From the NCBI GenBank assembly GCA_025363655.1, contig JANYDK010000111.1, positions 1-64,000 of the forward strand: a DNA stretch of 64,000 nucleotides, read 5' to 3'. Both the position numbers and the translations under genes were made by a program. Below the pieces are notes generated by a model. The model did not search any database. It saw only the letters and a program-made list of their open reading frames with translations, and had not been told where the DNA came from. This DNA is from Deltaproteobacteria bacterium. GTDB lineage: Bacteria > Myxococcota_A > Polyangia > Polyangiales > JADJMO01. This document shows, one piece after another, positions 1 through 64,000 of this stretch. Every line of letters begins with the position of its first letter. Position 1 is the first letter of the stretch.

Positions 1-10
1 CCTTGGAGCA

Positions 11-1021
11 ATGGCCGATTCGAAGCCGCCGCCGCCGACGACCGCTCGAGGTCCGGGTGCGACCGTCCAGCGCGGCGCATTCCAGGTCGATCCCGCGCCT
101 GCGAGCAGTCAGCAGAAGTTCACGCAGACGGTCGCCGCCAACGTCTCCTTCGGTGCTGACAGCTCCAATGCACCGAAGATTCCGCACCTGACGATGATCG
201 CCGGTCCGCACAGCGGCTCGGTGGTGAAGCTGACGGCCGGCGACACGGTGATGGGTCGCGCGCCCGACTGCAATTGCCGCGTCGATTCCGAGGGCGTGTC
301 GTGGAAGCACGCGCGCATCTTCAAGGCCGCGACCATCTACATGCTCGAAGATCTCAAGAGCACGAACGGCACCGGGCTCAACGAGAAGCGCGTCGACATG
401 AGCCCGCTCACCGACGGCGATCGCATCCATCTCGGCCCCGGCATCATCCTCCGCTTCAACCTCTGGGACGAGCTCGAGGCCGGCGTGCAGCTCTCGCTCT
501 ACGAGAGCGCGGTGAAAGATCCGCTCACCAAGGCCTTCAATCGCAAGCACTTCACCGATCGTTTGCTGCAGGAAATCGCCTTCTCGAAGCGCCACACCTC
601 GCCGCTCTCGCTCATCATCCTCGACATCGATTTCTTCAAGAAGGTGAACGACACCTACGGCCACGCCGGTGGTGACGCGGTGCTGCGCGCGGTCTCGGCG
701 GCGATGCTCGCGACCATCCGTTCCGAGGACGTCTTCGCGCGCATCGGCGGTGAAGAGTTCGTGCTTCTCGCCCGCGCGATCGACGTGCGAAGCGCGATGG
801 CCTTCGCCGAACGGGTGCGCGCGGGCATGCAAGGGCTGCAAATTGCCTTCGAGAACGGCATCATTCCCGTCACCGCCAGCTTCGGCGTGGCGACGCTCGA
901 CGAGATCCCCGACGGCGACGGCGACGCGCTCCTCGCCCTCGCCGATCGACGTCTCTACGAGGCGAAGAGCAGCGGACGCAACCGCGTGGTCGGTCCGCCG
1001 CTCTCCGAGCTCCCCGCCTGA
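11..1021 (+). CDS. FHA-domain diguanylate cyclase (GGDEF)
   Basis: Predicted to make cyclic di-GMP from two GTP, with an N-terminal FHA domain that would bind phosphothreonine and so tie output to Ser/Thr kinase signalling. Residues about 60-150 are FHA-like (MGRAPDCN, SWKHARI, STNGT); residues about 165-330 are GGDEF, with the active loop GGEEF at 246-250 and an RxxD product-inhibition site (RSED, 237-240) five residues before it. No transmembrane segment, so cytoplasmic. ATG follows TTGGAG closely, and the window begins 10 bases upstream, so a longer start cannot be excluded. A paralogue with the same layout lies at 34456-35601. Catalytic competence is inferred from intact motifs. Confidence 0.93.
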   Translation: MADSKPPPPTTARGPGATVQRGAFQVDPAPASSQQKFTQTVAANVSFGADSSNAPKIPHLTMIAGPHSGSVVKLTAGDTVMGRAPDCNCRVDSEGVSWKHARIFKAATIYMLEDLKSTNGTGLNEKRVDMSPLTDGDRIHLGPGIILRFNLWDELEAGVQLSLYESAVKDPLTKAFNRKHFTDRLLQEIAFSKRHTSPLSLIILDIDFFKKVNDTYGHAGGDAVLRAVSAAMLATIRSEDVFARIGGEEFVLLARAIDVRSAMAFAERVRAGMQGLQIAFENGIIPVTASFGVATLDEIPDGDGDALLALADRRLYEAKSSGRNRVVGPPLSELPA

Positions 1022-1037
1022 GCGGGCAGAGCGCGAC

Positions 1038-1799
1038 TCAGAACGTCATCGCCAAGGCCAGTCGACCAAAGCCTCCTCGGAGCGCGAGGCTGCGCGCGTT
1101 GAAGTCGCCGTAGAGGCGCGGATCGTCCTCCGAATTGCTCGGCGAGAGCGTCGAGGTGCTCCGCGGCGACCACGAATACCCGACGTCGAGGAGCACCCAG
1201 AGGTGTGGCGAGGTCGCGGCTCCCTCCTCGAAGCTCGTGAGGCGAACTGCGCCGCCGAGGCTGACGTCGGCGACGAACATCCAACGACTCTCGCCGAGAT
1301 CTCCCGGCGTCGACGGATCGCCGAGGCGTGCGCGCGCGTGCATCGCTCCCGGCGCGAGACGCAAGAAGCCGTAGAGCCACGTGCGCACGTGGATGCGCGC
1401 CTCGACGACGCCCTCGAGTCGGTGGACGTAGATCGACGTCTCGGCGCCACGAATGCTCGCGCTCGATCCGCCGAAGTCCCAACGACCACCGACGGCGAAC
1501 GACATGCGACCTCTCGTGAACATCGTCACCGACGCGCCGAGGGAGCCCTGCGTGAGGACGTCGTCGTTCGAATAGGTGTCGTAGCCGCCGTCTTTGACGA
1601 AGGTCTTGCGCATGCCGAAGTCCATCTGAAGGAAACGCTGGCCGCGCGCGGGAGAAGCCTTCGGCGCCTCGGTGCCCGCAGTCACGAGGGTCGGACTCGC
1701 CTCCACGTAGTTGCCCTCCGCGAACGCGACCCGCGGGAGGAGCGTGAGGCCCAAGGTCAGCAACGTGAAAATCGCCTTATTTTCGTGCCACCTGGTCAT
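1038..1799 (-). CDS. putative outer-membrane beta-barrel protein, last gene of propeller operon
   Basis: About 253 residues with a clear Sec signal peptide (hydrophobic TLLTLGLTLL, then RVAFA before the mature EGNYVEAS). The mature part alternates polar and hydrophobic residues and is rich in Gly/aromatics, and the protein ends in LALAMTF; a terminal Phe is the usual recognition signal for the BAM machinery. I therefore infer an outer-membrane barrel. The ATG shares one base with the stop of the upstream lipoprotein gene (TGATG), so it is probably translationally coupled; an in-frame GTG lies one codon earlier. No family recognised. It is the third gene of an operon reading 5052 to 1038. Confidence 0.8.
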   Translation of the reverse strand: MTRWHENKAIFTLLTLGLTLLPRVAFAEGNYVEASPTLVTAGTEAPKASPARGQRFLQMDFGMRKTFVKDGGYDTYSNDDVLTQGSLGASVTMFTRGRMSFAVGGRWDFGGSSASIRGAETSIYVHRLEGVVEARIHVRTWLYGFLRLAPGAMHARARLGDPSTPGDLGESRWMFVADVSLGGAVRLTSFEEGAATSPHLWVLLDVGYSWSPRSTSTLSPSNSEDDPRLYGDFNARSLALRGGFGRLALAMTF

Positions 1800-3430
1800 C
1801 ACAGCCCCTCCTGCAAGATCGCCGAGTAGAGACGCGCGGTGGCGGTGTCGGGGTGCTCCGCGTCGAAGACGGTGACGCCGAGGCCCCCCTGCCCGTGCAC
1901 GGCGACGAGGACGCGTCCGCCGCCGTGGCGCGCGATGTCGAAGACGCCGTCGATACGGCGATCGGTGACGAGCGGCACTGGATGGAGGTTGTCGAGCGCG
2001 ATCGAGGAGAGGCGTGTGCTCTGCCAGGCGAAGGCCCAGAGACGTAGACCGTCGGGCGCGACCGAGAGGGACGCCGAGCTCGCGGTGGTCAGCGGCGAGG
2101 CCGTGCGCGACGCGAGATCGAGGACGTAGAACGCGTTCTCTCCGCTGGTCTGGAGGATCTTCAAATCGGGATGGGGCGTCGGCACGTCGAGGACGTTCGA
2201 GACCACGCCTCCGAGCGCCAAGACTTCGACGCTGCGGTAAGGCTTCCCCGTCGTCGCGCCGAGCGACCAGAACGCGACGCCATTGCCCGTGCTGGTGCCG
2301 GTGGTGCCGCTCCCCGAATAGAGGAGGGCGACATCGCTGCCAGTGCCTGCGCCTCCAGCGCTTCCGGTGACGAGCGAGACGCGTCCATAGGGTTGTGGGA
2401 GGGCGACGAGCGTCGTCAGGCTCGTCTCTGGCTCGATGAGCACGGCGGCCGATCGCGTCGGCACGAGGGCGGCGATGCGAAGCCCGCCATCGGTGTGGAC
2501 GAAGGCCAGATCACTGGCGACGCCGCCGACGTCGGTGAGGTTCACCTTCGGCAGGAAATCATTGGGTGAAGACGCGCTCGCCGGGCCGAGCTCGAGGGTC
2601 ACCACGTTGTTGTCGTTGAGCGGTCGCACCGCCACGCGCGCGTCTTCCGAGCTCGCCGGATCGCCGTCGTCGATGACCACGCCGCCGGGAATCACCGACT
2701 TCGTTCCGTCGCCCGCGCCGAGCCGCACCGTGATCTCCGGGCGCGGAGGCGTGTCGTAGGCGTGGTCGAGATCGAGCAACGTCACGTCCTGTTGCGTCTC
2801 GACGACGAGAAGACGACGCGGACCGGCAGGGAGCGACAGGGTGCCGGTGAAGGTGAGCCGCTGCGGGCGACCGCCGAAGCTACGCACCGTGCGCGTCTTC
2901 GGCTCGCTCGTCGGCGACTCGAGGTCGACGAGGACGAGCTCGTTGGGGTTCTCGACGAAGGCGTTGGTGGCGCCGGCCGCGTAGAGCACCGCCCACTTGC
3001 CCTGCGGATCGAGCGCGAGCCCGGAGAGCGGCGCGGAGAGCGCATAGCGCGCGGTGGTGAAGACGCCCGGCTTTCCTTCAGTCGCCTGCACGACCGTGAG
3101 CGAGGGAAGCTCGTCACGCTCCGAGCGCCGCGGATTGTCACCCGCGCTGAGGACGAAGAGCCTTGTTTTGTCGAGTGAAGCGGTCGCGCTGATGACCCCG
3201 TGGCCGACCTGCACTTCGGTGCGCGAGAGGCGTTGTTCGTCCTCGCCGACGAGGAGGATCACGCGGTGAATCGGATCGTCGACCACCGCCACCGCGCTCG
3301 AGAGACCGACGACGCGTGGCGATCCGATTGGCGCATCGAGCACCGCGTCACGCCCACCGCACCCGGCAACCAGCGCGAGCGTGAACGCGCTCGTCAGCAT
3401 GTACATACCAAAATCATGCAAGTGGCTCAT
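1799..3430 (-). CDS. lipoprotein with beta-propeller-like repeats
   Basis: A 543-residue predicted lipoprotein: signal peptide TSAFTLALVAGC with a lipobox Cys near residue 24 followed by Gly. The rest is composed of repeated beta-rich units of the WD40/YVTN kind (for example KWAVLYAAGATNAFVENPNELVLVDLES split over blades, and VAPDGLRLWAF near the end), so I infer a secreted or surface beta-propeller of unknown ligand. The start is set by an ATGA overlap with the preceding gene (3427-3430); open frame continues upstream but only as a shadow of that gene. Same topology as its upstream neighbour, so the two may be partners or subunits. Confidence 0.85.
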   Translation of the reverse strand: MSHLHDFGMYMLTSAFTLALVAGCGGRDAVLDAPIGSPRVVGLSSAVAVVDDPIHRVILLVGEDEQRLSRTEVQVGHGVISATASLDKTRLFVLSAGDNPRRSERDELPSLTVVQATEGKPGVFTTARYALSAPLSGLALDPQGKWAVLYAAGATNAFVENPNELVLVDLESPTSEPKTRTVRSFGGRPQRLTFTGTLSLPAGPRRLLVVETQQDVTLLDLDHAYDTPPRPEITVRLGAGDGTKSVIPGGVVIDDGDPASSEDARVAVRPLNDNNVVTLELGPASASSPNDFLPKVNLTDVGGVASDLAFVHTDGGLRIAALVPTRSAAVLIEPETSLTTLVALPQPYGRVSLVTGSAGGAGTGSDVALLYSGSGTTGTSTGNGVAFWSLGATTGKPYRSVEVLALGGVVSNVLDVPTPHPDLKILQTSGENAFYVLDLASRTASPLTTASSASLSVAPDGLRLWAFAWQSTRLSSIALDNLHPVPLVTDRRIDGVFDIARHGGGRVLVAVHGQGGLGVTVFDAEHPDTATARLYSAILQEGL

Positions 3431-5052
3431 GGCTTGCTCCCGTCGACGACGCGTGCGCCGAGCTCGAATCCGGTGATGGTGCGGGCGCCGCCCTTGTCGA
3501 GATCGACGAAGGTGATGCGTCCTTCGGGGTGTTGCTGAGCGATCCAGCCGCGGTTGCTGGCGCCGATGATTCCGGCAGCGAGCGGCGGGCTGGCCAGCGA
3601 GTAGTGGTTGATCTCGAGGGTCGGCATGTGGACGAGGTGGACGCCGTAGATCTTCTTCACGTCGTCGCGTTCGGTGACCAGCGCGCGATCGCCCGTGGAC
3701 GCGAGGGCGACCGAGGTCAGCGGCGCGTCGGTGCCGACGATCTTCGCGGGCAGACCGGCGCCGACAGGGACGACGCTGAAGGCGCCGGCTTTGGTGCTCC
3801 CCACCTTCGGCAAATCGTGGAGGATGATCGCGTTCTTGCCGTCGTCGGTGGGGAAGGCGGCGAGCACCGGCGCGTAGAGGCGGAGCACGTGGAAGCTCGG
3901 CGTCGCGCCGAGGTCGAGGACGGTGAGATGCTCGATGGCGACCGCGTTGGTGTAGAGCAGCGCCTCGCCGGACGACTTCGCGATCGAGACCGAGCCGACC
4001 GTTTCCGTGCCTATTTTCAAGGTCGAAAACGACGTCGGAGCGGTGGCTATCCCGGGCAGCGGGAGGATCGCCACCTCCGAGTTGTCGCGAACGACGGCGA
4101 CGGCCTTGCTGCCGTCGGCGGCGAGATCGAGATCGGTCACCGGGCCCGAGAGGGTGACGGTCGCGTGTGCGCCGCTGACCAAGTCGACGACGGTGATGTC
4201 GGCGCTCTTGTCGCGACGAACGAGCGCGAGCGAACCGTCGGGGGTGACCGCGACGTCGCGGGTGCCGGGATCGGTCAGAGGGTCGTCGGCGATCGGTACG
4301 TTGCGAGTGACGAGCGGGCTCGCCCCCGAGAGATCGACGATGGAGACGCCGTCTTGCGTGACCGCGTAGGCGCGCACGCCGTCGCTGGTGAAGCCGACGA
4401 GCACCGGGCGATATCCGACCGCGAGGACCGTCGGCGGCACCTTGCGCGTGAGGTCGATGACCGTGAGATCCTGGAATCCCTCGGTCGAATCCTTTCGCGC
4501 GACGTTGACGGCGTCGGTCCAGGCGATCGCCCAATGGCCGTCGGGGCTGACCGACCAGGTGTTCATCCCATGCGCGGTGGCGAAGGTGACGTTCTCGATG
4601 CCCTTGTCGGTGACGCGAAGGAGGGTCGCGTCGTCGGAGGCGACGTTGAGCACCACCGCGACGTCGGCTCCGTCGGGCGTGGGAACGGCTGCGAGATAGG
4701 TCGGCCCGTTGCCCGCTTCGACGACCTGGACCTCGAGGGTCTTGGCATCGATGAGCGCGACCCGCCCGCTCGTCGGATTGGCGACCCAGACGTAGCGACC
4801 AGTGGCGACGGGGGATCGATACGACGACTCGACCTCGCGCTCCGGTGGAGGCGGCGGGGGTGCCGTGTCGACCGGCGCGACATCGGCAGGCGGAATGCCG
4901 GAGTCGTCGGAGGGATGGGGAGGAAGCCCGCTCGAGGTGCCTGCCGAATCCGCCGCCGAAGCCCCACACGCGAGGGCGACGAGCGGACCGAACAAGAGCA
5001 GGAGACCACCGAAGAGCGCATGACGAGGACGCAAGGGTGAAGGAAGCTGCAT
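3427..5052 (-). CDS. YVTN-type beta-propeller lipoprotein
   Basis: A 541-residue predicted lipoprotein, first gene of a leftward three-gene operon. Signal peptide with hydrophobic GLLLLFGPLVALAC; the lipobox Cys is followed by Gly. A short Ser/Pro-rich linker (EREVE, PPPPPPE) leads to repeated blades; the first reads YVWVANPTSGRVALIDAKT, the recognisable YVTN signature, and VAVTPDGSLALVRR is another typical strand pair. Surface location is inferred from the lipid anchor and the absence of Asp at position +2. Ligand and role unknown; the coupled neighbours (another propeller lipoprotein and a barrel protein) suggest an envelope complex. Confidence 0.86.
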   Translation of the reverse strand: MQLPSPLRPRHALFGGLLLLFGPLVALACGASAADSAGTSSGLPPHPSDDSGIPPADVAPVDTAPPPPPPEREVESSYRSPVATGRYVWVANPTSGRVALIDAKTLEVQVVEAGNGPTYLAAVPTPDGADVAVVLNVASDDATLLRVTDKGIENVTFATAHGMNTWSVSPDGHWAIAWTDAVNVARKDSTEGFQDLTVIDLTRKVPPTVLAVGYRPVLVGFTSDGVRAYAVTQDGVSIVDLSGASPLVTRNVPIADDPLTDPGTRDVAVTPDGSLALVRRDKSADITVVDLVSGAHATVTLSGPVTDLDLAADGSKAVAVVRDNSEVAILPLPGIATAPTSFSTLKIGTETVGSVSIAKSSGEALLYTNAVAIEHLTVLDLGATPSFHVLRLYAPVLAAFPTDDGKNAIILHDLPKVGSTKAGAFSVVPVGAGLPAKIVGTDAPLTSVALASTGDRALVTERDDVKKIYGVHLVHMPTLEINHYSLASPPLAAGIIGASNRGWIAQQHPEGRITFVDLDKGGARTITGFELGARVVDGSKP

Positions 5053-5271
5053 GAGAGGTTGCGCTCAGCAACGGCGGTGCCACGGTGCGAAGGCCGCTGC
5101 GCACCGAGAAAAGCCGCGCGTGCCTCTCATGCGTCGGTCTGACAGATCGATCGGTGCGTCCCGAACGTCCCCTGATCGTCATGTCCCAAGAGACACGCGC
5201 GTCACGGGTCAGGGGTCGGTCGGCTCCTCGAGAGAGGTCATGACGGCGAAGACGGGAGCAGCGCGTGCGTA
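5053..5271. other. divergent intergenic region between the propeller operon and the RCC1 lipoprotein gene
   Basis: No convincing gene. It must hold the promoter of the leftward operon starting at 5052 (no strong Shine-Dalgarno is visible before that ATG) and precedes the rightward promoter at 5272-5300. GC-rich sequence without a clear repeat or hairpin. Confidence 0.5.
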
Positions 5272-5300
5272 TTGAGCCTTGTTTTTTCAGGGAGTACGCT
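5272..5300 (+). promoter_or_regulatory. sigma-70-like promoter placed for leaderless transcription
   Basis: TTGAGC (5272-5277), 17-base spacer, TACGCT (5295-5300). Six bases (GATCTC) then separate the -10 from the GTG at 5307, so the expected transcription start coincides with that codon. Confidence 0.5.
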
Positions 5301-5306
5301 GATCTC

Positions 5307-6530
5307 GTGGGTCGCTCCGGGCGTCTTCGCGGTCTTCGCGGTCTTCGCGGTCTTCGCGGAGCTCGCTACGAATTCGTCATGCTGGCGATCGCACTGGCGG
5401 CGACGTCAGGGGTCGGTTGCACCACGAACACGCTGACGCCAGTGCCTCCACCGGGCCGCGTGTTCGATCCGCTCGATCTCGCGACCCCGCACCCGCAGTC
5501 CCTGGCAGTGGCGCAAATCGCGCTCGCAGACGAGCGAAGCTGCGCGCGCATGGAGAGCGGTGAGGTGAAGTGTTGGGGCCTCCTCCACGACGGCCGCGCG
5601 CAGACGACTCCGACGTTGGTGGCCAACCTCGACGACGTCGTCGACCTCGCGATCGGCGACGATCACTCGTGTCTCCTTCGCAAGGACGGCACGCTCCGTT
5701 GTTGGGGCGAGAACGAGTTCGGCGAGCTCGGCGATGGCACCCACACCTCCGCGCTCTTTCCCACTGCAGCGCCGCCGCTGGTCGGCGTCAGGCAAGTCGC
5801 GGTCGGTGGTCACTTCACCTGCGCGACCGCCACGAATGGAGTCGTCAGCTGCTTCGGCCACAACCAACACGGCGAGCTCGCCGACGGCACCACCGTCGAT
5901 CACGCGACGCCCGCCACGGCGGTCACGCTCGTCGGCGCCAGCTCGCTCGCCCTCAGCCGCGATCGCGGCGTCGCCATCGATCGCGACGGCGGTCTTCTCT
6001 ATTGGGGCGCTGGTGGCAAAGGCACCGTCGGATTCGCGGCGCTGATCGGTCTCTCTCCCTCGACCATCCTCGCGCCGGTGCCGCACGTGGTGCAGGTCGC
6101 GACGTCGATCACCCACACCTGCGCGCGCCTCGACGATGGCACCGTGCGCTGCTTCGGCAGCAACGCGCATGGTCAGCTCGGCGACGGCACGTTCGACGAT
6201 CGCGCCATCCCGACACCGGTCCTCGGGCTCGACCACGCGGTGCAGATCTCGATCGGTCGCGGAACGAGCTGCGCGGTGCGCGCGGACGGCAGCGCGGTCT
6301 GTTGGGGCGAGAATGGCCGCGGGCAAATCGGCGACGGCACCTTCGTCCCGCGCAGCCTCCCGACCAAGGTCGCGGGGCTCACGCACTGCCGCCAAATTGC
6401 CATCGCCTATTCGCACGCATGCGCCCTCCTCGACGATGGCTCGGTCCAATGTTGGGGCAGCAACGTCGAAGGCGAGCTCGGCGACCGCACGAAAATGAGC
6501 CGCGAAGTGCGTGGTCCGGTGCTCTTTTAA
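5307..6530 (+). CDS. seven-bladed RCC1-repeat lipoprotein
   Basis: Predicted lipoprotein carrying seven RCC1/alpha-tubulin-suppressor-like repeats, enough for one closed beta-propeller. Each blade has the pattern xxSCxxxxDGxxxCWGxNxxGELGDGT; blade four (AIDRDGGLLYWGAGGKG) lacks the Cys pair present in the other six, which would form intrablade disulfides after export. The signal peptide is VMLAIALAATSGVGC with an Arg-rich n-region. Start choice: GTG at 5307 (leaderless promoter) gives an n-region containing four LRG units encoded by the 9-bp tandem repeat; ATG at 5379 would give a minimal signal peptide. Binding partner unknown. Confidence 0.85.
   Translation: MGRSGRLRGLRGLRGLRGARYEFVMLAIALAATSGVGCTTNTLTPVPPPGRVFDPLDLATPHPQSLAVAQIALADERSCARMESGEVKCWGLLHDGRAQTTPTLVANLDDVVDLAIGDDHSCLLRKDGTLRCWGENEFGELGDGTHTSALFPTAAPPLVGVRQVAVGGHFTCATATNGVVSCFGHNQHGELADGTTVDHATPATAVTLVGASSLALSRDRGVAIDRDGGLLYWGAGGKGTVGFAALIGLSPSTILAPVPHVVQVATSITHTCARLDDGTVRCFGSNAHGQLGDGTFDDRAIPTPVLGLDHAVQISIGRGTSCAVRADGSAVCWGENGRGQIGDGTFVPRSLPTKVAGLTHCRQIAIAYSHACALLDDGSVQCWGSNVEGELGDRTKMSREVRGPVLF
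5323..5358 (+). repeat. four perfect tandem copies of a 9-bp unit
   Basis: GTCTTCGCG is repeated exactly four times. In the frame of the downstream lipoprotein it encodes repeated Leu-Arg-Gly, placing it in the positively charged n-region of the signal peptide if the GTG at 5307 is used. Such in-frame repeats can change copy number without frameshifting. Confidence 0.9.
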
Positions 6531-6705
6531 AGGCCTCCAGCGGGTGGTACGGGTCTTGATTCGACGGCGGTCGTGGATAGGTTGCTCCTGTCCACCAGGT
6601 CCTCCCGCGAAGTGACTCGACTCGCTTCGAAAAACGGCGGCCTAGCACCCAGCACCTTCGCGAACGGCTCGCACGGCGAGCGTTTGCGTGCGGAGATCGA
6701 CCATC

Positions 6706-9303
<2,598 letters not shown>

Positions 9304-9304
9304 G

Positions 9305-9373
9305 TCCGGCGACCGAGCGAAGCGAGATCGACCGGGCGGCCAAAGTTGCAAAGCAATCTTTGGCGAAACGAGA
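9305..9373 (+). repeat. dispersed intergenic repeat, copy A (full)
   Basis: Left half GACCGAGCGAAGCGAGATCG, right half a hairpin: CCAAAGTTGC, loop AAA, GCAATCTTTGG, then CGAAACGAGA. Starts two bases after the clpB stop and ends about 40 bases before murI. Matches the copies at 14929, 21539, 40780 and 54902. Confidence 0.85.
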
Positions 9374-9413
9374 TGCCCGAAAATTGGCGCCCACCACTCG
9401 CTCCCGGTAGATC

Positions 9414-10295
9414 GTGGGCGTGAGCGTGGACGAGGCCCCCGAGAGCGCTCCGCGAAGACGGCTCGATCGCGAGCTCCCGCTCGGCGTGTTCGACAGCGGC
9501 CTCGGCGGGCTGACGGTGGTGCGGGAGATCGCCGCCGCCCTGCCCGACGAGCGGCTGCTCTACCTCGGCGACACTGCGCGCGTTCCCTATGGCGCGCGCA
9601 GTGCGTCGACGGTGATTCGCTACGCACAGGCATGCGCACGCGCGCTCGTTTCGCGCCGGGTGAAGGCGCTCGTCGTCGCTTGCAACACGGTCAGCGCAGT
9701 CGCGCTCGAGGTGTTGCGTGCAGAGCTCGATTTACCGGTGATCGGCGTCATCGAGCCGGGCGCGAGGGCCGCCGTCGCCGCCTCGCGGACGCTGCGCATC
9801 GGGGTCCTCGGCACCGCCGGCACCATCGCTTCCGGCGCCTATCCACGCGCGGTGATCTCGGTCTCGACCCGCGCCGAGGTCCATGCACATGCAGCACCGC
9901 TCCTCGTGCCGCTCGTCGAAGAAGGTTGGACCGAGGGCGACGTGCCTCGCCTCGCCGTGCAGCGCTACCTAGAGCCGCTCGCGCGCGCCGGCTGCGACGT
10001 CGTCGTCCTCGGTTGCACCCATTATCCGATCCTCCGAACGATCATCGAGACCGAGGCGCGCGCCCGCTTCGAGCACCCCGTCGCCGTCGTCGACAGCGCC
10101 CACGCCACTGCCGCAGAGCTGGCGACGATGCTGACGGAGCGAAAGCTAAGACGCACCGGCGCGAGTGGCGCGAGTGGCGCGAACGGCACCGGCGACATCG
10201 AGCTCTTGGTCACCGATCGACCGCGCGCCTTCCAGGAGATGACGGCACGTTTTCTCGGCGGTCCGCCCCGCGACGTGCAGGTCATCGACCTCTGA
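9414..10295 (+). CDS. murI: glutamate racemase
   Basis: Interconverts L- and D-glutamate to supply D-Glu for peptidoglycan. 293 residues. FDSGLGG with the conserved Asp27, YLGDTARVPYG, first catalytic Cys90 in VACNT and second catalytic Cys201 in GCTHYP are all present. GTG start at 9414; GTG codons at 9420 and 9426 are alternatives, and a weak TTGGCG/TAGATC pair would put the transcript start at 9420. An (ASG)n-like stretch, ASGASGANG, near the C terminus is unusual but does not disturb the fold. dapD follows after 10 bases, so two precursors of peptidoglycan peptide are made from one unit. Confidence 0.96.
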   Translation: MGVSVDEAPESAPRRRLDRELPLGVFDSGLGGLTVVREIAAALPDERLLYLGDTARVPYGARSASTVIRYAQACARALVSRRVKALVVACNTVSAVALEVLRAELDLPVIGVIEPGARAAVAASRTLRIGVLGTAGTIASGAYPRAVISVSTRAEVHAHAAPLLVPLVEEGWTEGDVPRLAVQRYLEPLARAGCDVVVLGCTHYPILRTIIETEARARFEHPVAVVDSAHATAAELATMLTERKLRRTGASGASGANGTGDIELLVTDRPRAFQEMTARFLGGPPRDVQVIDL

Positions 10296-10305
10296 CGAGT
10301 GCGCG

Positions 10306-11226
10306 ATGTCGCATGCGGCAACCTGCGCAGTGGTGGTCCCAGGCTGGGCGCGCTACCACGAAGAGACCGTGATCGATCGCGAAACGCTCTCGCTCCCGAA
10401 AGACCACCTCCAACCGCTCATCGAGGCGGCCTACGTCGATCGCAGCCGCGTGCGCGACGACCCGGAGGTGCAGGCGGCGATCAAGCGCACCATCCTCCTC
10501 CTCGACCAAGGCGCCATCCGCGTCGCCGATCCCCCCGAGGAAGAAGGCGGCGAGTGGATCGTCCACCCGTGGATCAAGCAGGCCATCCTCCTTTACTTCG
10601 CGATGCGCAAGATGGAGGTCATCGAGATCGGCCCCTTCGAGTTCCACGACAAGATCCCCCTGAAAAAAGACTTGTTCGACGCCGGGGTCCGCGTCGTGCC
10701 GCCGGGCGTCATCCGCTACGGCGCGCACGTCGAGAAGGGCGCGATCATCATGCCCGGCTACGTCAACATCGGCGCATGGGTCGGCAAGAACTCGATGGTC
10801 GACACCTGGGCCACGGTCGGCTCGTGCGCGCAAATCGGACGCGACGTCCACCTCGCGGGCGGCGTCGGCATCGGCGGCGTCCTCGAGCCGCCCGGCGCCA
10901 GGCCGGTCATCGTCGAAGACGGGGCCTTCATCGGCTCACGCGTGGTCGTCACCGAGGGCGTGCGCATCGGCGCTGGCGCGGTCGTCGGCGCAGGTGTCGT
11001 CCTCACCGGCAGCACGGTCATCATCGACGTCCGCGGCGAGAAGCCCGTCGAGCGCAAGGGAAGCATCCCCGCCCGCGCAATCGTCATCCCTGGCACGCGG
11101 ATGAAGAAATTCCCCGCCGGCGAGTACGGCGTGCCGTGCGCGCTGATCATCGGCGAGCGCTCGGCAGCGACCGACAAGAAGGTCTCCCTCAACGAGGCGC
11201 TGCGCGACTTCGACGTGCCCGTGTAG
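10306..11226 (+). CDS. dapD: 2,3,4,5-tetrahydropyridine-2,6-dicarboxylate N-succinyltransferase
   Basis: Transfers succinyl from succinyl-CoA to tetrahydrodipicolinate in the diaminopimelate/lysine pathway. 306 residues, slightly longer than usual because of the N-terminal extension before DRETLSLPK. The centre is a left-handed beta-helix of hexapeptide repeats (GAHVEKGAIIMPGYVNIGA and following), with the family block NSMVDTWATVGSCAQIG and LAGGVGIGGVLEPP intact. ATG lies 10 bases after murI, with no strong Shine-Dalgarno, so probably cotranscribed. Meso-diaminopimelate is needed for the cell wall, which fits the pairing with murI. Confidence 0.95.
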   Translation: MSHAATCAVVVPGWARYHEETVIDRETLSLPKDHLQPLIEAAYVDRSRVRDDPEVQAAIKRTILLLDQGAIRVADPPEEEGGEWIVHPWIKQAILLYFAMRKMEVIEIGPFEFHDKIPLKKDLFDAGVRVVPPGVIRYGAHVEKGAIIMPGYVNIGAWVGKNSMVDTWATVGSCAQIGRDVHLAGGVGIGGVLEPPGARPVIVEDGAFIGSRVVVTEGVRIGAGAVVGAGVVLTGSTVIIDVRGEKPVERKGSIPARAIVIPGTRMKKFPAGEYGVPCALIIGERSAATDKKVSLNEALRDFDVPV

Positions 11227-11253
11227 CTCGTCCGTTCGACACCGTCGCCGACT

Positions 11254-11772
11254 TCACCGTCGTCGAATCCTCGTCATCTCGGCGTACGCGCGCTGGCCTT
11301 CACCGTCGTCGACGATGGTGAGGGCCTCGAGCGCGGCGCCCGCGTCGGCTCGCACCGTGCGCGTCGAGAGCCCCTCGAAGGCCTTCGCCGCATCGATCGC
11401 CGACGCGTGGCGACCTGGGAGCTCGAGCGTCGCCCGACGTGCACCGAGCCCATCGAGCGCACCGAGCGCTTGCGTGAGGAGCTGCACATAGAGGCGCTCG
11501 TCGAAGCGTGCACGCGCGCCGAGACCGACGATGATCACCTTGTCGAAGGGCACTCCCGGTCGCCCCGGCAAGAGCACGAGCTCGCCCTCGGCGCCGGTGA
11601 GAAATCCGCTCTGGCAGAGGCGCGAGAGCTTGCCGCCGAGCCTCCAATCGAGGAGCCCAGCGAGGCCTCGCGGCGGACGCTCTTCGGCGAAGAGCGCGGC
11701 GAGCACGACCTCACCGGCGAGACGATCGACGCTGCGCAGCTCACGCTCGGCGAAGCTCAGCTCGATGCCCAT
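11254..11772 (-). CDS. stand-alone M17 leucyl-aminopeptidase N-terminal-like domain
   Basis: 172 residues resembling only the N-terminal (macro-like) domain of M17 leucyl aminopeptidases: PFDKVIIVGLGARARFDERLYVQLLTQA is close to the family block around the first strands. The catalytic C-terminal half with the metal ligands is absent and the reading frame ends cleanly, so this is not a peptidase by itself. It follows nusB by 26 bases and has GAGGAG six bases before the ATG, so it is a genuine translated gene, probably in the nusB operon. Role unknown; could be a nucleotide/peptide-binding regulator. Confidence 0.75.
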   Translation of the reverse strand: MGIELSFAERELRSVDRLAGEVVLAALFAEERPPRGLAGLLDWRLGGKLSRLCQSGFLTGAEGELVLLPGRPGVPFDKVIIVGLGARARFDERLYVQLLTQALGALDGLGARRATLELPGRHASAIDAAKAFEGLSTRTVRADAGAALEALTIVDDGEGQRAYAEMTRIRRR

Positions 11773-11798
11773 GCCGCGCTCCTCGTAGAGTTCGACCG

Positions 11799-12314
11799 CT
11801 ATCGACGACGACGCGGCGGATGCGACTGCGGTTTGTTGCGCGGCTCGGCGCGGCCCGCCTCGTCGGCGACGCGCTCGAGGAGACCGTTGACGAATTTCGC
11901 CGAGTCGTCACCGCCGAAGCGCTTCGCCAGCTCGACCGCCTCGTCGATGGCGACCGCGCGCGGCACGTCTCGACGCACCAAGAGCTCGAAGGCGCCGATG
12001 CGGACGACGTTGCGGTCGACCCGCGGCATGCGTGCGAGCCGCCAGTTGATGCTCGCGTGCTGCACGGCCTCGTCGATGCGCCGGATGCTCGCCATCACCT
12101 CGCGCACCAAGACGTCGGCGAACGCGCGCGCTTCGGGATCGACGTCTTCGGCCTGCGCCTCGCGATCTTCGAAGGAGCGCCAGTAGCGCTCGAGCGCGAC
12201 GTCCACGGCGCCCGCATCGAGGCCCGTCGCCGCGACGTCGTCGAGGCTGCCGCCAGCGTCGAGGCCGAAGAGAATCTGCAGTGCAATCGCGCGGCCGCCG
12301 GATCGAGCTCCCAT
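11799..12314 (-). CDS. nusB: transcription antitermination factor NusB
   Basis: NusB binds NusE(S10) and boxA RNA for rRNA antitermination. 171 residues with the typical all-helical pattern: AIALQILFGLDAGG at the start, LVREVMASIRRIDEAV and the conserved C-terminal VAIDEAVELAKRFGGDDSAKFVNGLLERV. An insertion of acidic sequence (EDREAQAEDVDPEA) separates helices 2 and 3. The C-terminal tail is basic (PPRRRR). First gene of a two-gene leftward unit; TACAGA 14 bases before the ATG could be its -10. Confidence 0.94.
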   Translation of the reverse strand: MGARSGGRAIALQILFGLDAGGSLDDVAATGLDAGAVDVALERYWRSFEDREAQAEDVDPEARAFADVLVREVMASIRRIDEAVQHASINWRLARMPRVDRNVVRIGAFELLVRRDVPRAVAIDEAVELAKRFGGDDSAKFVNGLLERVADEAGRAEPRNKPQSHPPRRRR

Positions 12315-12376
12315 GGGACTTGCGGGCTTCTGTAGCGGCGATTCGCCGAGCGGTCCACGCCGGAGGCACGTATAGC

Positions 12377-12382
12377 TACACT
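12377..12382 (+). promoter_or_regulatory. candidate -10 box (TACACT in GCTACACT)
   Basis: GCTACACT occurs in AT-rich sequence upstream of the lipoprotein gene at 12430. The same octamer is found before the regulator at 21701 and, on the minus strand, upstream of the gene starting at 53623. No good -35 is visible here. Confidence 0.3.
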
Positions 12383-12429
12383 ATGTATATCGATTCGCTC
12401 CAGGACCGAGAAAGCGGCATGATCGCGGG

Positions 12430-12912
12430 ATGGGACGACGAGACTCGGCGACCAAGGTGGCGACGACTGCGTTCGCGGGCGCGCTCCTCTTCCTCGTCTC
12501 GGCGTGCAGCCCAGCCTCGCTCGCTTGTCCGGACGACTCTTGCCCGACGGGCTTCAGCGTCACGATCCATCGCGACAAGACCGCGCCCTTCGACGCCGGC
12601 AGCTACGCCATCGAGATCGAGAGCGACGTCGGCAACGCCAACATCACCTGCGCGCTCAGCAGCGACGGCGCGGCCTGCGACGGGGATGGCCCTTCGCGCG
12701 CCCTGCTCGGCATCGGCTCGGTGATCCGCGCCGCCGATCTCACGGCGGTCGTCGTCACCATCCACGGCACGCCGACACGGGCGACGATCACGCTGACGAA
12801 GGGGCCGGCGACCCTCGGCACGCAGACGTTCACGACCCCGACGTACACGAGCCTCGAGAGCTGCGGCGGTCAGAAGTGCAAGGTCGCGTCGGCGTCGATG
12901 ACCGTGCCGTGA
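12430..12912 (+). CDS. small predicted lipoprotein of unknown function
   Basis: 160 residues. Signal peptide with TTAFAGALLFLVSAC lipobox; the Cys is followed by Ser. The mature part has four further cysteines near its start (LACPDDSC) and end (SCGGQKC) and is Thr-rich with beta character (ATITLTKGPATLGTQTF), suggesting a small disulfide-linked beta domain. ATG at 12430; an in-frame GTG lies downstream. Divergent from nusB, convergent with the next gene. No family recognised. Confidence 0.7.
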   Translation: MGRRDSATKVATTAFAGALLFLVSACSPASLACPDDSCPTGFSVTIHRDKTAPFDAGSYAIEIESDVGNANITCALSSDGAACDGDGPSRALLGIGSVIRAADLTAVVVTIHGTPTRATITLTKGPATLGTQTFTTPTYTSLESCGGQKCKVASASMTVP

Positions 12913-12927
12913 GTCACTGGCCGTGAG

Positions 12928-14919
12928 TCACTGTTTGACGAGCTTGTCGCCGCTCCATTTGTAGGTCGCGCCGCTGCTGCTCCAAGGAAGGACGAGCGGC
13001 TCGACGCCTGGGGTCGGCCCTTCTTTGCCGAAGGGGTACGTCGTCGCCGTCCAACCCTTGGCGGTTCCCTTGCCGAGCTCGATCGCGCCGCTGGTCGCGC
13101 CGGAAGCGGGCGAAATTTTCACGGCCGACTCCACCCGCTTGTCGGCGATGGAGCGCGCGACCTCCGCAGTGAAGACCGCCGGGAGCGTGATGCCGCTCGC
13201 GCCCTTGGTCGGTGCGTAGACGGTGAGGAGCTCGCGGAGCACCTCTTGATCGCCGCCGCTCCCGCCCGTGAGCTTCGCGCGCGCGACCCCACGGACGACG
13301 ATCTCGTCACGCCCGTCGGTGCTGAGATCGACGGTGCTTACCTCGAGGATGTCGGCGTCGCTGGCGAAGCGCGACATCGTCACGTAGGCGTAAGTACCAT
13401 CGGCGGCGGTGACCACCAGCTCACGCCCGAAGAGCGCCGCGCGCCCTTTTTTCCCGCCTCCGATCGCGACCACGCGCTCGAAGCGAGGGGTGACGTCGCC
13501 GAGCCCCTTGTCCTTCTTGAACTGCGTGAGCGCGAGGAGCGCCGGATCGCCCTTGGGCAACGGCGGCGGCGGCTCGTTCTTCGGCTTGCCGACCTCGCTC
13601 GTGGTCGTCGTCGCGACGGCGACTGCTTTTTGCAACGTCTCCTTGTCTTTGACGAACGCAGCGGCCTTGCTGTCGAAGGCGAAGATGCGCTGCTTCACCG
13701 AGCCCCAAGGGAGCAAGATGGCGTCGACGTCGCTGGCGGTCGGCTGATCCCAATTGCTCGCGTCCCAACCCTTGGGCGGCTGGTAGTCGATGGTCACGAG
13801 CGGCTTCGCCTTGGTGCCTCCGAAGACGACGAGGTCGCGCAGCGTCTTTCCGCCGCCGTCGACGAGCGTCTCGTGCGAGAAGATTTGCGTGGGTTTTTCC
13901 GCGCCCTTCTCACCCGAGAGGGCATAGACGTGGAGCGCCTCGCGGGTGCTGCTCGGCGCCTTCACGCGCATCGTCACGAGCAGCTCTTGGTGACCATCGA
14001 AGGTGACGTCTTTGGCATCGAGCCCGACCACGTCGGCGCCGAGGTCCATGTTGAGCCACTGCTTGCCCTCCTTGTAGGTCGGGCCGAGCAGGTAGAGCGA
14101 CCGGCCGACGAAGATCACGCGCTCGTTCAGCCCGTCGCCGGAGAGATCGGCGTTGACGTCGTAGAGCACGTCTTTCCAAGCCGATTTCTTCGCGGCGAAG
14201 GCCTGCGGCAACGACTGCTCGGGCTCGATGAGGAGGAAGCCGAGCTTCTTCGGGTCGTCGGCGGTGGCCGCGCTCGTGCCCTTGATCGATCGAATGCCCG
14301 AGGTGTCGGCGTCGTAGGCTCGGAGGGCGCCACGAAGACCAGCGCGCGTCTTCTTCGCTTCCGGGAACGCGCTCCAGGGGATGAACGCTTCGAGCGTGTA
14401 GCCACCACCCGTCTTGCGTGGCGCTTCGATGATCGTCGCGCCGTCGATCGATTTGCCGCCGTGCATCTTCACCGCGCCGGAGCTGAGCCCAGGGACGCCG
14501 GCGAAGAGATCGACGTCGTAGGCCGTATATTCGGGCACGCCGCTCGCCACGCCTGATTTGGGGAACGCGATGCTCAGCATCACTCGATCTTCGCCGTCAC
14601 CGAACGACGAGGTGCGGACGATGCTGCCGTCCTTCTCGATCTCGGCGCCGACCCAGAAGCCCGTGTCGTCGTAGCCGGCGTTGAAAGTGGCCTTGAGCTT
14701 TCCCGCCTTGATGGTGACGTCGGCGGGCGTCGTGCCGGGCCACTCCTTGTTCTTGCCGTCGAGCTTGATCGCGCCCTTGGCGAGGTGGTCGAGCTCGACG
14801 TCGGCGGCGCGCGCGGGCGCTGCATGCGTGAGAACGAAGAAGCCGGCGAGGCCGGAGACGATCCGCGCCGCCGAAGAGGCGGCTCGCGTGGAGGTGTGGG
14901 CGGTGCAGGGGACGGCCAT
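12928..14919 (-). CDS. secreted protein with CBM9/DOMON-like domain and FG-GAP-like repeats
   Basis: 663 residues, unknown function. Signal peptide GLAGFFVLTHAAPARA. Residues about 40-260 resemble the family-9 carbohydrate-binding/DOMON-type sandwich (IKLDGKNKEWPG, YDDTGFWVGAEIEKDG, YTLEAFIPWSAFPEA). The rest has integrin-like metal loops: DLSGDGLNERV and DLSTDGRDEIV, as in FG-GAP/VCBS repeats. Start: ATG at 14919 directly begins the signal peptide; the 31 codons open upstream are encoded by an intergenic repeat copy and are unlikely to be translated. A surface glycan-binding role is possible but inferred. Confidence 0.75.
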   Translation of the reverse strand: MAVPCTAHTSTRAASSAARIVSGLAGFFVLTHAAPARAADVELDHLAKGAIKLDGKNKEWPGTTPADVTIKAGKLKATFNAGYDDTGFWVGAEIEKDGSIVRTSSFGDGEDRVMLSIAFPKSGVASGVPEYTAYDVDLFAGVPGLSSGAVKMHGGKSIDGATIIEAPRKTGGGYTLEAFIPWSAFPEAKKTRAGLRGALRAYDADTSGIRSIKGTSAATADDPKKLGFLLIEPEQSLPQAFAAKKSAWKDVLYDVNADLSGDGLNERVIFVGRSLYLLGPTYKEGKQWLNMDLGADVVGLDAKDVTFDGHQELLVTMRVKAPSSTREALHVYALSGEKGAEKPTQIFSHETLVDGGGKTLRDLVVFGGTKAKPLVTIDYQPPKGWDASNWDQPTASDVDAILLPWGSVKQRIFAFDSKAAAFVKDKETLQKAVAVATTTTSEVGKPKNEPPPPLPKGDPALLALTQFKKDKGLGDVTPRFERVVAIGGGKKGRAALFGRELVVTAADGTYAYVTMSRFASDADILEVSTVDLSTDGRDEIVVRGVARAKLTGGSGGDQEVLRELLTVYAPTKGASGITLPAVFTAEVARSIADKRVESAVKISPASGATSGAIELGKGTAKGWTATTYPFGKEGPTPGVEPLVLPWSSSGATYKWSGDKLVKQ

Positions 14920-14928
14920 GGATGGGAT

Positions 14929-15002
14929 TCTCGTTTCGCCAAAGGTTGTTGCGCAACTTTGGCCGCTTCTGTCGATCTCGCAGCGCTCGGTCGCCGAAGC
15001 TC
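14929..15002 (-). repeat. dispersed intergenic repeat, copy B (full, minus orientation)
   Basis: Read on the minus strand: CTTCGGCGACCGAGCG, then GCGAGATCGACAG, then hairpin CCAAAGTTGC / GCAACAACCTTTGG, then CGAAACGAGAA. Ends only about ten bases before the ATG of the minus-strand secreted-protein gene, so its hairpin would sit in the 5' leader. Confidence 0.85.
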
Positions 15003-15125
15003 CCTTCGACAACGTCTACAGCGCGAAGGTCCCCGCCGCAGCGAAGATCCGCCCGCGCCGAGAAAGTCGACGCGGGCACCCGGCTGCGGCGAAAGATCGC
15101 GGGGCCGTGGCGACGATTTAGCTGA

Positions 15126-15131
15126 TACATA
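15126..15131 (+). promoter_or_regulatory. -10-like box six bases before the GNAT start codon
   Basis: TACATA is followed by six bases (GCGAGT) and the GTG at 15138; the expected transcript start is the start codon itself. No convincing -35. Confidence 0.35.
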
Positions 15132-15137
15132 GCGAGT

Positions 15138-15689
15138 GTGCAGGTCAGCCCGCGTCCGATCAGCGCACGTCTCGTCCTTCGCATGGCGGTCCGCGAGGAC
15201 GCGCACGCCTGTGCCCGCATCCTCAAAGAGGGCGCCGACGACGGGCTGGTGGCGCGCAGCGACGAGGTCGTTCCGGCGGGAATTTCCCGGCAAATCGAGG
15301 CCGCTCGCGCCGCGTCGAACAGCATCTTCCTCGTAGCCGTGGTCCCCACCGAGGCCGGCGACGACGACGAAGTCACGGGTCTCATCCTCCTCGAAGGCGC
15401 GCCGCTGATGCGCCTCTTCGACGTCGCCCGCGTGACCATGGCGGTGACTCCTTCGCACCGCGGCAACGGCGTCGGTCGCGCCCTCATGCAGTACGCGATG
15501 GAGTGCGCCGACGCGGCTGGCCAAATCCGCAAAATCGAGCTCCTCACGCGCGCCAACAACGAGCGAGCGATCCGCCTCTACACCAGCCTCGGCTTCGTCG
15601 AAGAAGGCCGCCTCCGGGCGCGACTTCGCCTCGACGACGGCAGCTACGTCGACGACGTGTGCATGGCTCGTTTTCGCCCGCAGGCTTGA
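15138..15689 (+). CDS. GNAT-family N-acetyltransferase
   Basis: 183 residues, one GNAT domain. Motif A, the acetyl-CoA pyrophosphate loop, is HRGNGVGRALM (Q/RxxGxG/A form) in the middle of the protein, followed by the helix YAMECADAAG and motif B IELLTRANNERAIRLYTSLGF, which is typical of small-molecule or RimI/phosphinothricin-type acetyltransferases. Substrate not predictable. GTG start with no Shine-Dalgarno but a -10-like TACATA six bases upstream, suggesting leaderless expression. Divergent from the secreted CBM9-like protein. Confidence 0.9.
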   Translation: MQVSPRPISARLVLRMAVREDAHACARILKEGADDGLVARSDEVVPAGISRQIEAARAASNSIFLVAVVPTEAGDDDEVTGLILLEGAPLMRLFDVARVTMAVTPSHRGNGVGRALMQYAMECADAAGQIRKIELLTRANNERAIRLYTSLGFVEEGRLRARLRLDDGSYVDDVCMARFRPQA

Positions 15690-15783
15690 AACTCACGCGT
15701 GCCGCCGTCGGCGGACCCGCAGAATACGAGGCGCGTGCAGCGACGGGCTTTCCCTCGGTGCGCAGGCGGGGTAACCAGCGGAC

Positions 15784-16389
15784 ATGATTTCTCGGCTGCG
15801 CCGGCCGTTCGCGATCCTCGCTGCGCCGCTCGTGACGCTCTCGCTCGTCGCCTACGCCTTCGCCGGCGGCGGCGATCCCGCGAGCCAGGCCAACGAGCTC
15901 CTCACGCAGCTCGCGCAGAAGAGCGCGACGCCAGCCTCGCCGTCGCCGTCGAATGGCGGTGACGCCGGCGCAGATGGTGCTTCTGGCGATGCGGGGCCGC
16001 CCGCGCCGACCAGCGACCCGCGCGTCGTCGCCGAGCTCCCCATCGCCGAGGCACGCAAGGCTCTCGAGCGCGGAAAACAGCTCCGTTCGAGCGGCGACAC
16101 GGCGCGCGCCGAGCTCGCCGACGAGCTCGCCCTCGAGTGGGCGCAGACGGCGATGGACTCGGTCAGCGCCGTCGAAGAAGAGCGTGGCGCCGATCAGCAA
16201 GGCAAGTTGGCGCTCGATGCGGTGAACAAATCCGAACGCGCCCGGCAGCTCCTCGAAGAGGCCATCGCGCGCCGCGGTCGCCTCCAAGCCGCGCTCGACG
16301 TGCTGGAAAAAGAGCTCGCCGAGAAGGCCGTCGACGGAGGTCCCTCCGACACCAAAGGCCCGAAGAAGCCCAAGGGAGGTGCGAAGTGA
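15784..16389 (+). CDS. secreted low-complexity/helical protein of unknown function
   Basis: 201 residues: Sec signal peptide (FAILAAPLVTLSLVAYAFA, then GGGDPA), an Ala/Ser/Pro/Asp-rich linker, and a charged helical region that is likely coiled coil (AEARKALERGKQLRSSGDTARAE and following), ending in a Lys/Pro tail (KGPKKPKGG). TAACCA six bases before the ATG could act as a -10 for a leaderless message. The last four bases overlap the next gene (GTGA), so the two are coupled and probably work together in the periplasm. Confidence 0.72.
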   Translation: MISRLRRPFAILAAPLVTLSLVAYAFAGGGDPASQANELLTQLAQKSATPASPSPSNGGDAGADGASGDAGPPAPTSDPRVVAELPIAEARKALERGKQLRSSGDTARAELADELALEWAQTAMDSVSAVEEERGADQQGKLALDAVNKSERARQLLEEAIARRGRLQAALDVLEKELAEKAVDGGPSDTKGPKKPKGGAK

Positions 16390-17507
16390 AACGCCTCGCG
16401 CTCGTCGGTTCCCTCGCCATCGCGCTCTTCGCTTGCTCGGGAACGCCGCGTCCGCTCATCTTCGGTCGCCTCGACGAAGCCCGCGCCGAACCCGCCGTCG
16501 CTGCCGCCGCCAAAGACAGCCCTGCCCTCTTCACCAAGGCCGAGCAGCTCCGCAAACGCGCGGAAGAGGCTTATTCTGCCGGTGATTTGGTGTCGGCCGA
16601 TCTCCTCGGCGAGCACGCCATCGCCACTTATCACCACGCCGCCGCGAGCGCGCGACTGCAAGCCGCCAAAGATCGCAAGACCAAGGAGACCGATCGCGTC
16701 ACGCGCGCCGTCGAGCGTCTCGAAGCCGACGAGAAGGCGCGCGTGGTCATCGATCGCGAAGCCGACAAGATCGAGGGCGACATCGCCGTCCGTCGCGAAG
16801 CGCTCGCTCCCGCCGTCTCCGGTCCGACCGATCCAGCACGCGAGGCAGCGCGTTGGGTCGCGGTCCGTCTCAACCTCGTCACTGCCGACGCGCTCTGCAC
16901 CGGGGCCGAGCTCCTCGCCGCGAAGGCGAAGGGCCTCGCCGACGCCAAAAAAGCGCTCGCCGAAGTGCAAGCCAAGGCCGACGCCGGCAAGGGCGACGCC
17001 CCCATCGACGCCTCCACCCGCGTGCGTGCGCTCTGTTTGCACGCCCTCACGAGCGCTCGCGACGTCGCCGTCAGTGGCAACGGACCGAGCGGCGATCAGC
17101 TCCTCGCCGATCTCTCTGCGATGGGCGGCCTCTCCCCGATGCGTGACGAGCGCGGCGTCGTCGCCACCCTCTCGATGATCCCCGCCGGCGACGCCCCCTT
17201 CGACGGCGGCAGCAAGCTCACCAAGGCCGGCAAAGATCGCCTCGGCGCGCTCGGCCAGGTCGCCAAGACGCACCCCAGCTTCGCGCTGCTCGTCATCGTC
17301 CACTCCGCCAGCGGCGCGCCCAACTCCGCCAAGGACAAAGAGCGCGCAGCGGCGGCAAAACAAGCCCTGATCGACGCCGGCGCCGACGCGGGCAAGATCG
17401 GCGTCCAGGTCCCCGGCGCGCAGGCTCCCGCCTACGATCCCTCCGACGCGAAGCTCAAGGCGAAGAACGAGCGCCTCGAGATCATCTTCGTCGGCGGCGC
17501 GAAGTAG
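16386..17507 (+). CDS. lipoprotein with helical region and OmpA-like C-terminal domain
   Basis: 373 residues. GTG start overlaps the upstream stop (GTGA); signal peptide LALVGSLAIALFAC with lipobox Cys followed by Ser. Residues about 40-220 are long charged helices (EQLRKRAEEAYSAGDLVSAD, like DUF4398/TPR-type helices). The last about 110 residues resemble an OmpA/Pal peptidoglycan-binding fold: LTKAGKDRLGALGQVAKTH, then ERAAAAKQALIDAGADAGKI, then AKNERLEIIF. The classic NX2LSX2RAX2V block is weakened, so binding is uncertain. Likely an outer-membrane lipoprotein touching the cell wall, with the coupled secreted coiled-coil protein as partner. Confidence 0.78.
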   Translation: MKRLALVGSLAIALFACSGTPRPLIFGRLDEARAEPAVAAAAKDSPALFTKAEQLRKRAEEAYSAGDLVSADLLGEHAIATYHHAAASARLQAAKDRKTKETDRVTRAVERLEADEKARVVIDREADKIEGDIAVRREALAPAVSGPTDPAREAARWVAVRLNLVTADALCTGAELLAAKAKGLADAKKALAEVQAKADAGKGDAPIDASTRVRALCLHALTSARDVAVSGNGPSGDQLLADLSAMGGLSPMRDERGVVATLSMIPAGDAPFDGGSKLTKAGKDRLGALGQVAKTHPSFALLVIVHSASGAPNSAKDKERAAAAKQALIDAGADAGKIGVQVPGAQAPAYDPSDAKLKAKNERLEIIFVGGAK

Positions 17508-17541
17508 AAACTGAGACTGACCGTCGCTCCGCCGGGGCCCC

Positions 17542-18948
<1,407 letters not shown>

Positions 18949-18995
18949 GTCTGTGTGCTCCGTGCTCGAAGGATCAGGGAAACTCAGGAAAATTC

Positions 18996-19019
18996 GAGAA
19001 AAACGCGGTGAATCGCGTT
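18996..19019 (-). terminator. hairpin plus T-rich run between E1beta and E2 genes (possible attenuator)
   Basis: On the minus strand AACGCG, loop ATTCAC, CGCGTT is followed directly by TTTCTC. The stem is only six base pairs, so it may act as a partial terminator that lowers E2 relative to E1, or as an RNA-processing site. Confidence 0.35.
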
Positions 19020-19023
19020 CAGC

Positions 19024-19998
<975 letters not shown>

Positions 19999-20027
19999 CG
20001 TCGTGGCTCCGGAGTTCTGTACGTGTG

Positions 20028-20057
20028 AACCAAGTGGCGAAGCAAAATCGTCTGGTT
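20028..20057 (+). repeat. dispersed intergenic repeat, degenerate core (copy H)
   Basis: AACCAAGTGGCGAAGCAA matches the core of copy D (CCAAGTCGCGAAGCAA) at 15 of 16 positions, with a stem closed by AACCA/TGGTT. The left half is absent. Lies in the 70-base gap between E1alpha and E1beta. Weak; could be chance. Confidence 0.4.
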
Positions 20058-20068
20058 TTTCCGATTGA

Positions 20069-21241
20069 CTAGTGACCGTGCCCCTTGGCGCGCGGTCCCT
20101 TCAGGAGCTGCTCACGCTGCTCTTTCAAGTGCCACGGCAGCTCGGCGAAGACGTCCTCGAACATCGACTCCAGCGTCGGCGGCGCGGCCTTCTCGGCGAC
20201 CTTCACGCACTCGGCGAGCTCGTTGCTCGTCTGCTCCTCGAGGGCGGTCTGCTTCTCGGCGCTCCACAGACCCTTCTTCTCGAGGAAGCCGCGGAGGCGC
20301 GTGTTCGGGTCCTTGCTCTTCCACGCCTCGACCTCCGCCTCCTTGCGGTAGGCCTTCGGATCGTCGGAGGTGCTGTGCCCGCTGAGGCGATAGGTGAGGG
20401 TCTCGATCAGCGTCGAGCCCTCGCCGCGCGCCGCGCGTTCGATGGCCTCGCGCGTGGCCGCGTAGACCGCCAAGAGATCGTTGCCGTCGCAACGCACGCC
20501 GCGGATGCCATATGCGATCGCTTTGTCGGCAAATGTCTTGCTCGCCGACTGCCGCGCCGCCGGCACCGAGATCGCCCAGCCGTTGTTGCGGCAGAGGAAG
20601 ACGGTGGGCGTCTTGAAGACGCCGGCGAAGTTGGCGCCGCAGTGGAATTCGTTCGACGAGGTCGCGCCCTCGCCGAAGTAGACGAGCGTCGCGAGGTCGT
20701 CCTTCTTCATCTTCGCCGCCCAACCGAAGCCGACGGCCTGCGTGATCTGCGTTCCGATCGGCGAGCTCACGGAGCCGAAATTCCAGGGCTTGCCGGTGTA
20801 GTGATCGGGCATCTGCCGACCCTGCACCGGGTCGTTGGAGTTGCCGAACATGTTGTCGATGTACCGCTGCAGCGGCATTCCGCGGAGGAGGAGCGCGCCG
20901 AACTCGCGGTAGCAGGGAAAGATCCAGTCCTGCGGGCGCGCTGCGGCAGCGGAGCCGAGGATGGTCGCCTCTTCGCCGAGCGATCCGATGTGGAAGCCGA
21001 TACGCCCCTGGCGCTGCAGCGTGACGAGGCGGTCGTCGACGATCCGCGTCTTCACCATCCACGAATAGAGCTCGACGATGCGCTCGTCGGACAGCTTCGG
21101 ATCCCACGTCGGATCGAGCGAGCCGTCGTCACGGATGACCCGGATGACCTCCTCCGAAACCAGCGCGGCGGGCGCATGTCCGTTCTTCGCCGACCCGTCG
21201 TGGGCAGGCTTCTGGCTCGGCGTCGTCGGCGTGGCGCTCAT
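20069..21241 (-). CDS. bkdA1: branched-chain keto-acid dehydrogenase E1 alpha subunit
   Basis: 390 residues; catalytic thiamine-diphosphate subunit. The ThDP/Mg motif is GEGATSSNEFHCGANFAGVF with NN following (CRNNGWAIS), IGSLGEEA marks the substrate region, and RLSGHSTSDDPKAYR is the phosphorylation-loop region of the branched-chain type. The N-terminal 30 residues are low-complexity. GGAGAG precedes the ATG. First gene of the leftward E1alpha-E1beta-E2 unit. In myxobacteria this complex supplies isovaleryl-CoA and related primers for iso-branched fatty acids; that role is known for the group, not shown here. Confidence 0.94.
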   Translation of the reverse strand: MSATPTTPSQKPAHDGSAKNGHAPAALVSEEVIRVIRDDGSLDPTWDPKLSDERIVELYSWMVKTRIVDDRLVTLQRQGRIGFHIGSLGEEATILGSAAAARPQDWIFPCYREFGALLLRGMPLQRYIDNMFGNSNDPVQGRQMPDHYTGKPWNFGSVSSPIGTQITQAVGFGWAAKMKKDDLATLVYFGEGATSSNEFHCGANFAGVFKTPTVFLCRNNGWAISVPAARQSASKTFADKAIAYGIRGVRCDGNDLLAVYAATREAIERAARGEGSTLIETLTYRLSGHSTSDDPKAYRKEAEVEAWKSKDPNTRLRGFLEKKGLWSAEKQTALEEQTSNELAECVKVAEKAAPPTLESMFEDVFAELPWHLKEQREQLLKGPRAKGHGH

Positions 21242-21538
21242 GATCTCTCCGTCCTCGTGGGTGGGTGCGCGCGGACGTTAGTCGAAACTCATCGCGTGGA
21301 AAGCGTCGTCATGTGACGCGCTGAGCCACGCGCGATTTTTGGGGAGGCAGTTGACGAGCAGCCACGGGAGCAACCGAGCGACGAAGCAACCAGAATTCGA
21401 GGACTGCGCAAACCGTGCAACGAGACGCATGCGCTATCCCCAAATGCTCCCCACTCCCTTTGCTTGGTTGCTCCGTGTTCCTCGCGTCTCCTCTCGACGT
21501 CGGACGGTTCCAGAGGTGTGCGCCATCGTAGGCAGTCC

Positions 21539-21606
21539 CATTTCGCCGAAAGATTGCCTCGCAACTTCGGCTGTCCGGCCAATCTCGCCCCGCTCGGGCG
21601 CCGGAC
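21539..21606 (-). repeat. dispersed intergenic repeat, copy C (full, minus orientation)
   Basis: Minus strand: CCGGCGCCCGAGCG, GGCGAGATTGGCCGG, then CCGAAGTTGC, loop GAG, GCAATCTTTCGG, then CGAAATGGGA. The two arms have co-varied relative to copy A (CCAAAG/CTTTGG has become CCGAAG/CTTTCGG), which supports selection for the hairpin. Confidence 0.8.
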
Positions 21607-21666
21607 ACCCGTGAGACAAAATGGAGCACGCATTTCTGGAAGATTCCGCGTGGAATCGAGTTCTGC

Positions 21667-21694
21667 TTGTACTGGGGACGGATGCAGCTACACT
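21667..21694 (+). promoter_or_regulatory. promoter of receiver-XRE gene, leaderless arrangement
   Basis: TTGTAC (21667-21672), 16-base spacer, TACACT (21689-21694), then six bases and the ATG at 21701. No purine-rich Shine-Dalgarno is present, so the message most likely begins at the A of the ATG. Confidence 0.55.
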
Positions 21695-21700
21695 GTACTC

Positions 21701-22309
21701 ATGCCGGTCAACCTCCCCGCCATCCGCATCCTCATCGTCGACGACGAACGCGCCATCCTCGATTACATGCAGACGTTGCTGGAGCGTGACGGCTACCAGG
21801 TGAAGACGCTGAGCGATCCGCTCCAGGTCGAAGAAGAAGTCCGCCACGGCGGATATCACCTCATCGTCCTCGACCTGATGATGCCGCGGCTCGACGGCAT
21901 CGAGGTGCTGAAGCGCATCCGCAAGGTCGACAGCGACATCGCGGTGGTCATCTTCACCGGCTATCCGAACCTCGAGACCGCCGTCGCCTCGATGAAGCTC
22001 GACGCGGTCGACTACATCAAGAAGCCCTTCAACGTCGACGAGTTCCGCGAGGTGCTCGGCCGCGTGATGCGCAAGAAGGGCCTCGCGCGCACGCCGGAAG
22101 AGCAGCTGCACAAGGCGATCGGTGACACCATCCGCAACTTCCGCAAGGACAAGAACCTGACGCTGAAGCAGATGGCGCGTCGCACCGGGCTCTCGGTGTC
22201 GCTCCTCTCGCAGATCGAGCGCGCCGAGTCGTCCGCGTCGATCAGCTCGCTCTACAAAATCGCGGTCTCGCTCGACGCTCGCATTCAAGACTTGTTCGGC
22301 GAGTTCTGA
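21701..22309 (+). CDS. response regulator: receiver domain fused to XRE-type HTH
   Basis: 202 residues. Receiver domain 1-125 with acidic pair Asp15-Asp16, phosphoacceptor Asp58 (LIVLDLMMP), FTGYP switch region and Lys108 (IKKPF). Residues about 135-200 form a Cro/C1-type helix-turn-helix: LTLKQMARRTGLSVSLLSQIERAESSASISSLYKIA split over five helices. Receiver domains usually carry OmpR, NarL or NtrC outputs, so the XRE output is uncommon. No histidine kinase is adjacent. It is divergent from the bkd operon and could control it; that is inference from position only. The start is set by a leaderless promoter. Confidence 0.92.
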   Translation: MPVNLPAIRILIVDDERAILDYMQTLLERDGYQVKTLSDPLQVEEEVRHGGYHLIVLDLMMPRLDGIEVLKRIRKVDSDIAVVIFTGYPNLETAVASMKLDAVDYIKKPFNVDEFREVLGRVMRKKGLARTPEEQLHKAIGDTIRNFRKDKNLTLKQMARRTGLSVSLLSQIERAESSASISSLYKIAVSLDARIQDLFGEF

Positions 22310-22317
22310 ACCGCGCC

Positions 22318-22346
22318 TTGGCGTAGCCTCCGCCCCGCGCTAGGAA
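22318..22346 (+). promoter_or_regulatory. candidate promoter of the tat operon
   Basis: TTGGCG (22318-22323), 17-base spacer, TAGGAA (22341-22346). Start of transcription expected near 22353, seven bases before the tatB ATG, leaving no room for a Shine-Dalgarno. Confidence 0.35.
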
Positions 22347-22359
22347 ACTCTGCAGCGCG

Positions 22360-22848
22360 ATGGGTCTCAGCTTCGGTGAAATCGTCGTCCTCGCGATCGT
22401 CGCGATGGTCGTGATCGGTCCGAAAGACCTGCCACGACTCTTGCGCATGGCTGGTCGCCTCATCGGACAGGCCAAGCGAGCGCTCGCCGACGTCAAGAAA
22501 GAGACCGGCCTCGACGAGGTTTTGCGCGGTGATTTTCGCGATCTCGAGCGCCTCGCCGATCACATCGAAGATCTCGGGCCCTACCGAGGCGACGCGCCGA
22601 AAGAGTTGCTCGTCGACGACGGGGCCGAGCGTCGAGCGCGTGAGTTCCCCGCGGTAGGCGCCGACTCGATCGGCCTCGTGCCTGAAGATGCTTCCGTCTA
22701 CGCCGACGTCGCTGCCCTCGCGCCGAGCGGGCCCTCGCCATCGTCGGAAGAGCCCGTGCTCTCTGCGGCGCCTGTGTTTCCCAAGGTCCTCGCGCCGCCC
22801 GAGGGCACGGTGGTCACCGCCGAGCCAGGGTCCGAGGTGACGACGTGA
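22360..22848 (+). CDS. tatB: twin-arginine translocase subunit TatB
   Basis: 162 residues. N-terminal transmembrane helix GEIVVLAIVAMVVIGPKDLP with the Gly-Pro hinge, then the amphipathic helix RLLRMAGRLIGQAKRALADVKKETG. The Glu at position 7 and the length favour TatB over TatA, though annotation as TatA/B is also possible. The C-terminal 80 residues are Pro/Ala-rich and poorly conserved. TatB with TatC binds twin-arginine signal peptides of folded exported proteins. Its stop overlaps the tatC start (GTGA), so they are coupled. No separate tatA is in the window. Confidence 0.9.
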   Translation: MGLSFGEIVVLAIVAMVVIGPKDLPRLLRMAGRLIGQAKRALADVKKETGLDEVLRGDFRDLERLADHIEDLGPYRGDAPKELLVDDGAERRAREFPAVGADSIGLVPEDASVYADVAALAPSGPSPSSEEPVLSAAPVFPKVLAPPEGTVVTAEPGSEVTT

Positions 22849-23678
22849 GCGCTGCGCAGACCGGGGCCGACAGCCTCGACGACAAGAAGATGACGTTCCT
22901 CGAGCACCTCGTGGAGCTCAGGCAACGAATCCTCCGGTCGCTGAAGATCTACGTCGTCTGCTTCGCGCTCGCGTGGTGGCAGGCGCCCAGGCTCCTCGGG
23001 CTCGTCGCCAAGCCGCTCTCCATCGCCTGGAAGAACGCCGGCCTCCCCGACGCGCCCGAGCTGCACGCCTCGCTCGCCGAGCCGTTCACCGTCTCGATGC
23101 GCGTAGCCATGTATTTCGGCCTCTTCCTCGCGGTGCCGTTCATCGCTTGGCAGCTCTGGGGCTTCATCGCGCCAGGCCTCTACAAGAGCGAACGACGTCG
23201 CGCGACCGGCTTCGCGCTCTTCTCCACCGTGCTCACCGCCGCCGGGGTCGGGTTCGCTTATCGCGTCGCGGTGCCGATGATGTGCCGCTTCTTCCTCCAG
23301 CAGCACAACGTCGTCTTGCCGCACACCAACATCCGCATCGCGCCGATGCAGATGCTGAGCGACTACCTCGACATGATTTTGCAGACGATGCTCATCTTCG
23401 GCATCTGCTTCCAGCTGCCGCTCATCCTCTTGGCGCTGGGCATCTTCGGCCTCATCGATCACCGGCAGCTCTGGCGATTCGCGCGCTACTTCGTCTTCAT
23501 CGCCTTCGTGCTCGGCGCCATCTTCAGCCCACCCGACGTCATCAGCCAGACGGTCGTCAGCCTCCCGCTCTGCCTGCTCTACTTCTTCTCGATTGGCCTC
23601 GTTTACCTCTTCGGGACGAAAGTACCCGACGGTGGACGCCCGGGGCCGGCAGCGCGTAGGAAGGCGCGCCGCTCATGA
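22845..23678 (+). CDS. tatC: twin-arginine translocase subunit TatC
   Basis: 277 residues, six predicted membrane helices. Conserved N-terminal MTFLEHLVELRQRILRSLK with the Glu that contacts the twin-arginine motif; GLFLAVPFIAWQLWGFIAPGLYKSERR is the signature block of the first periplasmic-side loop. GTG start overlapping tatB. A hydrophilic basic tail (AARRKARRS) ends in the cytoplasm. The next gene overlaps its stop by four bases. Confidence 0.97.
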   Translation: MSAAQTGADSLDDKKMTFLEHLVELRQRILRSLKIYVVCFALAWWQAPRLLGLVAKPLSIAWKNAGLPDAPELHASLAEPFTVSMRVAMYFGLFLAVPFIAWQLWGFIAPGLYKSERRRATGFALFSTVLTAAGVGFAYRVAVPMMCRFFLQQHNVVLPHTNIRIAPMQMLSDYLDMILQTMLIFGICFQLPLILLALGIFGLIDHRQLWRFARYFVFIAFVLGAIFSPPDVISQTVVSLPLCLLYFFSIGLVYLFGTKVPDGGRPGPAARRKARRS

Positions 23679-24325
23679 GCCTGATCCTCTACGAAGCCCC
23701 CTTGTCGAGCAACGCGCAGAAGGTTCGCTTCCTCTTCGCCGAGCTCGAGCTGGCGTACGAGTCGCGCGAGGTCGCGATGTTCGGCATCGGAACGCGCGAT
23801 CCCGAGTACCTCGCGATCAATCCGTTCGGCCTCATCCCCACGCTCATCGACAACGAGTGGATCCTCCACGAGTCGAACACCATCCTCCGCTACATCGCCG
23901 AGACCAAGGGCGGTGAAGAGCTCTACCCGCGCAGCCCGAAGCTCCGCGCCGCGGTCGATCGCATGCTCGACGTGCTCGGCTGCACCTTCCGGCCGCGCGT
24001 CGCGCCGCTCGAGCGACGTCGCATCGCCAACTTTCCGCACGGCACCCGCGATGCCGACGACGAGCGCAAGCTGGAGGCGAACGTGCGCCTGGCGCTCGAT
24101 GGCGTCGAGGTCATCCTCGCGGACCCGAGCGCGGGGGGCTTCGCCACTGGCCCTTTCTCCATCGCCGACTGCGCGTGGGCCCCGACGTTGCGTCGCCTGC
24201 AAGACATGGAGGTCGATCTCTCCATGTACCCGAAGCTCTTCGCCTGGGCCGAGCACGTCCTCGCCAGGCCGGCGTGGCACCGCGCCAAGGGACCGGACCT
24301 CGAGTCGCGACCCTGGATGGAGTGA
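23675..24325 (+). CDS. glutathione S-transferase family protein
   Basis: 216 residues. Thioredoxin-like N-domain (LILYEAPLSSNAQKVRFLFAELEL, then NPFGLIPTLIDNEWILHESNTILRYIAE, with the cis-Pro and the ES pair that bind glutathione) and an all-helical C-domain. The catalytic Ser/Tyr is probably in the first strand-loop (LSSN). Overlaps the tatC stop (ATGA), so it is translated with the Tat genes; a functional link with export is not obvious. Could act in disulfide or electrophile handling. Confidence 0.9.
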   Translation: MSLILYEAPLSSNAQKVRFLFAELELAYESREVAMFGIGTRDPEYLAINPFGLIPTLIDNEWILHESNTILRYIAETKGGEELYPRSPKLRAAVDRMLDVLGCTFRPRVAPLERRRIANFPHGTRDADDERKLEANVRLALDGVEVILADPSAGGFATGPFSIADCAWAPTLRRLQDMEVDLSMYPKLFAWAEHVLARPAWHRAKGPDLESRPWME

Positions 24326-24357
24326 GCGCGCGCAACGACGGACGACAAGAGGGGCGG

Positions 24358-24387
24358 TTTGCGGCCTTTTGCCGCGCCTGCTAGGTC
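24358..24387 (+). promoter_or_regulatory. candidate promoter of M23 peptidase gene
   Basis: TTTGCG (24358-24363), 18-base spacer, TAGGTC (24382-24387). Nine bases then lead to the GTG start, giving a leader of about three bases. A small hairpin (GCGGC / GCCGC, 24361-24375) overlaps the spacer. Confidence 0.3.
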
Positions 24388-24396
24388 CGTCAGATC

Positions 24397-26094
24397 GTGT
24401 CGGACGAGGAAGCGCCCAGCTCGGCTCCCGAGGAGCAGGTCATTCCTGCGCCCGAAGGCCCGTGCGAACCACGTGACGAGCCGCACGACGAGCCTGACGA
24501 GCCTGACGAGCCGCCGCCGACCGAAGAAGTCGGACCGCGGCCACACGCTGCGTTTTGGTTTGCGATCGGTTGTGCGGTGCTCGCGGTCGTCCAGCTGCCC
24601 CTCGCGCTCGCGAGGCCGAGCGTCTCGTCGGCCGAGACGCCCCCCCCTCCGAGCACCTCGACGAGCGCTTCTGCCCTGACGAGCGCGAGCACGAGTGTCC
24701 TTCCACCGAACACTCCGCTCGTGGCCGACGACGATGGCGTGGTCGAGAAGGCGCCGCCGCTCGTCGATCCCGACGCGCCGCCGCCACCATTTCGTGTCGC
24801 CCAGCTCGACGCCGATCCGACGCTCGACGTCGTCGTCGCCAAGATCGGAAAACGCACCTGCGACGCGGCGCTCCTGGCGCTCTCGGTGACTCGTCGCGAC
24901 ATCCTCCGCCTCGACGCGGCGATGCGTTCGATTCATCGTCTCGCGCAGTGTCATCCCGGCGATCGCTTCACGGTGGCGATGACCAAGGAAGGCAAGCGCG
25001 TGCGCGCCTTCGAGTGGGAGACGGCGCCGGGCGATTTCATTCTCGTCCATGAAATTGGGCTCGCGATGCCGACCGTGAGCGAGGGCGATGCCGCGAGCGG
25101 CGACGCCGGCCCCACGATCGATGCCGGCAAGGGCAGCGATTTGACGACGATGATTGCGTCGCACCACGTGCTCCCGCAAGCGCACAAGCGGCACGCGGTG
25201 GGGTTCGTCGTCCAGGCCGATTTGACGAAGGCCGTCGTCGCCGCCGGGCTCGACGGCACCATCCTCGAGCTCATCGACGACGCGCTCGCCTCCAGGCCAG
25301 ATGTCCCGGCGGTGCAAATCGGCTCTACTTTTCGGCTCGTCGCCGACGCCACCTACGTCTCGGGGCGCTTCGATCGCTACGACGAGCTGGTGGCGCTCGA
25401 GTATCGGCCGCGCCCCGACGTGCCGCCGATTCGGCTCTATCATTTCCGCGAAGGCAAATCGGGCAAGGGCTGGTTCGACGCCAAGGGGCATCAGCCGATG
25501 CACGCGAAGTGGCGCCTGCCGCTCTCGTTCGCGCGCGTCACCTCGCGCTTCAATCCGCGACGTCTGCACCCGGTGCTGCACACCATCATGCCGCACAACG
25601 GCTGCGATTTTGCCGCTTCTCCAGGCACGCCCGTCTACGCCATCGGCGCCGGCATCGTCATCTTCGAGGGCAACGCGGGACCGAGCGGGAACCTCGTCTC
25701 GGTGCAACACGACGGCGGCTACACGTCTGGCTACGCGCACCTCTCGCGCTTCGTTCCGGGTGTCTCGGTCGGGACGCACGTCGATGCCCACCAGCTCGTC
25801 GGCTACTCGGGGTCGACCGGCCGCTCGACGGGACCGCACCTGCACCTCTCGGTGAAGAAGAACGGCGCATTCATCGATCCGCAGTCGTTGAAGATGGACG
25901 CCGTGCGGGTGGTGCCGCCGGGGGAACGGTCGGCCTTCTCCCTTCGCCGGGCCGACGCCGATGCCGCCCTCGACGCCATCCCCATCCCGACGAAAGGCGC
26001 GAAAACCCCGCCCATTCCCGCTCCGCCTCCGAATCCGGCGCCCAGTGGCTCGGCCGGAGATGGCGACGAAGCCAGCGACGAAGACGATCATTGA
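24397..26094 (+). CDS. membrane-anchored M23 (LytM-type) metallopeptidase
   Basis: 565 residues. Cytoplasmic acidic Pro-rich tail, one membrane helix (AAFWFAIGCAVLAVVQLPLALA), a Ser/Thr linker, a periplasmic region with LysM/opacity-like helices, then the M23 domain: zinc ligands in PHNGCDFA (His, Asp) and PHLHLS (second His), with GYAHLSRF and GYSGSTGRSTG around them, so the site is intact. Expected to cut peptidoglycan cross-links or activate another hydrolase. A low-complexity Pro tail follows. GTG start without Shine-Dalgarno. Confidence 0.93.
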   Translation: MSDEEAPSSAPEEQVIPAPEGPCEPRDEPHDEPDEPDEPPPTEEVGPRPHAAFWFAIGCAVLAVVQLPLALARPSVSSAETPPPPSTSTSASALTSASTSVLPPNTPLVADDDGVVEKAPPLVDPDAPPPPFRVAQLDADPTLDVVVAKIGKRTCDAALLALSVTRRDILRLDAAMRSIHRLAQCHPGDRFTVAMTKEGKRVRAFEWETAPGDFILVHEIGLAMPTVSEGDAASGDAGPTIDAGKGSDLTTMIASHHVLPQAHKRHAVGFVVQADLTKAVVAAGLDGTILELIDDALASRPDVPAVQIGSTFRLVADATYVSGRFDRYDELVALEYRPRPDVPPIRLYHFREGKSGKGWFDAKGHQPMHAKWRLPLSFARVTSRFNPRRLHPVLHTIMPHNGCDFAASPGTPVYAIGAGIVIFEGNAGPSGNLVSVQHDGGYTSGYAHLSRFVPGVSVGTHVDAHQLVGYSGSTGRSTGPHLHLSVKKNGAFIDPQSLKMDAVRVVPPGERSAFSLRRADADAALDAIPIPTKGAKTPPIPAPPPNPAPSGSAGDGDEASDEDDH

Positions 26095-26118
26095 CGATGT
26101 GATAACGTCCCCGCACTC

Positions 26119-27312
26119 ATGACCTCGCCGGGAAGACGCGCGGCCGCGCCCTCGTCGCCGCTTCACGAACGACTGCAGCTGACCGCGCGCAACCTCGAGG
26201 ATCGCTTCCTCGGTCGGTCCGAAGTGATTCGTTGCATGCTCATCTCGGCGCTCGCCGGTGAGCACGTGGTCCTCATCGGCCCACCGGGCACCGCCAAGAG
26301 CGCCCTCGCGCGCACGTTCTCGAAGCTCTGTGACGCGACCTACTTCGAGTACCTGCTGACGCGCTTCACCGAACCGAACGAGCTCTTCGGGCCCGTCGAC
26401 ATCGCCGCCTTCCGGGAGGGAACGTATCGCCGGCGCACGGCCGGCATGCTTCCCGAAGGGGAAATCGTCTTCCTCGACGAGGTCTTCAAGTCGAACTCGG
26501 CAATCCTCAACTCGCTCCTCACGCTCCTCAACGAGCGGCGCTACATCGCCGGCGGCGTGTCGATGCGATGCCCGCTCTTGACCGCCATCGGCGCGTCCAA
26601 CGAGGTCCCCGCCGACGCCGATTTGGCGGCGATTTTCGACCGATTTCTCCTACGCGTGCGCGCCGACTATCTCGACGCGTTCCACTTCCAAGACTTGCTC
26701 CAGCGCGGATGGGCGCTCGAGGCGGCGATCAACACCGACGCGGTCGTCGATCCGCTGCTGACCGCCGATGAGCTTCGCGCGGCGCAGAAGGCGCTCACCC
26801 AGCGCGTGCGTTTCTCCGACACGTTCCTCTCGGCGTATCGCAACCTCGTCCTCCAGATTCGCGCCGAGGGCATCGGTCTCTCCGATCGTCGCGTCGTCAA
26901 GCTGCTGAAGCTCTGCGCGGCGAGCGCCTTCCTCGACGGGCGTGACGTCCCCGACGCGAGCGACCTCTTCTTGATGAAACACGTATGGAATGCCGAAGAT
27001 CAAGCGACCATCCTCGAAGGGTTGGTGACGCCGATCCTCGAAGCCCACTACCGCGAGCACCCCGAGGCACGACGATTGGGCGCAGCGGCGGTCGGTCTCG
27101 AGGCGATCGAAGCGGAAATCGAGCGGGTGCGGGCCGTGCTCGCCGGCTCGGGCGCGCTCTCGGACGTGCAATTGTTCTCCCAGCTCAAACTCCTCGGCGA
27201 GCTCAAAGGCGCCCTTTCCAGCCACGCCGACGCGCGCGCGCGTGAGCTCGGAGGGCGCGTCGACTTGCTCCTCGACGCCGCCTTCAAGGGCGGACGCTTC
27301 GGGGCCTTGTAA
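26119..27312 (+). CDS. MoxR/RavA-type AAA+ ATPase
   Basis: 397 residues. Walker A GPPGTAKSALA, Walker B IVFLDEVFKSN and sensor region GASNEVPADADLAAIFDRFL are those of the RavA branch of MoxR ATPases; a helical C-terminal part (about 300-397) with charged heptads follows. MoxR proteins act as chaperone-like ATPases, usually with a VWA-domain partner (ViaA/CoxE); none lies beside it here. Only 24 bases after the M23 gene; GATAAC at 26101 could be a -10. Confidence 0.92.
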   Translation: MTSPGRRAAAPSSPLHERLQLTARNLEDRFLGRSEVIRCMLISALAGEHVVLIGPPGTAKSALARTFSKLCDATYFEYLLTRFTEPNELFGPVDIAAFREGTYRRRTAGMLPEGEIVFLDEVFKSNSAILNSLLTLLNERRYIAGGVSMRCPLLTAIGASNEVPADADLAAIFDRFLLRVRADYLDAFHFQDLLQRGWALEAAINTDAVVDPLLTADELRAAQKALTQRVRFSDTFLSAYRNLVLQIRAEGIGLSDRRVVKLLKLCAASAFLDGRDVPDASDLFLMKHVWNAEDQATILEGLVTPILEAHYREHPEARRLGAAAVGLEAIEAEIERVRAVLAGSGALSDVQLFSQLKLLGELKGALSSHADARARELGGRVDLLLDAAFKGGRFGAL

Positions 27313-27341
27313 CGCTTCGCCGCGGCGGGCATCATCCCCCC

Positions 27342-27617
27342 GTGCCGACCCGTTCGATCGTCGTCCTCGATGCTGCCCCCCTCGCCCGTCGTGGTGTCCT
27401 CGTCCTCGAGCTCGACACGCCGAACCCCATCACCGGCATCGCCATCGGCATGTCGATCGATCTCGTCTTTCGCGACAAGAGCCGTCAGAAGCTGACGCTC
27501 AAGGGCCTCGGCTTCGCCAGCTCGACGCCCGATCACGCGCACATCATCGTCAGCGCGCCTGAGGTCGACTGCGATCTCACCCAGGTCGATTGCATCGAGG
27601 TCGAGACGCGGGCGTGA
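27342..27617 (+). CDS. small conserved-looking protein of unknown function
   Basis: 91 residues, GTG start 29 bases after the MoxR gene, its stop overlapping the TatD start (GTGA). Pattern of alternating hydrophobics (RRGVLVLELDTPNPITGIAIG) suggests a small beta fold; it ends with two Cys residues (DCDLTQVDC). The coupled position makes it likely real. No family recognised. Confidence 0.6.
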   Translation: MPTRSIVVLDAAPLARRGVLVLELDTPNPITGIAIGMSIDLVFRDKSRQKLTLKGLGFASSTPDHAHIIVSAPEVDCDLTQVDCIEVETRA

Positions 27618-28459
27618 AGGGCGTGAGCTCGGCGGCTCGGACCTTTCCGCTCCTCGTCGACACTCACGTCCACCTGGATGTGGCGCCCCTCGGCGAAGGT
27701 GCCTTCGCGCCCGCACGCGCACTTGGCGTGCTCACCGCGATCACTATGGGCGTCCGCCCCGAGAGCTGGGCCGAGACCGTACGCGTCGCTCGACGTGAAG
27801 AGGTCGACCACGCCCTCGGCATCCATCCCCAACTGGTGCCCGAGCTCGACGACACCAAGGTCGATGAAGCCCTCCACGCGCTGCCCCGACTCTTACGCGA
27901 GACCGGCGCCGCTGCGCTCGGCGAGTGTGGCCTCGATCGCCCGAGCGGCGACCTCGAACGGCAAGAGCGCATCCTCCTCGCGCAGCTCGCGATCGCGCGC
28001 GACGTCGGGCTCCCGATCTCGCTCCACGTGCAAGGTGCGCACGGCGAAATGGTGCGAATTCTTCGAGGAATGAAGCCTCTTCCGGCAGGCGGCGTCGCGC
28101 ACAGCTTCTCCGGCAACGCCGAGCTCGTGCGCGACTACCTCGCGGCCGGCCTCTGCATCTCCTTCGCTGGAGGCGTCACCCGAAGCAACGCGAAGAAGCC
28201 GCTCGTCGCCGCGCGCGCCGTACCGCTCGATCGCCTCGTCGTCGAGACCGACGCGCCCTTTCAACCCGCCGGCGCCGACGCCCGCGATCGCAAATTCGGG
28301 GAGCCGACCGACCTTCGCGCCATCGTCACCGCGCTCGCGCTCGCCCGCGGAGAAGACGAAGCACGCCTCGCCACCGCCACGACCGAGAACGCGCTGCGCG
28401 TCTTCCCTTCGCTCGTCCGCCACGCGACGCGAGGGCCCGAAGCGTCAGGGGAAAAATAG
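27614..28459 (+). CDS. TatD-family metal-dependent hydrolase/DNase
   Basis: 281 residues from the GTG at 27614. TIM-barrel amidohydrolase-like fold: metal ligands in DTHVHLD, Glu in LGECGLDRP, His in ISLHVQGAH and HSFSG, Asp in VETDAPF. TatD proteins are 3'-5' exonucleases/deoxyribonucleases, but the subgroup here lacks the usual Y/F-D-D extension so the substrate is open. Start chosen from the GTGA overlap. The 3' end overlaps the opposing gene by 15 bases (28445-28459). Confidence 0.92.
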   Translation: MKGVSSAARTFPLLVDTHVHLDVAPLGEGAFAPARALGVLTAITMGVRPESWAETVRVARREEVDHALGIHPQLVPELDDTKVDEALHALPRLLRETGAAALGECGLDRPSGDLERQERILLAQLAIARDVGLPISLHVQGAHGEMVRILRGMKPLPAGGVAHSFSGNAELVRDYLAAGLCISFAGGVTRSNAKKPLVAARAVPLDRLVVETDAPFQPAGADARDRKFGEPTDLRAIVTALALARGEDEARLATATTENALRVFPSLVRHATRGPEASGEK

Positions 28460-29293
28460 AATCGGGTGATCGGTCGTCAAATCGAAGTGCACGTGGTCGA
28501 AGTGCGAGGCGTTGTAGTTGGGCGAGATGCCGCTGTCGAAGGCCTCGGTGCCGATGACTTGGCAGAACGTCGACCACAGCTCACGCGATATCTTCGTGTC
28601 CGGCACTGGCTTCGCCGCCTTCGCGCCGCAGCTGATTTGCCCGATTTTCCCGTGAAAATCCTTCTCGACGTTCCACACCACGCCCTTCTTCGTCTTGAAG
28701 CCGGCGACGTCGATGGCGAAGCCGATGCGGTGTCGGAGGGGAGCGTTCGGATCGACGATGGTCTGGTTCGGGCGATGGAACGACTTGACGATGACCGTGC
28801 CGATGCCGTGCTTCTTCACCACCTTGGTGAGGTCGTGGAGGGCAACGGCGAGGCGACAATCAATCGCGTCGCCGGTGGCGATCGAGCGCAGCTTGTAGGG
28901 ACGGCCGGTGTCGAAGTGGACGCCGTTGATCGCGCCGGTGACGATGATCGGTTGATCGATCTTCGCTGCCCCGGGCGCGCGCACGTGCGGAATTTTCAGC
29001 CGCTTGAGCTCTTTGTTGCAGGCGAGCTCGTCGAGGTTGCCGATGTTGATGCTCTTGCGAGCTTTGGGCAGACCCGCGAAGGCGAACTCGGAGTCCTCGA
29101 GTCCCTCTGTCTCGGCCGATTCGTCGAGCTCGTCGGACTCGACTTGCTCGACGATGACGTCGCCGGTGAAGCCGACGGGCAGCGAGTCGCGAGCTTGCCC
29201 GCCCGTGCCGTTCTGCACGACATCGCTCGACGCGCAGCTCGCGCCGAGAAATCCGGCGACGAGGACTGGCAAGAGCGAGCGACTCCACTCCAT
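28445..29293 (-). CDS. lipoprotein with extensin-like/M15-type C-terminal domain
   Basis: 282 residues. Lipobox PVLVAGFLGASC; Cys followed by Ala. An acidic linker (DELDESAETEGLEDSEFAF) leads to a C-terminal extensin-like (PF06904-type) domain: CNKELKRLKIPHV at its start, then LRHRIGFAIDVAGF (the SxHxxGxAxD-type metal site) and SHFDHVHFDLT (HxxHxH ending). These match D-Ala-D-Ala carboxypeptidase (M15) zinc sites, so a cell-wall peptidase activity is plausible. Start ATG is the one giving the signal peptide; upstream open frame has no support. Faces TatD tail to tail. Confidence 0.85.
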   Translation of the reverse strand: MEWSRSLLPVLVAGFLGASCASSDVVQNGTGGQARDSLPVGFTGDVIVEQVESDELDESAETEGLEDSEFAFAGLPKARKSINIGNLDELACNKELKRLKIPHVRAPGAAKIDQPIIVTGAINGVHFDTGRPYKLRSIATGDAIDCRLAVALHDLTKVVKKHGIGTVIVKSFHRPNQTIVDPNAPLRHRIGFAIDVAGFKTKKGVVWNVEKDFHGKIGQISCGAKAAKPVPDTKISRELWSTFCQVIGTEAFDSGISPNYNASHFDHVHFDLTTDHPILFFP

Positions 29294-29523
29294 GCGACGC
29301 GGGTAGCATAGCAAGACGCCGTGGGCCAAATCTCGGCCCAGGCGGCGCTGCAAGATCGGGCACTTTCCCGGCATTTCTGTTGCCGGCGCGAAGATGTGGC
29401 CGCGGCGGAGTGAGGCGTTACCGCCTTGTCGCCTACACGCTCGGCGTGTCACGAAGTGGGCGCCGTTGCGCTTTTCACCCCTCGCTTACTCCGTCGCTCC
29501 CGCGGCGGGAGGAGCTCGCGTTC

Positions 29524-30822
29524 ATGCGTCGTGTCCAGCTCGCTTGTCTCGTCGCCGCCTCGCTCACCTTCGCAGCCTGCAGCGATGCCCGTGACACGTC
29601 TCCCGTGGCGACGACGGCCGCGCCCGTCATCCACGGCACGCTCGACACCGGCACGACGCACGACACGGTCGTCTACCTCTCGTTCCTCATCGACGCGGCC
29701 ACCGGCATGGGTGGGGCCTGCACTGGCACGCTGATCGCGCCGAACGTCGTCGCCACCGCGCGACACTGCGTGTCGAACATCAACGAGTCGGTCTACCCGC
29801 CGACCGTCGGCGCCGACTTCGTCCCCAAGAACATCAAGGTCTACATGCACACCAACCCGGTGGGCACGGGCGCGTTCCATTCGTCCGACGGCTATGGGGT
29901 GACGATCGTCCACGATGGCGCGACGACGCTGGAAAACAGCGATTTTGCGCTCCTCGTGCTCAACAAGAACATCAGCACCGACTACTCGCCCGTGCGCCTC
30001 GCGGCGGCGCCGACCAACGGCGAGCGCGTCTACGTCGTCGGCTACGGGCTCACCGAGCTCTCGACCGACAAGACGCCCGAGCCCATGCAGCGCTACTGGC
30101 GCGACAACCTCGCGGTCTCCGGTGTCGGGACTTCGAGCGGTGTCGGGTCGCGTGAGCTGTGGATGGGCGAGTCGATCTGCCAAGGCGACTCGGGCGGGCC
30201 GGTGATGGATCACACGACGGGCGCGCTCCTCGCGGTCACCTCGCGTGGCGGCAATGGCAAGAAGGGAACGACCACGAACCCGTCGATCCCTTGCGTCGGT
30301 TCGAGCACGCAGAACATCTTCACGCGCGTCGACGGCTTCGCCGCGATGATCAAGAGCACCCTGGCGACGGTCGGCCGAATTCCGTGGGAGGAAGGCGCGC
30401 CGAAGCCCGACGAGCCGACGACACCGCCCCCGCCGCCGCCGCCCGAGAAGGGTGCGCTCGGGGCCACGTGCGCGTCGCCCGCCGACTGCAATTCGGGCAT
30501 CTGTATCGGCGTCGGTGGCGCGCAGCTGTGCTCGCAGACGTGCGACAGCACGACCCCCTGCCCGTCGGGATACGAATGCAATTCGGGCTATTGCGCGCCG
30601 GCCTCGGCGCCGCCGCCTCCTCCTGCCGACGCGGGCACGACGCCACCACCGGCCGAAGACGGCGGGACGGGAAACCCCGACGACGTCAACACCAGCTCGA
30701 AGGGCGGTTGTTCGATCGAGTCGAGAAGCTCGAACGACAACGAGAGCGGTGTCGGCTTCTTCGGTCTCGTCGCCCTGGTCGGTCTCGGCGCCGCCGCGCG
30801 CACTCGACGCCGCGGCGCATAG
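29524..30822 (+). CDS. trypsin-like serine protease with lipobox and MYXO-CTERM tail
   Basis: 432 residues. GGAGGAG precedes the ATG. Signal peptide LACLVAASLTFAAC; Cys19 fits a lipobox. Chymotrypsin-fold catalytic triad: His81 in TARHCVS, Asp140 in NSDFALL, Ser223 in GDSGGP. Then Pro runs, a Cys-rich module (CASPADCNSGIC to CNSGYC, eight cysteines), another Pro linker, and a C-terminal sorting tail: GGCSIES, hydrophobic helix VGFFGLVALVGLGAAA, then RTRRRG. This Cys/helix/Arg layout is the MYXO-CTERM type. Extracellular or surface digestion is likely, consistent with a predatory or scavenging lifestyle. Confidence 0.93.
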   Translation: MRRVQLACLVAASLTFAACSDARDTSPVATTAAPVIHGTLDTGTTHDTVVYLSFLIDAATGMGGACTGTLIAPNVVATARHCVSNINESVYPPTVGADFVPKNIKVYMHTNPVGTGAFHSSDGYGVTIVHDGATTLENSDFALLVLNKNISTDYSPVRLAAAPTNGERVYVVGYGLTELSTDKTPEPMQRYWRDNLAVSGVGTSSGVGSRELWMGESICQGDSGGPVMDHTTGALLAVTSRGGNGKKGTTTNPSIPCVGSSTQNIFTRVDGFAAMIKSTLATVGRIPWEEGAPKPDEPTTPPPPPPPEKGALGATCASPADCNSGICIGVGGAQLCSQTCDSTTPCPSGYECNSGYCAPASAPPPPPADAGTTPPPAEDGGTGNPDDVNTSSKGGCSIESRSSNDNESGVGFFGLVALVGLGAAARTRRRGA

Positions 30823-30834
30823 TCGACGATGCGC

Positions 30835-32286
30835 CTACTCGGTTTCGAAAGAGACCACTTCCGAGGCGTCGAGCCGCGGAATGGCCTTTTTCACGGCCTC
30901 TTCGAGATCGGCGGCCGTGCCGACGACGACGACGACGAGGTTGTCGAGATCGAGGCGCGTCTTCAGCGCGGCGTTGGCGCCTTCGAGCGGCACCGCGCGC
31001 ACGTGCTCGACGTACGCGGTGTGGTAGTCGGCCGCGAGCCCGTACAGCTCTTCGTCGACGGCCTGTCGAACGCGCTTGAAGGGCGTGTCGATGTCGAACG
31101 CGTAGGACTCGCCGAGGTAGCCCTTGGCGAACCCCAGCTCGGCGTCGCTGATGCCCTCTTTCACGAACTTCTCCAGGAGCTCGAGCTCGAGGGCGATGCA
31201 CGCCGCGGCGTCGGTGGCGGCGGGGAAGGTCCACATCGAGAAGGCCTCGCGCTGCCGATCGATCGGGAGGCGACTGTAGGCGCCGTACGACCAGCCACGG
31301 ACGCTGCGCACCTCTTTCATCAGCCGCGCGGTGAACGTGCCGCCGAAGACGGTGTTGGCGACGTGGAGCGACGTGTGATCGCCGTCCTTCGGGTGCGTGC
31401 CGAGACCTCCGATGAGAATTTGCGTCTGCGTGCGCGCCGGCTTGTCGACGAAGACGAGGCGACGCCCCTTGGTCATCGTCGGCGCCGGGGTCGGATCGAC
31501 GATCGCGGCGCCGTCGGGGAGCGCGGTGACGAGCGGGAGGATGAGCTTCTCGACGTCGTCGCGGGTGACGTCGCCGGCGATGCCGAGGACCACGTTTCCT
31601 CGTCGAAAATGCTTGGCGTGGAAGGCGACGACGTCGTCACGAGTGATGCCCGGGATGCTCTTGGTGGTGCCCGACGAGCCGCGGCCGTACGGGTGATCGC
31701 CGAAGACCGCCTTGCGGAAGAACTTGGTCGCGAGCGAGCGATCGCTGTCGCGCGCTTCGATGAGCTCGGCGACGGCCTCACGACGGAGCCGACCTAGTTC
31801 GTCCTCGGGGAACGTCGGATGAGCGATGACCGCAGTGACGAGCTTCAGGAACGGCTCGAGGTTGCGACGGATGACCTGCGCGTGGATGTTGATGGTCGAC
31901 GTCGACGTGTCGACGGAGAGCTCGCCGCCGTAGCGATCGATGGTCTCTTCGATGACGTCGGCGGTGTACCCGACCGCGCCGCGGCGGAGCATGCGCGCGA
32001 ACATGCGCGCGAGGCCACGTTTTTCCGCGGGATCGAAGGTGCTGCCGCTGCGGAAGGAGATGGAGATGTCGACCAGCGGGAGCTCGTGGCTCTCGACGAG
32101 GTAGGCGACGGCGCCACCGTCTCCGACGAGCTTGGTCGGCCTCGCTGCAGGCACGGCGCTGCTCGACGCGCCACCTTCGGGGCCCGGCGGCTCTGCCTGC
32201 GCGCTCGGCGCGTGCGTCAGGAGGCGAGCCCCGAGGGCGGAGGCGACGAGCCCTTGCAACAGCATCGGACGGGTGCGCGCGCTCAT
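30835..32286 (-). CDS. M16 family protein, non-catalytic subunit
   Basis: 483 residues, two M16 half-domains. The position of the zinc motif reads GLARMFARMLRRG, so HxxEH is missing and the protein cannot hydrolyse peptides alone. It keeps VDISISFRSGSTFDP and the C-terminal substrate-clamp motif region (LMKEVRSVRGWSYGAYSRL, the R...Y pair). Signal peptide ending in APSAQA. Its ATG overlaps the stop of the active partner (ATGA), as in known heterodimeric bacterial M16 peptidases where one chain supplies zinc and the other the R/Y motif. Confidence 0.9.
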   Translation of the reverse strand: MSARTRPMLLQGLVASALGARLLTHAPSAQAEPPGPEGGASSSAVPAARPTKLVGDGGAVAYLVESHELPLVDISISFRSGSTFDPAEKRGLARMFARMLRRGAVGYTADVIEETIDRYGGELSVDTSTSTINIHAQVIRRNLEPFLKLVTAVIAHPTFPEDELGRLRREAVAELIEARDSDRSLATKFFRKAVFGDHPYGRGSSGTTKSIPGITRDDVVAFHAKHFRRGNVVLGIAGDVTRDDVEKLILPLVTALPDGAAIVDPTPAPTMTKGRRLVFVDKPARTQTQILIGGLGTHPKDGDHTSLHVANTVFGGTFTARLMKEVRSVRGWSYGAYSRLPIDRQREAFSMWTFPAATDAAACIALELELLEKFVKEGISDAELGFAKGYLGESYAFDIDTPFKRVRQAVDEELYGLAADYHTAYVEHVRAVPLEGANAALKTRLDLDNLVVVVVGTAADLEEAVKKAIPRLDASEVVSFETE

Positions 32287-33836
32287 CGGAGACCTCCCCA
32301 CGGCATCGCCCCGTGCGGCAGTGATTTGGCGGTGGCTTCGGCGTCGCCGTCGTCACCTTCTTCGTCGTCCCCATCCTCTTCGGCGCTGCCGGCGGTGCCG
32401 TCGGGGAGGACGACGATGACGGTGCGGTGCTGATCGAGGAGATACGTCTGGGCCACGCGCAGCACGTCGGCGGCGGTGATCGTGCGGTACTGATCGAGCC
32501 GCGCAAAACCGGCTCCTGGATCGTCGAGGACGGTGTCGTAGAAGCCGATTTGCTCGGCCTTGCCCGACGCCGTCTCCATCCCTTGGAGGAAGCCGAGCTC
32601 GAGGCGACTCTTCGCCTTCTCGAGCTCGACGGGCGAGACGCCGTGCTCGCGCATCAGCGTCACCTCTTTCGCGAGCGCGGCCTCGAGCTCGACGGCGGTG
32701 TGGGCCTCGCGCGCCGTCAGGTACATTTCGTAGAGCCCCGGATCGGCGAAGGTGCCCACCCAACCCCGCAAATCGGTGGCGATTTCCTGCGATTTCACGA
32801 GCGAGCGATAGATGCGTGACGAGCGACCCCCGAAGAGGATTTCGTTGAGCACCGTCAGCGCGGCGTGATCGAGGCTGTCGAGCGGCGGCGCCTTGTAGCC
32901 GATCATCACCTTCTCGGTGGCCGTCGGCTTCTTCACCGTGGCGCGACGCTCGGCGTCCTGGGTCGGCTCTTTCGGATAGTCGCGCGCCGGAATCTGCGAG
33001 GGCGGGAGCGCGCCGTAGGCGTCCTGCACGAGCTTCAGCGCATCGTCGACGACGACGTCACCGACGATGACCACCGTCGCGTTGTTCGGCGCGTAGTACG
33101 TCTTGTAGAACGCCTCGCAGTCGCTGGTGGTGAAGTCTTGGATGTCCTTCATCCAGCCGATGGTCGGCCAGTGGTACGGGTGCTTCGTGAAGGCCGTCTG
33201 GTAGAGGAGCTCGTTCACGCTTCCCTCGACGTCGTCGTCGACGCGGTAGCGACGCTCGTTGGCGACGACTTCTTTCTCGCTCGAGACCTGCTTGTCGCGG
33301 AGGATGAGGTTGGCCATTCGATCGGACTCGAGCTGCACCGCCAGCGCCAGCTTCGGGGCGGGCAGGCTCTCGTGGTACATCGTCCAGTCGAGCCAGGTGC
33401 CGGCGTTCGACTCGGCGCCGTTCTCTTCCAACTTGCGATCGAACTCGCCCGCCGCGAGGTGCTTCGTCTCGTTGAACATCAAATGCTCGAAGAGGTGCGC
33501 GAGGCCTGTTTTTCCAGGCTTTTCGTCGCGTGAGCCGACCTTGAACCAGGTGTGGTAACTGACCACCGGCGCGCCGCGATCGATGAGCAGGAGGATCTTC
33601 AATCCGTTGCCCATGCGATAGCGCGCCACCTTCATCGCCGGTCCGAACGCCGCCTCGCCCTCGTAGCTGAGCTGCGAGAGCGCGCTGCGTCCTTCGTTGA
33701 GACGGACGACGCGGGGATCGGGCTGCACACACGCCGTGGTCACGGCCGTCACGGTTGCGGTCATCGAGAGGAACCTCCGGCACCGACGAGAGAGTGAACG
33801 TCCGAAAGACGCCACTCCGGTTGGATGCGCGATCAT
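32283..33836 (-). CDS. M16 family zinc peptidase, catalytic subunit
   Basis: 517 residues. Zinc motif HLFEH at 114-118, with the third ligand Glu194 in VANERR. The N-terminal TATVTAVTTAC may be a short lipobox; export is supported by the neighbouring subunit's signal peptide. The C-terminal half retains an RIYRSLV region, and the tail is acidic (EEDGDDEEGDDGDAE). Expected to degrade peptides as a heterodimer with the coupled inactive chain. The first ATG in frame is used; MTATV is an internal alternative. Confidence 0.92.
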   Translation of the reverse strand: MIAHPTGVASFGRSLSRRCRRFLSMTATVTAVTTACVQPDPRVVRLNEGRSALSQLSYEGEAAFGPAMKVARYRMGNGLKILLLIDRGAPVVSYHTWFKVGSRDEKPGKTGLAHLFEHLMFNETKHLAAGEFDRKLEENGAESNAGTWLDWTMYHESLPAPKLALAVQLESDRMANLILRDKQVSSEKEVVANERRYRVDDDVEGSVNELLYQTAFTKHPYHWPTIGWMKDIQDFTTSDCEAFYKTYYAPNNATVVIVGDVVVDDALKLVQDAYGALPPSQIPARDYPKEPTQDAERRATVKKPTATEKVMIGYKAPPLDSLDHAALTVLNEILFGGRSSRIYRSLVKSQEIATDLRGWVGTFADPGLYEMYLTAREAHTAVELEAALAKEVTLMREHGVSPVELEKAKSRLELGFLQGMETASGKAEQIGFYDTVLDDPGAGFARLDQYRTITAADVLRVAQTYLLDQHRTVIVVLPDGTAGSAEEDGDDEEGDDGDAEATAKSLPHGAMPWGGLR

Positions 33837-33908
33837 CGAAGGACGAAGCGGTAGCGCGGGGCTCTCGTGGGGGGAAGCGCGCCAACGCTCGCCGGAGGTT
33901 TGCCGATT

Positions 33909-34391
33909 TCAGTTGCTGGACGGCTCGGGCGACGCGCTGGTCGAGGTCGACGGAGCGGCGCTGGTGGAGCTCTTGGCGACGGGCAGCGCCGCCGTGGTCG
34001 TCGCGGTGGCGACTTCGCCCTCGAAGACGATGCACGCGGCGCGATAGCCTTTGAGCGTAGTCGTGCCGTTTTTGTCACCGACGACCGAGTCGTTGGCCCC
34101 GAGCATGATGATGCCGTCACAGCCGTACTCGCCGGCCTTGGCGCGCAACTTCGCGAGCACCTTGGTCTGCGAGTCGAGGCTCCAACCTGACTGCTGCTGG
34201 GCCTCGAGGAGGCCGATTTCGCGGTAGGGCCGGTCGGGTTTGCCGGAGAGGAAGACCTCGACGTCGGAAGGCTTCTTCTTCTGGAGGCCCTTCGGCGCGG
34301 TGTTGGTGGGCGCGAACGAGATCGACGTCCCGCAGGCGGCAACGAGGAGGAGAAAGGCGAAACTGGCGAGGTGCGAGAGAGGGCGCTTCAT
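33909..34391 (-). CDS. small predicted lipoprotein
   Basis: 160 residues. Lipobox ASFAFLLLVAAC, Cys followed by Gly. A central compact domain (RPYREIGLLEAQQQSGW..., then AGEYGCDGIIMLGAND) resembles DUF4156/YbjQ-like lipoprotein domains in which a repeated Gly-Cys-Asp motif occurs; the Ser/Thr/Ala-rich C terminus is a linker-like tail. Function unknown. Lies between the M16 pair and the GGDEF/GH1 unit without overlap. Confidence 0.75.
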   Translation of the reverse strand: MKRPLSHLASFAFLLLVAACGTSISFAPTNTAPKGLQKKKPSDVEVFLSGKPDRPYREIGLLEAQQQSGWSLDSQTKVLAKLRAKAGEYGCDGIIMLGANDSVVGDKNGTTTLKGYRAACIVFEGEVATATTTAALPVAKSSTSAAPSTSTSASPEPSSN

Positions 34392-34455
34392 GACGCACGA
34401 CTCTACGGACGCATCCGCTGCGCTCCTGCTCGGTCACCCTGAAGGGTGGCGCGCG

Positions 34456-35601
34456 CTACACCGGCCCGACGACTCGATTGCGGCCGCCCTTCTTCGCTTC
34501 GTAGAGACGGCGGTCGGCTTCGGCGACGAGGCGGTCGCCGTCGTTCGGATCTTTCAGCTCCGTGAACGTGGAGACGCCGAAGCTCGAGGTGACGGGAATG
34601 AGGCGGCCGGTGAAGGCGATTTGCAGCCTTTCGATGCCGCGACGGATGCGCTCGGCGAAGAGCACCGCGTGCGGGCCGTCGATGCCGCGGGCGAGGAGCG
34701 CGAACTCTTCGCCGCCGACGCGCGCAAAGACGTCTTCGAGTCGGATGACCTTCTGGATGGCACCCGCCACCGCCTTCAGCACCTCGTCGCCGCCGGGGTG
34801 ACCGTAGGTGTCGTTGACCTTCTTGAAGAAGTCGATGTCGAGCGTGATCAGCGACAGATGCGTCTTGTGCCGCGCGGCGTGCGCCAGCTCGGCCTTGAGA
34901 CGCTCGCTGAAGTGCTTGCGATTGAAGGCGCGCGTCAGCGGATCTCGCACCGCGCTCTCGTAGAGCTGGTGCTGCAGTGCCGCCTCGAGCTCGTCGTGGA
35001 AGCTGAAGCGGACGATGACCTCGGTGCCGATTTGCACCCGCTCGCCGTCGCTCAGCTTGTGGAAGGAGATGCGCTTCTCGTCGACCCAGGTGCCGTTGGT
35101 GCTCTTCAGGTCTTCGACGATGAAATCCTGGCCCTGGCGGACGATGCGCGCGTGCTTGCGTGAGACGCCGTCGCTGTCGAGGTGCACGGTCGACTGCGGA
35201 CCGCGCCCGAGGATGGTCTCGTCGCCTTCGATCTTGAACATCTGCCCGGCGCGCTGTCCGGCAATCACCGTCAAATATGCTTGTTTTGCGGGGGCGACGA
35301 CCTGCGGCCGATACGCCGGCGCGCCGACGACGGTGGCGCCGACCCGCGTCGCCTCGGTGTCGTCGAACGTCGGCGTCGCCGGGAACATCGAGCGCAGGAC
35401 GAAGCCATCGCGGCTCGAAGGCGGCCCCCCTGGAGGGTTGTTGCCGAACGAGCCCGGCGGCACCGGCACGTTCTGCGGAATGATCGGCAGCGGACCGGAG
35501 TCACGACGTGGGTCGGGTCGCTGCACCATCTCCTCGACCACGTCGGACTTGGTGTTCTGACGATCGAGCGCACGCTTCGGCGGCTTGGGCGACTCGGCCA
35601 T
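34456..35601 (-). CDS. FHA-domain diguanylate cyclase (GGDEF), second copy
   Basis: 381 residues. Low-complexity N terminus (1-100, Pro/Gly-rich), FHA domain about 108-200 (LGRGPQS, SRKHARI, STNGTW), GGDEF domain 210-380 with GGEEF at 296-300 and RxxD (RLED, 287-290). Aligns along its length with the protein at 11-1021, including YESAV.DPLT.AFNRKHF. Its ATG shares one base with the stop of the GH1 gene (TGATG), so the two are translationally coupled. Makes c-di-GMP in the cytoplasm; FHA ligand probably a phosphothreonine on a kinase target. Confidence 0.92.
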   Translation of the reverse strand: MAESPKPPKRALDRQNTKSDVVEEMVQRPDPRRDSGPLPIIPQNVPVPPGSFGNNPPGGPPSSRDGFVLRSMFPATPTFDDTEATRVGATVVGAPAYRPQVVAPAKQAYLTVIAGQRAGQMFKIEGDETILGRGPQSTVHLDSDGVSRKHARIVRQGQDFIVEDLKSTNGTWVDEKRISFHKLSDGERVQIGTEVIVRFSFHDELEAALQHQLYESAVRDPLTRAFNRKHFSERLKAELAHAARHKTHLSLITLDIDFFKKVNDTYGHPGGDEVLKAVAGAIQKVIRLEDVFARVGGEEFALLARGIDGPHAVLFAERIRRGIERLQIAFTGRLIPVTSSFGVSTFTELKDPNDGDRLVAEADRRLYEAKKGGRNRVVGPV

Positions 35602-37202
35602 CAGGGCGCTCCGCAAAGGATGGGAGTGGCGTAGGCCGGCAGCGCGTCGATGGTCGTAGCCGCGAGCTTCCTGCTACTGGCGATTTGCTGGTAGACCGCG
35701 ACCGCCGCCGTCGGAGTGCGCGTCTTCGCCGCGGACTTGTAGTCGACGCGGTAGAGGCCGAAGCGTGGACAGTAGCCGCGATCCCACTCGAAGTTGTCGG
35801 TGAGCGACCAGAAGAAGTACCCGCGGACGTCGACGCCGTCGTCGGCGATCGAACGACCGACCTCCCAGAGATGCTCCGCGAGATAGCGCGCCTTGTTCTT
35901 GTCTTGCTGATCACCGATGCCGTTCTCGGTGATGTAGATGGGCAGCTTGTACTTCGCGGCCTGCTTGAGGACGACGCGGAAGCCCTGCGGGAAGATGTCC
36001 TGACTCATGTCCGATTTGGGGAGATCGTCGGGCATGCTTTCGTACGTGGGAAGGCCGCCGATGTAGGGGAGCTTGAGCTCGGCCGAGAGGACACCGTTGC
36101 CGTAGAAGTTGAAACCGATGAAGTCGACGTGACCCTTCAGGCTCGGGTCGCCCTTGCGGTCCTTCGGTCCGTCGAGCTTCCCGTCGAGGTCGTCGTCGTA
36201 GTCGCCGAAGACGAGGGCGTCGTAGGTCCACTCGTTGAAGAGGTGGTCGACGTTCTTCGCGGCGGCGACGTCGCCCTCCTCGCAAGGGTCCCGCGGATAA
36301 AATACGCGATGCTGCGGAGCGAGCGAGACCTGCACTTTGTTGCCGGTGCCGGCGTCGACGGTGTCGCTGGCGTGGAGGGCCTCGTAGACCGCAGCGTGCG
36401 TCCGCAAGAAGGCCTTGGCCGCGCCGACCATGCGGTCGAGATCGAGCAGCGAACCCGGCGGATGTTTGCGCGCGACGTAGGCGCCGAGGAGAAGGAGGAA
36501 GGGCTCGTTGACGGTCAGCCAGTCGTCGATTTCGCCGCCGAACTCCTTCCCCATGCGCTTTGCGAACTCGGGAAATGCAGCCTGGAACTCCGGCCGCTCG
36601 AAGGTCTGCGGCTGGGTCGGCTGGGAGATGTCGTCGAAGTAGTCGGGCGTCGCGAAGTGGTGGAGCGTGACGAAGGGCCGGATGCCCGCGGCCTTCAGCT
36701 TGGCGAGCAGCGAGTGGTAGGCGGCGAGCGCGGCCTTGTCGGGCGTGTCGGCGTCGAAGGCGACCTTCGTCGGGTAGATGCGCGACCACTCGATGGAGAA
36801 GCGGTACGAGTTGAGCCCGGCGTCCTTCAGCGCCTTCACGTCTTCGTCGACGTGGGCGAAAGCGTCAGGTCCGTCGTCCGGCTTGTCGCCGTTCTGGATG
36901 TGCCCCGCGACGTTCGCCCATTGGTACCAATCGGCGTGGACGAGGCCCTTCTCGATTTGCATGCCGGCGCTGGCTGCACCGAAGAGAAAGCCGCTGGGAA
37001 ACGTGGTCTCGACGCCCGGACTGCGCACGTACGCAGGAATGGCCGCACCGGCGCCGCAGGTCGGTCCGCTGTCGACGGCCACGTCGCTACCGGCGTCGAC
37101 CGCCGGTCCCCCGGAATTGCTGCTCGAAGAGCACGCGAGCAGGGGGACGACGACGACGGTGGCCGCGAGGCAGCCACTCGACGCCCAGACACGCTTCAGC
37201 AT
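35601..37202 (-). CDS. exported glycoside hydrolase family 1 (beta-glucosidase-like) lipoprotein
   Basis: 533 residues. Lipobox VVVVPLLAC, Cys24 followed by Ser, then a Ser/Asp-rich linker. TIM-barrel GH1: acid/base Glu233 in TVNEP, nucleophile Glu426 in ITENG, FGAASAG near the start and WSLTDNFEW at the end. Normal GH1 are cytoplasmic; this one carries a lipid anchor and so should act on the cell surface on beta-linked oligosaccharides. Start ATG at 37202 gives the signal peptide; TAGCCT seven bases upstream could be a -10 for a leaderless message. First gene of a unit with the FHA-GGDEF gene. Confidence 0.93.
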   Translation of the reverse strand: MLKRVWASSGCLAATVVVVPLLACSSSSNSGGPAVDAGSDVAVDSGPTCGAGAAIPAYVRSPGVETTFPSGFLFGAASAGMQIEKGLVHADWYQWANVAGHIQNGDKPDDGPDAFAHVDEDVKALKDAGLNSYRFSIEWSRIYPTKVAFDADTPDKAALAAYHSLLAKLKAAGIRPFVTLHHFATPDYFDDISQPTQPQTFERPEFQAAFPEFAKRMGKEFGGEIDDWLTVNEPFLLLLGAYVARKHPPGSLLDLDRMVGAAKAFLRTHAAVYEALHASDTVDAGTGNKVQVSLAPQHRVFYPRDPCEEGDVAAAKNVDHLFNEWTYDALVFGDYDDDLDGKLDGPKDRKGDPSLKGHVDFIGFNFYGNGVLSAELKLPYIGGLPTYESMPDDLPKSDMSQDIFPQGFRVVLKQAAKYKLPIYITENGIGDQQDKNKARYLAEHLWEVGRSIADDGVDVRGYFFWSLTDNFEWDRGYCPRFGLYRVDYKSAAKTRTPTAAVAVYQQIASSRKLAATTIDALPAYATPILCGAP

Positions 37203-37331
37203 CTTCGTCAGGCTACACCGTAACTGGGCACGGTTGGGCGCCGCCGTACGGCACGCACTATCCACTTTCGTCACCACGTCAAAAGATGCGCTGCACGCGC
37301 TCTCGGCCACGACCTGGGCTATATGATTTGC

Positions 37332-37877
37332 ATGCGGATCGGTTGGGTCGCTTCCGGAGTGGTGGTGTTGGCGGTGCTCACGACCGGCTGTCCCCCCAAG
37401 GGGAAGGGCAGCGAGAGCGGCAAGAGTGGCGGCGATGCCCACCCTCTGGCGCGCCAAGTCGCCCCCGACGTGACGTTGAAGCTACAAAAGGGCGGGTCGT
37501 GGCACCCAGGCGACGCGAGCGGCAAGGTGCTCTTGATCGACTTCTGGGCGACGTGGTGCGGACCCTGCAAAGACAGCTTTCCCAAGCTCGAAGGCCTCAA
37601 GGGCAAATACGAGGGCAAGGGGCTCGAGGTCGTCGGCGTCAACGAGGACGAAGATGGCAAGGGCATCTCCAGCTTCCTCACGCTCACCGGCGCCACCTTC
37701 ACCATCGCGCTCGATCCCGCGCAGGACGCCGGCAATACCTACGGCGTCCAGAACATGCCGACCGAGTTCTTGATCGACCGCAAGGGCGTGGTCCGCTTCG
37801 TCCACGCCGGCTACCACTCCGACTCGATGGACGAGCTCGACGCCGAGATCCAGCAGCTGCTCAGCGAGCCACCGTGA
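37332..37877 (+). CDS. TlpA-like thioredoxin-fold lipoprotein
   Basis: 181 residues. Lipobox VVLAVLTTGC with Cys20 followed by Pro. Thioredoxin domain from about residue 40, with the redox pair Cys76/Cys79 in ATWCGPCK and the cis-Pro in NMPTEFLID. TlpA/ResA-type proteins reduce periplasmic disulfides, for example for cytochrome c maturation or metallocentres; target unknown. ATG chosen at 37332; an ATG three codons earlier overlaps TATATG/TATGAT (37320-37327), which looks like the -10. Stands alone. Confidence 0.93.
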   Translation: MRIGWVASGVVVLAVLTTGCPPKGKGSESGKSGGDAHPLARQVAPDVTLKLQKGGSWHPGDASGKVLLIDFWATWCGPCKDSFPKLEGLKGKYEGKGLEVVGVNEDEDGKGISSFLTLTGATFTIALDPAQDAGNTYGVQNMPTEFLIDRKGVVRFVHAGYHSDSMDELDAEIQQLLSEPP

Positions 37878-37880
37878 TTT

Positions 37881-37896
37881 GAACCCCTCGGGGTTC
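37881..37896. repeat. perfect 16-bp inverted repeat after the TlpA gene
   Basis: GAACCCC, TC, GGGGTTC. No T-run follows on either strand, so it is either a weak stem ending the TlpA message or a protein-binding site before the kinase gene, whose start is 70 bases further on. Confidence 0.5.
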
Positions 37897-37966
37897 GAGG
37901 ACGTGGGGAGGGCCGCGGCGATCTCTCGCCTGGTCTTCCCGGATGTCATGCTACCGTTTCGGGGTC

Positions 37967-39796
37967 ATGGCGGACGCGGGCGAACGCAAGGGCGGGCAAG
38001 TGCTGCGCATTCCGCCCCCTCGTCCGGGGCTACAAGGCGCGCCGACGCCGAGCCCGCCGTCGCCTCCGGTGTCGACACCGATGGCCGTCGGGAGCTCGCT
38101 GACCTCGAGCCCCGCGGTCGAATCGACGGGGCGCATCGCCTCCTCCATCGCCAGCGGAAGGCAGGAAGACCGCAGCCGCGTCTGCCCGACTTGTTTTGCG
38201 CGCTACCCGAGTGACTTCATCGTCTGCCCGAAGGACGCGAGCAAGCTCGAGCAAGCCGACGAAGACGCCGATCCGCTCATCGGCGCCACGCTCAACGGCA
38301 CGTATCAAATCATCCGCACCATCGGCGAAGGTGGGATGGGCAAGGTCTACGAGGCCAAGCACCTCCGGCTCTCGCGCCGTCGTTTCGCGGTCAAGGTGCT
38401 GCACGCCGAGTACGCACGAAGCGGCGACGTTCTGAGCCGTTTCCAGCGCGAGGCCGAGGCAGCCGCCTGCATCGCGCACTCGCACGTGCTCGAGGTCTTC
38501 GACGTCTCGCGCACCGACGACGGGCGTCCGTTCATCGTCGGCGAGTACCTCGAAGGCGAAGATTTCCACGACTACCTCGATCGCGTCGGCCGCCTCGACG
38601 TGCCGACCACCGTCGCCGTGGCCCGCCAGATCTGCGGCGCCCTCCGCGCGGCGCACGAAGCAGGCGTCGTCCACCGCGACATGAAGCCGGAGAACGTCTT
38701 CGTCCTCAAGAACCGCGCGCTCATGGGCCGCAGCGGTGCGCCCTTCGTCAAGGTGCTCGACTTCGGCATCTCCAAGGTCAAAGGCACCGGCGAGACCAAC
38801 CTCACGCGTACCGGCATGATCATGGGCACGCCGAACTACATGGCGCCCGAACAGGCGCGCGGCGAGAAGGTCGACCACCGCGTCGACGTCTACGCCCTCG
38901 GCAACATCATCTACCGGATGATCACCGGCAAGCGCGCCTTCGAAGGCACCGATCCCGGCAGCATCATCACCGCCGTCCTCAACGACGAGCCGGTCCGCCC
39001 GCGCGCGCTCGAGTCTTCGATTCCCGAGTCGTTCGAAGTCGTCGTCCAACGGGCGATGGCGAAGGACGCACGCGATCGCTACCAGTCGATGGAAGAGCTC
39101 GATCGCGCGCTCGCCGTCTTCGACGTGGTCGGCGCGTCGATCAGCATCTCTCCGCCGGCGATGCCCGGCATCACCATCGCACCCGTCAACGCCGGCGTGG
39201 TGCACAAGGGCGACGAGCACGCGCGCACGTTCGCCGGCGGTCTCCCGTCGACAGCCTCGGCCTCGGTCGTTTCGCCGCGCGTCATCGAGCGTCGGCAAGA
39301 GCTCGAACGCCTCGAGTCGACCGGACGCGACGCCAGAATCGCCCGACCGACCATCACCGTCCTCACGCCGCTCACCGCGGGATGGATCTACTCGCTGGTC
39401 GTCGCCGCCGCCGCCGGCGTCATCCGCGCCACCAGCCCGGTCACGCGCGAGCTCACCGACAGCGAAATTTTCCTGATGACGCTCTTCACGGCCTTCGCCG
39501 CGCTGACGCCGTTCATCCTCTGGGTCATTCACGTCGTTCGTCACGTATGGCGCAACTCGGTGCGCGCGATGGAGACCGCCGGCGACATGCGGCGCTTCAT
39601 CGTCGGTTCATTTGCTGCTTATGGATTCGTCGCCGTCGCCGTGCGCTTCGTATTCACCGTCGTCTGGCGACACTCGCCCACCGTGGCCAACGGCTGGTGG
39701 GACTTGATCCTCTTCTTCGTCGCCATCATCGGCGGCGGCATCGGCGGCGGCATCGGTCCGCTCGCCCGCCTCCGTCGGCGCATCCTCAACACCTGA
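37967..39796 (+). CDS. membrane Ser/Thr protein kinase with N-terminal zinc-ribbon-like motif
   Basis: 609 residues. Pro/Ser-rich N terminus, then a ribbon-like VCPTC (Cys73, Cys76) and VCPKD (Cys87) as in many myxobacterial kinases. Hanks-type domain about 110-385: GEGGMG loop (120-125), Lys143 in AVKV, HRDMKPENV catalytic loop, DFGISK, APEQ. After a linker, three hydrophobic helices (AGWIYSLVVAAAAGVI; LMTLFTAFAALTPFILWVIHV; SFAAYGFVAVAVRFVF) anchor it at the C terminus. Phosphorylates Ser/Thr in response to unknown input; FHA-domain proteins nearby are logical readers. The histidine-kinase gene follows after 23 bases. Confidence 0.95.
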   Translation: MADAGERKGGQVLRIPPPRPGLQGAPTPSPPSPPVSTPMAVGSSLTSSPAVESTGRIASSIASGRQEDRSRVCPTCFARYPSDFIVCPKDASKLEQADEDADPLIGATLNGTYQIIRTIGEGGMGKVYEAKHLRLSRRRFAVKVLHAEYARSGDVLSRFQREAEAAACIAHSHVLEVFDVSRTDDGRPFIVGEYLEGEDFHDYLDRVGRLDVPTTVAVARQICGALRAAHEAGVVHRDMKPENVFVLKNRALMGRSGAPFVKVLDFGISKVKGTGETNLTRTGMIMGTPNYMAPEQARGEKVDHRVDVYALGNIIYRMITGKRAFEGTDPGSIITAVLNDEPVRPRALESSIPESFEVVVQRAMAKDARDRYQSMEELDRALAVFDVVGASISISPPAMPGITIAPVNAGVVHKGDEHARTFAGGLPSTASASVVSPRVIERRQELERLESTGRDARIARPTITVLTPLTAGWIYSLVVAAAAGVIRATSPVTRELTDSEIFLMTLFTAFAALTPFILWVIHVVRHVWRNSVRAMETAGDMRRFIVGSFAAYGFVAVAVRFVFTVVWRHSPTVANGWWDLILFFVAIIGGGIGGGIGPLARLRRRILNT

Positions 39797-39819
39797 CGCG
39801 ACCTGCGACGGACTGACTC

Positions 39820-40776
39820 TTGGCCGACGACGTCCAGAAGCGGCCGACCGGCGCCCGCCGCCCGAGCGCGCGCGATCCGGCGGCCGGCTATCGACGCATT
39901 GCCTGGTCGCTGATTCTCCTCGTCCTCGTACCGAGCAGCTTGCTCCTCGGCGTCGGCGTCCTTCTCTTGATGCGCGGAAGTCCGAGCTGGAACCTCGTCC
40001 TCGGCATCCTCGTCATCACCTTCGTCGGGCTCCTCGCCACCGGCATCACGCTGGTGTGGGTCTTCCTCTACAAGGAGCAGAACCTGTCGCAGCTGCAGAC
40101 GGACTTCGTCTCCAAGATTTCGCACGAGCTGCGCACGCCGCTGACGTCGATTCGCCTCTTCGCCGAGACCCTCGAATTGCGACGCGGCAGCCCCGAGCAA
40201 CAGGACGAGTGTCTGACGCTCCTCAAGCAAGAAACCGAGCGCCTCACCGGGCGCATCGATCGGCTCCTCGAATGGGGGCGCATGGAGGCGGGGCGTCGGC
40301 TCTACGTCCTCGAGCAAGGTGAGGTCGGCGAGGTCGCACGCGAGGCAGTCGCACATTTCACGCCGCTGCGTCTGCAAAAAGACGTCGAGCTCTCGGTGAC
40401 CGTCGAGGAGAACCTGCCGAAGGTGCTCATCGATCGAGGGGCGCTGGCCGAAGCGATCACCAACCTGCTCTCGAACGCCTACAAATACGGTGGAAAAGAC
40501 CGGAAAATCGAGCTCACGGTCGACTCCATCGACGAGCGCGCGCTGGTCCGCATCGTCGTCGCCGATCACGGCGATGGCATCCCCGCGCGCGAGCACAAGC
40601 GCATCTTCCAGAAGTTCTATCGACGCGACGATCGCCTCTCACGGATGGCGGAAGGCTCGGGCCTCGGGCTCGCCCTCGTCGCCCACATCGTCAAAGGACA
40701 CAACGGCCGCGTCAGCGTCGAGAGCGACGTCGGCCATGGAGCCCGCTTCATCATCGAGCTGCCGACTGGGGAGTAG
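39820..40776 (+). CDS. membrane histidine kinase
   Basis: 318 residues with two membrane helices (about 27-50 and 58-84) joined by a very short loop and no periplasmic sensor domain, so it probably senses within the membrane or via another protein. H-box KISHELRTP with His102; N-box ITNLLSNAYKYGG; DHGDGIP and GSGLGLAL for ATP. TTG start (no ATG or GTG nearer) 23 bases after the Ser/Thr kinase stop. The OmpR-type regulator lies tail to tail beyond repeat copy D. Substrate signal unknown. Confidence 0.92.
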   Translation: MADDVQKRPTGARRPSARDPAAGYRRIAWSLILLVLVPSSLLLGVGVLLLMRGSPSWNLVLGILVITFVGLLATGITLVWVFLYKEQNLSQLQTDFVSKISHELRTPLTSIRLFAETLELRRGSPEQQDECLTLLKQETERLTGRIDRLLEWGRMEAGRRLYVLEQGEVGEVAREAVAHFTPLRLQKDVELSVTVEENLPKVLIDRGALAEAITNLLSNAYKYGGKDRKIELTVDSIDERALVRIVVADHGDGIPAREHKRIFQKFYRRDDRLSRMAEGSGLGLALVAHIVKGHNGRVSVESDVGHGARFIIELPTGE

Positions 40777-40779
40777 CGA

Positions 40780-40844
40780 GCGGACCGAGCCGGAGGCGAG
40801 ATCCAGCGAGCGGCCCAAGTCGCGAAGCAATCTTTGCCATGAGA
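40780..40844 (+). repeat. dispersed intergenic repeat, copy D (full, diverged)
   Basis: GGACCGAGCCGGAGGCGAGAT, then CAGCGAGCGG, then CCAAGTCGC, loop GAA, GCAATCTTTG. Fills most of the 87-base gap between convergent histidine-kinase and response-regulator genes, where it could act as a two-way terminator or mRNA stabiliser. Confidence 0.75.
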
Positions 40845-40863
40845 ACCAGCTGGGCGTGTGAAA

Positions 40864-41550
40864 TCAAAGGACGATTCGATAGCCGACGCCGCGCACCGTG
40901 ACGAGGTGTCGAGGAGCCTGCGGATCGGCTTCCAACTTCGAGCGCAGCTGCATCAAGAAGTTGTCGATCGTTCGCGCGGTGCCGTGATGTCCGGGACCGT
41001 AGATTTTCTCGAGAATTTGCTCGCGTGAGAGCACGCGCCCTTTCGCCGCGACGAGGGCGAGGAGGACGTCGAACTCGGTCGCCGTCAGCTCGACGGGGAC
41101 GCCGGAGCGCCGGACCTCACGCCTACCTTCGTCGATTTCCAGCTCGCCGAGGCGAATGGTGACGTCACGCGCAGGGGCCGCGGCGCGACGAAGCGCAGCA
41201 CGCACGCGCGCGAGCAGCTCGGCGAGGCCGAAGGGCTTGGTGACGTAGTCTTCGGCGCCGAGCTCGAGGCCCATCACCTTGTCGATCTCGCTCGAGCGCG
41301 CCGAGAGGACGATGATCGGCAACGTGTGCCCCTCGCGCCGGAGCTGACGAAGGATCTCGAAGCCGTTGAGACCTGGGAGCATGACGTCGAGGAGGAGGAG
41401 ATCGACGCCCTCTTTCCGTGCCTCGGCGAGGCCGGTCTCACCATTGTCGGCGACGTTGACGCGGTAGCCCTCGGCTTCCAGGTTCATGCGGAGCACGACG
41501 GCGATGCTCGGATCGTCTTCCACGAGCAGGATCGACGCCGCCTTCGACAT
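40864..41550 (-). CDS. OmpR/PhoB-type response regulator
   Basis: 228 residues. Receiver with Asp12-Asp13, phosphoacceptor Asp55 (LLLLDVMLP) and Lys105 (TKPF); C-terminal winged helix with TATEFDVLLALVAAKGRVLSR, then ILEKIYG and TVRGVGYRIV. Start at ATG 41550 with AGAGG upstream. Faces the histidine kinase 39820-40776 tail to tail; this is the likely cognate pair despite opposite strands, which would give independent control of their levels. Targets unknown. Confidence 0.95.
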   Translation of the reverse strand: MSKAASILLVEDDPSIAVVLRMNLEAEGYRVNVADNGETGLAEARKEGVDLLLLDVMLPGLNGFEILRQLRREGHTLPIIVLSARSSEIDKVMGLELGAEDYVTKPFGLAELLARVRAALRRAAAPARDVTIRLGELEIDEGRREVRRSGVPVELTATEFDVLLALVAAKGRVLSREQILEKIYGPGHHGTARTIDNFLMQLRSKLEADPQAPRHLVTVRGVGYRIVL

Positions 41551-41612
41551 GGTGGCCTCTCGTATACCACTGCGCACTTGCCGCGAGGGAGGGGCACGGT
41601 CATGACGAAGAG

Positions 41613-42263
41613 ATGGCCGCCCCGCTCACCATCGACGTGGTCTCCGACGTGATTTGCCCCTGGTGCTTCATCGGGACCAAAAACCTGGAAGCAGCCGTGG
41701 CGTCGCTCGGCCCCGAAACGCCGGTGTCGATCGAGTTCCATCCGTTCCTCCTCGACCCAAGCGCGCCCGCCGAAGGTGACGACCTCCGCGACCGGTTGAA
41801 GAAGAAATTCGGCAACCCCGAACCAATGTTCAAGCGCGTCGAAGAGGCCGCGCGCGCGAGCGGAATTCCCCTCGATTTTTCGAAGATTCGTCGCTACTCG
41901 GCGACTCTCGGCGCGCACACGTTGATCCGCGTCGCGCTCGCCAAGGGCACACAGCACGCGCTCGTGGACGCGCTCTTCGACGCCTACTTCCTCCAAGGGC
42001 GCGACGTCGGCGCCTATGACGTGCTCATCGACGTCGGCACTCGGCACGGCTTCACGCGCGACGAGGTGATTGCGCTCCTCGAAGACGGCGTCGCCCGCAA
42101 GGAGACGCGCGACGAGGCCAGCGCCGCCGCCGCGCAAGGGATCAGCGGCGTGCCGTTCTTCATCTTCGGTCAGAAGGTCGCTCTCTCCGGCGCCCAACCG
42201 GTGGCGACGATTCGCGCCGCGATCGACAAGGCCCTCGCGGGCATGAGCACCGAAAAGGACTGA
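41613..42263 (+). CDS. DsbA-family (FrnE-like) thiol oxidoreductase
   Basis: 216 residues, no signal peptide, so cytoplasmic. Redox motif CPWC (Cys15-Cys18) right after the first beta strand, helical insertion, and cis-Pro in SGVPFFIFGQKVALSGAQP. This matches FrnE/2-hydroxychromene-2-carboxylate isomerase-like proteins. FrnE members act as disulfide isomerases in stress; substrate here not known. Stands between the response regulator and the diiron gene. Confidence 0.92.
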   Translation: MAAPLTIDVVSDVICPWCFIGTKNLEAAVASLGPETPVSIEFHPFLLDPSAPAEGDDLRDRLKKKFGNPEPMFKRVEEAARASGIPLDFSKIRRYSATLGAHTLIRVALAKGTQHALVDALFDAYFLQGRDVGAYDVLIDVGTRHGFTRDEVIALLEDGVARKETRDEASAAAAQGISGVPFFIFGQKVALSGAQPVATIRAAIDKALAGMSTEKD

Positions 42264-42348
42264 GATTCAGGCTTCCGCATCGAGTTACTTTGCGTGCTAA
42301 GCTTTGACGCATAGGCCGCGAGCGAGAACTCGAGACGGAGGTGCATCG

Positions 42349-43386
42349 ATGGCGAAGGCAACGTCGAGTGACCGAAAGTCGGGAGCTACCAAGGGCGAGC
42401 GTCCGGAGACCGCGCCCGAGCCGCGCGACACGGCTTCGATGCACGTCCGCCACGTCCTCTTCGGCGGCGGCGCCTTCGACAACACCGGCCAGCACCCGAA
42501 CAAGAAAGGCTGGGACATCTTCGAGCTCGGCCAAAAGTCGTTTTGGGCCGTGCCGACGGCCATCCCGTGGGACGAGCCGATTCGCGAGAGCGAAGAGTTC
42601 GGCGAGCCGATCGCGGCGATGCTCGGGTTCCTCTGCCCGGGCGAGAAGGCTGCCGTCACCGGCGCCAGCTACATCTCGACGTTGGTGAAGAGCGAAGAGG
42701 CGCAGTTCTATTTCGTCGAGCAGGCGCTCGAAGAAGCGAAGCACTACGACGCGCTCCGCCGCCTCATCCCCAAGATCACCGGCCGCGCGCTCGAAGCGCC
42801 CTCGCCGTGGATTCGGCTTCTCTACTCGTTCGGCGTGGTCAACCGCGACGACGTCGCCTTCATGATGGGCAACATCAACATCATCGGCGAGCACCTCGCG
42901 AACCAGATCTTCCACAAGATTAGCCACGTCGCCGTCGACCCCAACGTGAAGAAGATCATCGCCCTCATCGGCCGCGACGAGTCTCGTCACATCGGCGCCG
43001 GACAGCGGTTTTTCCCAGAAGTTTATGGCGAGTTCAAGAAGAACCGCCGCCGCATCATGGCGAAGAACCTCGCCACCACCATCATCCTCGCCCTCGCCGC
43101 GCACGACCTCGTCGGCCCGATGCGGACGCTGAAGATCGATCTCAGCGAGGTGATGGAAAACATGTACAAGCACTACGCTGCGGTCACCGAAGGGCTGCCG
43201 GCGTTCCCCGAGCAAGCGCTCCTCGACGCACTCTTCACGATGATCCGCAAGGCGACGCCGGTCGCCATCCAGACCATCGGGGCGATGACCAACGAGCGCG
43301 GCGAGATCGAAGCCGAACGCCTCATCGCCGCCTGCGAACGGGCGCTCGACGCTCCTCGCGCGCTGCGGGACCTCTTCGCCGCGTGA
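42349..43386 (+). CDS. ferritin-like diiron protein (R2/R2lox-type fold)
   Basis: 345 residues. A full diiron ligand set can be read: Glu99, Glu129-x-x-His132 (EEAKH), Glu181 (GEHLA), Glu211-x-x-His214 (DESRH). The 30-residue spacing inside each pair is that of R2, acyl-ACP desaturases and R2-like oxidases. Cytoplasmic; likely oxidises or oxygenates a small molecule or fatty acyl chain. No R1 gene is near, so it is not an obvious ribonucleotide reductase. GGAGG eight bases before the ATG. Its stop overlaps the CrtI-like gene (GTGA). Confidence 0.85.
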   Translation: MAKATSSDRKSGATKGERPETAPEPRDTASMHVRHVLFGGGAFDNTGQHPNKKGWDIFELGQKSFWAVPTAIPWDEPIRESEEFGEPIAAMLGFLCPGEKAAVTGASYISTLVKSEEAQFYFVEQALEEAKHYDALRRLIPKITGRALEAPSPWIRLLYSFGVVNRDDVAFMMGNINIIGEHLANQIFHKISHVAVDPNVKKIIALIGRDESRHIGAGQRFFPEVYGEFKKNRRRIMAKNLATTIILALAAHDLVGPMRTLKIDLSEVMENMYKHYAAVTEGLPAFPEQALLDALFTMIRKATPVAIQTIGAMTNERGEIEAERLIAACERALDAPRALRDLFAA

Positions 43387-45002
43387 CGCTCCGAGAGAGC
43401 AACCCGCGCGTCATCGTCATCGGCTCGGGCATGGGTGGAACCGCGGCCACCCTCGCCCTCGCCCATGCGGGCATCCCCGTCACCCTCCTCGAGAAGAACC
43501 GACGCCTCGGCGGCTCCTGCGCGGGCTACGAGAAGCAAGGCTTCTCCATCGACGTCGGCACGCACATGTTCTGCCGCGGCGCGCGCGGTCCGCTCGGTGA
43601 CGTTCTTCGTCGCGTCGGTCGCGACGGCGCCATCGACTTCCGGCGCACCCACGACATCGCCGAACTGCGATTTCCCGCGAGAAATCAGACCGGCGGCACG
43701 CGGGGCGCGCGCGATTCGATCACGCGGGTGCCGGTGCCCTCGCAGCTTCATCGCATGCCACGCTTCGCCCTCGACCTCGTGCGGGCGCTCGAGCTCTCGC
43801 CGCGCGAGGCGCTCCGGGTGTCACGGATGTTCACGCACATCCTGACGATGCCCGAGGACGAAGTGACCGCGCTCGACGACGTCACCGTCGAAGAGATGCT
43901 CGCGCCGTTCACCGATCACGCGCCGACGATCGCGCTCTTCGGCTTCCTCCTCGGCCTCTATTTCATCCTTCCGTATTGGGAGGTCTCTGCCGGCGAAGCG
44001 ATTTGGTCCTTCCAGCGGATGTTCCGCGACAACAGCCTGAGCTATCCACGCGGCGGCTCGCGCGCGATTCCGACGACGTACGTGCGGCTCGCCGAGGAGA
44101 TGGGCGCCGAGGTGCGCTCCGGCACCGGAGTGAAGCGCATCTTGGTGCGCGAAGGGCGCGTGCGCGGCGTCGAGCTCACCGACGGGACCGTTCTCCCCGC
44201 GAGCATCGTCATCAGCACCTCGAGCGTGCGTACCACCGTCAAGCACCTCGTCGGCGAGGAGCACTTCCCGGAAGAGTACGTCGAGCGGGCGCGAAACATA
44301 AAGGGCTCATACATCGCCGTGCAGGCGAAAATAGGTCTCAAAAAGAAGCTCGTTGACGTCGGGTGCGTCGTAGGCGGAGTCGGCGAGAAGCTCGATCTCT
44401 TCAACCTCGGCACTGGCGACTTGAAGGCGATGTTCAGCGCCGTCGAGCGCGGATGCATTCCCGACGTCGTCCCCTTCTATTGCCCGGTGCCGAGCAACTT
44501 CGACGCCTCGCTCGCGCCTCCCGGTCATCAACTGCTCACCGTCTGCGCGGTGGCACCGACCTCCAACGTCGTCCTCGGCGATCCTGGCCCGGCGTGGGAA
44601 GAGTCGATGCTTCGAACGCTCGCGCGCGTCGTCCCCGGCCTGATGGAAAACGCGCTCTTCGTCGATCGATTCTCCGTCGAGTTCATCGAGCGCTGGATTG
44701 GAAAAGAGTTCGGCCCCGCCGTCTCCACCGGGCAGACGCCGGGACAAGTGGGTCGCTCACGGCCGAAGGTCTACACGCCCATCGCGGGTCTCTATCTCGC
44801 GGGCTGTGGCGCGGGTGCGCGCGGCGTCGGCACCGAGCTGGCGGCGGCGAGCGGCCTCGAGTGCGTCGATCGCATCCTCGCCGATCTCGGAAGACCGGTG
44901 CCCGCCCCTGCCCCGGCTCGTCCCGAGCACGCCGTCCTCGACTACGCGCGCCGAGCTGCCTACGCCCCGATCTCATGGGCGACGCGGGCACGAACAGGCT
45001 GA
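43383..45002 (+). CDS. CrtI/phytoene-desaturase-like FAD oxidoreductase
   Basis: 539 residues. N-terminal dinucleotide-binding motif VIVIGSGMGGTAATLALAHAG followed by LLEKNRRLGG, and the C-terminal FAD-closure block GLYLAGCGAGARGVGTELA, as in phytoene desaturase/carotenoid isomerase-type flavoproteins. No other carotenoid genes (crtB, crtE, idi) are in the window. Translationally coupled to the diiron protein; the pair may act in sequence on one substrate, for example a polyene, sterol-like or fatty-acid molecule. GTG start in GTGA overlap. Substrate unknown. Confidence 0.9.
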   Translation: MTLRESNPRVIVIGSGMGGTAATLALAHAGIPVTLLEKNRRLGGSCAGYEKQGFSIDVGTHMFCRGARGPLGDVLRRVGRDGAIDFRRTHDIAELRFPARNQTGGTRGARDSITRVPVPSQLHRMPRFALDLVRALELSPREALRVSRMFTHILTMPEDEVTALDDVTVEEMLAPFTDHAPTIALFGFLLGLYFILPYWEVSAGEAIWSFQRMFRDNSLSYPRGGSRAIPTTYVRLAEEMGAEVRSGTGVKRILVREGRVRGVELTDGTVLPASIVISTSSVRTTVKHLVGEEHFPEEYVERARNIKGSYIAVQAKIGLKKKLVDVGCVVGGVGEKLDLFNLGTGDLKAMFSAVERGCIPDVVPFYCPVPSNFDASLAPPGHQLLTVCAVAPTSNVVLGDPGPAWEESMLRTLARVVPGLMENALFVDRFSVEFIERWIGKEFGPAVSTGQTPGQVGRSRPKVYTPIAGLYLAGCGAGARGVGTELAAASGLECVDRILADLGRPVPAPAPARPEHAVLDYARRAAYAPISWATRARTG

Positions 45003-45040
45003 AAAAGAAGGGCCGCGGTGGGTGTCTCCCTCCGCGGCCC
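45001..45040 (-). terminator. strong intrinsic terminator of the lipoprotein operon
   Basis: Arms GGGCCGCGG (45010-45018) and CCGCGGCCC (45032-45040), extended inside by GGG/CCC. On the minus strand the stem is followed by TTCTTTTTC, so it ends transcription from the genes at 45078-47326. On the plus strand the hairpin also follows the CrtI-like gene by seven bases but lacks a T-run. Confidence 0.85.
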
Positions 45041-45077
45041 TCTCATCGGCGATCTCGCCGCTTCACGTCATGTCACC

Positions 45078-46955
45078 TCACGGACTGGTGCAGACGCCGT
45101 AGCGCGCATCGTCCGTGAACGCCGTGCAGGTGTAGCCCGTGCCGCGGCATCCGCCGAACTTCGCCGCAGTGCCGGTGGAGTCGCAGAGGTCGAGGCAGTT
45201 TCCGAGGATGCCGATGCCAGCCGCGGTGCAGTAGGCGCCGTTCGGACAGGTGTCGGTCCAATCCGGGAGGAGCGTGCACGTCGCCGTGCAGTAGCCACCC
45301 GGGTTGCGCAGGGTCGTTCCGCTGCCCGACTGCGGGATGCAGAAGTCGCCGGTGCAGTTGGTGTCCGCAGTGCACGGCTGTCCGATGGCGACGCCCGCGA
45401 ACGGCGTCGTCACGCACTCACCCGACGGCTTGTCGCAGACGCGGCCGCCTTCGCAGTCGGCGTTGTCGCGGCAGATGCCGAGGATGCACTTCTTCGACGT
45501 CGCGCTCGGGTTGCAGACGAGCGAGGCGCGGCACTCGCTGCTCGCCGTGCCGGTGCAGGTCGGTGTGCAGACCAGGGATGGCGAAGCTTCGGCCACCGTG
45601 TCCTTCGGACAAGCGGTCGACGCTGCCGAGCGAGTGCAGAGACCATCGGCATAGCCGGCGGCCTTCGCGCAGACCGTCCCCGAGAGGCAATCGGCCGTCG
45701 CGCGGCAGATGCTGCCGGGAATTCCTACGCCCGCCGTGGGCGCGGCGCGCTCGAGACCACCCGGAATGCAGGCGCGCGCGCCGTTGCTCTCGCCGCAGAA
45801 GAAGCCCTTGGGACAGTCGACGCTGTCCGCGCACTTCTTCAGGCATGCACCGGCAGTGCGACCGCCGCTGAGCGTGAAGTTGCCGAGCGGGCCCGACAAG
45901 GTGCCGCTGTCGCCAGCTTCGGCCGTCGTCAGCTCGTTGTTGTCGAACCAGCAGACGCCACCGGCGCCGCAGGTCGTGTCACCGGTCTCGCTGTTGCAGA
46001 AGGTTCCGCAGAAGCCGAGCTCGGGGGAAGGCAGCGCGAAGCAGAGACCGCTGAGGCAACCGTTGGCGGTGCCGGCGGGCTGGAGCTGGCAAGCGCCGTA
46101 GAGCGCGATCGGCGTCGTCGGCACGCATGCCGAGCCGGAGCAGCTGCTTCCGGTCGGACAGCCGGCCGCGCAACCGACGTCGCTGCAGATGCGGCGCGCG
46201 GTGTCGCAAGCGAAGCCCGTCGCGGCGCACGCGTCAGTGCCGGTCGCGGTGCAATCGGGGACGCAAATGCCGACCGAGTGAAGCGCAGCCGGTGAGCCGC
46301 TCGAGCGGTAACCGAGGTTCGCACACGACGCGCCCGCGCCGCAGGTGACCGTCGGCGAGTCGCCGCACTTCTTCGAGCAGACCTTGGTCGTGCCGACGCC
46401 GGTGGGAACGCAGATGCCGTTTCCGCCTTCGCAGAGCGTCCAATCGCCTTGATCATTGCACGTGTGCGTGCAGACGGGCTGGCCGTAGCTGGTGGCGCAC
46501 GAACCGGTCTGGCCGGTCGGCGCGGCACACGTCGTCGTCTTGGTACACGCGAGGCCCCACGCGGTGGGAGCGACTGCCGTGTCGGTCGTATCGGCGGTGC
46601 CATCGGTCGCGCCGTCGGTGACGATCGCGTCGGTGGAACCGTCGACCTTCGTGTCTCCGGTCGCATCGGTGCCACCTTCGGTGGTCGTCGAGTCACCCGC
46701 GGTATCGGTCGGGGTCGCGGTGTCGGTCGGCGTACCGGTGTCGGTCGACGTGCCAGTGTCGTCGCCGCTGCCAGTGTCGACCTTGTTGGTGTCGGGCTTG
46801 GTCCCCGTGTCGTCGACCGCGGTGCCGGTGTCGACCGCGCCACCCGTGTCGTCGCCGGTGCCAGTCGCGTCGGACGAACCGCTGCACGCAGCGACGGAGA
46901 ACGCTTGGAGCGCGACGAGAGACGCGAGCGCGACGCGCATGCCGAGCGTGCTCAT
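45078..46955 (-). CDS. large Cys-rich lipoprotein with Thr/Asp-repeat stalk
   Basis: 625 residues. Lipobox LQAFSVAAC, Cys followed by Ser. Residues about 25-130 are a low-complexity Thr/Gly/Asp/Val stalk (many TDTGT-like units). The rest carries about 45 cysteines in modules such as CxxDxxC and GxxCxxxC, like the EGF-like/Dickkopf-type regions seen in myxobacterial surface proteins. Probably a cell-surface protein held away from the membrane. It overlaps the stop of the upstream small lipoprotein (ATGA). Family not identified. Some stalk bases recur as near-tandem repeats, which could vary in number. Confidence 0.82.
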   Translation of the reverse strand: MSTLGMRVALASLVALQAFSVAACSGSSDATGTGDDTGGAVDTGTAVDDTGTKPDTNKVDTGSGDDTGTSTDTGTPTDTATPTDTAGDSTTTEGGTDATGDTKVDGSTDAIVTDGATDGTADTTDTAVAPTAWGLACTKTTTCAAPTGQTGSCATSYGQPVCTHTCNDQGDWTLCEGGNGICVPTGVGTTKVCSKKCGDSPTVTCGAGASCANLGYRSSGSPAALHSVGICVPDCTATGTDACAATGFACDTARRICSDVGCAAGCPTGSSCSGSACVPTTPIALYGACQLQPAGTANGCLSGLCFALPSPELGFCGTFCNSETGDTTCGAGGVCWFDNNELTTAEAGDSGTLSGPLGNFTLSGGRTAGACLKKCADSVDCPKGFFCGESNGARACIPGGLERAAPTAGVGIPGSICRATADCLSGTVCAKAAGYADGLCTRSAASTACPKDTVAEASPSLVCTPTCTGTASSECRASLVCNPSATSKKCILGICRDNADCEGGRVCDKPSGECVTTPFAGVAIGQPCTADTNCTGDFCIPQSGSGTTLRNPGGYCTATCTLLPDWTDTCPNGAYCTAAGIGILGNCLDLCDSTGTAAKFGGCRGTGYTCTAFTDDARYGVCTSP

Positions 46956-47326
46956 TTCACACCGCCGAGGGCTTGCGACTTGGTCTCGAGCGCAGCGCCG
47001 GGAACGACTTGTCCGGACTTGTGCAGGTTCGCCTTGAGCGACGCTTCGTCGAGCGCGGGCTGCATCGCCGGCGCGATCGTCTGCGTGTTCTGCGCGTTCG
47101 CCTTCATGTCAGGACCGCCGAGAACCTCGGCGAGATCGTTGCCGTACATCGTCTTGAGGCGCTGGCCAGCGGCAGGGTCGACATGGATGGTTTCCATTGC
47201 CTGCGGGGCCACGGGCGCGCCTGTCTTCGTCTCGATCGGTGCTCCGGGCTTCTGCTGCCCCTCACATGCCGAGAGGGCCGCGAGCGAAAGCGCCGCGACG
47301 GAGATGAATCCGAGTTGCTTGATCAT
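46952..47326 (-). CDS. small predicted lipoprotein
   Basis: 124 residues. AAAGGAG precedes the ATG. Lipobox SVAALSLAALSAC with Cys followed by Glu. The mature part is Pro/Ala/Gln-rich with little predicted structure, and has no other Cys. Coupled to the large Cys-rich lipoprotein (ATGA). No family recognised; possibly a chaperone or anchor for its partner. A repeat copy lies upstream of its start. Confidence 0.75.
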   Translation of the reverse strand: MIKQLGFISVAALSLAALSACEGQQKPGAPIETKTGAPVAPQAMETIHVDPAAGQRLKTMYGNDLAEVLGGPDMKANAQNTQTIAPAMQPALDEASLKANLHKSGQVVPGAALETKSQALGGVK

Positions 47327-47354
47327 CGAGCACTCCTTTACGTCGAAGTAAGTT

Positions 47355-47393
47355 CCAGCAAAGTTGCGAAGCAATCTTCGGCTGGACGAAACG
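47355..47393 (+). repeat. dispersed intergenic repeat, core only (copy E)
   Basis: CCAGC, AAAGTTGC, loop GAA, GCAATCTT, CGGCTGG, then ACGAAACG. The left half is missing. It lies about 30 bases upstream of the minus-strand small-lipoprotein start, in the opposite orientation to that gene. Confidence 0.7.
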
Positions 47394-47606
47394 CGGCGAA
47401 GCTACCTGACTTACAGTCGGCGTGGAGTTCGTTTTCCGAGCGGCGAGGACGGGGCGCACGAATCATTTATTCACCGCGCCCTTCGATCATTTTTGCCGCA
47501 CGCAGTGCAGACGGACGCGGCCGGATGAAATTCACGTAGCATCCGCGCGGACGACGCGACACTCACGCCGTTTGCGCGATCACGCCGACAAGAGGAGGAC
47601 ACTCTC

Positions 47607-48275
47607 ATGACCGACACGAAGCTCACTCGCCCCGACGGCAGCAGCGTTTCCGGATACCTCGCCGAGCCCACGGGCACCGTGCGCGGCAGTGTCGTGGTGA
47701 TCCAAGAGTGGTGGGGCGTGAATGCGCAGATCAAGGGCCTCGCCGATCGCTTCGCCGCCGCCGGCTATCGCGCCTTCGCCCCCGATCTCTACGACGGCTT
47801 CGTCGCCAAGACCGCCGACGAGGCGAAGCACTCGATGAGCGGGCTCGATTGGGGACGCGCGGTCGGGCTCGTGAAGACGACGATCGAGGCGCTCCGCGAC
47901 AAGGGCGGCAAGGTCGCCGTCACGGGCTTCTGCATGGGCGGCGCGGTCACGCTCCTCTCGGCGATCAAGCTCGGCGCGGCGTTCGAGGCGGCGATTCCCT
48001 TCTACGGAATGCCGCCCGCCGAAGCAGGTGATCCCGGCAGCATCAAGATCCCGGTCCTCGCCCACTTCGCGACCATCGACGACGACTGGTGCACGAAAGA
48101 GCGCGTCGACGCCCTCGAAGCGAGCCTGCAGAAGGGCGCCGTCACCGCCAGCGTCCACCGCTACGAGGCGCACCACGCGTTCATGAACGAGACGCGCCCG
48201 GAGGTGTACGACGCAGTGGCGGCGAAACTGGCCTGGGATCGCACGCTCGCCTTCCTCAGCGTGACGATCGGCTGA
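47607..48275 (+). CDS. dienelactone hydrolase family protein
   Basis: 222 residues, alpha/beta hydrolase. Nucleophile Cys109 in TGFCMGGA, acid in the ATIDDDW region, His in YEAHHAFMNETRP, which matches carboxymethylenebutenolidase (Cys-Asp-His triad rather than Ser). GVNAQIKGLADRFAAAGYRAFAPDLYDG is the family block. Expected to open lactone rings or act on other esters. GAGGAGG precedes the ATG. Isolated between two leftward operons; no ring-cleavage genes near, so aromatic degradation is not supported. Confidence 0.93.
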   Translation: MTDTKLTRPDGSSVSGYLAEPTGTVRGSVVVIQEWWGVNAQIKGLADRFAAAGYRAFAPDLYDGFVAKTADEAKHSMSGLDWGRAVGLVKTTIEALRDKGGKVAVTGFCMGGAVTLLSAIKLGAAFEAAIPFYGMPPAEAGDPGSIKIPVLAHFATIDDDWCTKERVDALEASLQKGAVTASVHRYEAHHAFMNETRPEVYDAVAAKLAWDRTLAFLSVTIG

Positions 48276-48308
48276 CTCTCATCGCGCAGGCGAGCTCACG
48301 CCTGCACG

Positions 48309-49784
48309 TCAGTACTTCCAGTTGAGCCCGACTCCAACCACGTCGGCCTGCGCCGTGTAGCGGCCGCCGTTGATCTTGATCTTCGATTCCGGGTCGGGGT
48401 TCTGCTGCGAGCGCACGACGTCGAGGTGGCCAATCGCCGCGTCGTGCGGATCGACGTCGGTGGTGAAGCCGAAGGTGTGCGCGATCACCAGATCGAGCCG
48501 CAAATTGTGCTTCTCACCGACGTAGAGCGAACCACCGAGGGCGAGCTGCACCTTGTCGAGATCGACGGTGAGCACCGAGAGGTTCGACGGCGGCACCGCG
48601 CTGCGCTCGTAGGAGACTCCGCCGCGGATGGTGAGCGGATAGCCCGCGGCATCGAGCGTGTGCTCGACGCCGGCGTGGACCGAGAAGGTGTCACGGAAGC
48701 CCCGCTTCTCTTCGAGCGCACCGACTTGGTACGTCTCGGGGAAGCCGGTGACGCCCTTCAGTTGAATGCCGTTGCCGGTCGGCTCGATCTTGATCGAGTC
48801 GTGCATCGACCACGCTTCGTAGAAGAACGCACCCTCGATGCGCGTCGCCTTCTTCTCACCGAAGCGCGTCTCGATGCCGGCGCGGAAGATCGGCGGGAGT
48901 CGAAACTTCACGCGCGCGTCCTCACCCTCGACGCTCGCGTTGCGGAAGATCGCCGCCGAAGGGAGCTGGATGGTGGTCTTCGCCGGCGCGTTGACCCAGA
49001 ACGGCAGCTGGAACATCGCCCCGAGCCGCACCTCGCTGGTCGGGCTGTCGGAGACGATGCCGATGATGCCGAGGTTCCCCGAGGGCGCGAAAATGGGCCC
49101 CGCTTTGATCGACGTGACCCCGTCGTAGTCGGGCTGCTCGGAGTTGCAGACGAAACGATCGGGCGGACACGCGGTAATCGCTTTGCGCGCCACGAAGTTG
49201 CCGGTGAGCATCTGCACGCCGAAGCCGATGGCGACATGCTCGGTCGGCCGATAGGCGGCGTTGAGCGTGAGCACCGCGAGCGCCGAGCCGTTGAGCGTCG
49301 TCAGCGAGTAGCGCTGCGGGGCCGGCACGTTGCGCCCACCGAAGGCCAGCTGGTTCTCCGGATAGGTGGTGAGCGCGCTGTACGGCGCGAGGACGCCGAA
49401 GGCGAAATTCCAGTCCTTCGCGCCGAGCGAGTTGGAGATCGCCAGCGTCGGCAGCGGGAGCAGCGGCGAGGTGCCGTTCACCTCCGGAAAGTAGTTGGCG
49501 CCCTGCGTCGTCTCGGAGCCGTCCGGGTTCTGCACCACCGTGCGACGTTGGAACGACGATCCGAAGCGGAGCCAGCTGGCATCGGCGAGCAAGCTGTCAC
49601 CGGCGAAGGCGACGCCGGCCGGGTTGTACCAGAGCGCTCCGAGATCGTCGGCGCCGGCGACGAACGCACCGGCGCGACCGACTGGGCGCACGCCGCGATC
49701 GGAGAAGTAGAGACCTGCCGCCGGCGCGAGGGACGTCGCCGCGAGCGACGCCGCGATGGTGATCGCGAAAATGCCTTTTTTCAT
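48309..49784 (-). CDS. FadL/OmpP1-type outer-membrane transport protein
   Basis: 491 residues. Signal peptide GIFAITIAASLAATSLAPA, then AAGLYFSDRGVRPVGRAGAFVAGADDLGALWYNPAG, recognisable as the N-terminal plug of the FadL family (NPAG motif). The remainder is beta-barrel, ending in WKY, an aromatic C terminus as expected. FadL proteins bring fatty acids or other hydrophobic compounds across the outer membrane. ATG at 49784 is set by the signal peptide. 71 bases downstream of the 1255-residue lipoprotein gene, so cotranscription is likely. Confidence 0.9.
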   Translation of the reverse strand: MKKGIFAITIAASLAATSLAPAAGLYFSDRGVRPVGRAGAFVAGADDLGALWYNPAGVAFAGDSLLADASWLRFGSSFQRRTVVQNPDGSETTQGANYFPEVNGTSPLLPLPTLAISNSLGAKDWNFAFGVLAPYSALTTYPENQLAFGGRNVPAPQRYSLTTLNGSALAVLTLNAAYRPTEHVAIGFGVQMLTGNFVARKAITACPPDRFVCNSEQPDYDGVTSIKAGPIFAPSGNLGIIGIVSDSPTSEVRLGAMFQLPFWVNAPAKTTIQLPSAAIFRNASVEGEDARVKFRLPPIFRAGIETRFGEKKATRIEGAFFYEAWSMHDSIKIEPTGNGIQLKGVTGFPETYQVGALEEKRGFRDTFSVHAGVEHTLDAAGYPLTIRGGVSYERSAVPPSNLSVLTVDLDKVQLALGGSLYVGEKHNLRLDLVIAHTFGFTTDVDPHDAAIGHLDVVRSQQNPDPESKIKINGGRYTAQADVVGVGLNWKY

Positions 49785-49855
49785 GATGGATCGAGCACCG
49801 AAGATGAGAGGTTGCCTGTGCAGACGCCTGAGCGGACGACGGGGCGTCGCGATGC

Positions 49856-52800
49856 CTACTGCTCGATGTTGCGGTGCTTCACGATGTAATAGAACTGCTC
49901 CATGCCGCGGTACGGATCGATGAGGAAGTCCTCGATCGTCTTCGTCACCGCGCCGTAGTCCTCGGGGCCGAAGGCATCGGTCGAGGTCGCGTCGACGCGG
50001 TTGACGTCGGTGATGCAGTCGATCACCACCTCGATCGGCGACGGCCGGCCTGCCCCCATCGGGGTGACCGCGTTGGCCATCACCTTGGAGACGATGCGCC
50101 GCCCGGCGTGCGCGTTCTTCCACGAGTCGCTGGTCTCGATGTCGCGCAGCCGCTCGATCATGTCCATCGAGCGCTTCATCGCCCCGTCGGGCGCCGAGCC
50201 GGTGGCGAGCGAGTGGTAAATCGGCACCATGTCGGCGTCGTCGGCGAGGACCTGGAGGAAGTCCTGCGTCGTCGTCACCAACGTGGTGAGCGCGTCGTTG
50301 GTGCTCCCCTTGTCGGCGAGATACGTCAGCAAGTCACCGAGCGCCTGCCGTGACACCGGATCGGCGTAGAGCCGCTCTTGGAGATCGAACGCCGAAGCGA
50401 ACGTCGGACCGGAGACCGACTCGCTGAAGCTCTTCCAGAGGCCCGTCTTCGTCCAGGTGCCGAGGTCGCCCTTGGCTTTGTGCTCCTCGACGCGGTCTTC
50501 GATGATGTCGACGGTGATCGGGATCGCCGCTGCGATCGCCGTGTTTTTCAGCTGTGATTTCGCCGGATCGCCGCCGACGGCCTCGACCGCGAGGAACTGA
50601 TCGACGAGCTTGCTGCGCGCCGCCTTCCACGTGGTGTGGTCCTTCTCGCCGTCGGGCCCGACCCACGAAGCGTCGAAGCGATTGAGCGCGTTGGCGAAGA
50701 GATAGAACGGCGTCGTCTGATCGATCTTGCGACCGTCGTTGGTCGTCGTCGCGGTGGCGCCGCCGCGATCGGTGAGCACGAGCCCCTTCGAATTGTTGGG
50801 GTTGATGAGGTCGTTCACCAGCGACACCATCACGTCGGTGCCCGAGGAGCCGCGAATGGTCATCCCCTTCGTCACCGTCGTCAGCGACGCCAGCGCGGGG
50901 ATGATGTCGGTGGCGAAGACCTCGGAGATGAGCTTCTCGAACTGACGGACGTTGTCGCCGTAGCAGTACTTCGGGTTCGTCGCCGGCGTGCCCGTCTTGT
51001 CGCAGCGGACCGGCTCTTTGCCTTGCGACCAGTGCGTGTGCATCGCGCTGACGAGCCCGATGAAGAGCTGCTCGCGGCCCGTCTTGTCGGCGCCGCGCTT
51101 CTTCACGAACGGCAGCACCACCGGACGAAGCGCCTTGAGCGCGTCGAAGTACTCGCCCATGAAGATGGTCGCCTTCTGACGCTGATTCATCAAATCGGCA
51201 GGCGAGGCGCAGGTGCGGTGCGAGGTCGACGCGTCGGTGATCGGACAGACGTTCGAAGGAATCGGCGCCGTCAGATCGTTGATGAACTTGTTGGGGTTCC
51301 GCCACATCACGAGGCGGTTGAGCGCGCTCGTCGTCGGCACCTGCTTGAGGCCTGCAATCCCCGAGCTCTGTTCGAGGATGTTGTCGACGGCGTTGTCGCC
51401 GAGGATCGACTTCATCACCGAGACGACGCTGTCGTGCACCGGCAACTCGCCGCGCGCGTGGCCGGTGGCCTCGTTGATGCCACCGGCGATGCAGTTGATG
51501 TAGAAAACGGAAAGATCGGGAACGTCGAGGACGCCGCACTCGGGATACGTACCCGTGAGTGGTAGCGATACGGGAATCGTGATCGGCCCCACGCTGATCT
51601 TCGTATTGATTGTCGCGCCCGGCTTGTTGCACGCACGCACGCCGTAAGCGTCGTGGATGAGCGAGGCGAAGCGCTGGAAGAGGCTGCGGTTGTCGCCGTT
51701 GTCGGCCGTCGTCAAATCGACCGCGAGGCCGGGATCGGCAAGGGTGCCGCTCTTGCTGACGTTGTAGGACGGCTTGTTGATGGCCGCGCACTTCGCGTCA
51801 GGGTGCGAGCCCGCGGCCCAACACGTATCGGCGCCAGGATCGTAGTCGAGCTGATCCTTGTTGGCGAAGAACGAGTTCATTCCCTTGGCGAGGAGCTGCA
51901 CGTCGGGATCGGAGAGAGACTCCAGCACGTCGTGAAGAAGATCGGGCTCCTGCGCGATTTGGATCGCGACCGCGATGACGTCGTCCCAGAGGCCGCTCTT
52001 GGCATCGAGGATGACCGCCGCGTACTCCGGCTTGTTGGCGATCTCCCTGATTTTCAGGGCTGCGCCGAGGATGCGCGCCGCCTCACGAGGGTGATCGCGG
52101 AAGAGCTGCCGCGTGAGCTCGAAGTAGTCGCCCGCCTTGGGAAACTCGAAGAAGCGCGCGGCGGCGTAGACGAGCTCGGTGAACGCAGCGTTGTCACCGT
52201 CGTACTTTCGGTACTTGACCGTCGTCTTCGAACCATCCGAGAGCACGTAGTCGCGACCATCGGGGCCGAGCGTGCGATCGGTCTTGTCGGCGGGGCTGCG
52301 CGGCCCGAAGAGATACGTGGCCGCGTGGGCGAGATCGAGGAGCGCGCCATTCTTCGGATCGGCGAGCGTCTTCACGTCGACGAGCGCCGAGTGGAGCATC
52401 GTCTTCGAGGCGTCACCGTACTTGTAGACGGCCGCGCCGCCGGCGGTCGTGAGGGCGCGACCGAGCGGATCGCGCGGGGACCCATCCTTGCTGGTGCCGG
52501 CATAGAACGGCACCGGGAACGGCGTCGGCACGGGCAGCGGCTTGCCCGTTTTTGCGAGGAATCTGCCTGATTCGTCGACGACCGGGAGCCCATCCTTGTC
52601 GGTGTTGGCGTCGGTCGGAAGAATGGCGAAGGTCGCGTAGCCACGCGTGTCGCGAAGCAAATAGGGCAGCGTCGGCGACGAGCCACCGAGCCCGTCGCGC
52701 GCATAGACGTCGAGCCACGTCGCCGGATAGGCAGCCGCCGAGAGGTCACCCTTGAGCGGCGCCGCATCGACGAGGACGTTGCGGAGGATCTCGCTCGTCA

Positions 52801-53623
52801 GCTTCGGCCTCGCGCCGAGCACGCCGGAGAAGCGATCCGCGTACTTGGCGATCGGCACCCGCGCCGGCGGCACCACCGACGAATCGAACTCGGCCTGCAC
52901 GACCTCGAGGAGCTTGCGCAGCTCGGGCTCGGCGTCACCACCCGGTCCGAGCTTGGAGATCGCCGTGTCGACCATCGTGTCGAGCTTCGGATAGGCCAGC
53001 ATCGGCCGCGCGACGCCGACGCCGATGGGCGTGTTGCGATACCCCTTACGCCCGCCGAGCCGCGCCAGCGCCGCCTGCACGTCCTTCGCGCGCTTGGTCT
53101 TCGCCACCCGCGCGGCGATCTCTTCGGCGGTCTCGTTCGGCTTGCCGAGGGCGTTGAAGCCGATCGAATCCATGATTCCGGCGAGCGTCTTCGTCGCCTC
53201 GGGGATCGTGTCGTCGTCGTAGAGCGGGACGATTTCCTTGAGGAGATCGCTCAGATCCGCGTGGAGCGAGTCCTTGTCGGGAAACATGAAATTGAGCGCT
53301 TCGACGAGGTCCTTGCGATAGCGGACCATCACCGCGAGGCGGGGGGGCATCGCGCCGTCCAGCGGATCGAAGGCGGAGGCGTAGGTGCCGTCGTCGGCTG
53401 CGTGGCAGACCGCGTGCGAATAGCGCCCCTCGATGTCCGCCGGGTTCTCGCTCGCGGCGACGCGATCGCAGAACACCGAATAGATGTCGTCGCCGAGCGA
53501 GACCTGCTTGCTCGACACCTTCTGCGGCTGGAAGTCGTCGGCACACCCGCCGACGAAGCTCGAGCCGACGGTCAGTGCGACGAGCGCAGCCCCACGGACG
53601 GACCCAAAGAAAAAGCGACGCAT
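49856..53623 (-). CDS. very large predicted lipoprotein of unknown function
   Basis: 1255 residues. Lipobox VGSSFVGGC (Cys27 followed by Ala), preceded by GAGGGG and ATG at 53623; open frame continues upstream but without signal. No domain recognised. Features seen: cysteines in pairs spread through the protein (CDRVAAS.., CWAAG..C, CPITDAS..C), long helical-looking stretches, and a conserved-looking block MNQRQKATIFMGEYFDAL near the middle. It is followed by a FadL-type porin, suggesting a joint role in envelope transport. Similar size-class proteins are typical of myxobacteria, but that is general knowledge, not shown here. Confidence 0.8.
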   Translation of the reverse strand: MRRFFFGSVRGAALVALTVGSSFVGGCADDFQPQKVSSKQVSLGDDIYSVFCDRVAASENPADIEGRYSHAVCHAADDGTYASAFDPLDGAMPPRLAVMVRYRKDLVEALNFMFPDKDSLHADLSDLLKEIVPLYDDDTIPEATKTLAGIMDSIGFNALGKPNETAEEIAARVAKTKRAKDVQAALARLGGRKGYRNTPIGVGVARPMLAYPKLDTMVDTAISKLGPGGDAEPELRKLLEVVQAEFDSSVVPPARVPIAKYADRFSGVLGARPKLTSEILRNVLVDAAPLKGDLSAAAYPATWLDVYARDGLGGSSPTLPYLLRDTRGYATFAILPTDANTDKDGLPVVDESGRFLAKTGKPLPVPTPFPVPFYAGTSKDGSPRDPLGRALTTAGGAAVYKYGDASKTMLHSALVDVKTLADPKNGALLDLAHAATYLFGPRSPADKTDRTLGPDGRDYVLSDGSKTTVKYRKYDGDNAAFTELVYAAARFFEFPKAGDYFELTRQLFRDHPREAARILGAALKIREIANKPEYAAVILDAKSGLWDDVIAVAIQIAQEPDLLHDVLESLSDPDVQLLAKGMNSFFANKDQLDYDPGADTCWAAGSHPDAKCAAINKPSYNVSKSGTLADPGLAVDLTTADNGDNRSLFQRFASLIHDAYGVRACNKPGATINTKISVGPITIPVSLPLTGTYPECGVLDVPDLSVFYINCIAGGINEATGHARGELPVHDSVVSVMKSILGDNAVDNILEQSSGIAGLKQVPTTSALNRLVMWRNPNKFINDLTAPIPSNVCPITDASTSHRTCASPADLMNQRQKATIFMGEYFDALKALRPVVLPFVKKRGADKTGREQLFIGLVSAMHTHWSQGKEPVRCDKTGTPATNPKYCYGDNVRQFEKLISEVFATDIIPALASLTTVTKGMTIRGSSGTDVMVSLVNDLINPNNSKGLVLTDRGGATATTTNDGRKIDQTTPFYLFANALNRFDASWVGPDGEKDHTTWKAARSKLVDQFLAVEAVGGDPAKSQLKNTAIAAAIPITVDIIEDRVEEHKAKGDLGTWTKTGLWKSFSESVSGPTFASAFDLQERLYADPVSRQALGDLLTYLADKGSTNDALTTLVTTTQDFLQVLADDADMVPIYHSLATGSAPDGAMKRSMDMIERLRDIETSDSWKNAHAGRRIVSKVMANAVTPMGAGRPSPIEVVIDCITDVNRVDATSTDAFGPEDYGAVTKTIEDFLIDPYRGMEQFYYIVKHRNIEQ

Positions 53624-53869
53624 CAGCCCCTCTACTCCTCTCGAGCGAGCCTCGTGATCGCCGATCGTCGATCGCGTACGCCCGCCCGCTGCCCTCACGG
53701 TCGCCCGCGCTGGCTCGTACTCGTCCGCGGCTGCCCAATGCCGCGGTGCGTCTTCGAGTGTAGCAAACGCAAGGAGACAATCATCGCTGAATCGCCATTC
53801 AGAGTCCGACGTCCGTTCGAGATTCACGCCGCACCTTATTTTTGAGCACAATCGTGCGATCGCGCCCGG

Positions 53870-53884
53870 CCACGTGATACGTGG
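53870..53884. promoter_or_regulatory. 15-bp inverted repeat, possible operator
   Basis: CCACGT, GAT, ACGTGG: perfect six-base arms. About 60 bases upstream of the -35 of the hydroxyacyl-CoA dehydrogenase gene. A binding site for a dimeric repressor is possible. Confidence 0.4.
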
Positions 53885-53945
53885 TGACACAGGCGCTGCA
53901 GCAGGTGACTGGCCACTAGCGAGACGTGAGTCGACGCGACCGCTC

Positions 53946-53974
53946 TTGAGCGGAGAGGCCGACAACGCTAACGG
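53946..53974 (+). promoter_or_regulatory. promoter of hydroxyacyl-CoA dehydrogenase gene with overlapping palindrome
   Basis: TTGAGC (53946-53951), 17-base spacer, TAACGG (53969-53974). The -35 lies inside the perfect palindrome CCGCTC/TT/GAGCGG (53940-53953), an ideal place for a repressor. Nine bases separate the -10 from the ATG at 53984, so the leader is only about three bases. Confidence 0.5.
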
Positions 53975-53983
53975 CGCAGCTCC

Positions 53984-54898
53984 ATGACCACTCCTGCGCT
54001 CCCCTCCGTCGACGTTTCGAACCTCAAGACCTTCGGTGTCATCGGTGCCGGCCAGATGGGCCTCGGCATCGCCCAGGTCGCCGCGCAGGTCGGCCTCGAC
54101 GTGGTCATCCTCGATGCCACCGCCGAGCTCGCCGAGAAGGGCCGGAAGAAGATGGGGGCCTCGCTCGATCGCTTGGTCGAGAAGGGCAAGCTCACCGGCG
54201 AACAGCGCGACGCGCTGATGTCGCGCGTGCGGGTCGCCAACAACGCCTCGGATCTCGCACCCTGCGACATCGTCGTCGAGGCGGCGACCGAGAACACCGA
54301 CGTGAAGATTCGCCTCTTCCAGGCGGCTGACGCGGCGATGAAGCCGGGCGCCATCCTCGCGTCCAACACCAGCTCCATCTCCATCACCAAGTTGGCTGGC
54401 GCCACCAAGCGTCCCGAGCTCGTCGCCGGCATGCACTTCATGAATCCGGTGCCGGTGATGAAGCTCTGCGAGATCGTCCGCGGCGTGCAGTCGAGCGACA
54501 ACACGATCGCCATCCTGACGACGATCGCGCAGAAGATGGGCAAGACGACGATTCAGTCGAAGGACATCCCCGGCTTCCTCGTCAACCGCATGCTCATCCC
54601 CTTCCTCAACGAGGCGTGCTTCGCGCTTCAGGAAGGCGTCGGTTCACCGGAAGATCTCGACCTCGCCGGCAAGCTCGGCCTCAACCACCCGATGGGTCCC
54701 CTCGAGCTCGCCGATTTGATCGGCCTCGACACCTGCCTCGCGATCGCCGAGGTGCTCCACAAGGAGTTCGGCGACACCAAGTATCGCCCCTCGTCGATCT
54801 TGAAGAACCTCGTCGCCGCCGGCTGGCTCGGCCGTAAGACGGGGCGCGGCTTCTACGTGTACGACGACAAAGGGAACAAGCAGCACAGCGCGATTTGA
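53984..54898 (+). CDS. 3-hydroxybutyryl-CoA dehydrogenase
   Basis: 304 residues, cytoplasmic. NAD-binding GAGQMG (21-26) and LDVVILDAT; catalytic region MHFMNPVPVMKLCEIVRG with the conserved His and Asn; C-terminal helical domain with NHPMGPLELADLIGLDTC. Oxidises 3-hydroxyacyl-CoA, normally in butanoate/poly-hydroxybutyrate or fatty-acid metabolism. Single-domain hbd/PaaH type rather than FadB. No Shine-Dalgarno; promoter placement suggests a nearly leaderless message. Intergenic repeat copy F follows the stop. Confidence 0.96.
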   Translation: MTTPALPSVDVSNLKTFGVIGAGQMGLGIAQVAAQVGLDVVILDATAELAEKGRKKMGASLDRLVEKGKLTGEQRDALMSRVRVANNASDLAPCDIVVEAATENTDVKIRLFQAADAAMKPGAILASNTSSISITKLAGATKRPELVAGMHFMNPVPVMKLCEIVRGVQSSDNTIAILTTIAQKMGKTTIQSKDIPGFLVNRMLIPFLNEACFALQEGVGSPEDLDLAGKLGLNHPMGPLELADLIGLDTCLAIAEVLHKEFGDTKYRPSSILKNLVAAGWLGRKTGRGFYVYDDKGNKQHSAI

Positions 54899-54901
54899 TG
54901 A

Positions 54902-54972
54902 AGCTTCGGCAACCGAGCGAAGCGAGATTGACCGAAGCGGCCAAAGTTGCGCAGCAATCTTTGGCGAACGCG
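54902..54972 (+). repeat. dispersed intergenic repeat, copy F (full)
   Basis: AGCTTCGGCAACCGAGCGAA, GCGAGATTGACCGAAGCGG, then CCAAAGTTGC, loop GCA, GCAATCTTTGG, CGAACGCGAA. Begins four bases after the dehydrogenase stop and ends about 130 bases before the PEP-mutase-like gene. Closest to copies A and B. Confidence 0.85.
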
Positions 54973-55010
54973 AAGGCTGAGTCGCGCAACTGCGTAATCC
55001 CGTACACGGA

Positions 55011-55039
55011 TTGACGGTCTTTCCCACGAGAAGTACTTC
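55011..55039 (+). promoter_or_regulatory. candidate promoter of PEP-mutase-like gene
   Basis: TTGACG (55011-55016), 17-base spacer, TACTTC (55034-55039). The -10 overlaps the palindrome GAAGTACTTC (55030-55039). Leader of about 60 bases with GAGGAGG before the ATG. Confidence 0.4.
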
Positions 55040-55105
55040 ACCTCCCGGGACGGGGGCACCTCGTTCCTTTTTTGCATACCTGTCGGCTCTCCGAGGAGGC
55101 CCCCG

Positions 55106-56863
55106 ATGTCGTCGTCGAAAACGCGTGTGACCCCCAGCTCCAACGTCAGCAAAGCAAAGAAGCTCCGCGAGCGTCTCGCCAAGCCCGGACCGGTGCTCGT
55201 CGCCGGTGCCCACCACGGTCTCTCTGGTGTCCTCGTCGAGCGCGCTGGCTTCGATGCCATCTGGGCGAGCGGCTTCGAGATCAGCGCTTCGTTCGCCGTC
55301 CCCGACGCGAACATCCTGACGATGGGCGAGAACGTCGCCGTCGCCGAAGCGATCGACCGCGTGACCGGCATCCCCGTCATCGCCGACTGCGACAACGGCT
55401 TCGGCAACGCCATCAACGTCATCCGCACCGTGCAGGCCTACGAGCGCGCCGGCATCGCCGCCATCTGCATGGAAGACAACATCTTCCCCAAGCGCTGCTC
55501 GTTCTACTCGGGCGTGAAGCGCGAGCTCGAGAGCGCCGAAGAGTTCGCCGGGAAAATCCGCGCCGCCAAGGACGCGCAGCGCGACGAAGACTTCACCATC
55601 ATCGCCCGCACCGAGGCGCTCATCGCCGGCTGGGGGATGGACGAAGCGCTCGACCGCGCTCGTCGCTACGCGCAAGCCGGCGCCGATCTCTGCCTCATCC
55701 ACAGCAAGAGCAAGAAGCCCGACGAGGTCCTCGCCTTCGCCAAGGCGTGGAAAGAGCTCGCCACCGGCGTGCCGCTCGTCTACGTGCCGACGATCTACAA
55801 AGACACCACCGCCGAAGAGCTCCACGAGGCGGGCTTCAAGGTCGTCATCTACGCGAACCACGCGCTCCGCTCGTCGATCAAGGCGATGCGCACCACCCTC
55901 GGCAACATCGCCAAGCAGCACAAGGCTGCGGCCGCCGACGCCGACATCGTCTCGCTCGAAGAGGTCTACGAGCTCGTCGGCGTCAACCTGATGAAAGATC
56001 AGGAAGGCGCCTTCCTCCCCGCCGGGGGTGAACGCGTCAACGCGATCGTCCTCGCCGCGGGTTCGGGCAAGGCCGTCGGCCCGATTGGCGCCGAGATCCC
56101 CAAGGCGATGCTCGACCTCAAGGGCAAGTCGATCCTCGAGCGTCAGGTGGCGACCCTCAACGCGGTCAACATCAAGGACATCGCCGTCGTCCGCGGCTTC
56201 AAGGCCGAGAAGATCAACCTCCCCAACCTCAAGTACTACGAGAACACCGAGTACGAGACGACGGGTGAGGCCATCTCGCTCCTCAAGGCAGCCGCCGAGC
56301 TGACCGCGCCGGCGAAGAAAGACGCCACCGAGCAGCGCCGCTCGCTCGTCCTCTACGGCGACATCCTCTTCGATCGCGCCCTCGTCGAGAAGCTGATCAC
56401 CGCCGACGCGGACATCGCCATCCTCGTCGATCGCACGCTGGCGACCGAGTCCACCAAGGCCGAGCTCGAGGGGCGCCCGCGCCTCGATCTCGTCCAGCTC
56501 GCTACCGCACCGCAAGCCGGACCGCGCGCGATCAGCAGCGAAGAGCTGCCGACGGTGAAGAAGATCGGCCAGCAGATCCCTCTCACCGACGCGCACGCCG
56601 AGTTCGTGGGGATGATCATGATGACCGACGTCGGAGCGCGAAAGCTCCTCGAGGTCTACCAGCGCGCGCTCGAGACCGGCGCCGGCAAGCGCTTCCAGGA
56701 AGCGGCCGACCCGAAGCGCGCAGCCCTCACCGACATCGTCCAGGCGCTCGTCGAAGCGAAGGACGCCGGCATCGAAGTGAAGGCCGTCGAGACCTTCAAG
56801 GGCTGGATGGAAGTCGACACCTTCGAGGACTACCAGCGCGCCTGGGCAGCCGTGAAAGGCTGA
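55106..56863 (+). CDS. PEP-mutase/isocitrate-lyase superfamily domain fused to nucleotidyltransferase
   Basis: 585 residues. Domain 1 (about 20-295) is a PEP mutase-like barrel: metal site DCDNG (94-98), loop EDNIFPKRCSF (123-133), ARTEALIAGWG (167-177, conserved Arg), IHSK (His199). Canonical PEP mutase has EDK at the loop start and Asn-Ser at the end; here they are Asn125 and Cys131-Ser132, and KRC is that of methylisocitrate/oxaloacetate lyases, so the reaction may be C-C cleavage rather than P-C rearrangement. Domain 2 (about 310-585) is an NTP-transferase fold with LAAGSGK (316-322) and PKAML. PEP mutase-nucleotidyltransferase fusions are known in phosphonate capping; no decarboxylase or transaminase is near. 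SD and promoter upstream. Confidence 0.88.
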   Translation: MSSSKTRVTPSSNVSKAKKLRERLAKPGPVLVAGAHHGLSGVLVERAGFDAIWASGFEISASFAVPDANILTMGENVAVAEAIDRVTGIPVIADCDNGFGNAINVIRTVQAYERAGIAAICMEDNIFPKRCSFYSGVKRELESAEEFAGKIRAAKDAQRDEDFTIIARTEALIAGWGMDEALDRARRYAQAGADLCLIHSKSKKPDEVLAFAKAWKELATGVPLVYVPTIYKDTTAEELHEAGFKVVIYANHALRSSIKAMRTTLGNIAKQHKAAAADADIVSLEEVYELVGVNLMKDQEGAFLPAGGERVNAIVLAAGSGKAVGPIGAEIPKAMLDLKGKSILERQVATLNAVNIKDIAVVRGFKAEKINLPNLKYYENTEYETTGEAISLLKAAAELTAPAKKDATEQRRSLVLYGDILFDRALVEKLITADADIAILVDRTLATESTKAELEGRPRLDLVQLATAPQAGPRAISSEELPTVKKIGQQIPLTDAHAEFVGMIMMTDVGARKLLEVYQRALETGAGKRFQEAADPKRAALTDIVQALVEAKDAGIEVKAVETFKGWMEVDTFEDYQRAWAAVKG

Positions 56864-56892
56864 TCGACGAGCTCGAAGGCTTCGAAACGAGG

Positions 56893-56930
56893 ACGGGGAG
56901 ACGCCAGCCAGCGCCTCCCCGTTTTTCTTT
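56893..56930 (+). terminator. intrinsic terminator of the PEP-mutase-like gene
   Basis: Stem ACGGGGAG / CTCCCCGT, extended by CGC/GCG with one mismatch, loop CAGCCA, followed by TTTTCTTT. 30 bases after the stop codon. Confidence 0.9.
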
Positions 56931-56980
56931 GTCGGCAGGGCGACTTACGCCGTCGACCTTGCTCGAATTCTCGCTGCGAA

Positions 56981-57562
56981 TCAGCTGTTCTTGATGGTCG
57001 CGAGGGCGACCTTGAACTTGGCCGAGTCGAACTTGCACTTGCCGTCGACGCCGCTGCAAACGCCGAACTTGAGCGAGCCCGTGAGCTCGGCGGTCTCGGG
57101 CTTGTCGACGAGGAGCTTGGCGAGGAAGTGCAACTCTTTGCATTCTTTGACTTCTTTGCCCTCCTTGTCCTTGACGACTTCGCACTTGTCGAGCTTCCAA
57201 GCCGGATCGTCCTTCGGATACTTCTCTTTCTCGAGCTTGACGTCTTGCACCTTGGTCGCCGCGAAGCCGTACGGATAGGCGTCGTTGACGTGCCAGTTGC
57301 CGGAGGACGTGAGCACGACCTCCATCGTCCAAGACTTGTCCTTGTCGGTGGCCTTCGGCTTCTTGACCGTGACCTCCGCCTTCCACTCATCGCCCTTGTC
57401 GGTGAGCCCGAGAACTTTGTCCGGCTTCTTCTCTTCACCGGGTGTGCCCCCTGCCCCGAGCGGCGAGGCGTTGACGTCAGAACGCCCGCAGCCGGACGTG
57501 CCAGCAGCAAAACCGAGGGCGGAGGCGAGGAGGGTCAGGGCAGCGAGCTTCATGACTTTCAC
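56981..57562 (-). CDS. predicted lipoprotein of unknown function
   Basis: 193 residues. GTG start at 57562 with GGAG eight bases upstream (ATG three codons in is the alternative). Lipobox ALGFAAGTSGC, Cys followed by Gly. The mature part is Lys-rich with beta character (WKAEVTVKKPKATDKDK, SWTMEVVLTSSGNWHVNDAYP) and three more cysteines that would form disulfides. Could be a binding or copper/zinc-type lipoprotein but nothing specific is visible. Alone on the minus strand. Confidence 0.78.
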   Translation of the reverse strand: MKVMKLAALTLLASALGFAAGTSGCGRSDVNASPLGAGGTPGEEKKPDKVLGLTDKGDEWKAEVTVKKPKATDKDKSWTMEVVLTSSGNWHVNDAYPYGFAATKVQDVKLEKEKYPKDDPAWKLDKCEVVKDKEGKEVKECKELHFLAKLLVDKPETAELTGSLKFGVCSGVDGKCKFDSAKFKVALATIKNS

Positions 57563-57746
57563 GAGCGGTTCTCCGGCGTGGGGCTACTGGGGGACGGACG
57601 GTCGGGGCGTTCGACACATTCAGTGGGCAAAATACGGCTCGCCTCGAGCGCCGTGCCCTCTTGGATGTCACGTCGGCGCGGCTGTTTCGGCCGATCCGTG
57701 CGATGCGTCTGGTTTGGCGTCGAATCGTCCAGGACGGCTCACAGAC

Positions 57747-58349
57747 TCAGAACGGAATGTCGTCGTCGTCGCCACCGCCACCACCGCCGCCCGACGGGAC
57801 GAAGTCGTCATCCGCCGGGGGAGCGCTGCGACCGCCACCACCGCCGCCGCCGCCGCCAGCTGGGGCTCCGCCGCCACCGCCACCTGAACCGCCGCGATTG
57901 CGATCGTAGCTAGGGCGCTCGGCGCGGAAGCCACCGCCACGTTCGGAGCCCCCGCCACCACCGCCGCCAGCGCCGCCGCCGCCACCCGCGTCGTCACGCA
58001 TCGCTCCACCGCCGCGGCCGCCCGTGAGGATGACGTTGTTGGCGATGATGTCCGTCTTCCAGACCTTCTGCCCATCCTTCTCGTAGCTCGAGGTCTGCAG
58101 CCTTCCCTCGATGAAGATGGTGGAGCCCTTGGTGAGGATCTTCTGCAGCGCCTCGGCGCGCTTTCCGAAGAGGACGACGTTGTGCCAGTCGGTCCGCTCT
58201 TTGCGCTCGTTGGTGCGCTTGTCGAAATAGCTCTCGGTGGTCGCGAGGCGCAGGCGGAGGACTGCTTGATCAGCCCCTTGGCCGAACCGCAGATCGGGGT
58301 CGGCGCCGAGATTTCCCAGAAGCATGACGCGGTTCAAACCTTCAGCCAT
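57747..58349 (-). CDS. ssb: single-stranded DNA-binding protein
   Basis: 200 residues. OB-fold 1-110: LNRVMLLGNLGADPDLRF at the start, WHNVVLFGKRAE, then GSTIFIEGRLQTSSYEKDG. A long glycine-rich linker follows and the acidic tip DDDDIPF at the end recruits partner proteins, as in standard SSB. AGGAGG seven bases before the ATG; an in-frame ATG six codons earlier lacks support. Repeat copy G lies upstream. Replication and repair role is established for the family. Confidence 0.97.
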   Translation of the reverse strand: MAEGLNRVMLLGNLGADPDLRFGQGADQAVLRLRLATTESYFDKRTNERKERTDWHNVVLFGKRAEALQKILTKGSTIFIEGRLQTSSYEKDGQKVWKTDIIANNVILTGGRGGGAMRDDAGGGGGAGGGGGGGSERGGGFRAERPSYDRNRGGSGGGGGGAPAGGGGGGGGGRSAPPADDDFVPSGGGGGGGDDDDIPF

Positions 58350-58381
58350 CGACGAGGCCTCCTGCACGTTTCTCGATCACG

Positions 58382-58416
58382 TTCGCCAAGAATTGCTGCG
58401 CAACTCAGCCTCCGGG
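58382..58416 (-). repeat. dispersed intergenic repeat, core only (copy G, minus orientation)
   Basis: Minus strand: GGCTGAGTTGC, loop GCA, GCAATTCTTGG, CGAACG. About 30 bases upstream of the ssb start, same orientation as ssb; the left half is unrecognisable. Arms match imperfectly. Confidence 0.55.
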
Positions 58417-58517
58417 CCTACGCCCCTCACTTGCGGGGAGCAACCGTCGGCCGCGTCCAAACCGTCTGCGCCGGCGCTCACGCGGACCTGTCGGCGCAGT
58501 GACCGCGCCTGCCGGTT

Positions 58518-60074
58518 TCACCGAAGCACGATGATGCTCCATTGCGGTCCTGCTGCGTTCGTTTCGGCGGCGACGACCTGGCCGAGCGACGCAGCGACGT
58601 CTCGATGGGCGTCTCCCCAGGTGAGCATGTAGCGCGCGTCGCCGAGCCGAGCTCGCAGCGCCGAGACGTCGCCGAACGACGAAGGCACCTTCGGCTTGCG
58701 CGGGTCCTGCTCGCGATCGACCACGACGTCGACCGGACGCGCAAAGGCTGCGATCACTGCGTAATAACCATAATCTGGTGAACCACCCTCGAGATCGCGC
58801 GTGTCGACGAGGACGCGTTCTCCTCGTGGAACTCGAGCCGCGAGCGCGCGACCGGCGGCGACTTCGCGCGCACGAACCGCGTTGTCGTACCAAGGAATCG
58901 ACTTGTGCACGCGGAACACCGTCCACGTGAGGAACGTCACCGCCGAGAGGCTCGCGAGCGCCGCCCACCGCGCTCGTGGCAACTGCGCGAGGTAGGCGCC
59001 GAGATGATCGATCGCCGCGCAGACGACGACGATCGAGGGACCGAGCAGCGCCCGCTCCGGATGATGCGTCGGCGCTCCATCACGAATGTCGCCCGCGATG
59101 AGGAGCGCGAGCTGCACGCTGCAGAGGATGAGAGGCCGCCGCCATGCCGTGGTCTGCTCGAAGTCCTCGGCTGGGAGATGAATGTCGACGCCGTGATCAA
59201 CGCGCTTGCGACGCAAGGTCCACCACGCAGCGAGCCCAGCGACCCCCAGCGCGACGACCTCGCGGAGCTCTTCGAGCGTACGAATCGGATAGCCGAAGAC
59301 GCGTCGCCAGAGCGGAGACTCTTCGCCGAGCGCGCGACGATAGCTGCGGACCAAGCCGAGATAGCGAAACGCGTCGTGATAGACGAAGTGCTGCCACAGC
59401 GTCCACGCCGCCGGCGCGAAGAGCGCGAGCGCCGCTGCGAGGCCGAAGAGCCGACAATCTCGGACGTTTTCGCGACCACGCGCCCGGTATGCATCGAAGA
59501 TGCAGAGCCCGGCGAAGACGAGCGTCGTCGGCCACGCGTCGTATCGTGAGAGGCAACTGGCGGTCAGCGCAGCCGCGCCGTACAGGCGAAGTGTCGCGCG
59601 CGTCGATGCCAGCGACATCGCGGAGGCGGCCGCGAGCGCGACCGCGAACGACTCCGGCACGGTGGCGACGGCGAGCTGCATCCCCCACGGCATGAAGGCC
59701 ATCACCGCAGCCACCGCCACGACCTTGCGCGCGTGCATCCCGATCGCCAGCGCCATCATCGCCACGAGCGCGCTGGCGATCGCAGCGAAAAGCACCGAGA
59801 GCGTCCGCGCTGTCGAGAGACTCGATCCGACGACGCGCATCGCCCCGCCGAGTAGCCAGAAAGGGAGCGGCAACCAGCTCGTGCCCGTGGGATCGACGTG
59901 TGGCTCTCGCGCGAATTTCTGGGCGATCACGACGCGCGCGAAGTCGTCGTCACTGACCGCGACGAAGCCGAGCGCCGACACAAGCAGGGCGCCGACGACG
60001 CGGAGCACGGCCGCCAGCGAAATTACGCCGAACGTCGTACCGACGCGGTGGGCGCGCTTGGCCGAGGGCGACAC
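58518..60074 (-). CDS. polytopic membrane glycosyltransferase-like protein (GT-C type)
   Basis: 518 residues, about ten membrane helices. An acidic pair in the first loop (SDDDFARVV) and WLPLPFWLLGG resemble dolichyl/undecaprenyl-phosphate sugar transferases of family GT39/PMT. SLSTARTLSVLFAAIASALVAMM is a typical helix. It ends in a soluble beta-rich periplasmic domain. Donor and acceptor not predictable; possible lipid-linked sugar transfer to envelope proteins. 21 bases downstream of secG, so likely cotranscribed. Confidence 0.78.
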   Translation of the reverse strand: MSPSAKRAHRVGTTFGVISLAAVLRVVGALLVSALGFVAVSDDDFARVVIAQKFAREPHVDPTGTSWLPLPFWLLGGAMRVVGSSLSTARTLSVLFAAIASALVAMMALAIGMHARKVVAVAAVMAFMPWGMQLAVATVPESFAVALAAASAMSLASTRATLRLYGAAALTASCLSRYDAWPTTLVFAGLCIFDAYRARGRENVRDCRLFGLAAALALFAPAAWTLWQHFVYHDAFRYLGLVRSYRRALGEESPLWRRVFGYPIRTLEELREVVALGVAGLAAWWTLRRKRVDHGVDIHLPAEDFEQTTAWRRPLILCSVQLALLIAGDIRDGAPTHHPERALLGPSIVVVCAAIDHLGAYLAQLPRARWAALASLSAVTFLTWTVFRVHKSIPWYDNAVRAREVAAGRALAARVPRGERVLVDTRDLEGGSPDYGYYAVIAAFARPVDVVVDREQDPRKPKVPSSFGDVSALRARLGDARYMLTWGDAHRDVAASLGQVVAAETNAAGPQWSIIVLR

Positions 60075-60095
60075 CAGAGCTCGCGGGGCGCGGAC

Positions 60096-60557
60096 TCAGT
60101 GCGAAACGGAGCCGCTCGGCGCAGGAGCCGGCGCCGGAACCACGGTCGTCGAAGAGGTCGGCGCCGTCTCCACGGGAACGGGAACGGGCGCGGCGGTGGA
60201 CGTCGTCATCACCGGCGGAGGGGGCGGCGGCGCGGTCATCGTCGGAGGTGCGCTGGCGGACGTCGAAGCGCTCGCGGAGACCGCGCCGATGTAGAGCGCC
60301 TGCGCTGCTTCCTCGTACTTCGAGGGCCCCTTCTGCGAGGCGAGGCCGGCGAGGATGATGGACGTGAACATGAAGGTGAAGGCCGCGCCTTCGGTGAGCT
60401 TCGTCAGGAAGTTTCCCGCGCCCGCGCCGCCGAAGACCTGCTGGCTCGCGCCACCGAATGCCGCACCCATGCCACCGCCGCGGCCCTGCTGGAGAAGGAT
60501 GACCAGGACGAGGAACGCGCAGACGAGGATGTGGATGATGGTGACGAGGATGGTCAT
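60096..60557 (-). CDS. secG: preprotein translocase subunit SecG
   Basis: 153 residues. Two membrane helices (VTIIHILVCAFLVLVILLQQG and AFTFMFTSIILAGLASQKG) joined by the conserved GRGGGMGAAFGG loop, which is diagnostic. The C-terminal 60 residues are Pro/Ala/Thr-rich, longer than in E. coli. Auxiliary subunit of SecYEG. Its place after tpiA is common in many bacteria. Confidence 0.95.
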   Translation of the reverse strand: MTILVTIIHILVCAFLVLVILLQQGRGGGMGAAFGGASQQVFGGAGAGNFLTKLTEGAAFTFMFTSIILAGLASQKGPSKYEEAAQALYIGAVSASASTSASAPPTMTAPPPPPPVMTTSTAAPVPVPVETAPTSSTTVVPAPAPAPSGSVSH

Positions 60558-60700
60558 GGGAGCTGGGCGGCAGACGCGACGGTCGCGCGGACCTACGCCG
60601 AAAGGCGCGGGAACGGAAGTGATTGCGCGATTTTCGGGTGAATTTCCACGGATCCGCCGACGGCGGGACGTGGGTATGTGAACTTTCTCGTGCCCCGGCC

Positions 60701-61489
60701 TCAGGAAGCCGGACGGGCAGCGCGCAAGATGGCGCCGAAGCCGTCGGCGTCAAGGGAGGCCCCACCGACCAGCGCACCATCGATGTCGAGTTGCGAGAGG
60801 AGCTCGGCCGAGTTCTCCGGCTTGACGCTCCCGCCGTAGAGGATGCGCGTGCGCGCCGCGAGCGCACCATCGCGCTGGGAAAGGGTGGCGCGGATGGCTG
60901 CGTGGACCTCTTGCGCGTCGGCCGAGGTCGCCACCTTGCCCGTTCCGATCGCCCAGACAGGCTCATAAGCGAGGACCGCCGCGCCGAGCGCACGCCCGAG
61001 CGGCTCGAGGACCGCCCTCACTTGGCGGAGGACGACGTCGAGCGTTCGGCCTGCCGTTCGCTCTTCCAGAGTCTCGCCGACGCAGACGATGGGATGGAGC
61101 CCACCGACGATGGCCGCGAGCGTCTTCTTGGCGACGAGCTCGTCGGTCTCGCCGAAGAGCTGCCGACGTTCGCTGTGACCGACAATCACCCAGCGACAGC
61201 CCGCCTCGACGAGCATCGGTGCGCTCACCTCCCCAGTGAACGCCCCCTTGGCCTCGATGTGGAGGTTCTGACCAGCGACGCCGATCGGCGCACGTCCGCG
61301 TCGCTGCGCGACCTCTTCGACCGCGTGGGCCACCGCCGCCAACGCGGTGAATGGCGGGGCGACGACGACCTCGATTCCAGCCGTTTCACAGGCGATTTCA
61401 GCGACGCTCGCCGCGAGGACGACCCCCGAGACGCCGCCGTGGTTCATCTTCCAATTGCCCGCGATCAGCGGGACGCGGATCGCATCCAT
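60701..61489 (-). CDS. tpiA: triosephosphate isomerase
   Basis: 262 residues. Active-site Lys14 (GNWKMN), His105 (VGHSERR), Glu176 (AYEPVWAIGTG) and phosphate loop YGGSVKPEN all present. Interconverts DHAP and glyceraldehyde 3-phosphate in glycolysis. 28 bases after pgk; 143 bases before secG. Confidence 0.97.
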   Translation of the reverse strand: MDAIRVPLIAGNWKMNHGGVSGVVLAASVAEIACETAGIEVVVAPPFTALAAVAHAVEEVAQRRGRAPIGVAGQNLHIEAKGAFTGEVSAPMLVEAGCRWVIVGHSERRQLFGETDELVAKKTLAAIVGGLHPIVCVGETLEERTAGRTLDVVLRQVRAVLEPLGRALGAAVLAYEPVWAIGTGKVATSADAQEVHAAIRATLSQRDGALAARTRILYGGSVKPENSAELLSQLDIDGALVGGASLDADGFGAILRAARPAS

Positions 61490-61517
61490 GATGGTCGTCG
61501 ACTCTTTTCAGGTTGGT

Positions 61518-62750
61518 TCAAGTGGGGAGAGAAGCGCCGCGGAGAGCCTCGACGCCGGGAAGCTTCTTGCCTTCGAGGAGCTCGAGGGACGCGCCGCCAC
61601 CGGTGGAGATGTGCGAGATGCGCGAGGCGATGTCTCCGCCCGCTGCGACCACTGCGGCCGCAGAGTCTCCGCCGCCGATGACGCTGAAGGCTTTCGAATC
61701 GGCGATCGCCGCTGCGACGCCGAATGTCCCCTGACTGAACGGCGCCTTCTCGAAGAGCCCTAGCGGCCCGTTCCAGAGGATGGTCTTGGCGTTCGCGAAG
61801 TGCTTACAGAAGAGCGCCACCGTCTTCGGACCGATGTCGAGCGCCATCGTCCCGGCGGGGATGGCGGCGACGTCGACCACGGTGCCTTCGGCAGCATCGA
61901 GCGAGCGCGCCACGACGACGTCGACCGGCAGCACCAACTCGACCGTTCGACCGCCGCGTCCGCTGCGCGCCTTGTCGAGGATGGTACGGGCGAGCGGCAG
62001 CTTGTCGCTCTCGACCTTGGAGGCGGCGACATCGACGCCACGCGCAGCGAGGAACGTGTTGGCCATCGCGCCACCGACGAGGAGCACGTCGACGCGCTCG
62101 AGAAGCGCCTCGATGACCTCGATCTTGTCGCTCACCTTCGACCCTCCGAGGATCGCCACATAGGGCTTCTCCGGCGCCTCCAGGAGCTTGCTGAGAGCCT
62201 TGATTTCCTTGGTCAAAAGGTAGCCGGCGCCGCGCTCGGCGATCAGCCGGGGGAGGGCGTGGACGCTGGCGTGCGCGCGGTGCGAGGCGCCGAACGCGTC
62301 GTCGAGATAGACGTCGGCGAGCTCGGCGAGCTTGCGCGCGAAGCCGTCGTCGTCCTTCTCCTCCTCGGCGTGGAAGCGGAGGTTCTCGAGGAGGCAGATC
62401 TGACCTGCTCGCAGATCGCGAACGACGCGCCTCGCAGCCTCACCGATGCAGTCGTCGGGGAGATGCACCTCGATGCCGTCGAGGAGCTCGGAGAGCCGCG
62501 CACCAACAGGCTCGAGCGAGAGCTTCGAGTTGTCTTTTCCGGGCTTCGGCCGACCGAGGTGCGACGCGAGAATCACGCGTCCGCCCTTCTCGATCACCTT
62601 CTTGATGGTCGGCAGAGCCTCGCGGATGCGCGTGTCGTCGGAGACGCTGCCGTCTTCACCGAGAGGACAGTTGAAGTCGACTCGGATGAAGACGCGGCGA
62701 TCCTGCAGCGTCAGCTCGTCGATCGTCAGTACGCCGTCGAGCATGCCCAT
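61518..62750 (-). CDS. pgk: phosphoglycerate kinase
   Basis: 410 residues. [28 protein letters not shown] and [11 protein letters not shown] mark the substrate and nucleotide sites; [13 protein letters not shown] is the C-terminal hinge region. Makes ATP from 1,3-bisphosphoglycerate. ATG at 62750 with GGAG upstream; ATG two codons further (MLDG) is the alternative. Between gap and tpiA. Confidence 0.97.
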
Positions 62751-62806
62751 GGTGTGTTCTCCGTTCCGTTTGCGTCGTCGAGTGCGTGCGTCGAGTCGTG
62801 CGCCGC

Positions 62807-63820
62807 TCAGAGCTTGGCGGCGATGAGCTTCGCCAGATCGACCATGCGGTGCGAGAAGCCCATCTCGTTGTCGTACCAAGCCTGCACCGCGACGAGCTGA
62901 TCGCCGATCACCTGCGTGAGCTTGGAGTCGACCGTCGACGAATGGCGGTCGCCGATGAAATCGCTGGAGACGAGCTCTTCGGTGGTGAACCCGAGGATGC
63001 CGGCGAGCGGACCTTCGGCAGCAGCTTGGAACGCAGCGTTCACCGCATCGCGGTTCGTCGCCTTGTCGACCTGGACCACGAGCGAGACGACCGAGACGTC
63101 GGGCGTGGGGACGCGAATGGCGAGCCCGTCGAGCTTGCCCTTGAGCTGCGGGAGCACGAGGCCGATCGCCTTGGCCGCGCCTGTCGAAGTCGGGATCATC
63201 GACAAGGCCGCGGCGCGCGCGCGACGCAGATCTTTGTGCGGGAGATCGAGCACCATTTGGTCGTTGGTGTAGCTGTGAATGGTCGTCATCTGGCCACGGA
63301 GAATTCCGTAGTTCTCGTCGATGACCTTGGCGACCGGCGCGAGGCAGTTGGTGGTGCACGACGCGTTCGAGACGATGTGGTGCTTCTGCGGGTCGTACTC
63401 GTGCGCGTTGATGCCGACGCAGAACGTGGCGTCGATGTCCTTCTCGCCCGGCGCCGAGATGATGACCTTCTTCGCCCCCGCGGCGAGGTGGGCCTGGCAC
63501 CCCTTCTGATCGCGGAAATGGCCCGTGCACTCGAGGACGACCTGCACGCCGAGCTCTTTCCAGGGGAGCTTCGCCGGGTCCTTCTCGGCGGTGACCTTGA
63601 CGATCTTGTCGCCGATCTGGATGCCCCCCTCGACGACCTTCACCTCGAACGGCGCGCGGCGGTGGATGGAGTCGTGACGGAGCAAATGCGCCAGAGTCTT
63701 CGGATCGGTCAGGTCGTTGATGGCCACGACGTCGAGAGAGGTCTCGCTGCGCTCCATCATCGCTCGGACGATGCAACGACCGATGCGTCCGAACCCGTTG
63801 ATCGCGATTTTCGTGGCCAT
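62807..63820 (-). CDS. gap: glyceraldehyde-3-phosphate dehydrogenase, type I
   Basis: 337 residues. Rossmann motif INGFGRIGR, catalytic Cys155 in [19 protein letters not shown] and [11 protein letters not shown]. Oxidises glyceraldehyde 3-phosphate with NAD and phosphate. GGAG precedes the ATG. First gene of the leftward gap-pgk-tpiA-secG-glycosyltransferase group; its promoter must lie in the 180 bases to the right, where none is obvious and the window ends. Confidence 0.97.
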
Positions 63821-64000
63821 GTCATGCTCCGTTCCGGGGCCATGCGGCCCGCTGATCCGCGCAGCACAGACAGCGCTGCAGGTCGCCCGACCGGCGATGA
63901 AAGGGGCCGGACGCTAGACGGGCCCCCGGAACGCCGCAAGCACGGCGAACATGAGCACGAACGAGGTGCGCGGGACTGCTCAGGAGGCGGTGGTCGAGGT

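Follow-up and report, generated by a model that had tools for sequence, protein, structure and literature searches.

In the 64,000-nucleotide stretch of DNA that we analysed (the window), one gene probably codes for a PEP mutase of divergent type joined to a PntC-like nucleotidyltransferase, an enzyme converting PEP to phosphonopyruvate although its gating loop carries the KRC triplet of a different group of enzymes. From sequence, conservation, fold prediction, the co-occurrence of genes, the structure of operons and the swapping of partners within a genus, we infer which reaction takes place, in which direction, and what product the pathway ends in. On our best reading, the lineage to which the gene belongs (KRC hereafter) turns PEP into phosphonopyruvate as a precursor of phosphonolipids or surface phosphonates. 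The gene is laid out as follows:

55106..56863, + strand: gene for a 585-residue PEP mutase-like/nucleotidyltransferase fusion of the KRC type (open reading frame from ATG, with its translation)
55093..55099, + strand: Shine-Dalgarno-like GAGGAGG 5' of the ATG (read directly from the sequence)
55163..56020, + strand: PEP mutase-like TIM-barrel domain, residues 20-305 (Pfam PF13714, 189 bits; TIGR02320; AlphaFold2 model)
56036..56860, + strand: C-terminal MobA-like/PntC-like nucleotidyltransferase domain, residues 311-585 (PF12804, 51 bits)

The C-terminal domain matches LicC in the PDB (1jyk, E 7e-6); the fold search weighs little here, its match list being filled by the barrel. Alignment shows that PK.ML and GD are retained and that the PntC-type signature LAAGxGxR is altered, with LAAGSGKAV in the window and the Arg replaced. 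At this site (window 56036-56100) the signature Arg is also gone from canonical Polyangiales-type fusions (LAASRGQEL), but the second, separately encoded nucleotidyltransferase that Sorangium has retains it.

The gating loop of the N-terminal domain departs from the PEP mutase motif at two fixed positions:

55472..55504, + strand: gating loop EDNIFPKRCSF, residues 123-133 (direct reading)
55478..55480, + strand: Asn125 codon, in place of the Lys of EDK (alignment)
55496..55498, + strand: codon TGC of Cys131, which aligns with Asn122 of M. edulis PEP mutase (1m1b, 5unc and 2dua aligned)

A sequence-only reading of this DNA had placed EDNIFPKRCSF at residues 123-133 with the Cys131 codon at 55496-55498, and both read as it stated; the interval it gave for the loop, 55484-55504, holds FPKRCSF (residues 127-133) but leaves out EDN, which lies upstream at 55472-55480. 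It had called the loop lyase-type, which is true of the KRC triplet but not of the following SF, found in PEP mutases where lyases have GH, and it had passed over the change of Lys to Asn125.

EDN(X)5CS replaces EDK(X)5NS in all 11 KRC proteins, and to our knowledge the known C-P bond-forming PEP mutases all have Asn where these proteins have Cys. Ten fusions come from the window's order, eight of them full-length in the class sample (window included) and two more from the order's 184 genomes; the homologues in the nine other genomes are full-length and 54-80% identical to the window protein, and EDN[IV]FPKRCSFY.GVKREL is invariant in all ten. Against its nearest homologue, the PEP mutase-like domain has a dN/dS of ~0.19, the value across the whole gene being 0.27. 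A stand-alone KRC homologue from another class of the phylum (L072/L050, genome G510) is 59% identical to the window protein, with the loop EDNVFPKRCSFYTGVRRDL and the sequence EDNVFPKRCSFYTG. Homologues at 36-42% identity, nearly all of them full-length fusions, occur in 29 genomes of the order, and the loops read among these are EDK[IL]FPKTNSF; at that threshold, none of the 184 genomes has both loop types together. Scanning genome contigs gave only three relatives, all myxobacterial or deltaproteobacterial, and scanning a viral collection gave none, while the KRC type was absent from the loops of nine chosen plasmid records, through which alone other phyla were sampled.

Outside the loop, the active site is that of a PEP mutase. 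Residue roles have been described there for Asp58, Asp85, Asp87, Glu114, Arg159 and His190, and Asn122 and Ser123 probably contact the phosphoryl group (PMC7916636). Equivalents in the window, all in invariant columns, include the following:

55304..55306, + strand: Asp67 codon, equivalent to Asp58 of M. edulis PEP mutase
55385..55393, + strand: Asp94-x-Asp96, equivalent to Asp85/Asp87, the Mg2+ site
55490..55492, + strand: Lys129 codon, equivalent to Lys120
55607..55609, + strand: Arg168 codon, equivalent to Arg159
55700..55702, + strand: His199 codon, equivalent to His190, in a PEP mutase-type LIHSK; Glu in lyases

KRC and canonical proteins alike have the equivalents of Asp58, Asp85, Asp87, Glu114, Lys120, Ser123, Arg159 and His190 without exception, so that the Mg2+ and phosphoryl ligands (Asp67, Asp94, Asp96, Glu123, Arg168 and His199) are all in place, and Asn122 to Cys131 is the sole change among the residues with described roles. 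The earlier description of the rest of the domain as PEP mutase-like is borne out, Asn122 excepted, and the two segments it cited, ARTEALIAGWG and LIHSK, are found at residues 167-177 and 197-201. Since Asn122 is credited with a phosphoryl contact, and Thr at that position goes with hydrolysis (PMC7916636), Cys there may not be neutral, and this counts against the mutase reading.

If the protein is a PEP mutase, its N-terminal domain would bind Mg2+-PEP, with the metal held by Asp94, Asp96 and Glu123 as in known PEP mutases and the phosphoryl group by Arg168 and His199; the loop, to which Lys129, Cys131 and Ser132 belong, would fold down over the phosphoryl group, which would pass from O2 to C3 to yield phosphonopyruvate. 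Either the lineage could do without Asn122 and the Lys of EDK, or Cys131 and Asn125 would stand in for them, perhaps helped by Arg130. Phosphonopyruvate decarboxylase would draw the unfavourable equilibrium forward. Either the fused nucleotidyltransferase or a second one would then probably activate the phosphonate with CMP, as an ester, and a CDP-alcohol phosphotransferase could transfer it to a lipid or surface polymer. It is a long shot that Cys131 has a catalytic role of its own, such as carrying a transient thiophosphate or, through its thiol, steering metaphosphate; were it so, the KRC enzymes would form C-P bonds by a distinct mechanism and their clade would survive as an intermediate on the way from Cys-dependent lyases (EDQ..KRCGH) to Asn-type PEP mutases.

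Phosphonopyruvate decarboxylase is present in all ten genomes with a KRC fusion. In six of them (G240, G201, G268, G245, G271 and G582) it consists of separate alpha and beta genes immediately after the KRC gene, and in the other four, which include the window genome, it is a single gene located elsewhere, scoring 467-498 bits; that of the window genome (C123:119832-120917, 467 bits against a cut-off of 312.5) is on another contig than the window. Across the order sample, the decarboxylase occurs in 8/8 KRC genomes, and in 1/128 of the genomes that have no PEP mutase-like gene (Fisher p 4e-12, without phylogenetic correction). In the family of the window genome, the decarboxylase goes with the KRC gene: both are present in two genomes and absent from three. 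A search of eight KRC genomes for a second, normal PEP mutase found none, the KRC gene being the only PEP mutase-like one; other superfamily matches in KRC genomes are EDQ..KRCGH lyases where the loop is readable, and the rest are weak. Genus g72 shows the two mutase types interchanged in nature while the decarboxylase stays the same: two KRC genomes (G280 and G267) and one EDKIFPKTNS genome (G591) have decarboxylases of a single clade, those of G591 and G280 being 75% identical and having flanking genes in common, and the single-gene decarboxylases of KRC genomes group with that of G591. Given that the ligands are kept, that the decarboxylase is present in all ten fusion genomes, that the eight genomes checked have no other mutase-like gene to provide its substrate and that the partner can be swapped, ordinary isomerisation of PEP to phosphonopyruvate is the most likely reaction.

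Just upstream of the fusion gene, on the same strand, is a 3-hydroxybutyryl-CoA dehydrogenase gene (window 53984-54898), and a 78% identical homologue is found near the KRC gene of G240 (L117:6508-7404). With this dehydrogenase near both KRC genes, the locus is syntenic between the window and G240, yet the window lacks the split decarboxylase; we looked in the window for a decarboxylase remnant behind the gene and found none, which counts against the mutase reading. So do the scores of the split subunits, 142 and 174 bits with the phosphonopyruvate decarboxylase models and a nearly equal 128 and 153 bits with those for sulfopyruvate decarboxylase. These scores could indicate that the KRC enzyme makes some other 3-substituted pyruvate (e.g. 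a sulfopyruvate-like compound) for the split decarboxylase. We consider this very unlikely, however, as four KRC genomes have monomeric decarboxylases far above the cut-off, these share a clade with the decarboxylases of canonical mutase genomes, and phosphonates suit the nucleotidyltransferases, both the fused one and those nearby.

In several genomes of the family other than the window's, those of Sorangium and its relatives, a second nucleotidyltransferase with an intact LAAGRGRR lies 3' of the KRC gene and a CDP-alcohol phosphotransferase adjoins it, of a family also found in canonical pepM-ppd-phnW clusters. By analogy, following the logic of PMC6697681, the second nucleotidyltransferase and the phosphotransferase suggest that a phosphonolipid or surface polymer is made via CMP-phosphonate. 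An AEP transaminase is clear in only some KRC genomes (above cut-off in G245, slightly below it for G000 and G240), so these genomes may not all make the same end product. Pathway parts are scattered across several contigs in the window genome.

Profile scores of the window protein are 296.3 bits for TIGR02320, 262.5 for phosphonopyruvate hydrolase and 188 for methylisocitrate lyase. The TIGR02320 equivalog cut-off of 319.55 lies above this and above the range of the KRC proteins (288-301 bits), and since they also lack EDK(X)5NS, we file them as a variant that works like PEP mutase. The best PDB sequence match, 5unc (E 3e-82), is also the nearest fold to an AlphaFold2 model of the domain (Z 40.3, rmsd 1.4 over 289), followed by M. 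edulis PEP mutase (Z 38.3), phosphonopyruvate hydrolase (38.0) and lyases (~34 at best), where Z differences below 1 are ties and fold by itself is no proof of function. Mean pLDDT of the model is 87.5, and the loop block, at 63, is the lowest-confidence part of the barrel, as would be expected of a mobile lid. With PEP mutases (PepM/Ppm, TIGR02320; 1pym/1m1b, 5unc) the KRC protein thus has in common the fold (Z 38-40), 40-50% identity, the ligands, LIHSK, fusion to a PF12804 nucleotidyltransferase and co-occurrence with phosphonopyruvate decarboxylase, the differences being the loop motif and the score below cut-off. Domain order and probable pathway are those of Ppm-PntC fusions (PF13714 + PF12804; PMC6697681).

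A phylogeny of the superfamily had been proposed in the sequence-only reading as a check. With the loop columns masked, the nine KRC sequences in our tree form one clade (90/95), and PEP mutases, hydrolases and KRC proteins together split from the lyases at 100/100. The KRC proteins fall outside the clade of EDK enzymes in both the masked (92/92) and the unmasked tree (95/97), but AU tests rejected none of the alternatives tried, including KRC with the hydrolases or with the M. edulis type (p 0.16-0.34). We offer only as a suggestion that the loop series EDQ..KRCGH, EDN..KRCS, EDN..KRNS, EDK..K.NS may fit this tree.

The same reading had suggested a different reaction for the domain, possibly C-C cleavage or hydrolysis. 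This is unlikely: the other lyase landmarks are missing, the PEP mutase ligands are kept, the decarboxylase is at hand and the nearest fold is a PEP mutase. In one version the PEP mutase frame would house a C-C lyase, or a hydrolase of the oxaloacetate type, that depends on Cys131 as its general acid (cf. methylisocitrate lyase). The KRC triplet and barrel fold are indeed common to the KRC protein and the methylisocitrate lyase/2,3-dimethylmalate lyase/oxaloacetate acetylhydrolase group, Thr169 (ARTE) resembles the lyase ARTD, and in our trees the KRC clade, placed outside the EDK clade, comes closer to the lyase root. However, the lyase group is marked by K[KR]CGH and downstream carboxylate-binding residues, and the KRC protein has no GH after the triplet; its Glu170, His199 and VPTxY match PEP mutases, the lyase counterparts being Asp, Glu and N[ML].E.G.TP. 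The Sorangium KRC genomes have separate EDQ..KRCGH homologues, and a context of decarboxylase and nucleotidyltransferase suits 3-phosphonopyruvate as product, leaving a lyase highly improbable.

Hydrolysis of phosphonopyruvate to pyruvate and phosphate finds some encouragement in the likeness of the KRC protein to phosphonopyruvate hydrolase (TIGR02321; 2dua, 2hrw), which extends to ~46% identity, the segment GFE.SAS.AVPDANIL and the metal site, and the AU test leaves a joint clade standing (p 0.28). Nevertheless, hydrolases have EDK(X)5TS, with Thr at the position of Cys131, and the score of the window protein is well short of the 374.4 bits required by TIGR02321. Gene context differs as well: plasmid-borne Thr-type homologues adjoin aminotransferases and uptake systems and are not beside a decarboxylase, nucleotidyltransferase or CDP-alcohol phosphotransferase, and a KRC hydrolase would compete with the decarboxylase of its own operon. 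We therefore give this reaction very little chance. Least credible of all is an inactive mutase domain retained as a scaffold for the nucleotidyltransferase, for although two motif residues are replaced and the fused nucleotidyltransferase lacks its signature Arg too, the loop and all other catalytic residues are under strong constraint, no other mutase-like gene is present in the eight genomes checked, and a stand-alone KRC protein exists in another class.

The reading of the KRC proteins as PEP mutases bears on how phosphonate producers are counted. Major surveys have screened strictly for EDK(X)5NS when looking for producers (PMC6697681, PMC8931226, PMC12723261), and the Nat Commun 2019 survey dropped proteins without EDKXXXXXNS as presumed non-Ppm, with only 22 fused proteins in the discarded set (PMC6697681); KRC fusions would fall into that set. 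Since such a filter would discard a lineage whose gene context and remaining catalytic residues both fit, the phosphonate capacity of Sorangium and its kin is probably undercounted. KRC is also a natural substitution at the very residue used to explain mutase versus hydrolase chemistry, which makes the role of Asn122 directly testable.

The stand-alone KRC protein (L072:7964-11818) adjoins a 2-hydroxyacid dehydrogenase-like gene in an exopolysaccharide region, which also has, beside it, a fusion of a nucleotidyltransferase with a CobD-like PLP enzyme. A search of its genome (G510) found no phosphonopyruvate decarboxylase, and a different branch after phosphonopyruvate is possible there.

Further loops among the relatives are EDNLFPKRNS, EDNQHPKRNS, EDAPYPKRNS and EDKRWPKRNS. 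The EDAPYPKRNS PEP mutase-like protein (L079:8963-12377), without the Lys after ED, is followed by a phosphonopyruvate decarboxylase-like gene (301 bits, slightly below cut-off) and a PsrA-type iron alcohol dehydrogenase; this is probably another phosphonate cluster that EDK(X)5NS would miss. EDNQHPKRNS domains are found within long multidomain proteins (L076:7568-10804 and L077:7582-9987), the former fused to an acyl-CoA ligase-like domain, and the EDNLFPKRNS protein (L074:3560-6723) adjoins a 2-hydroxyacid dehydrogenase-like gene and an ATP-grasp-like gene. A PEP mutase above the TIGR02320 cut-off (L129) has the loop EDKVGLKKNSL, without the usual FPK, and the EDKRWPKRNS domain lies inside a giant non-ribosomal peptide synthetase frame (L084:1-9997, - strand).
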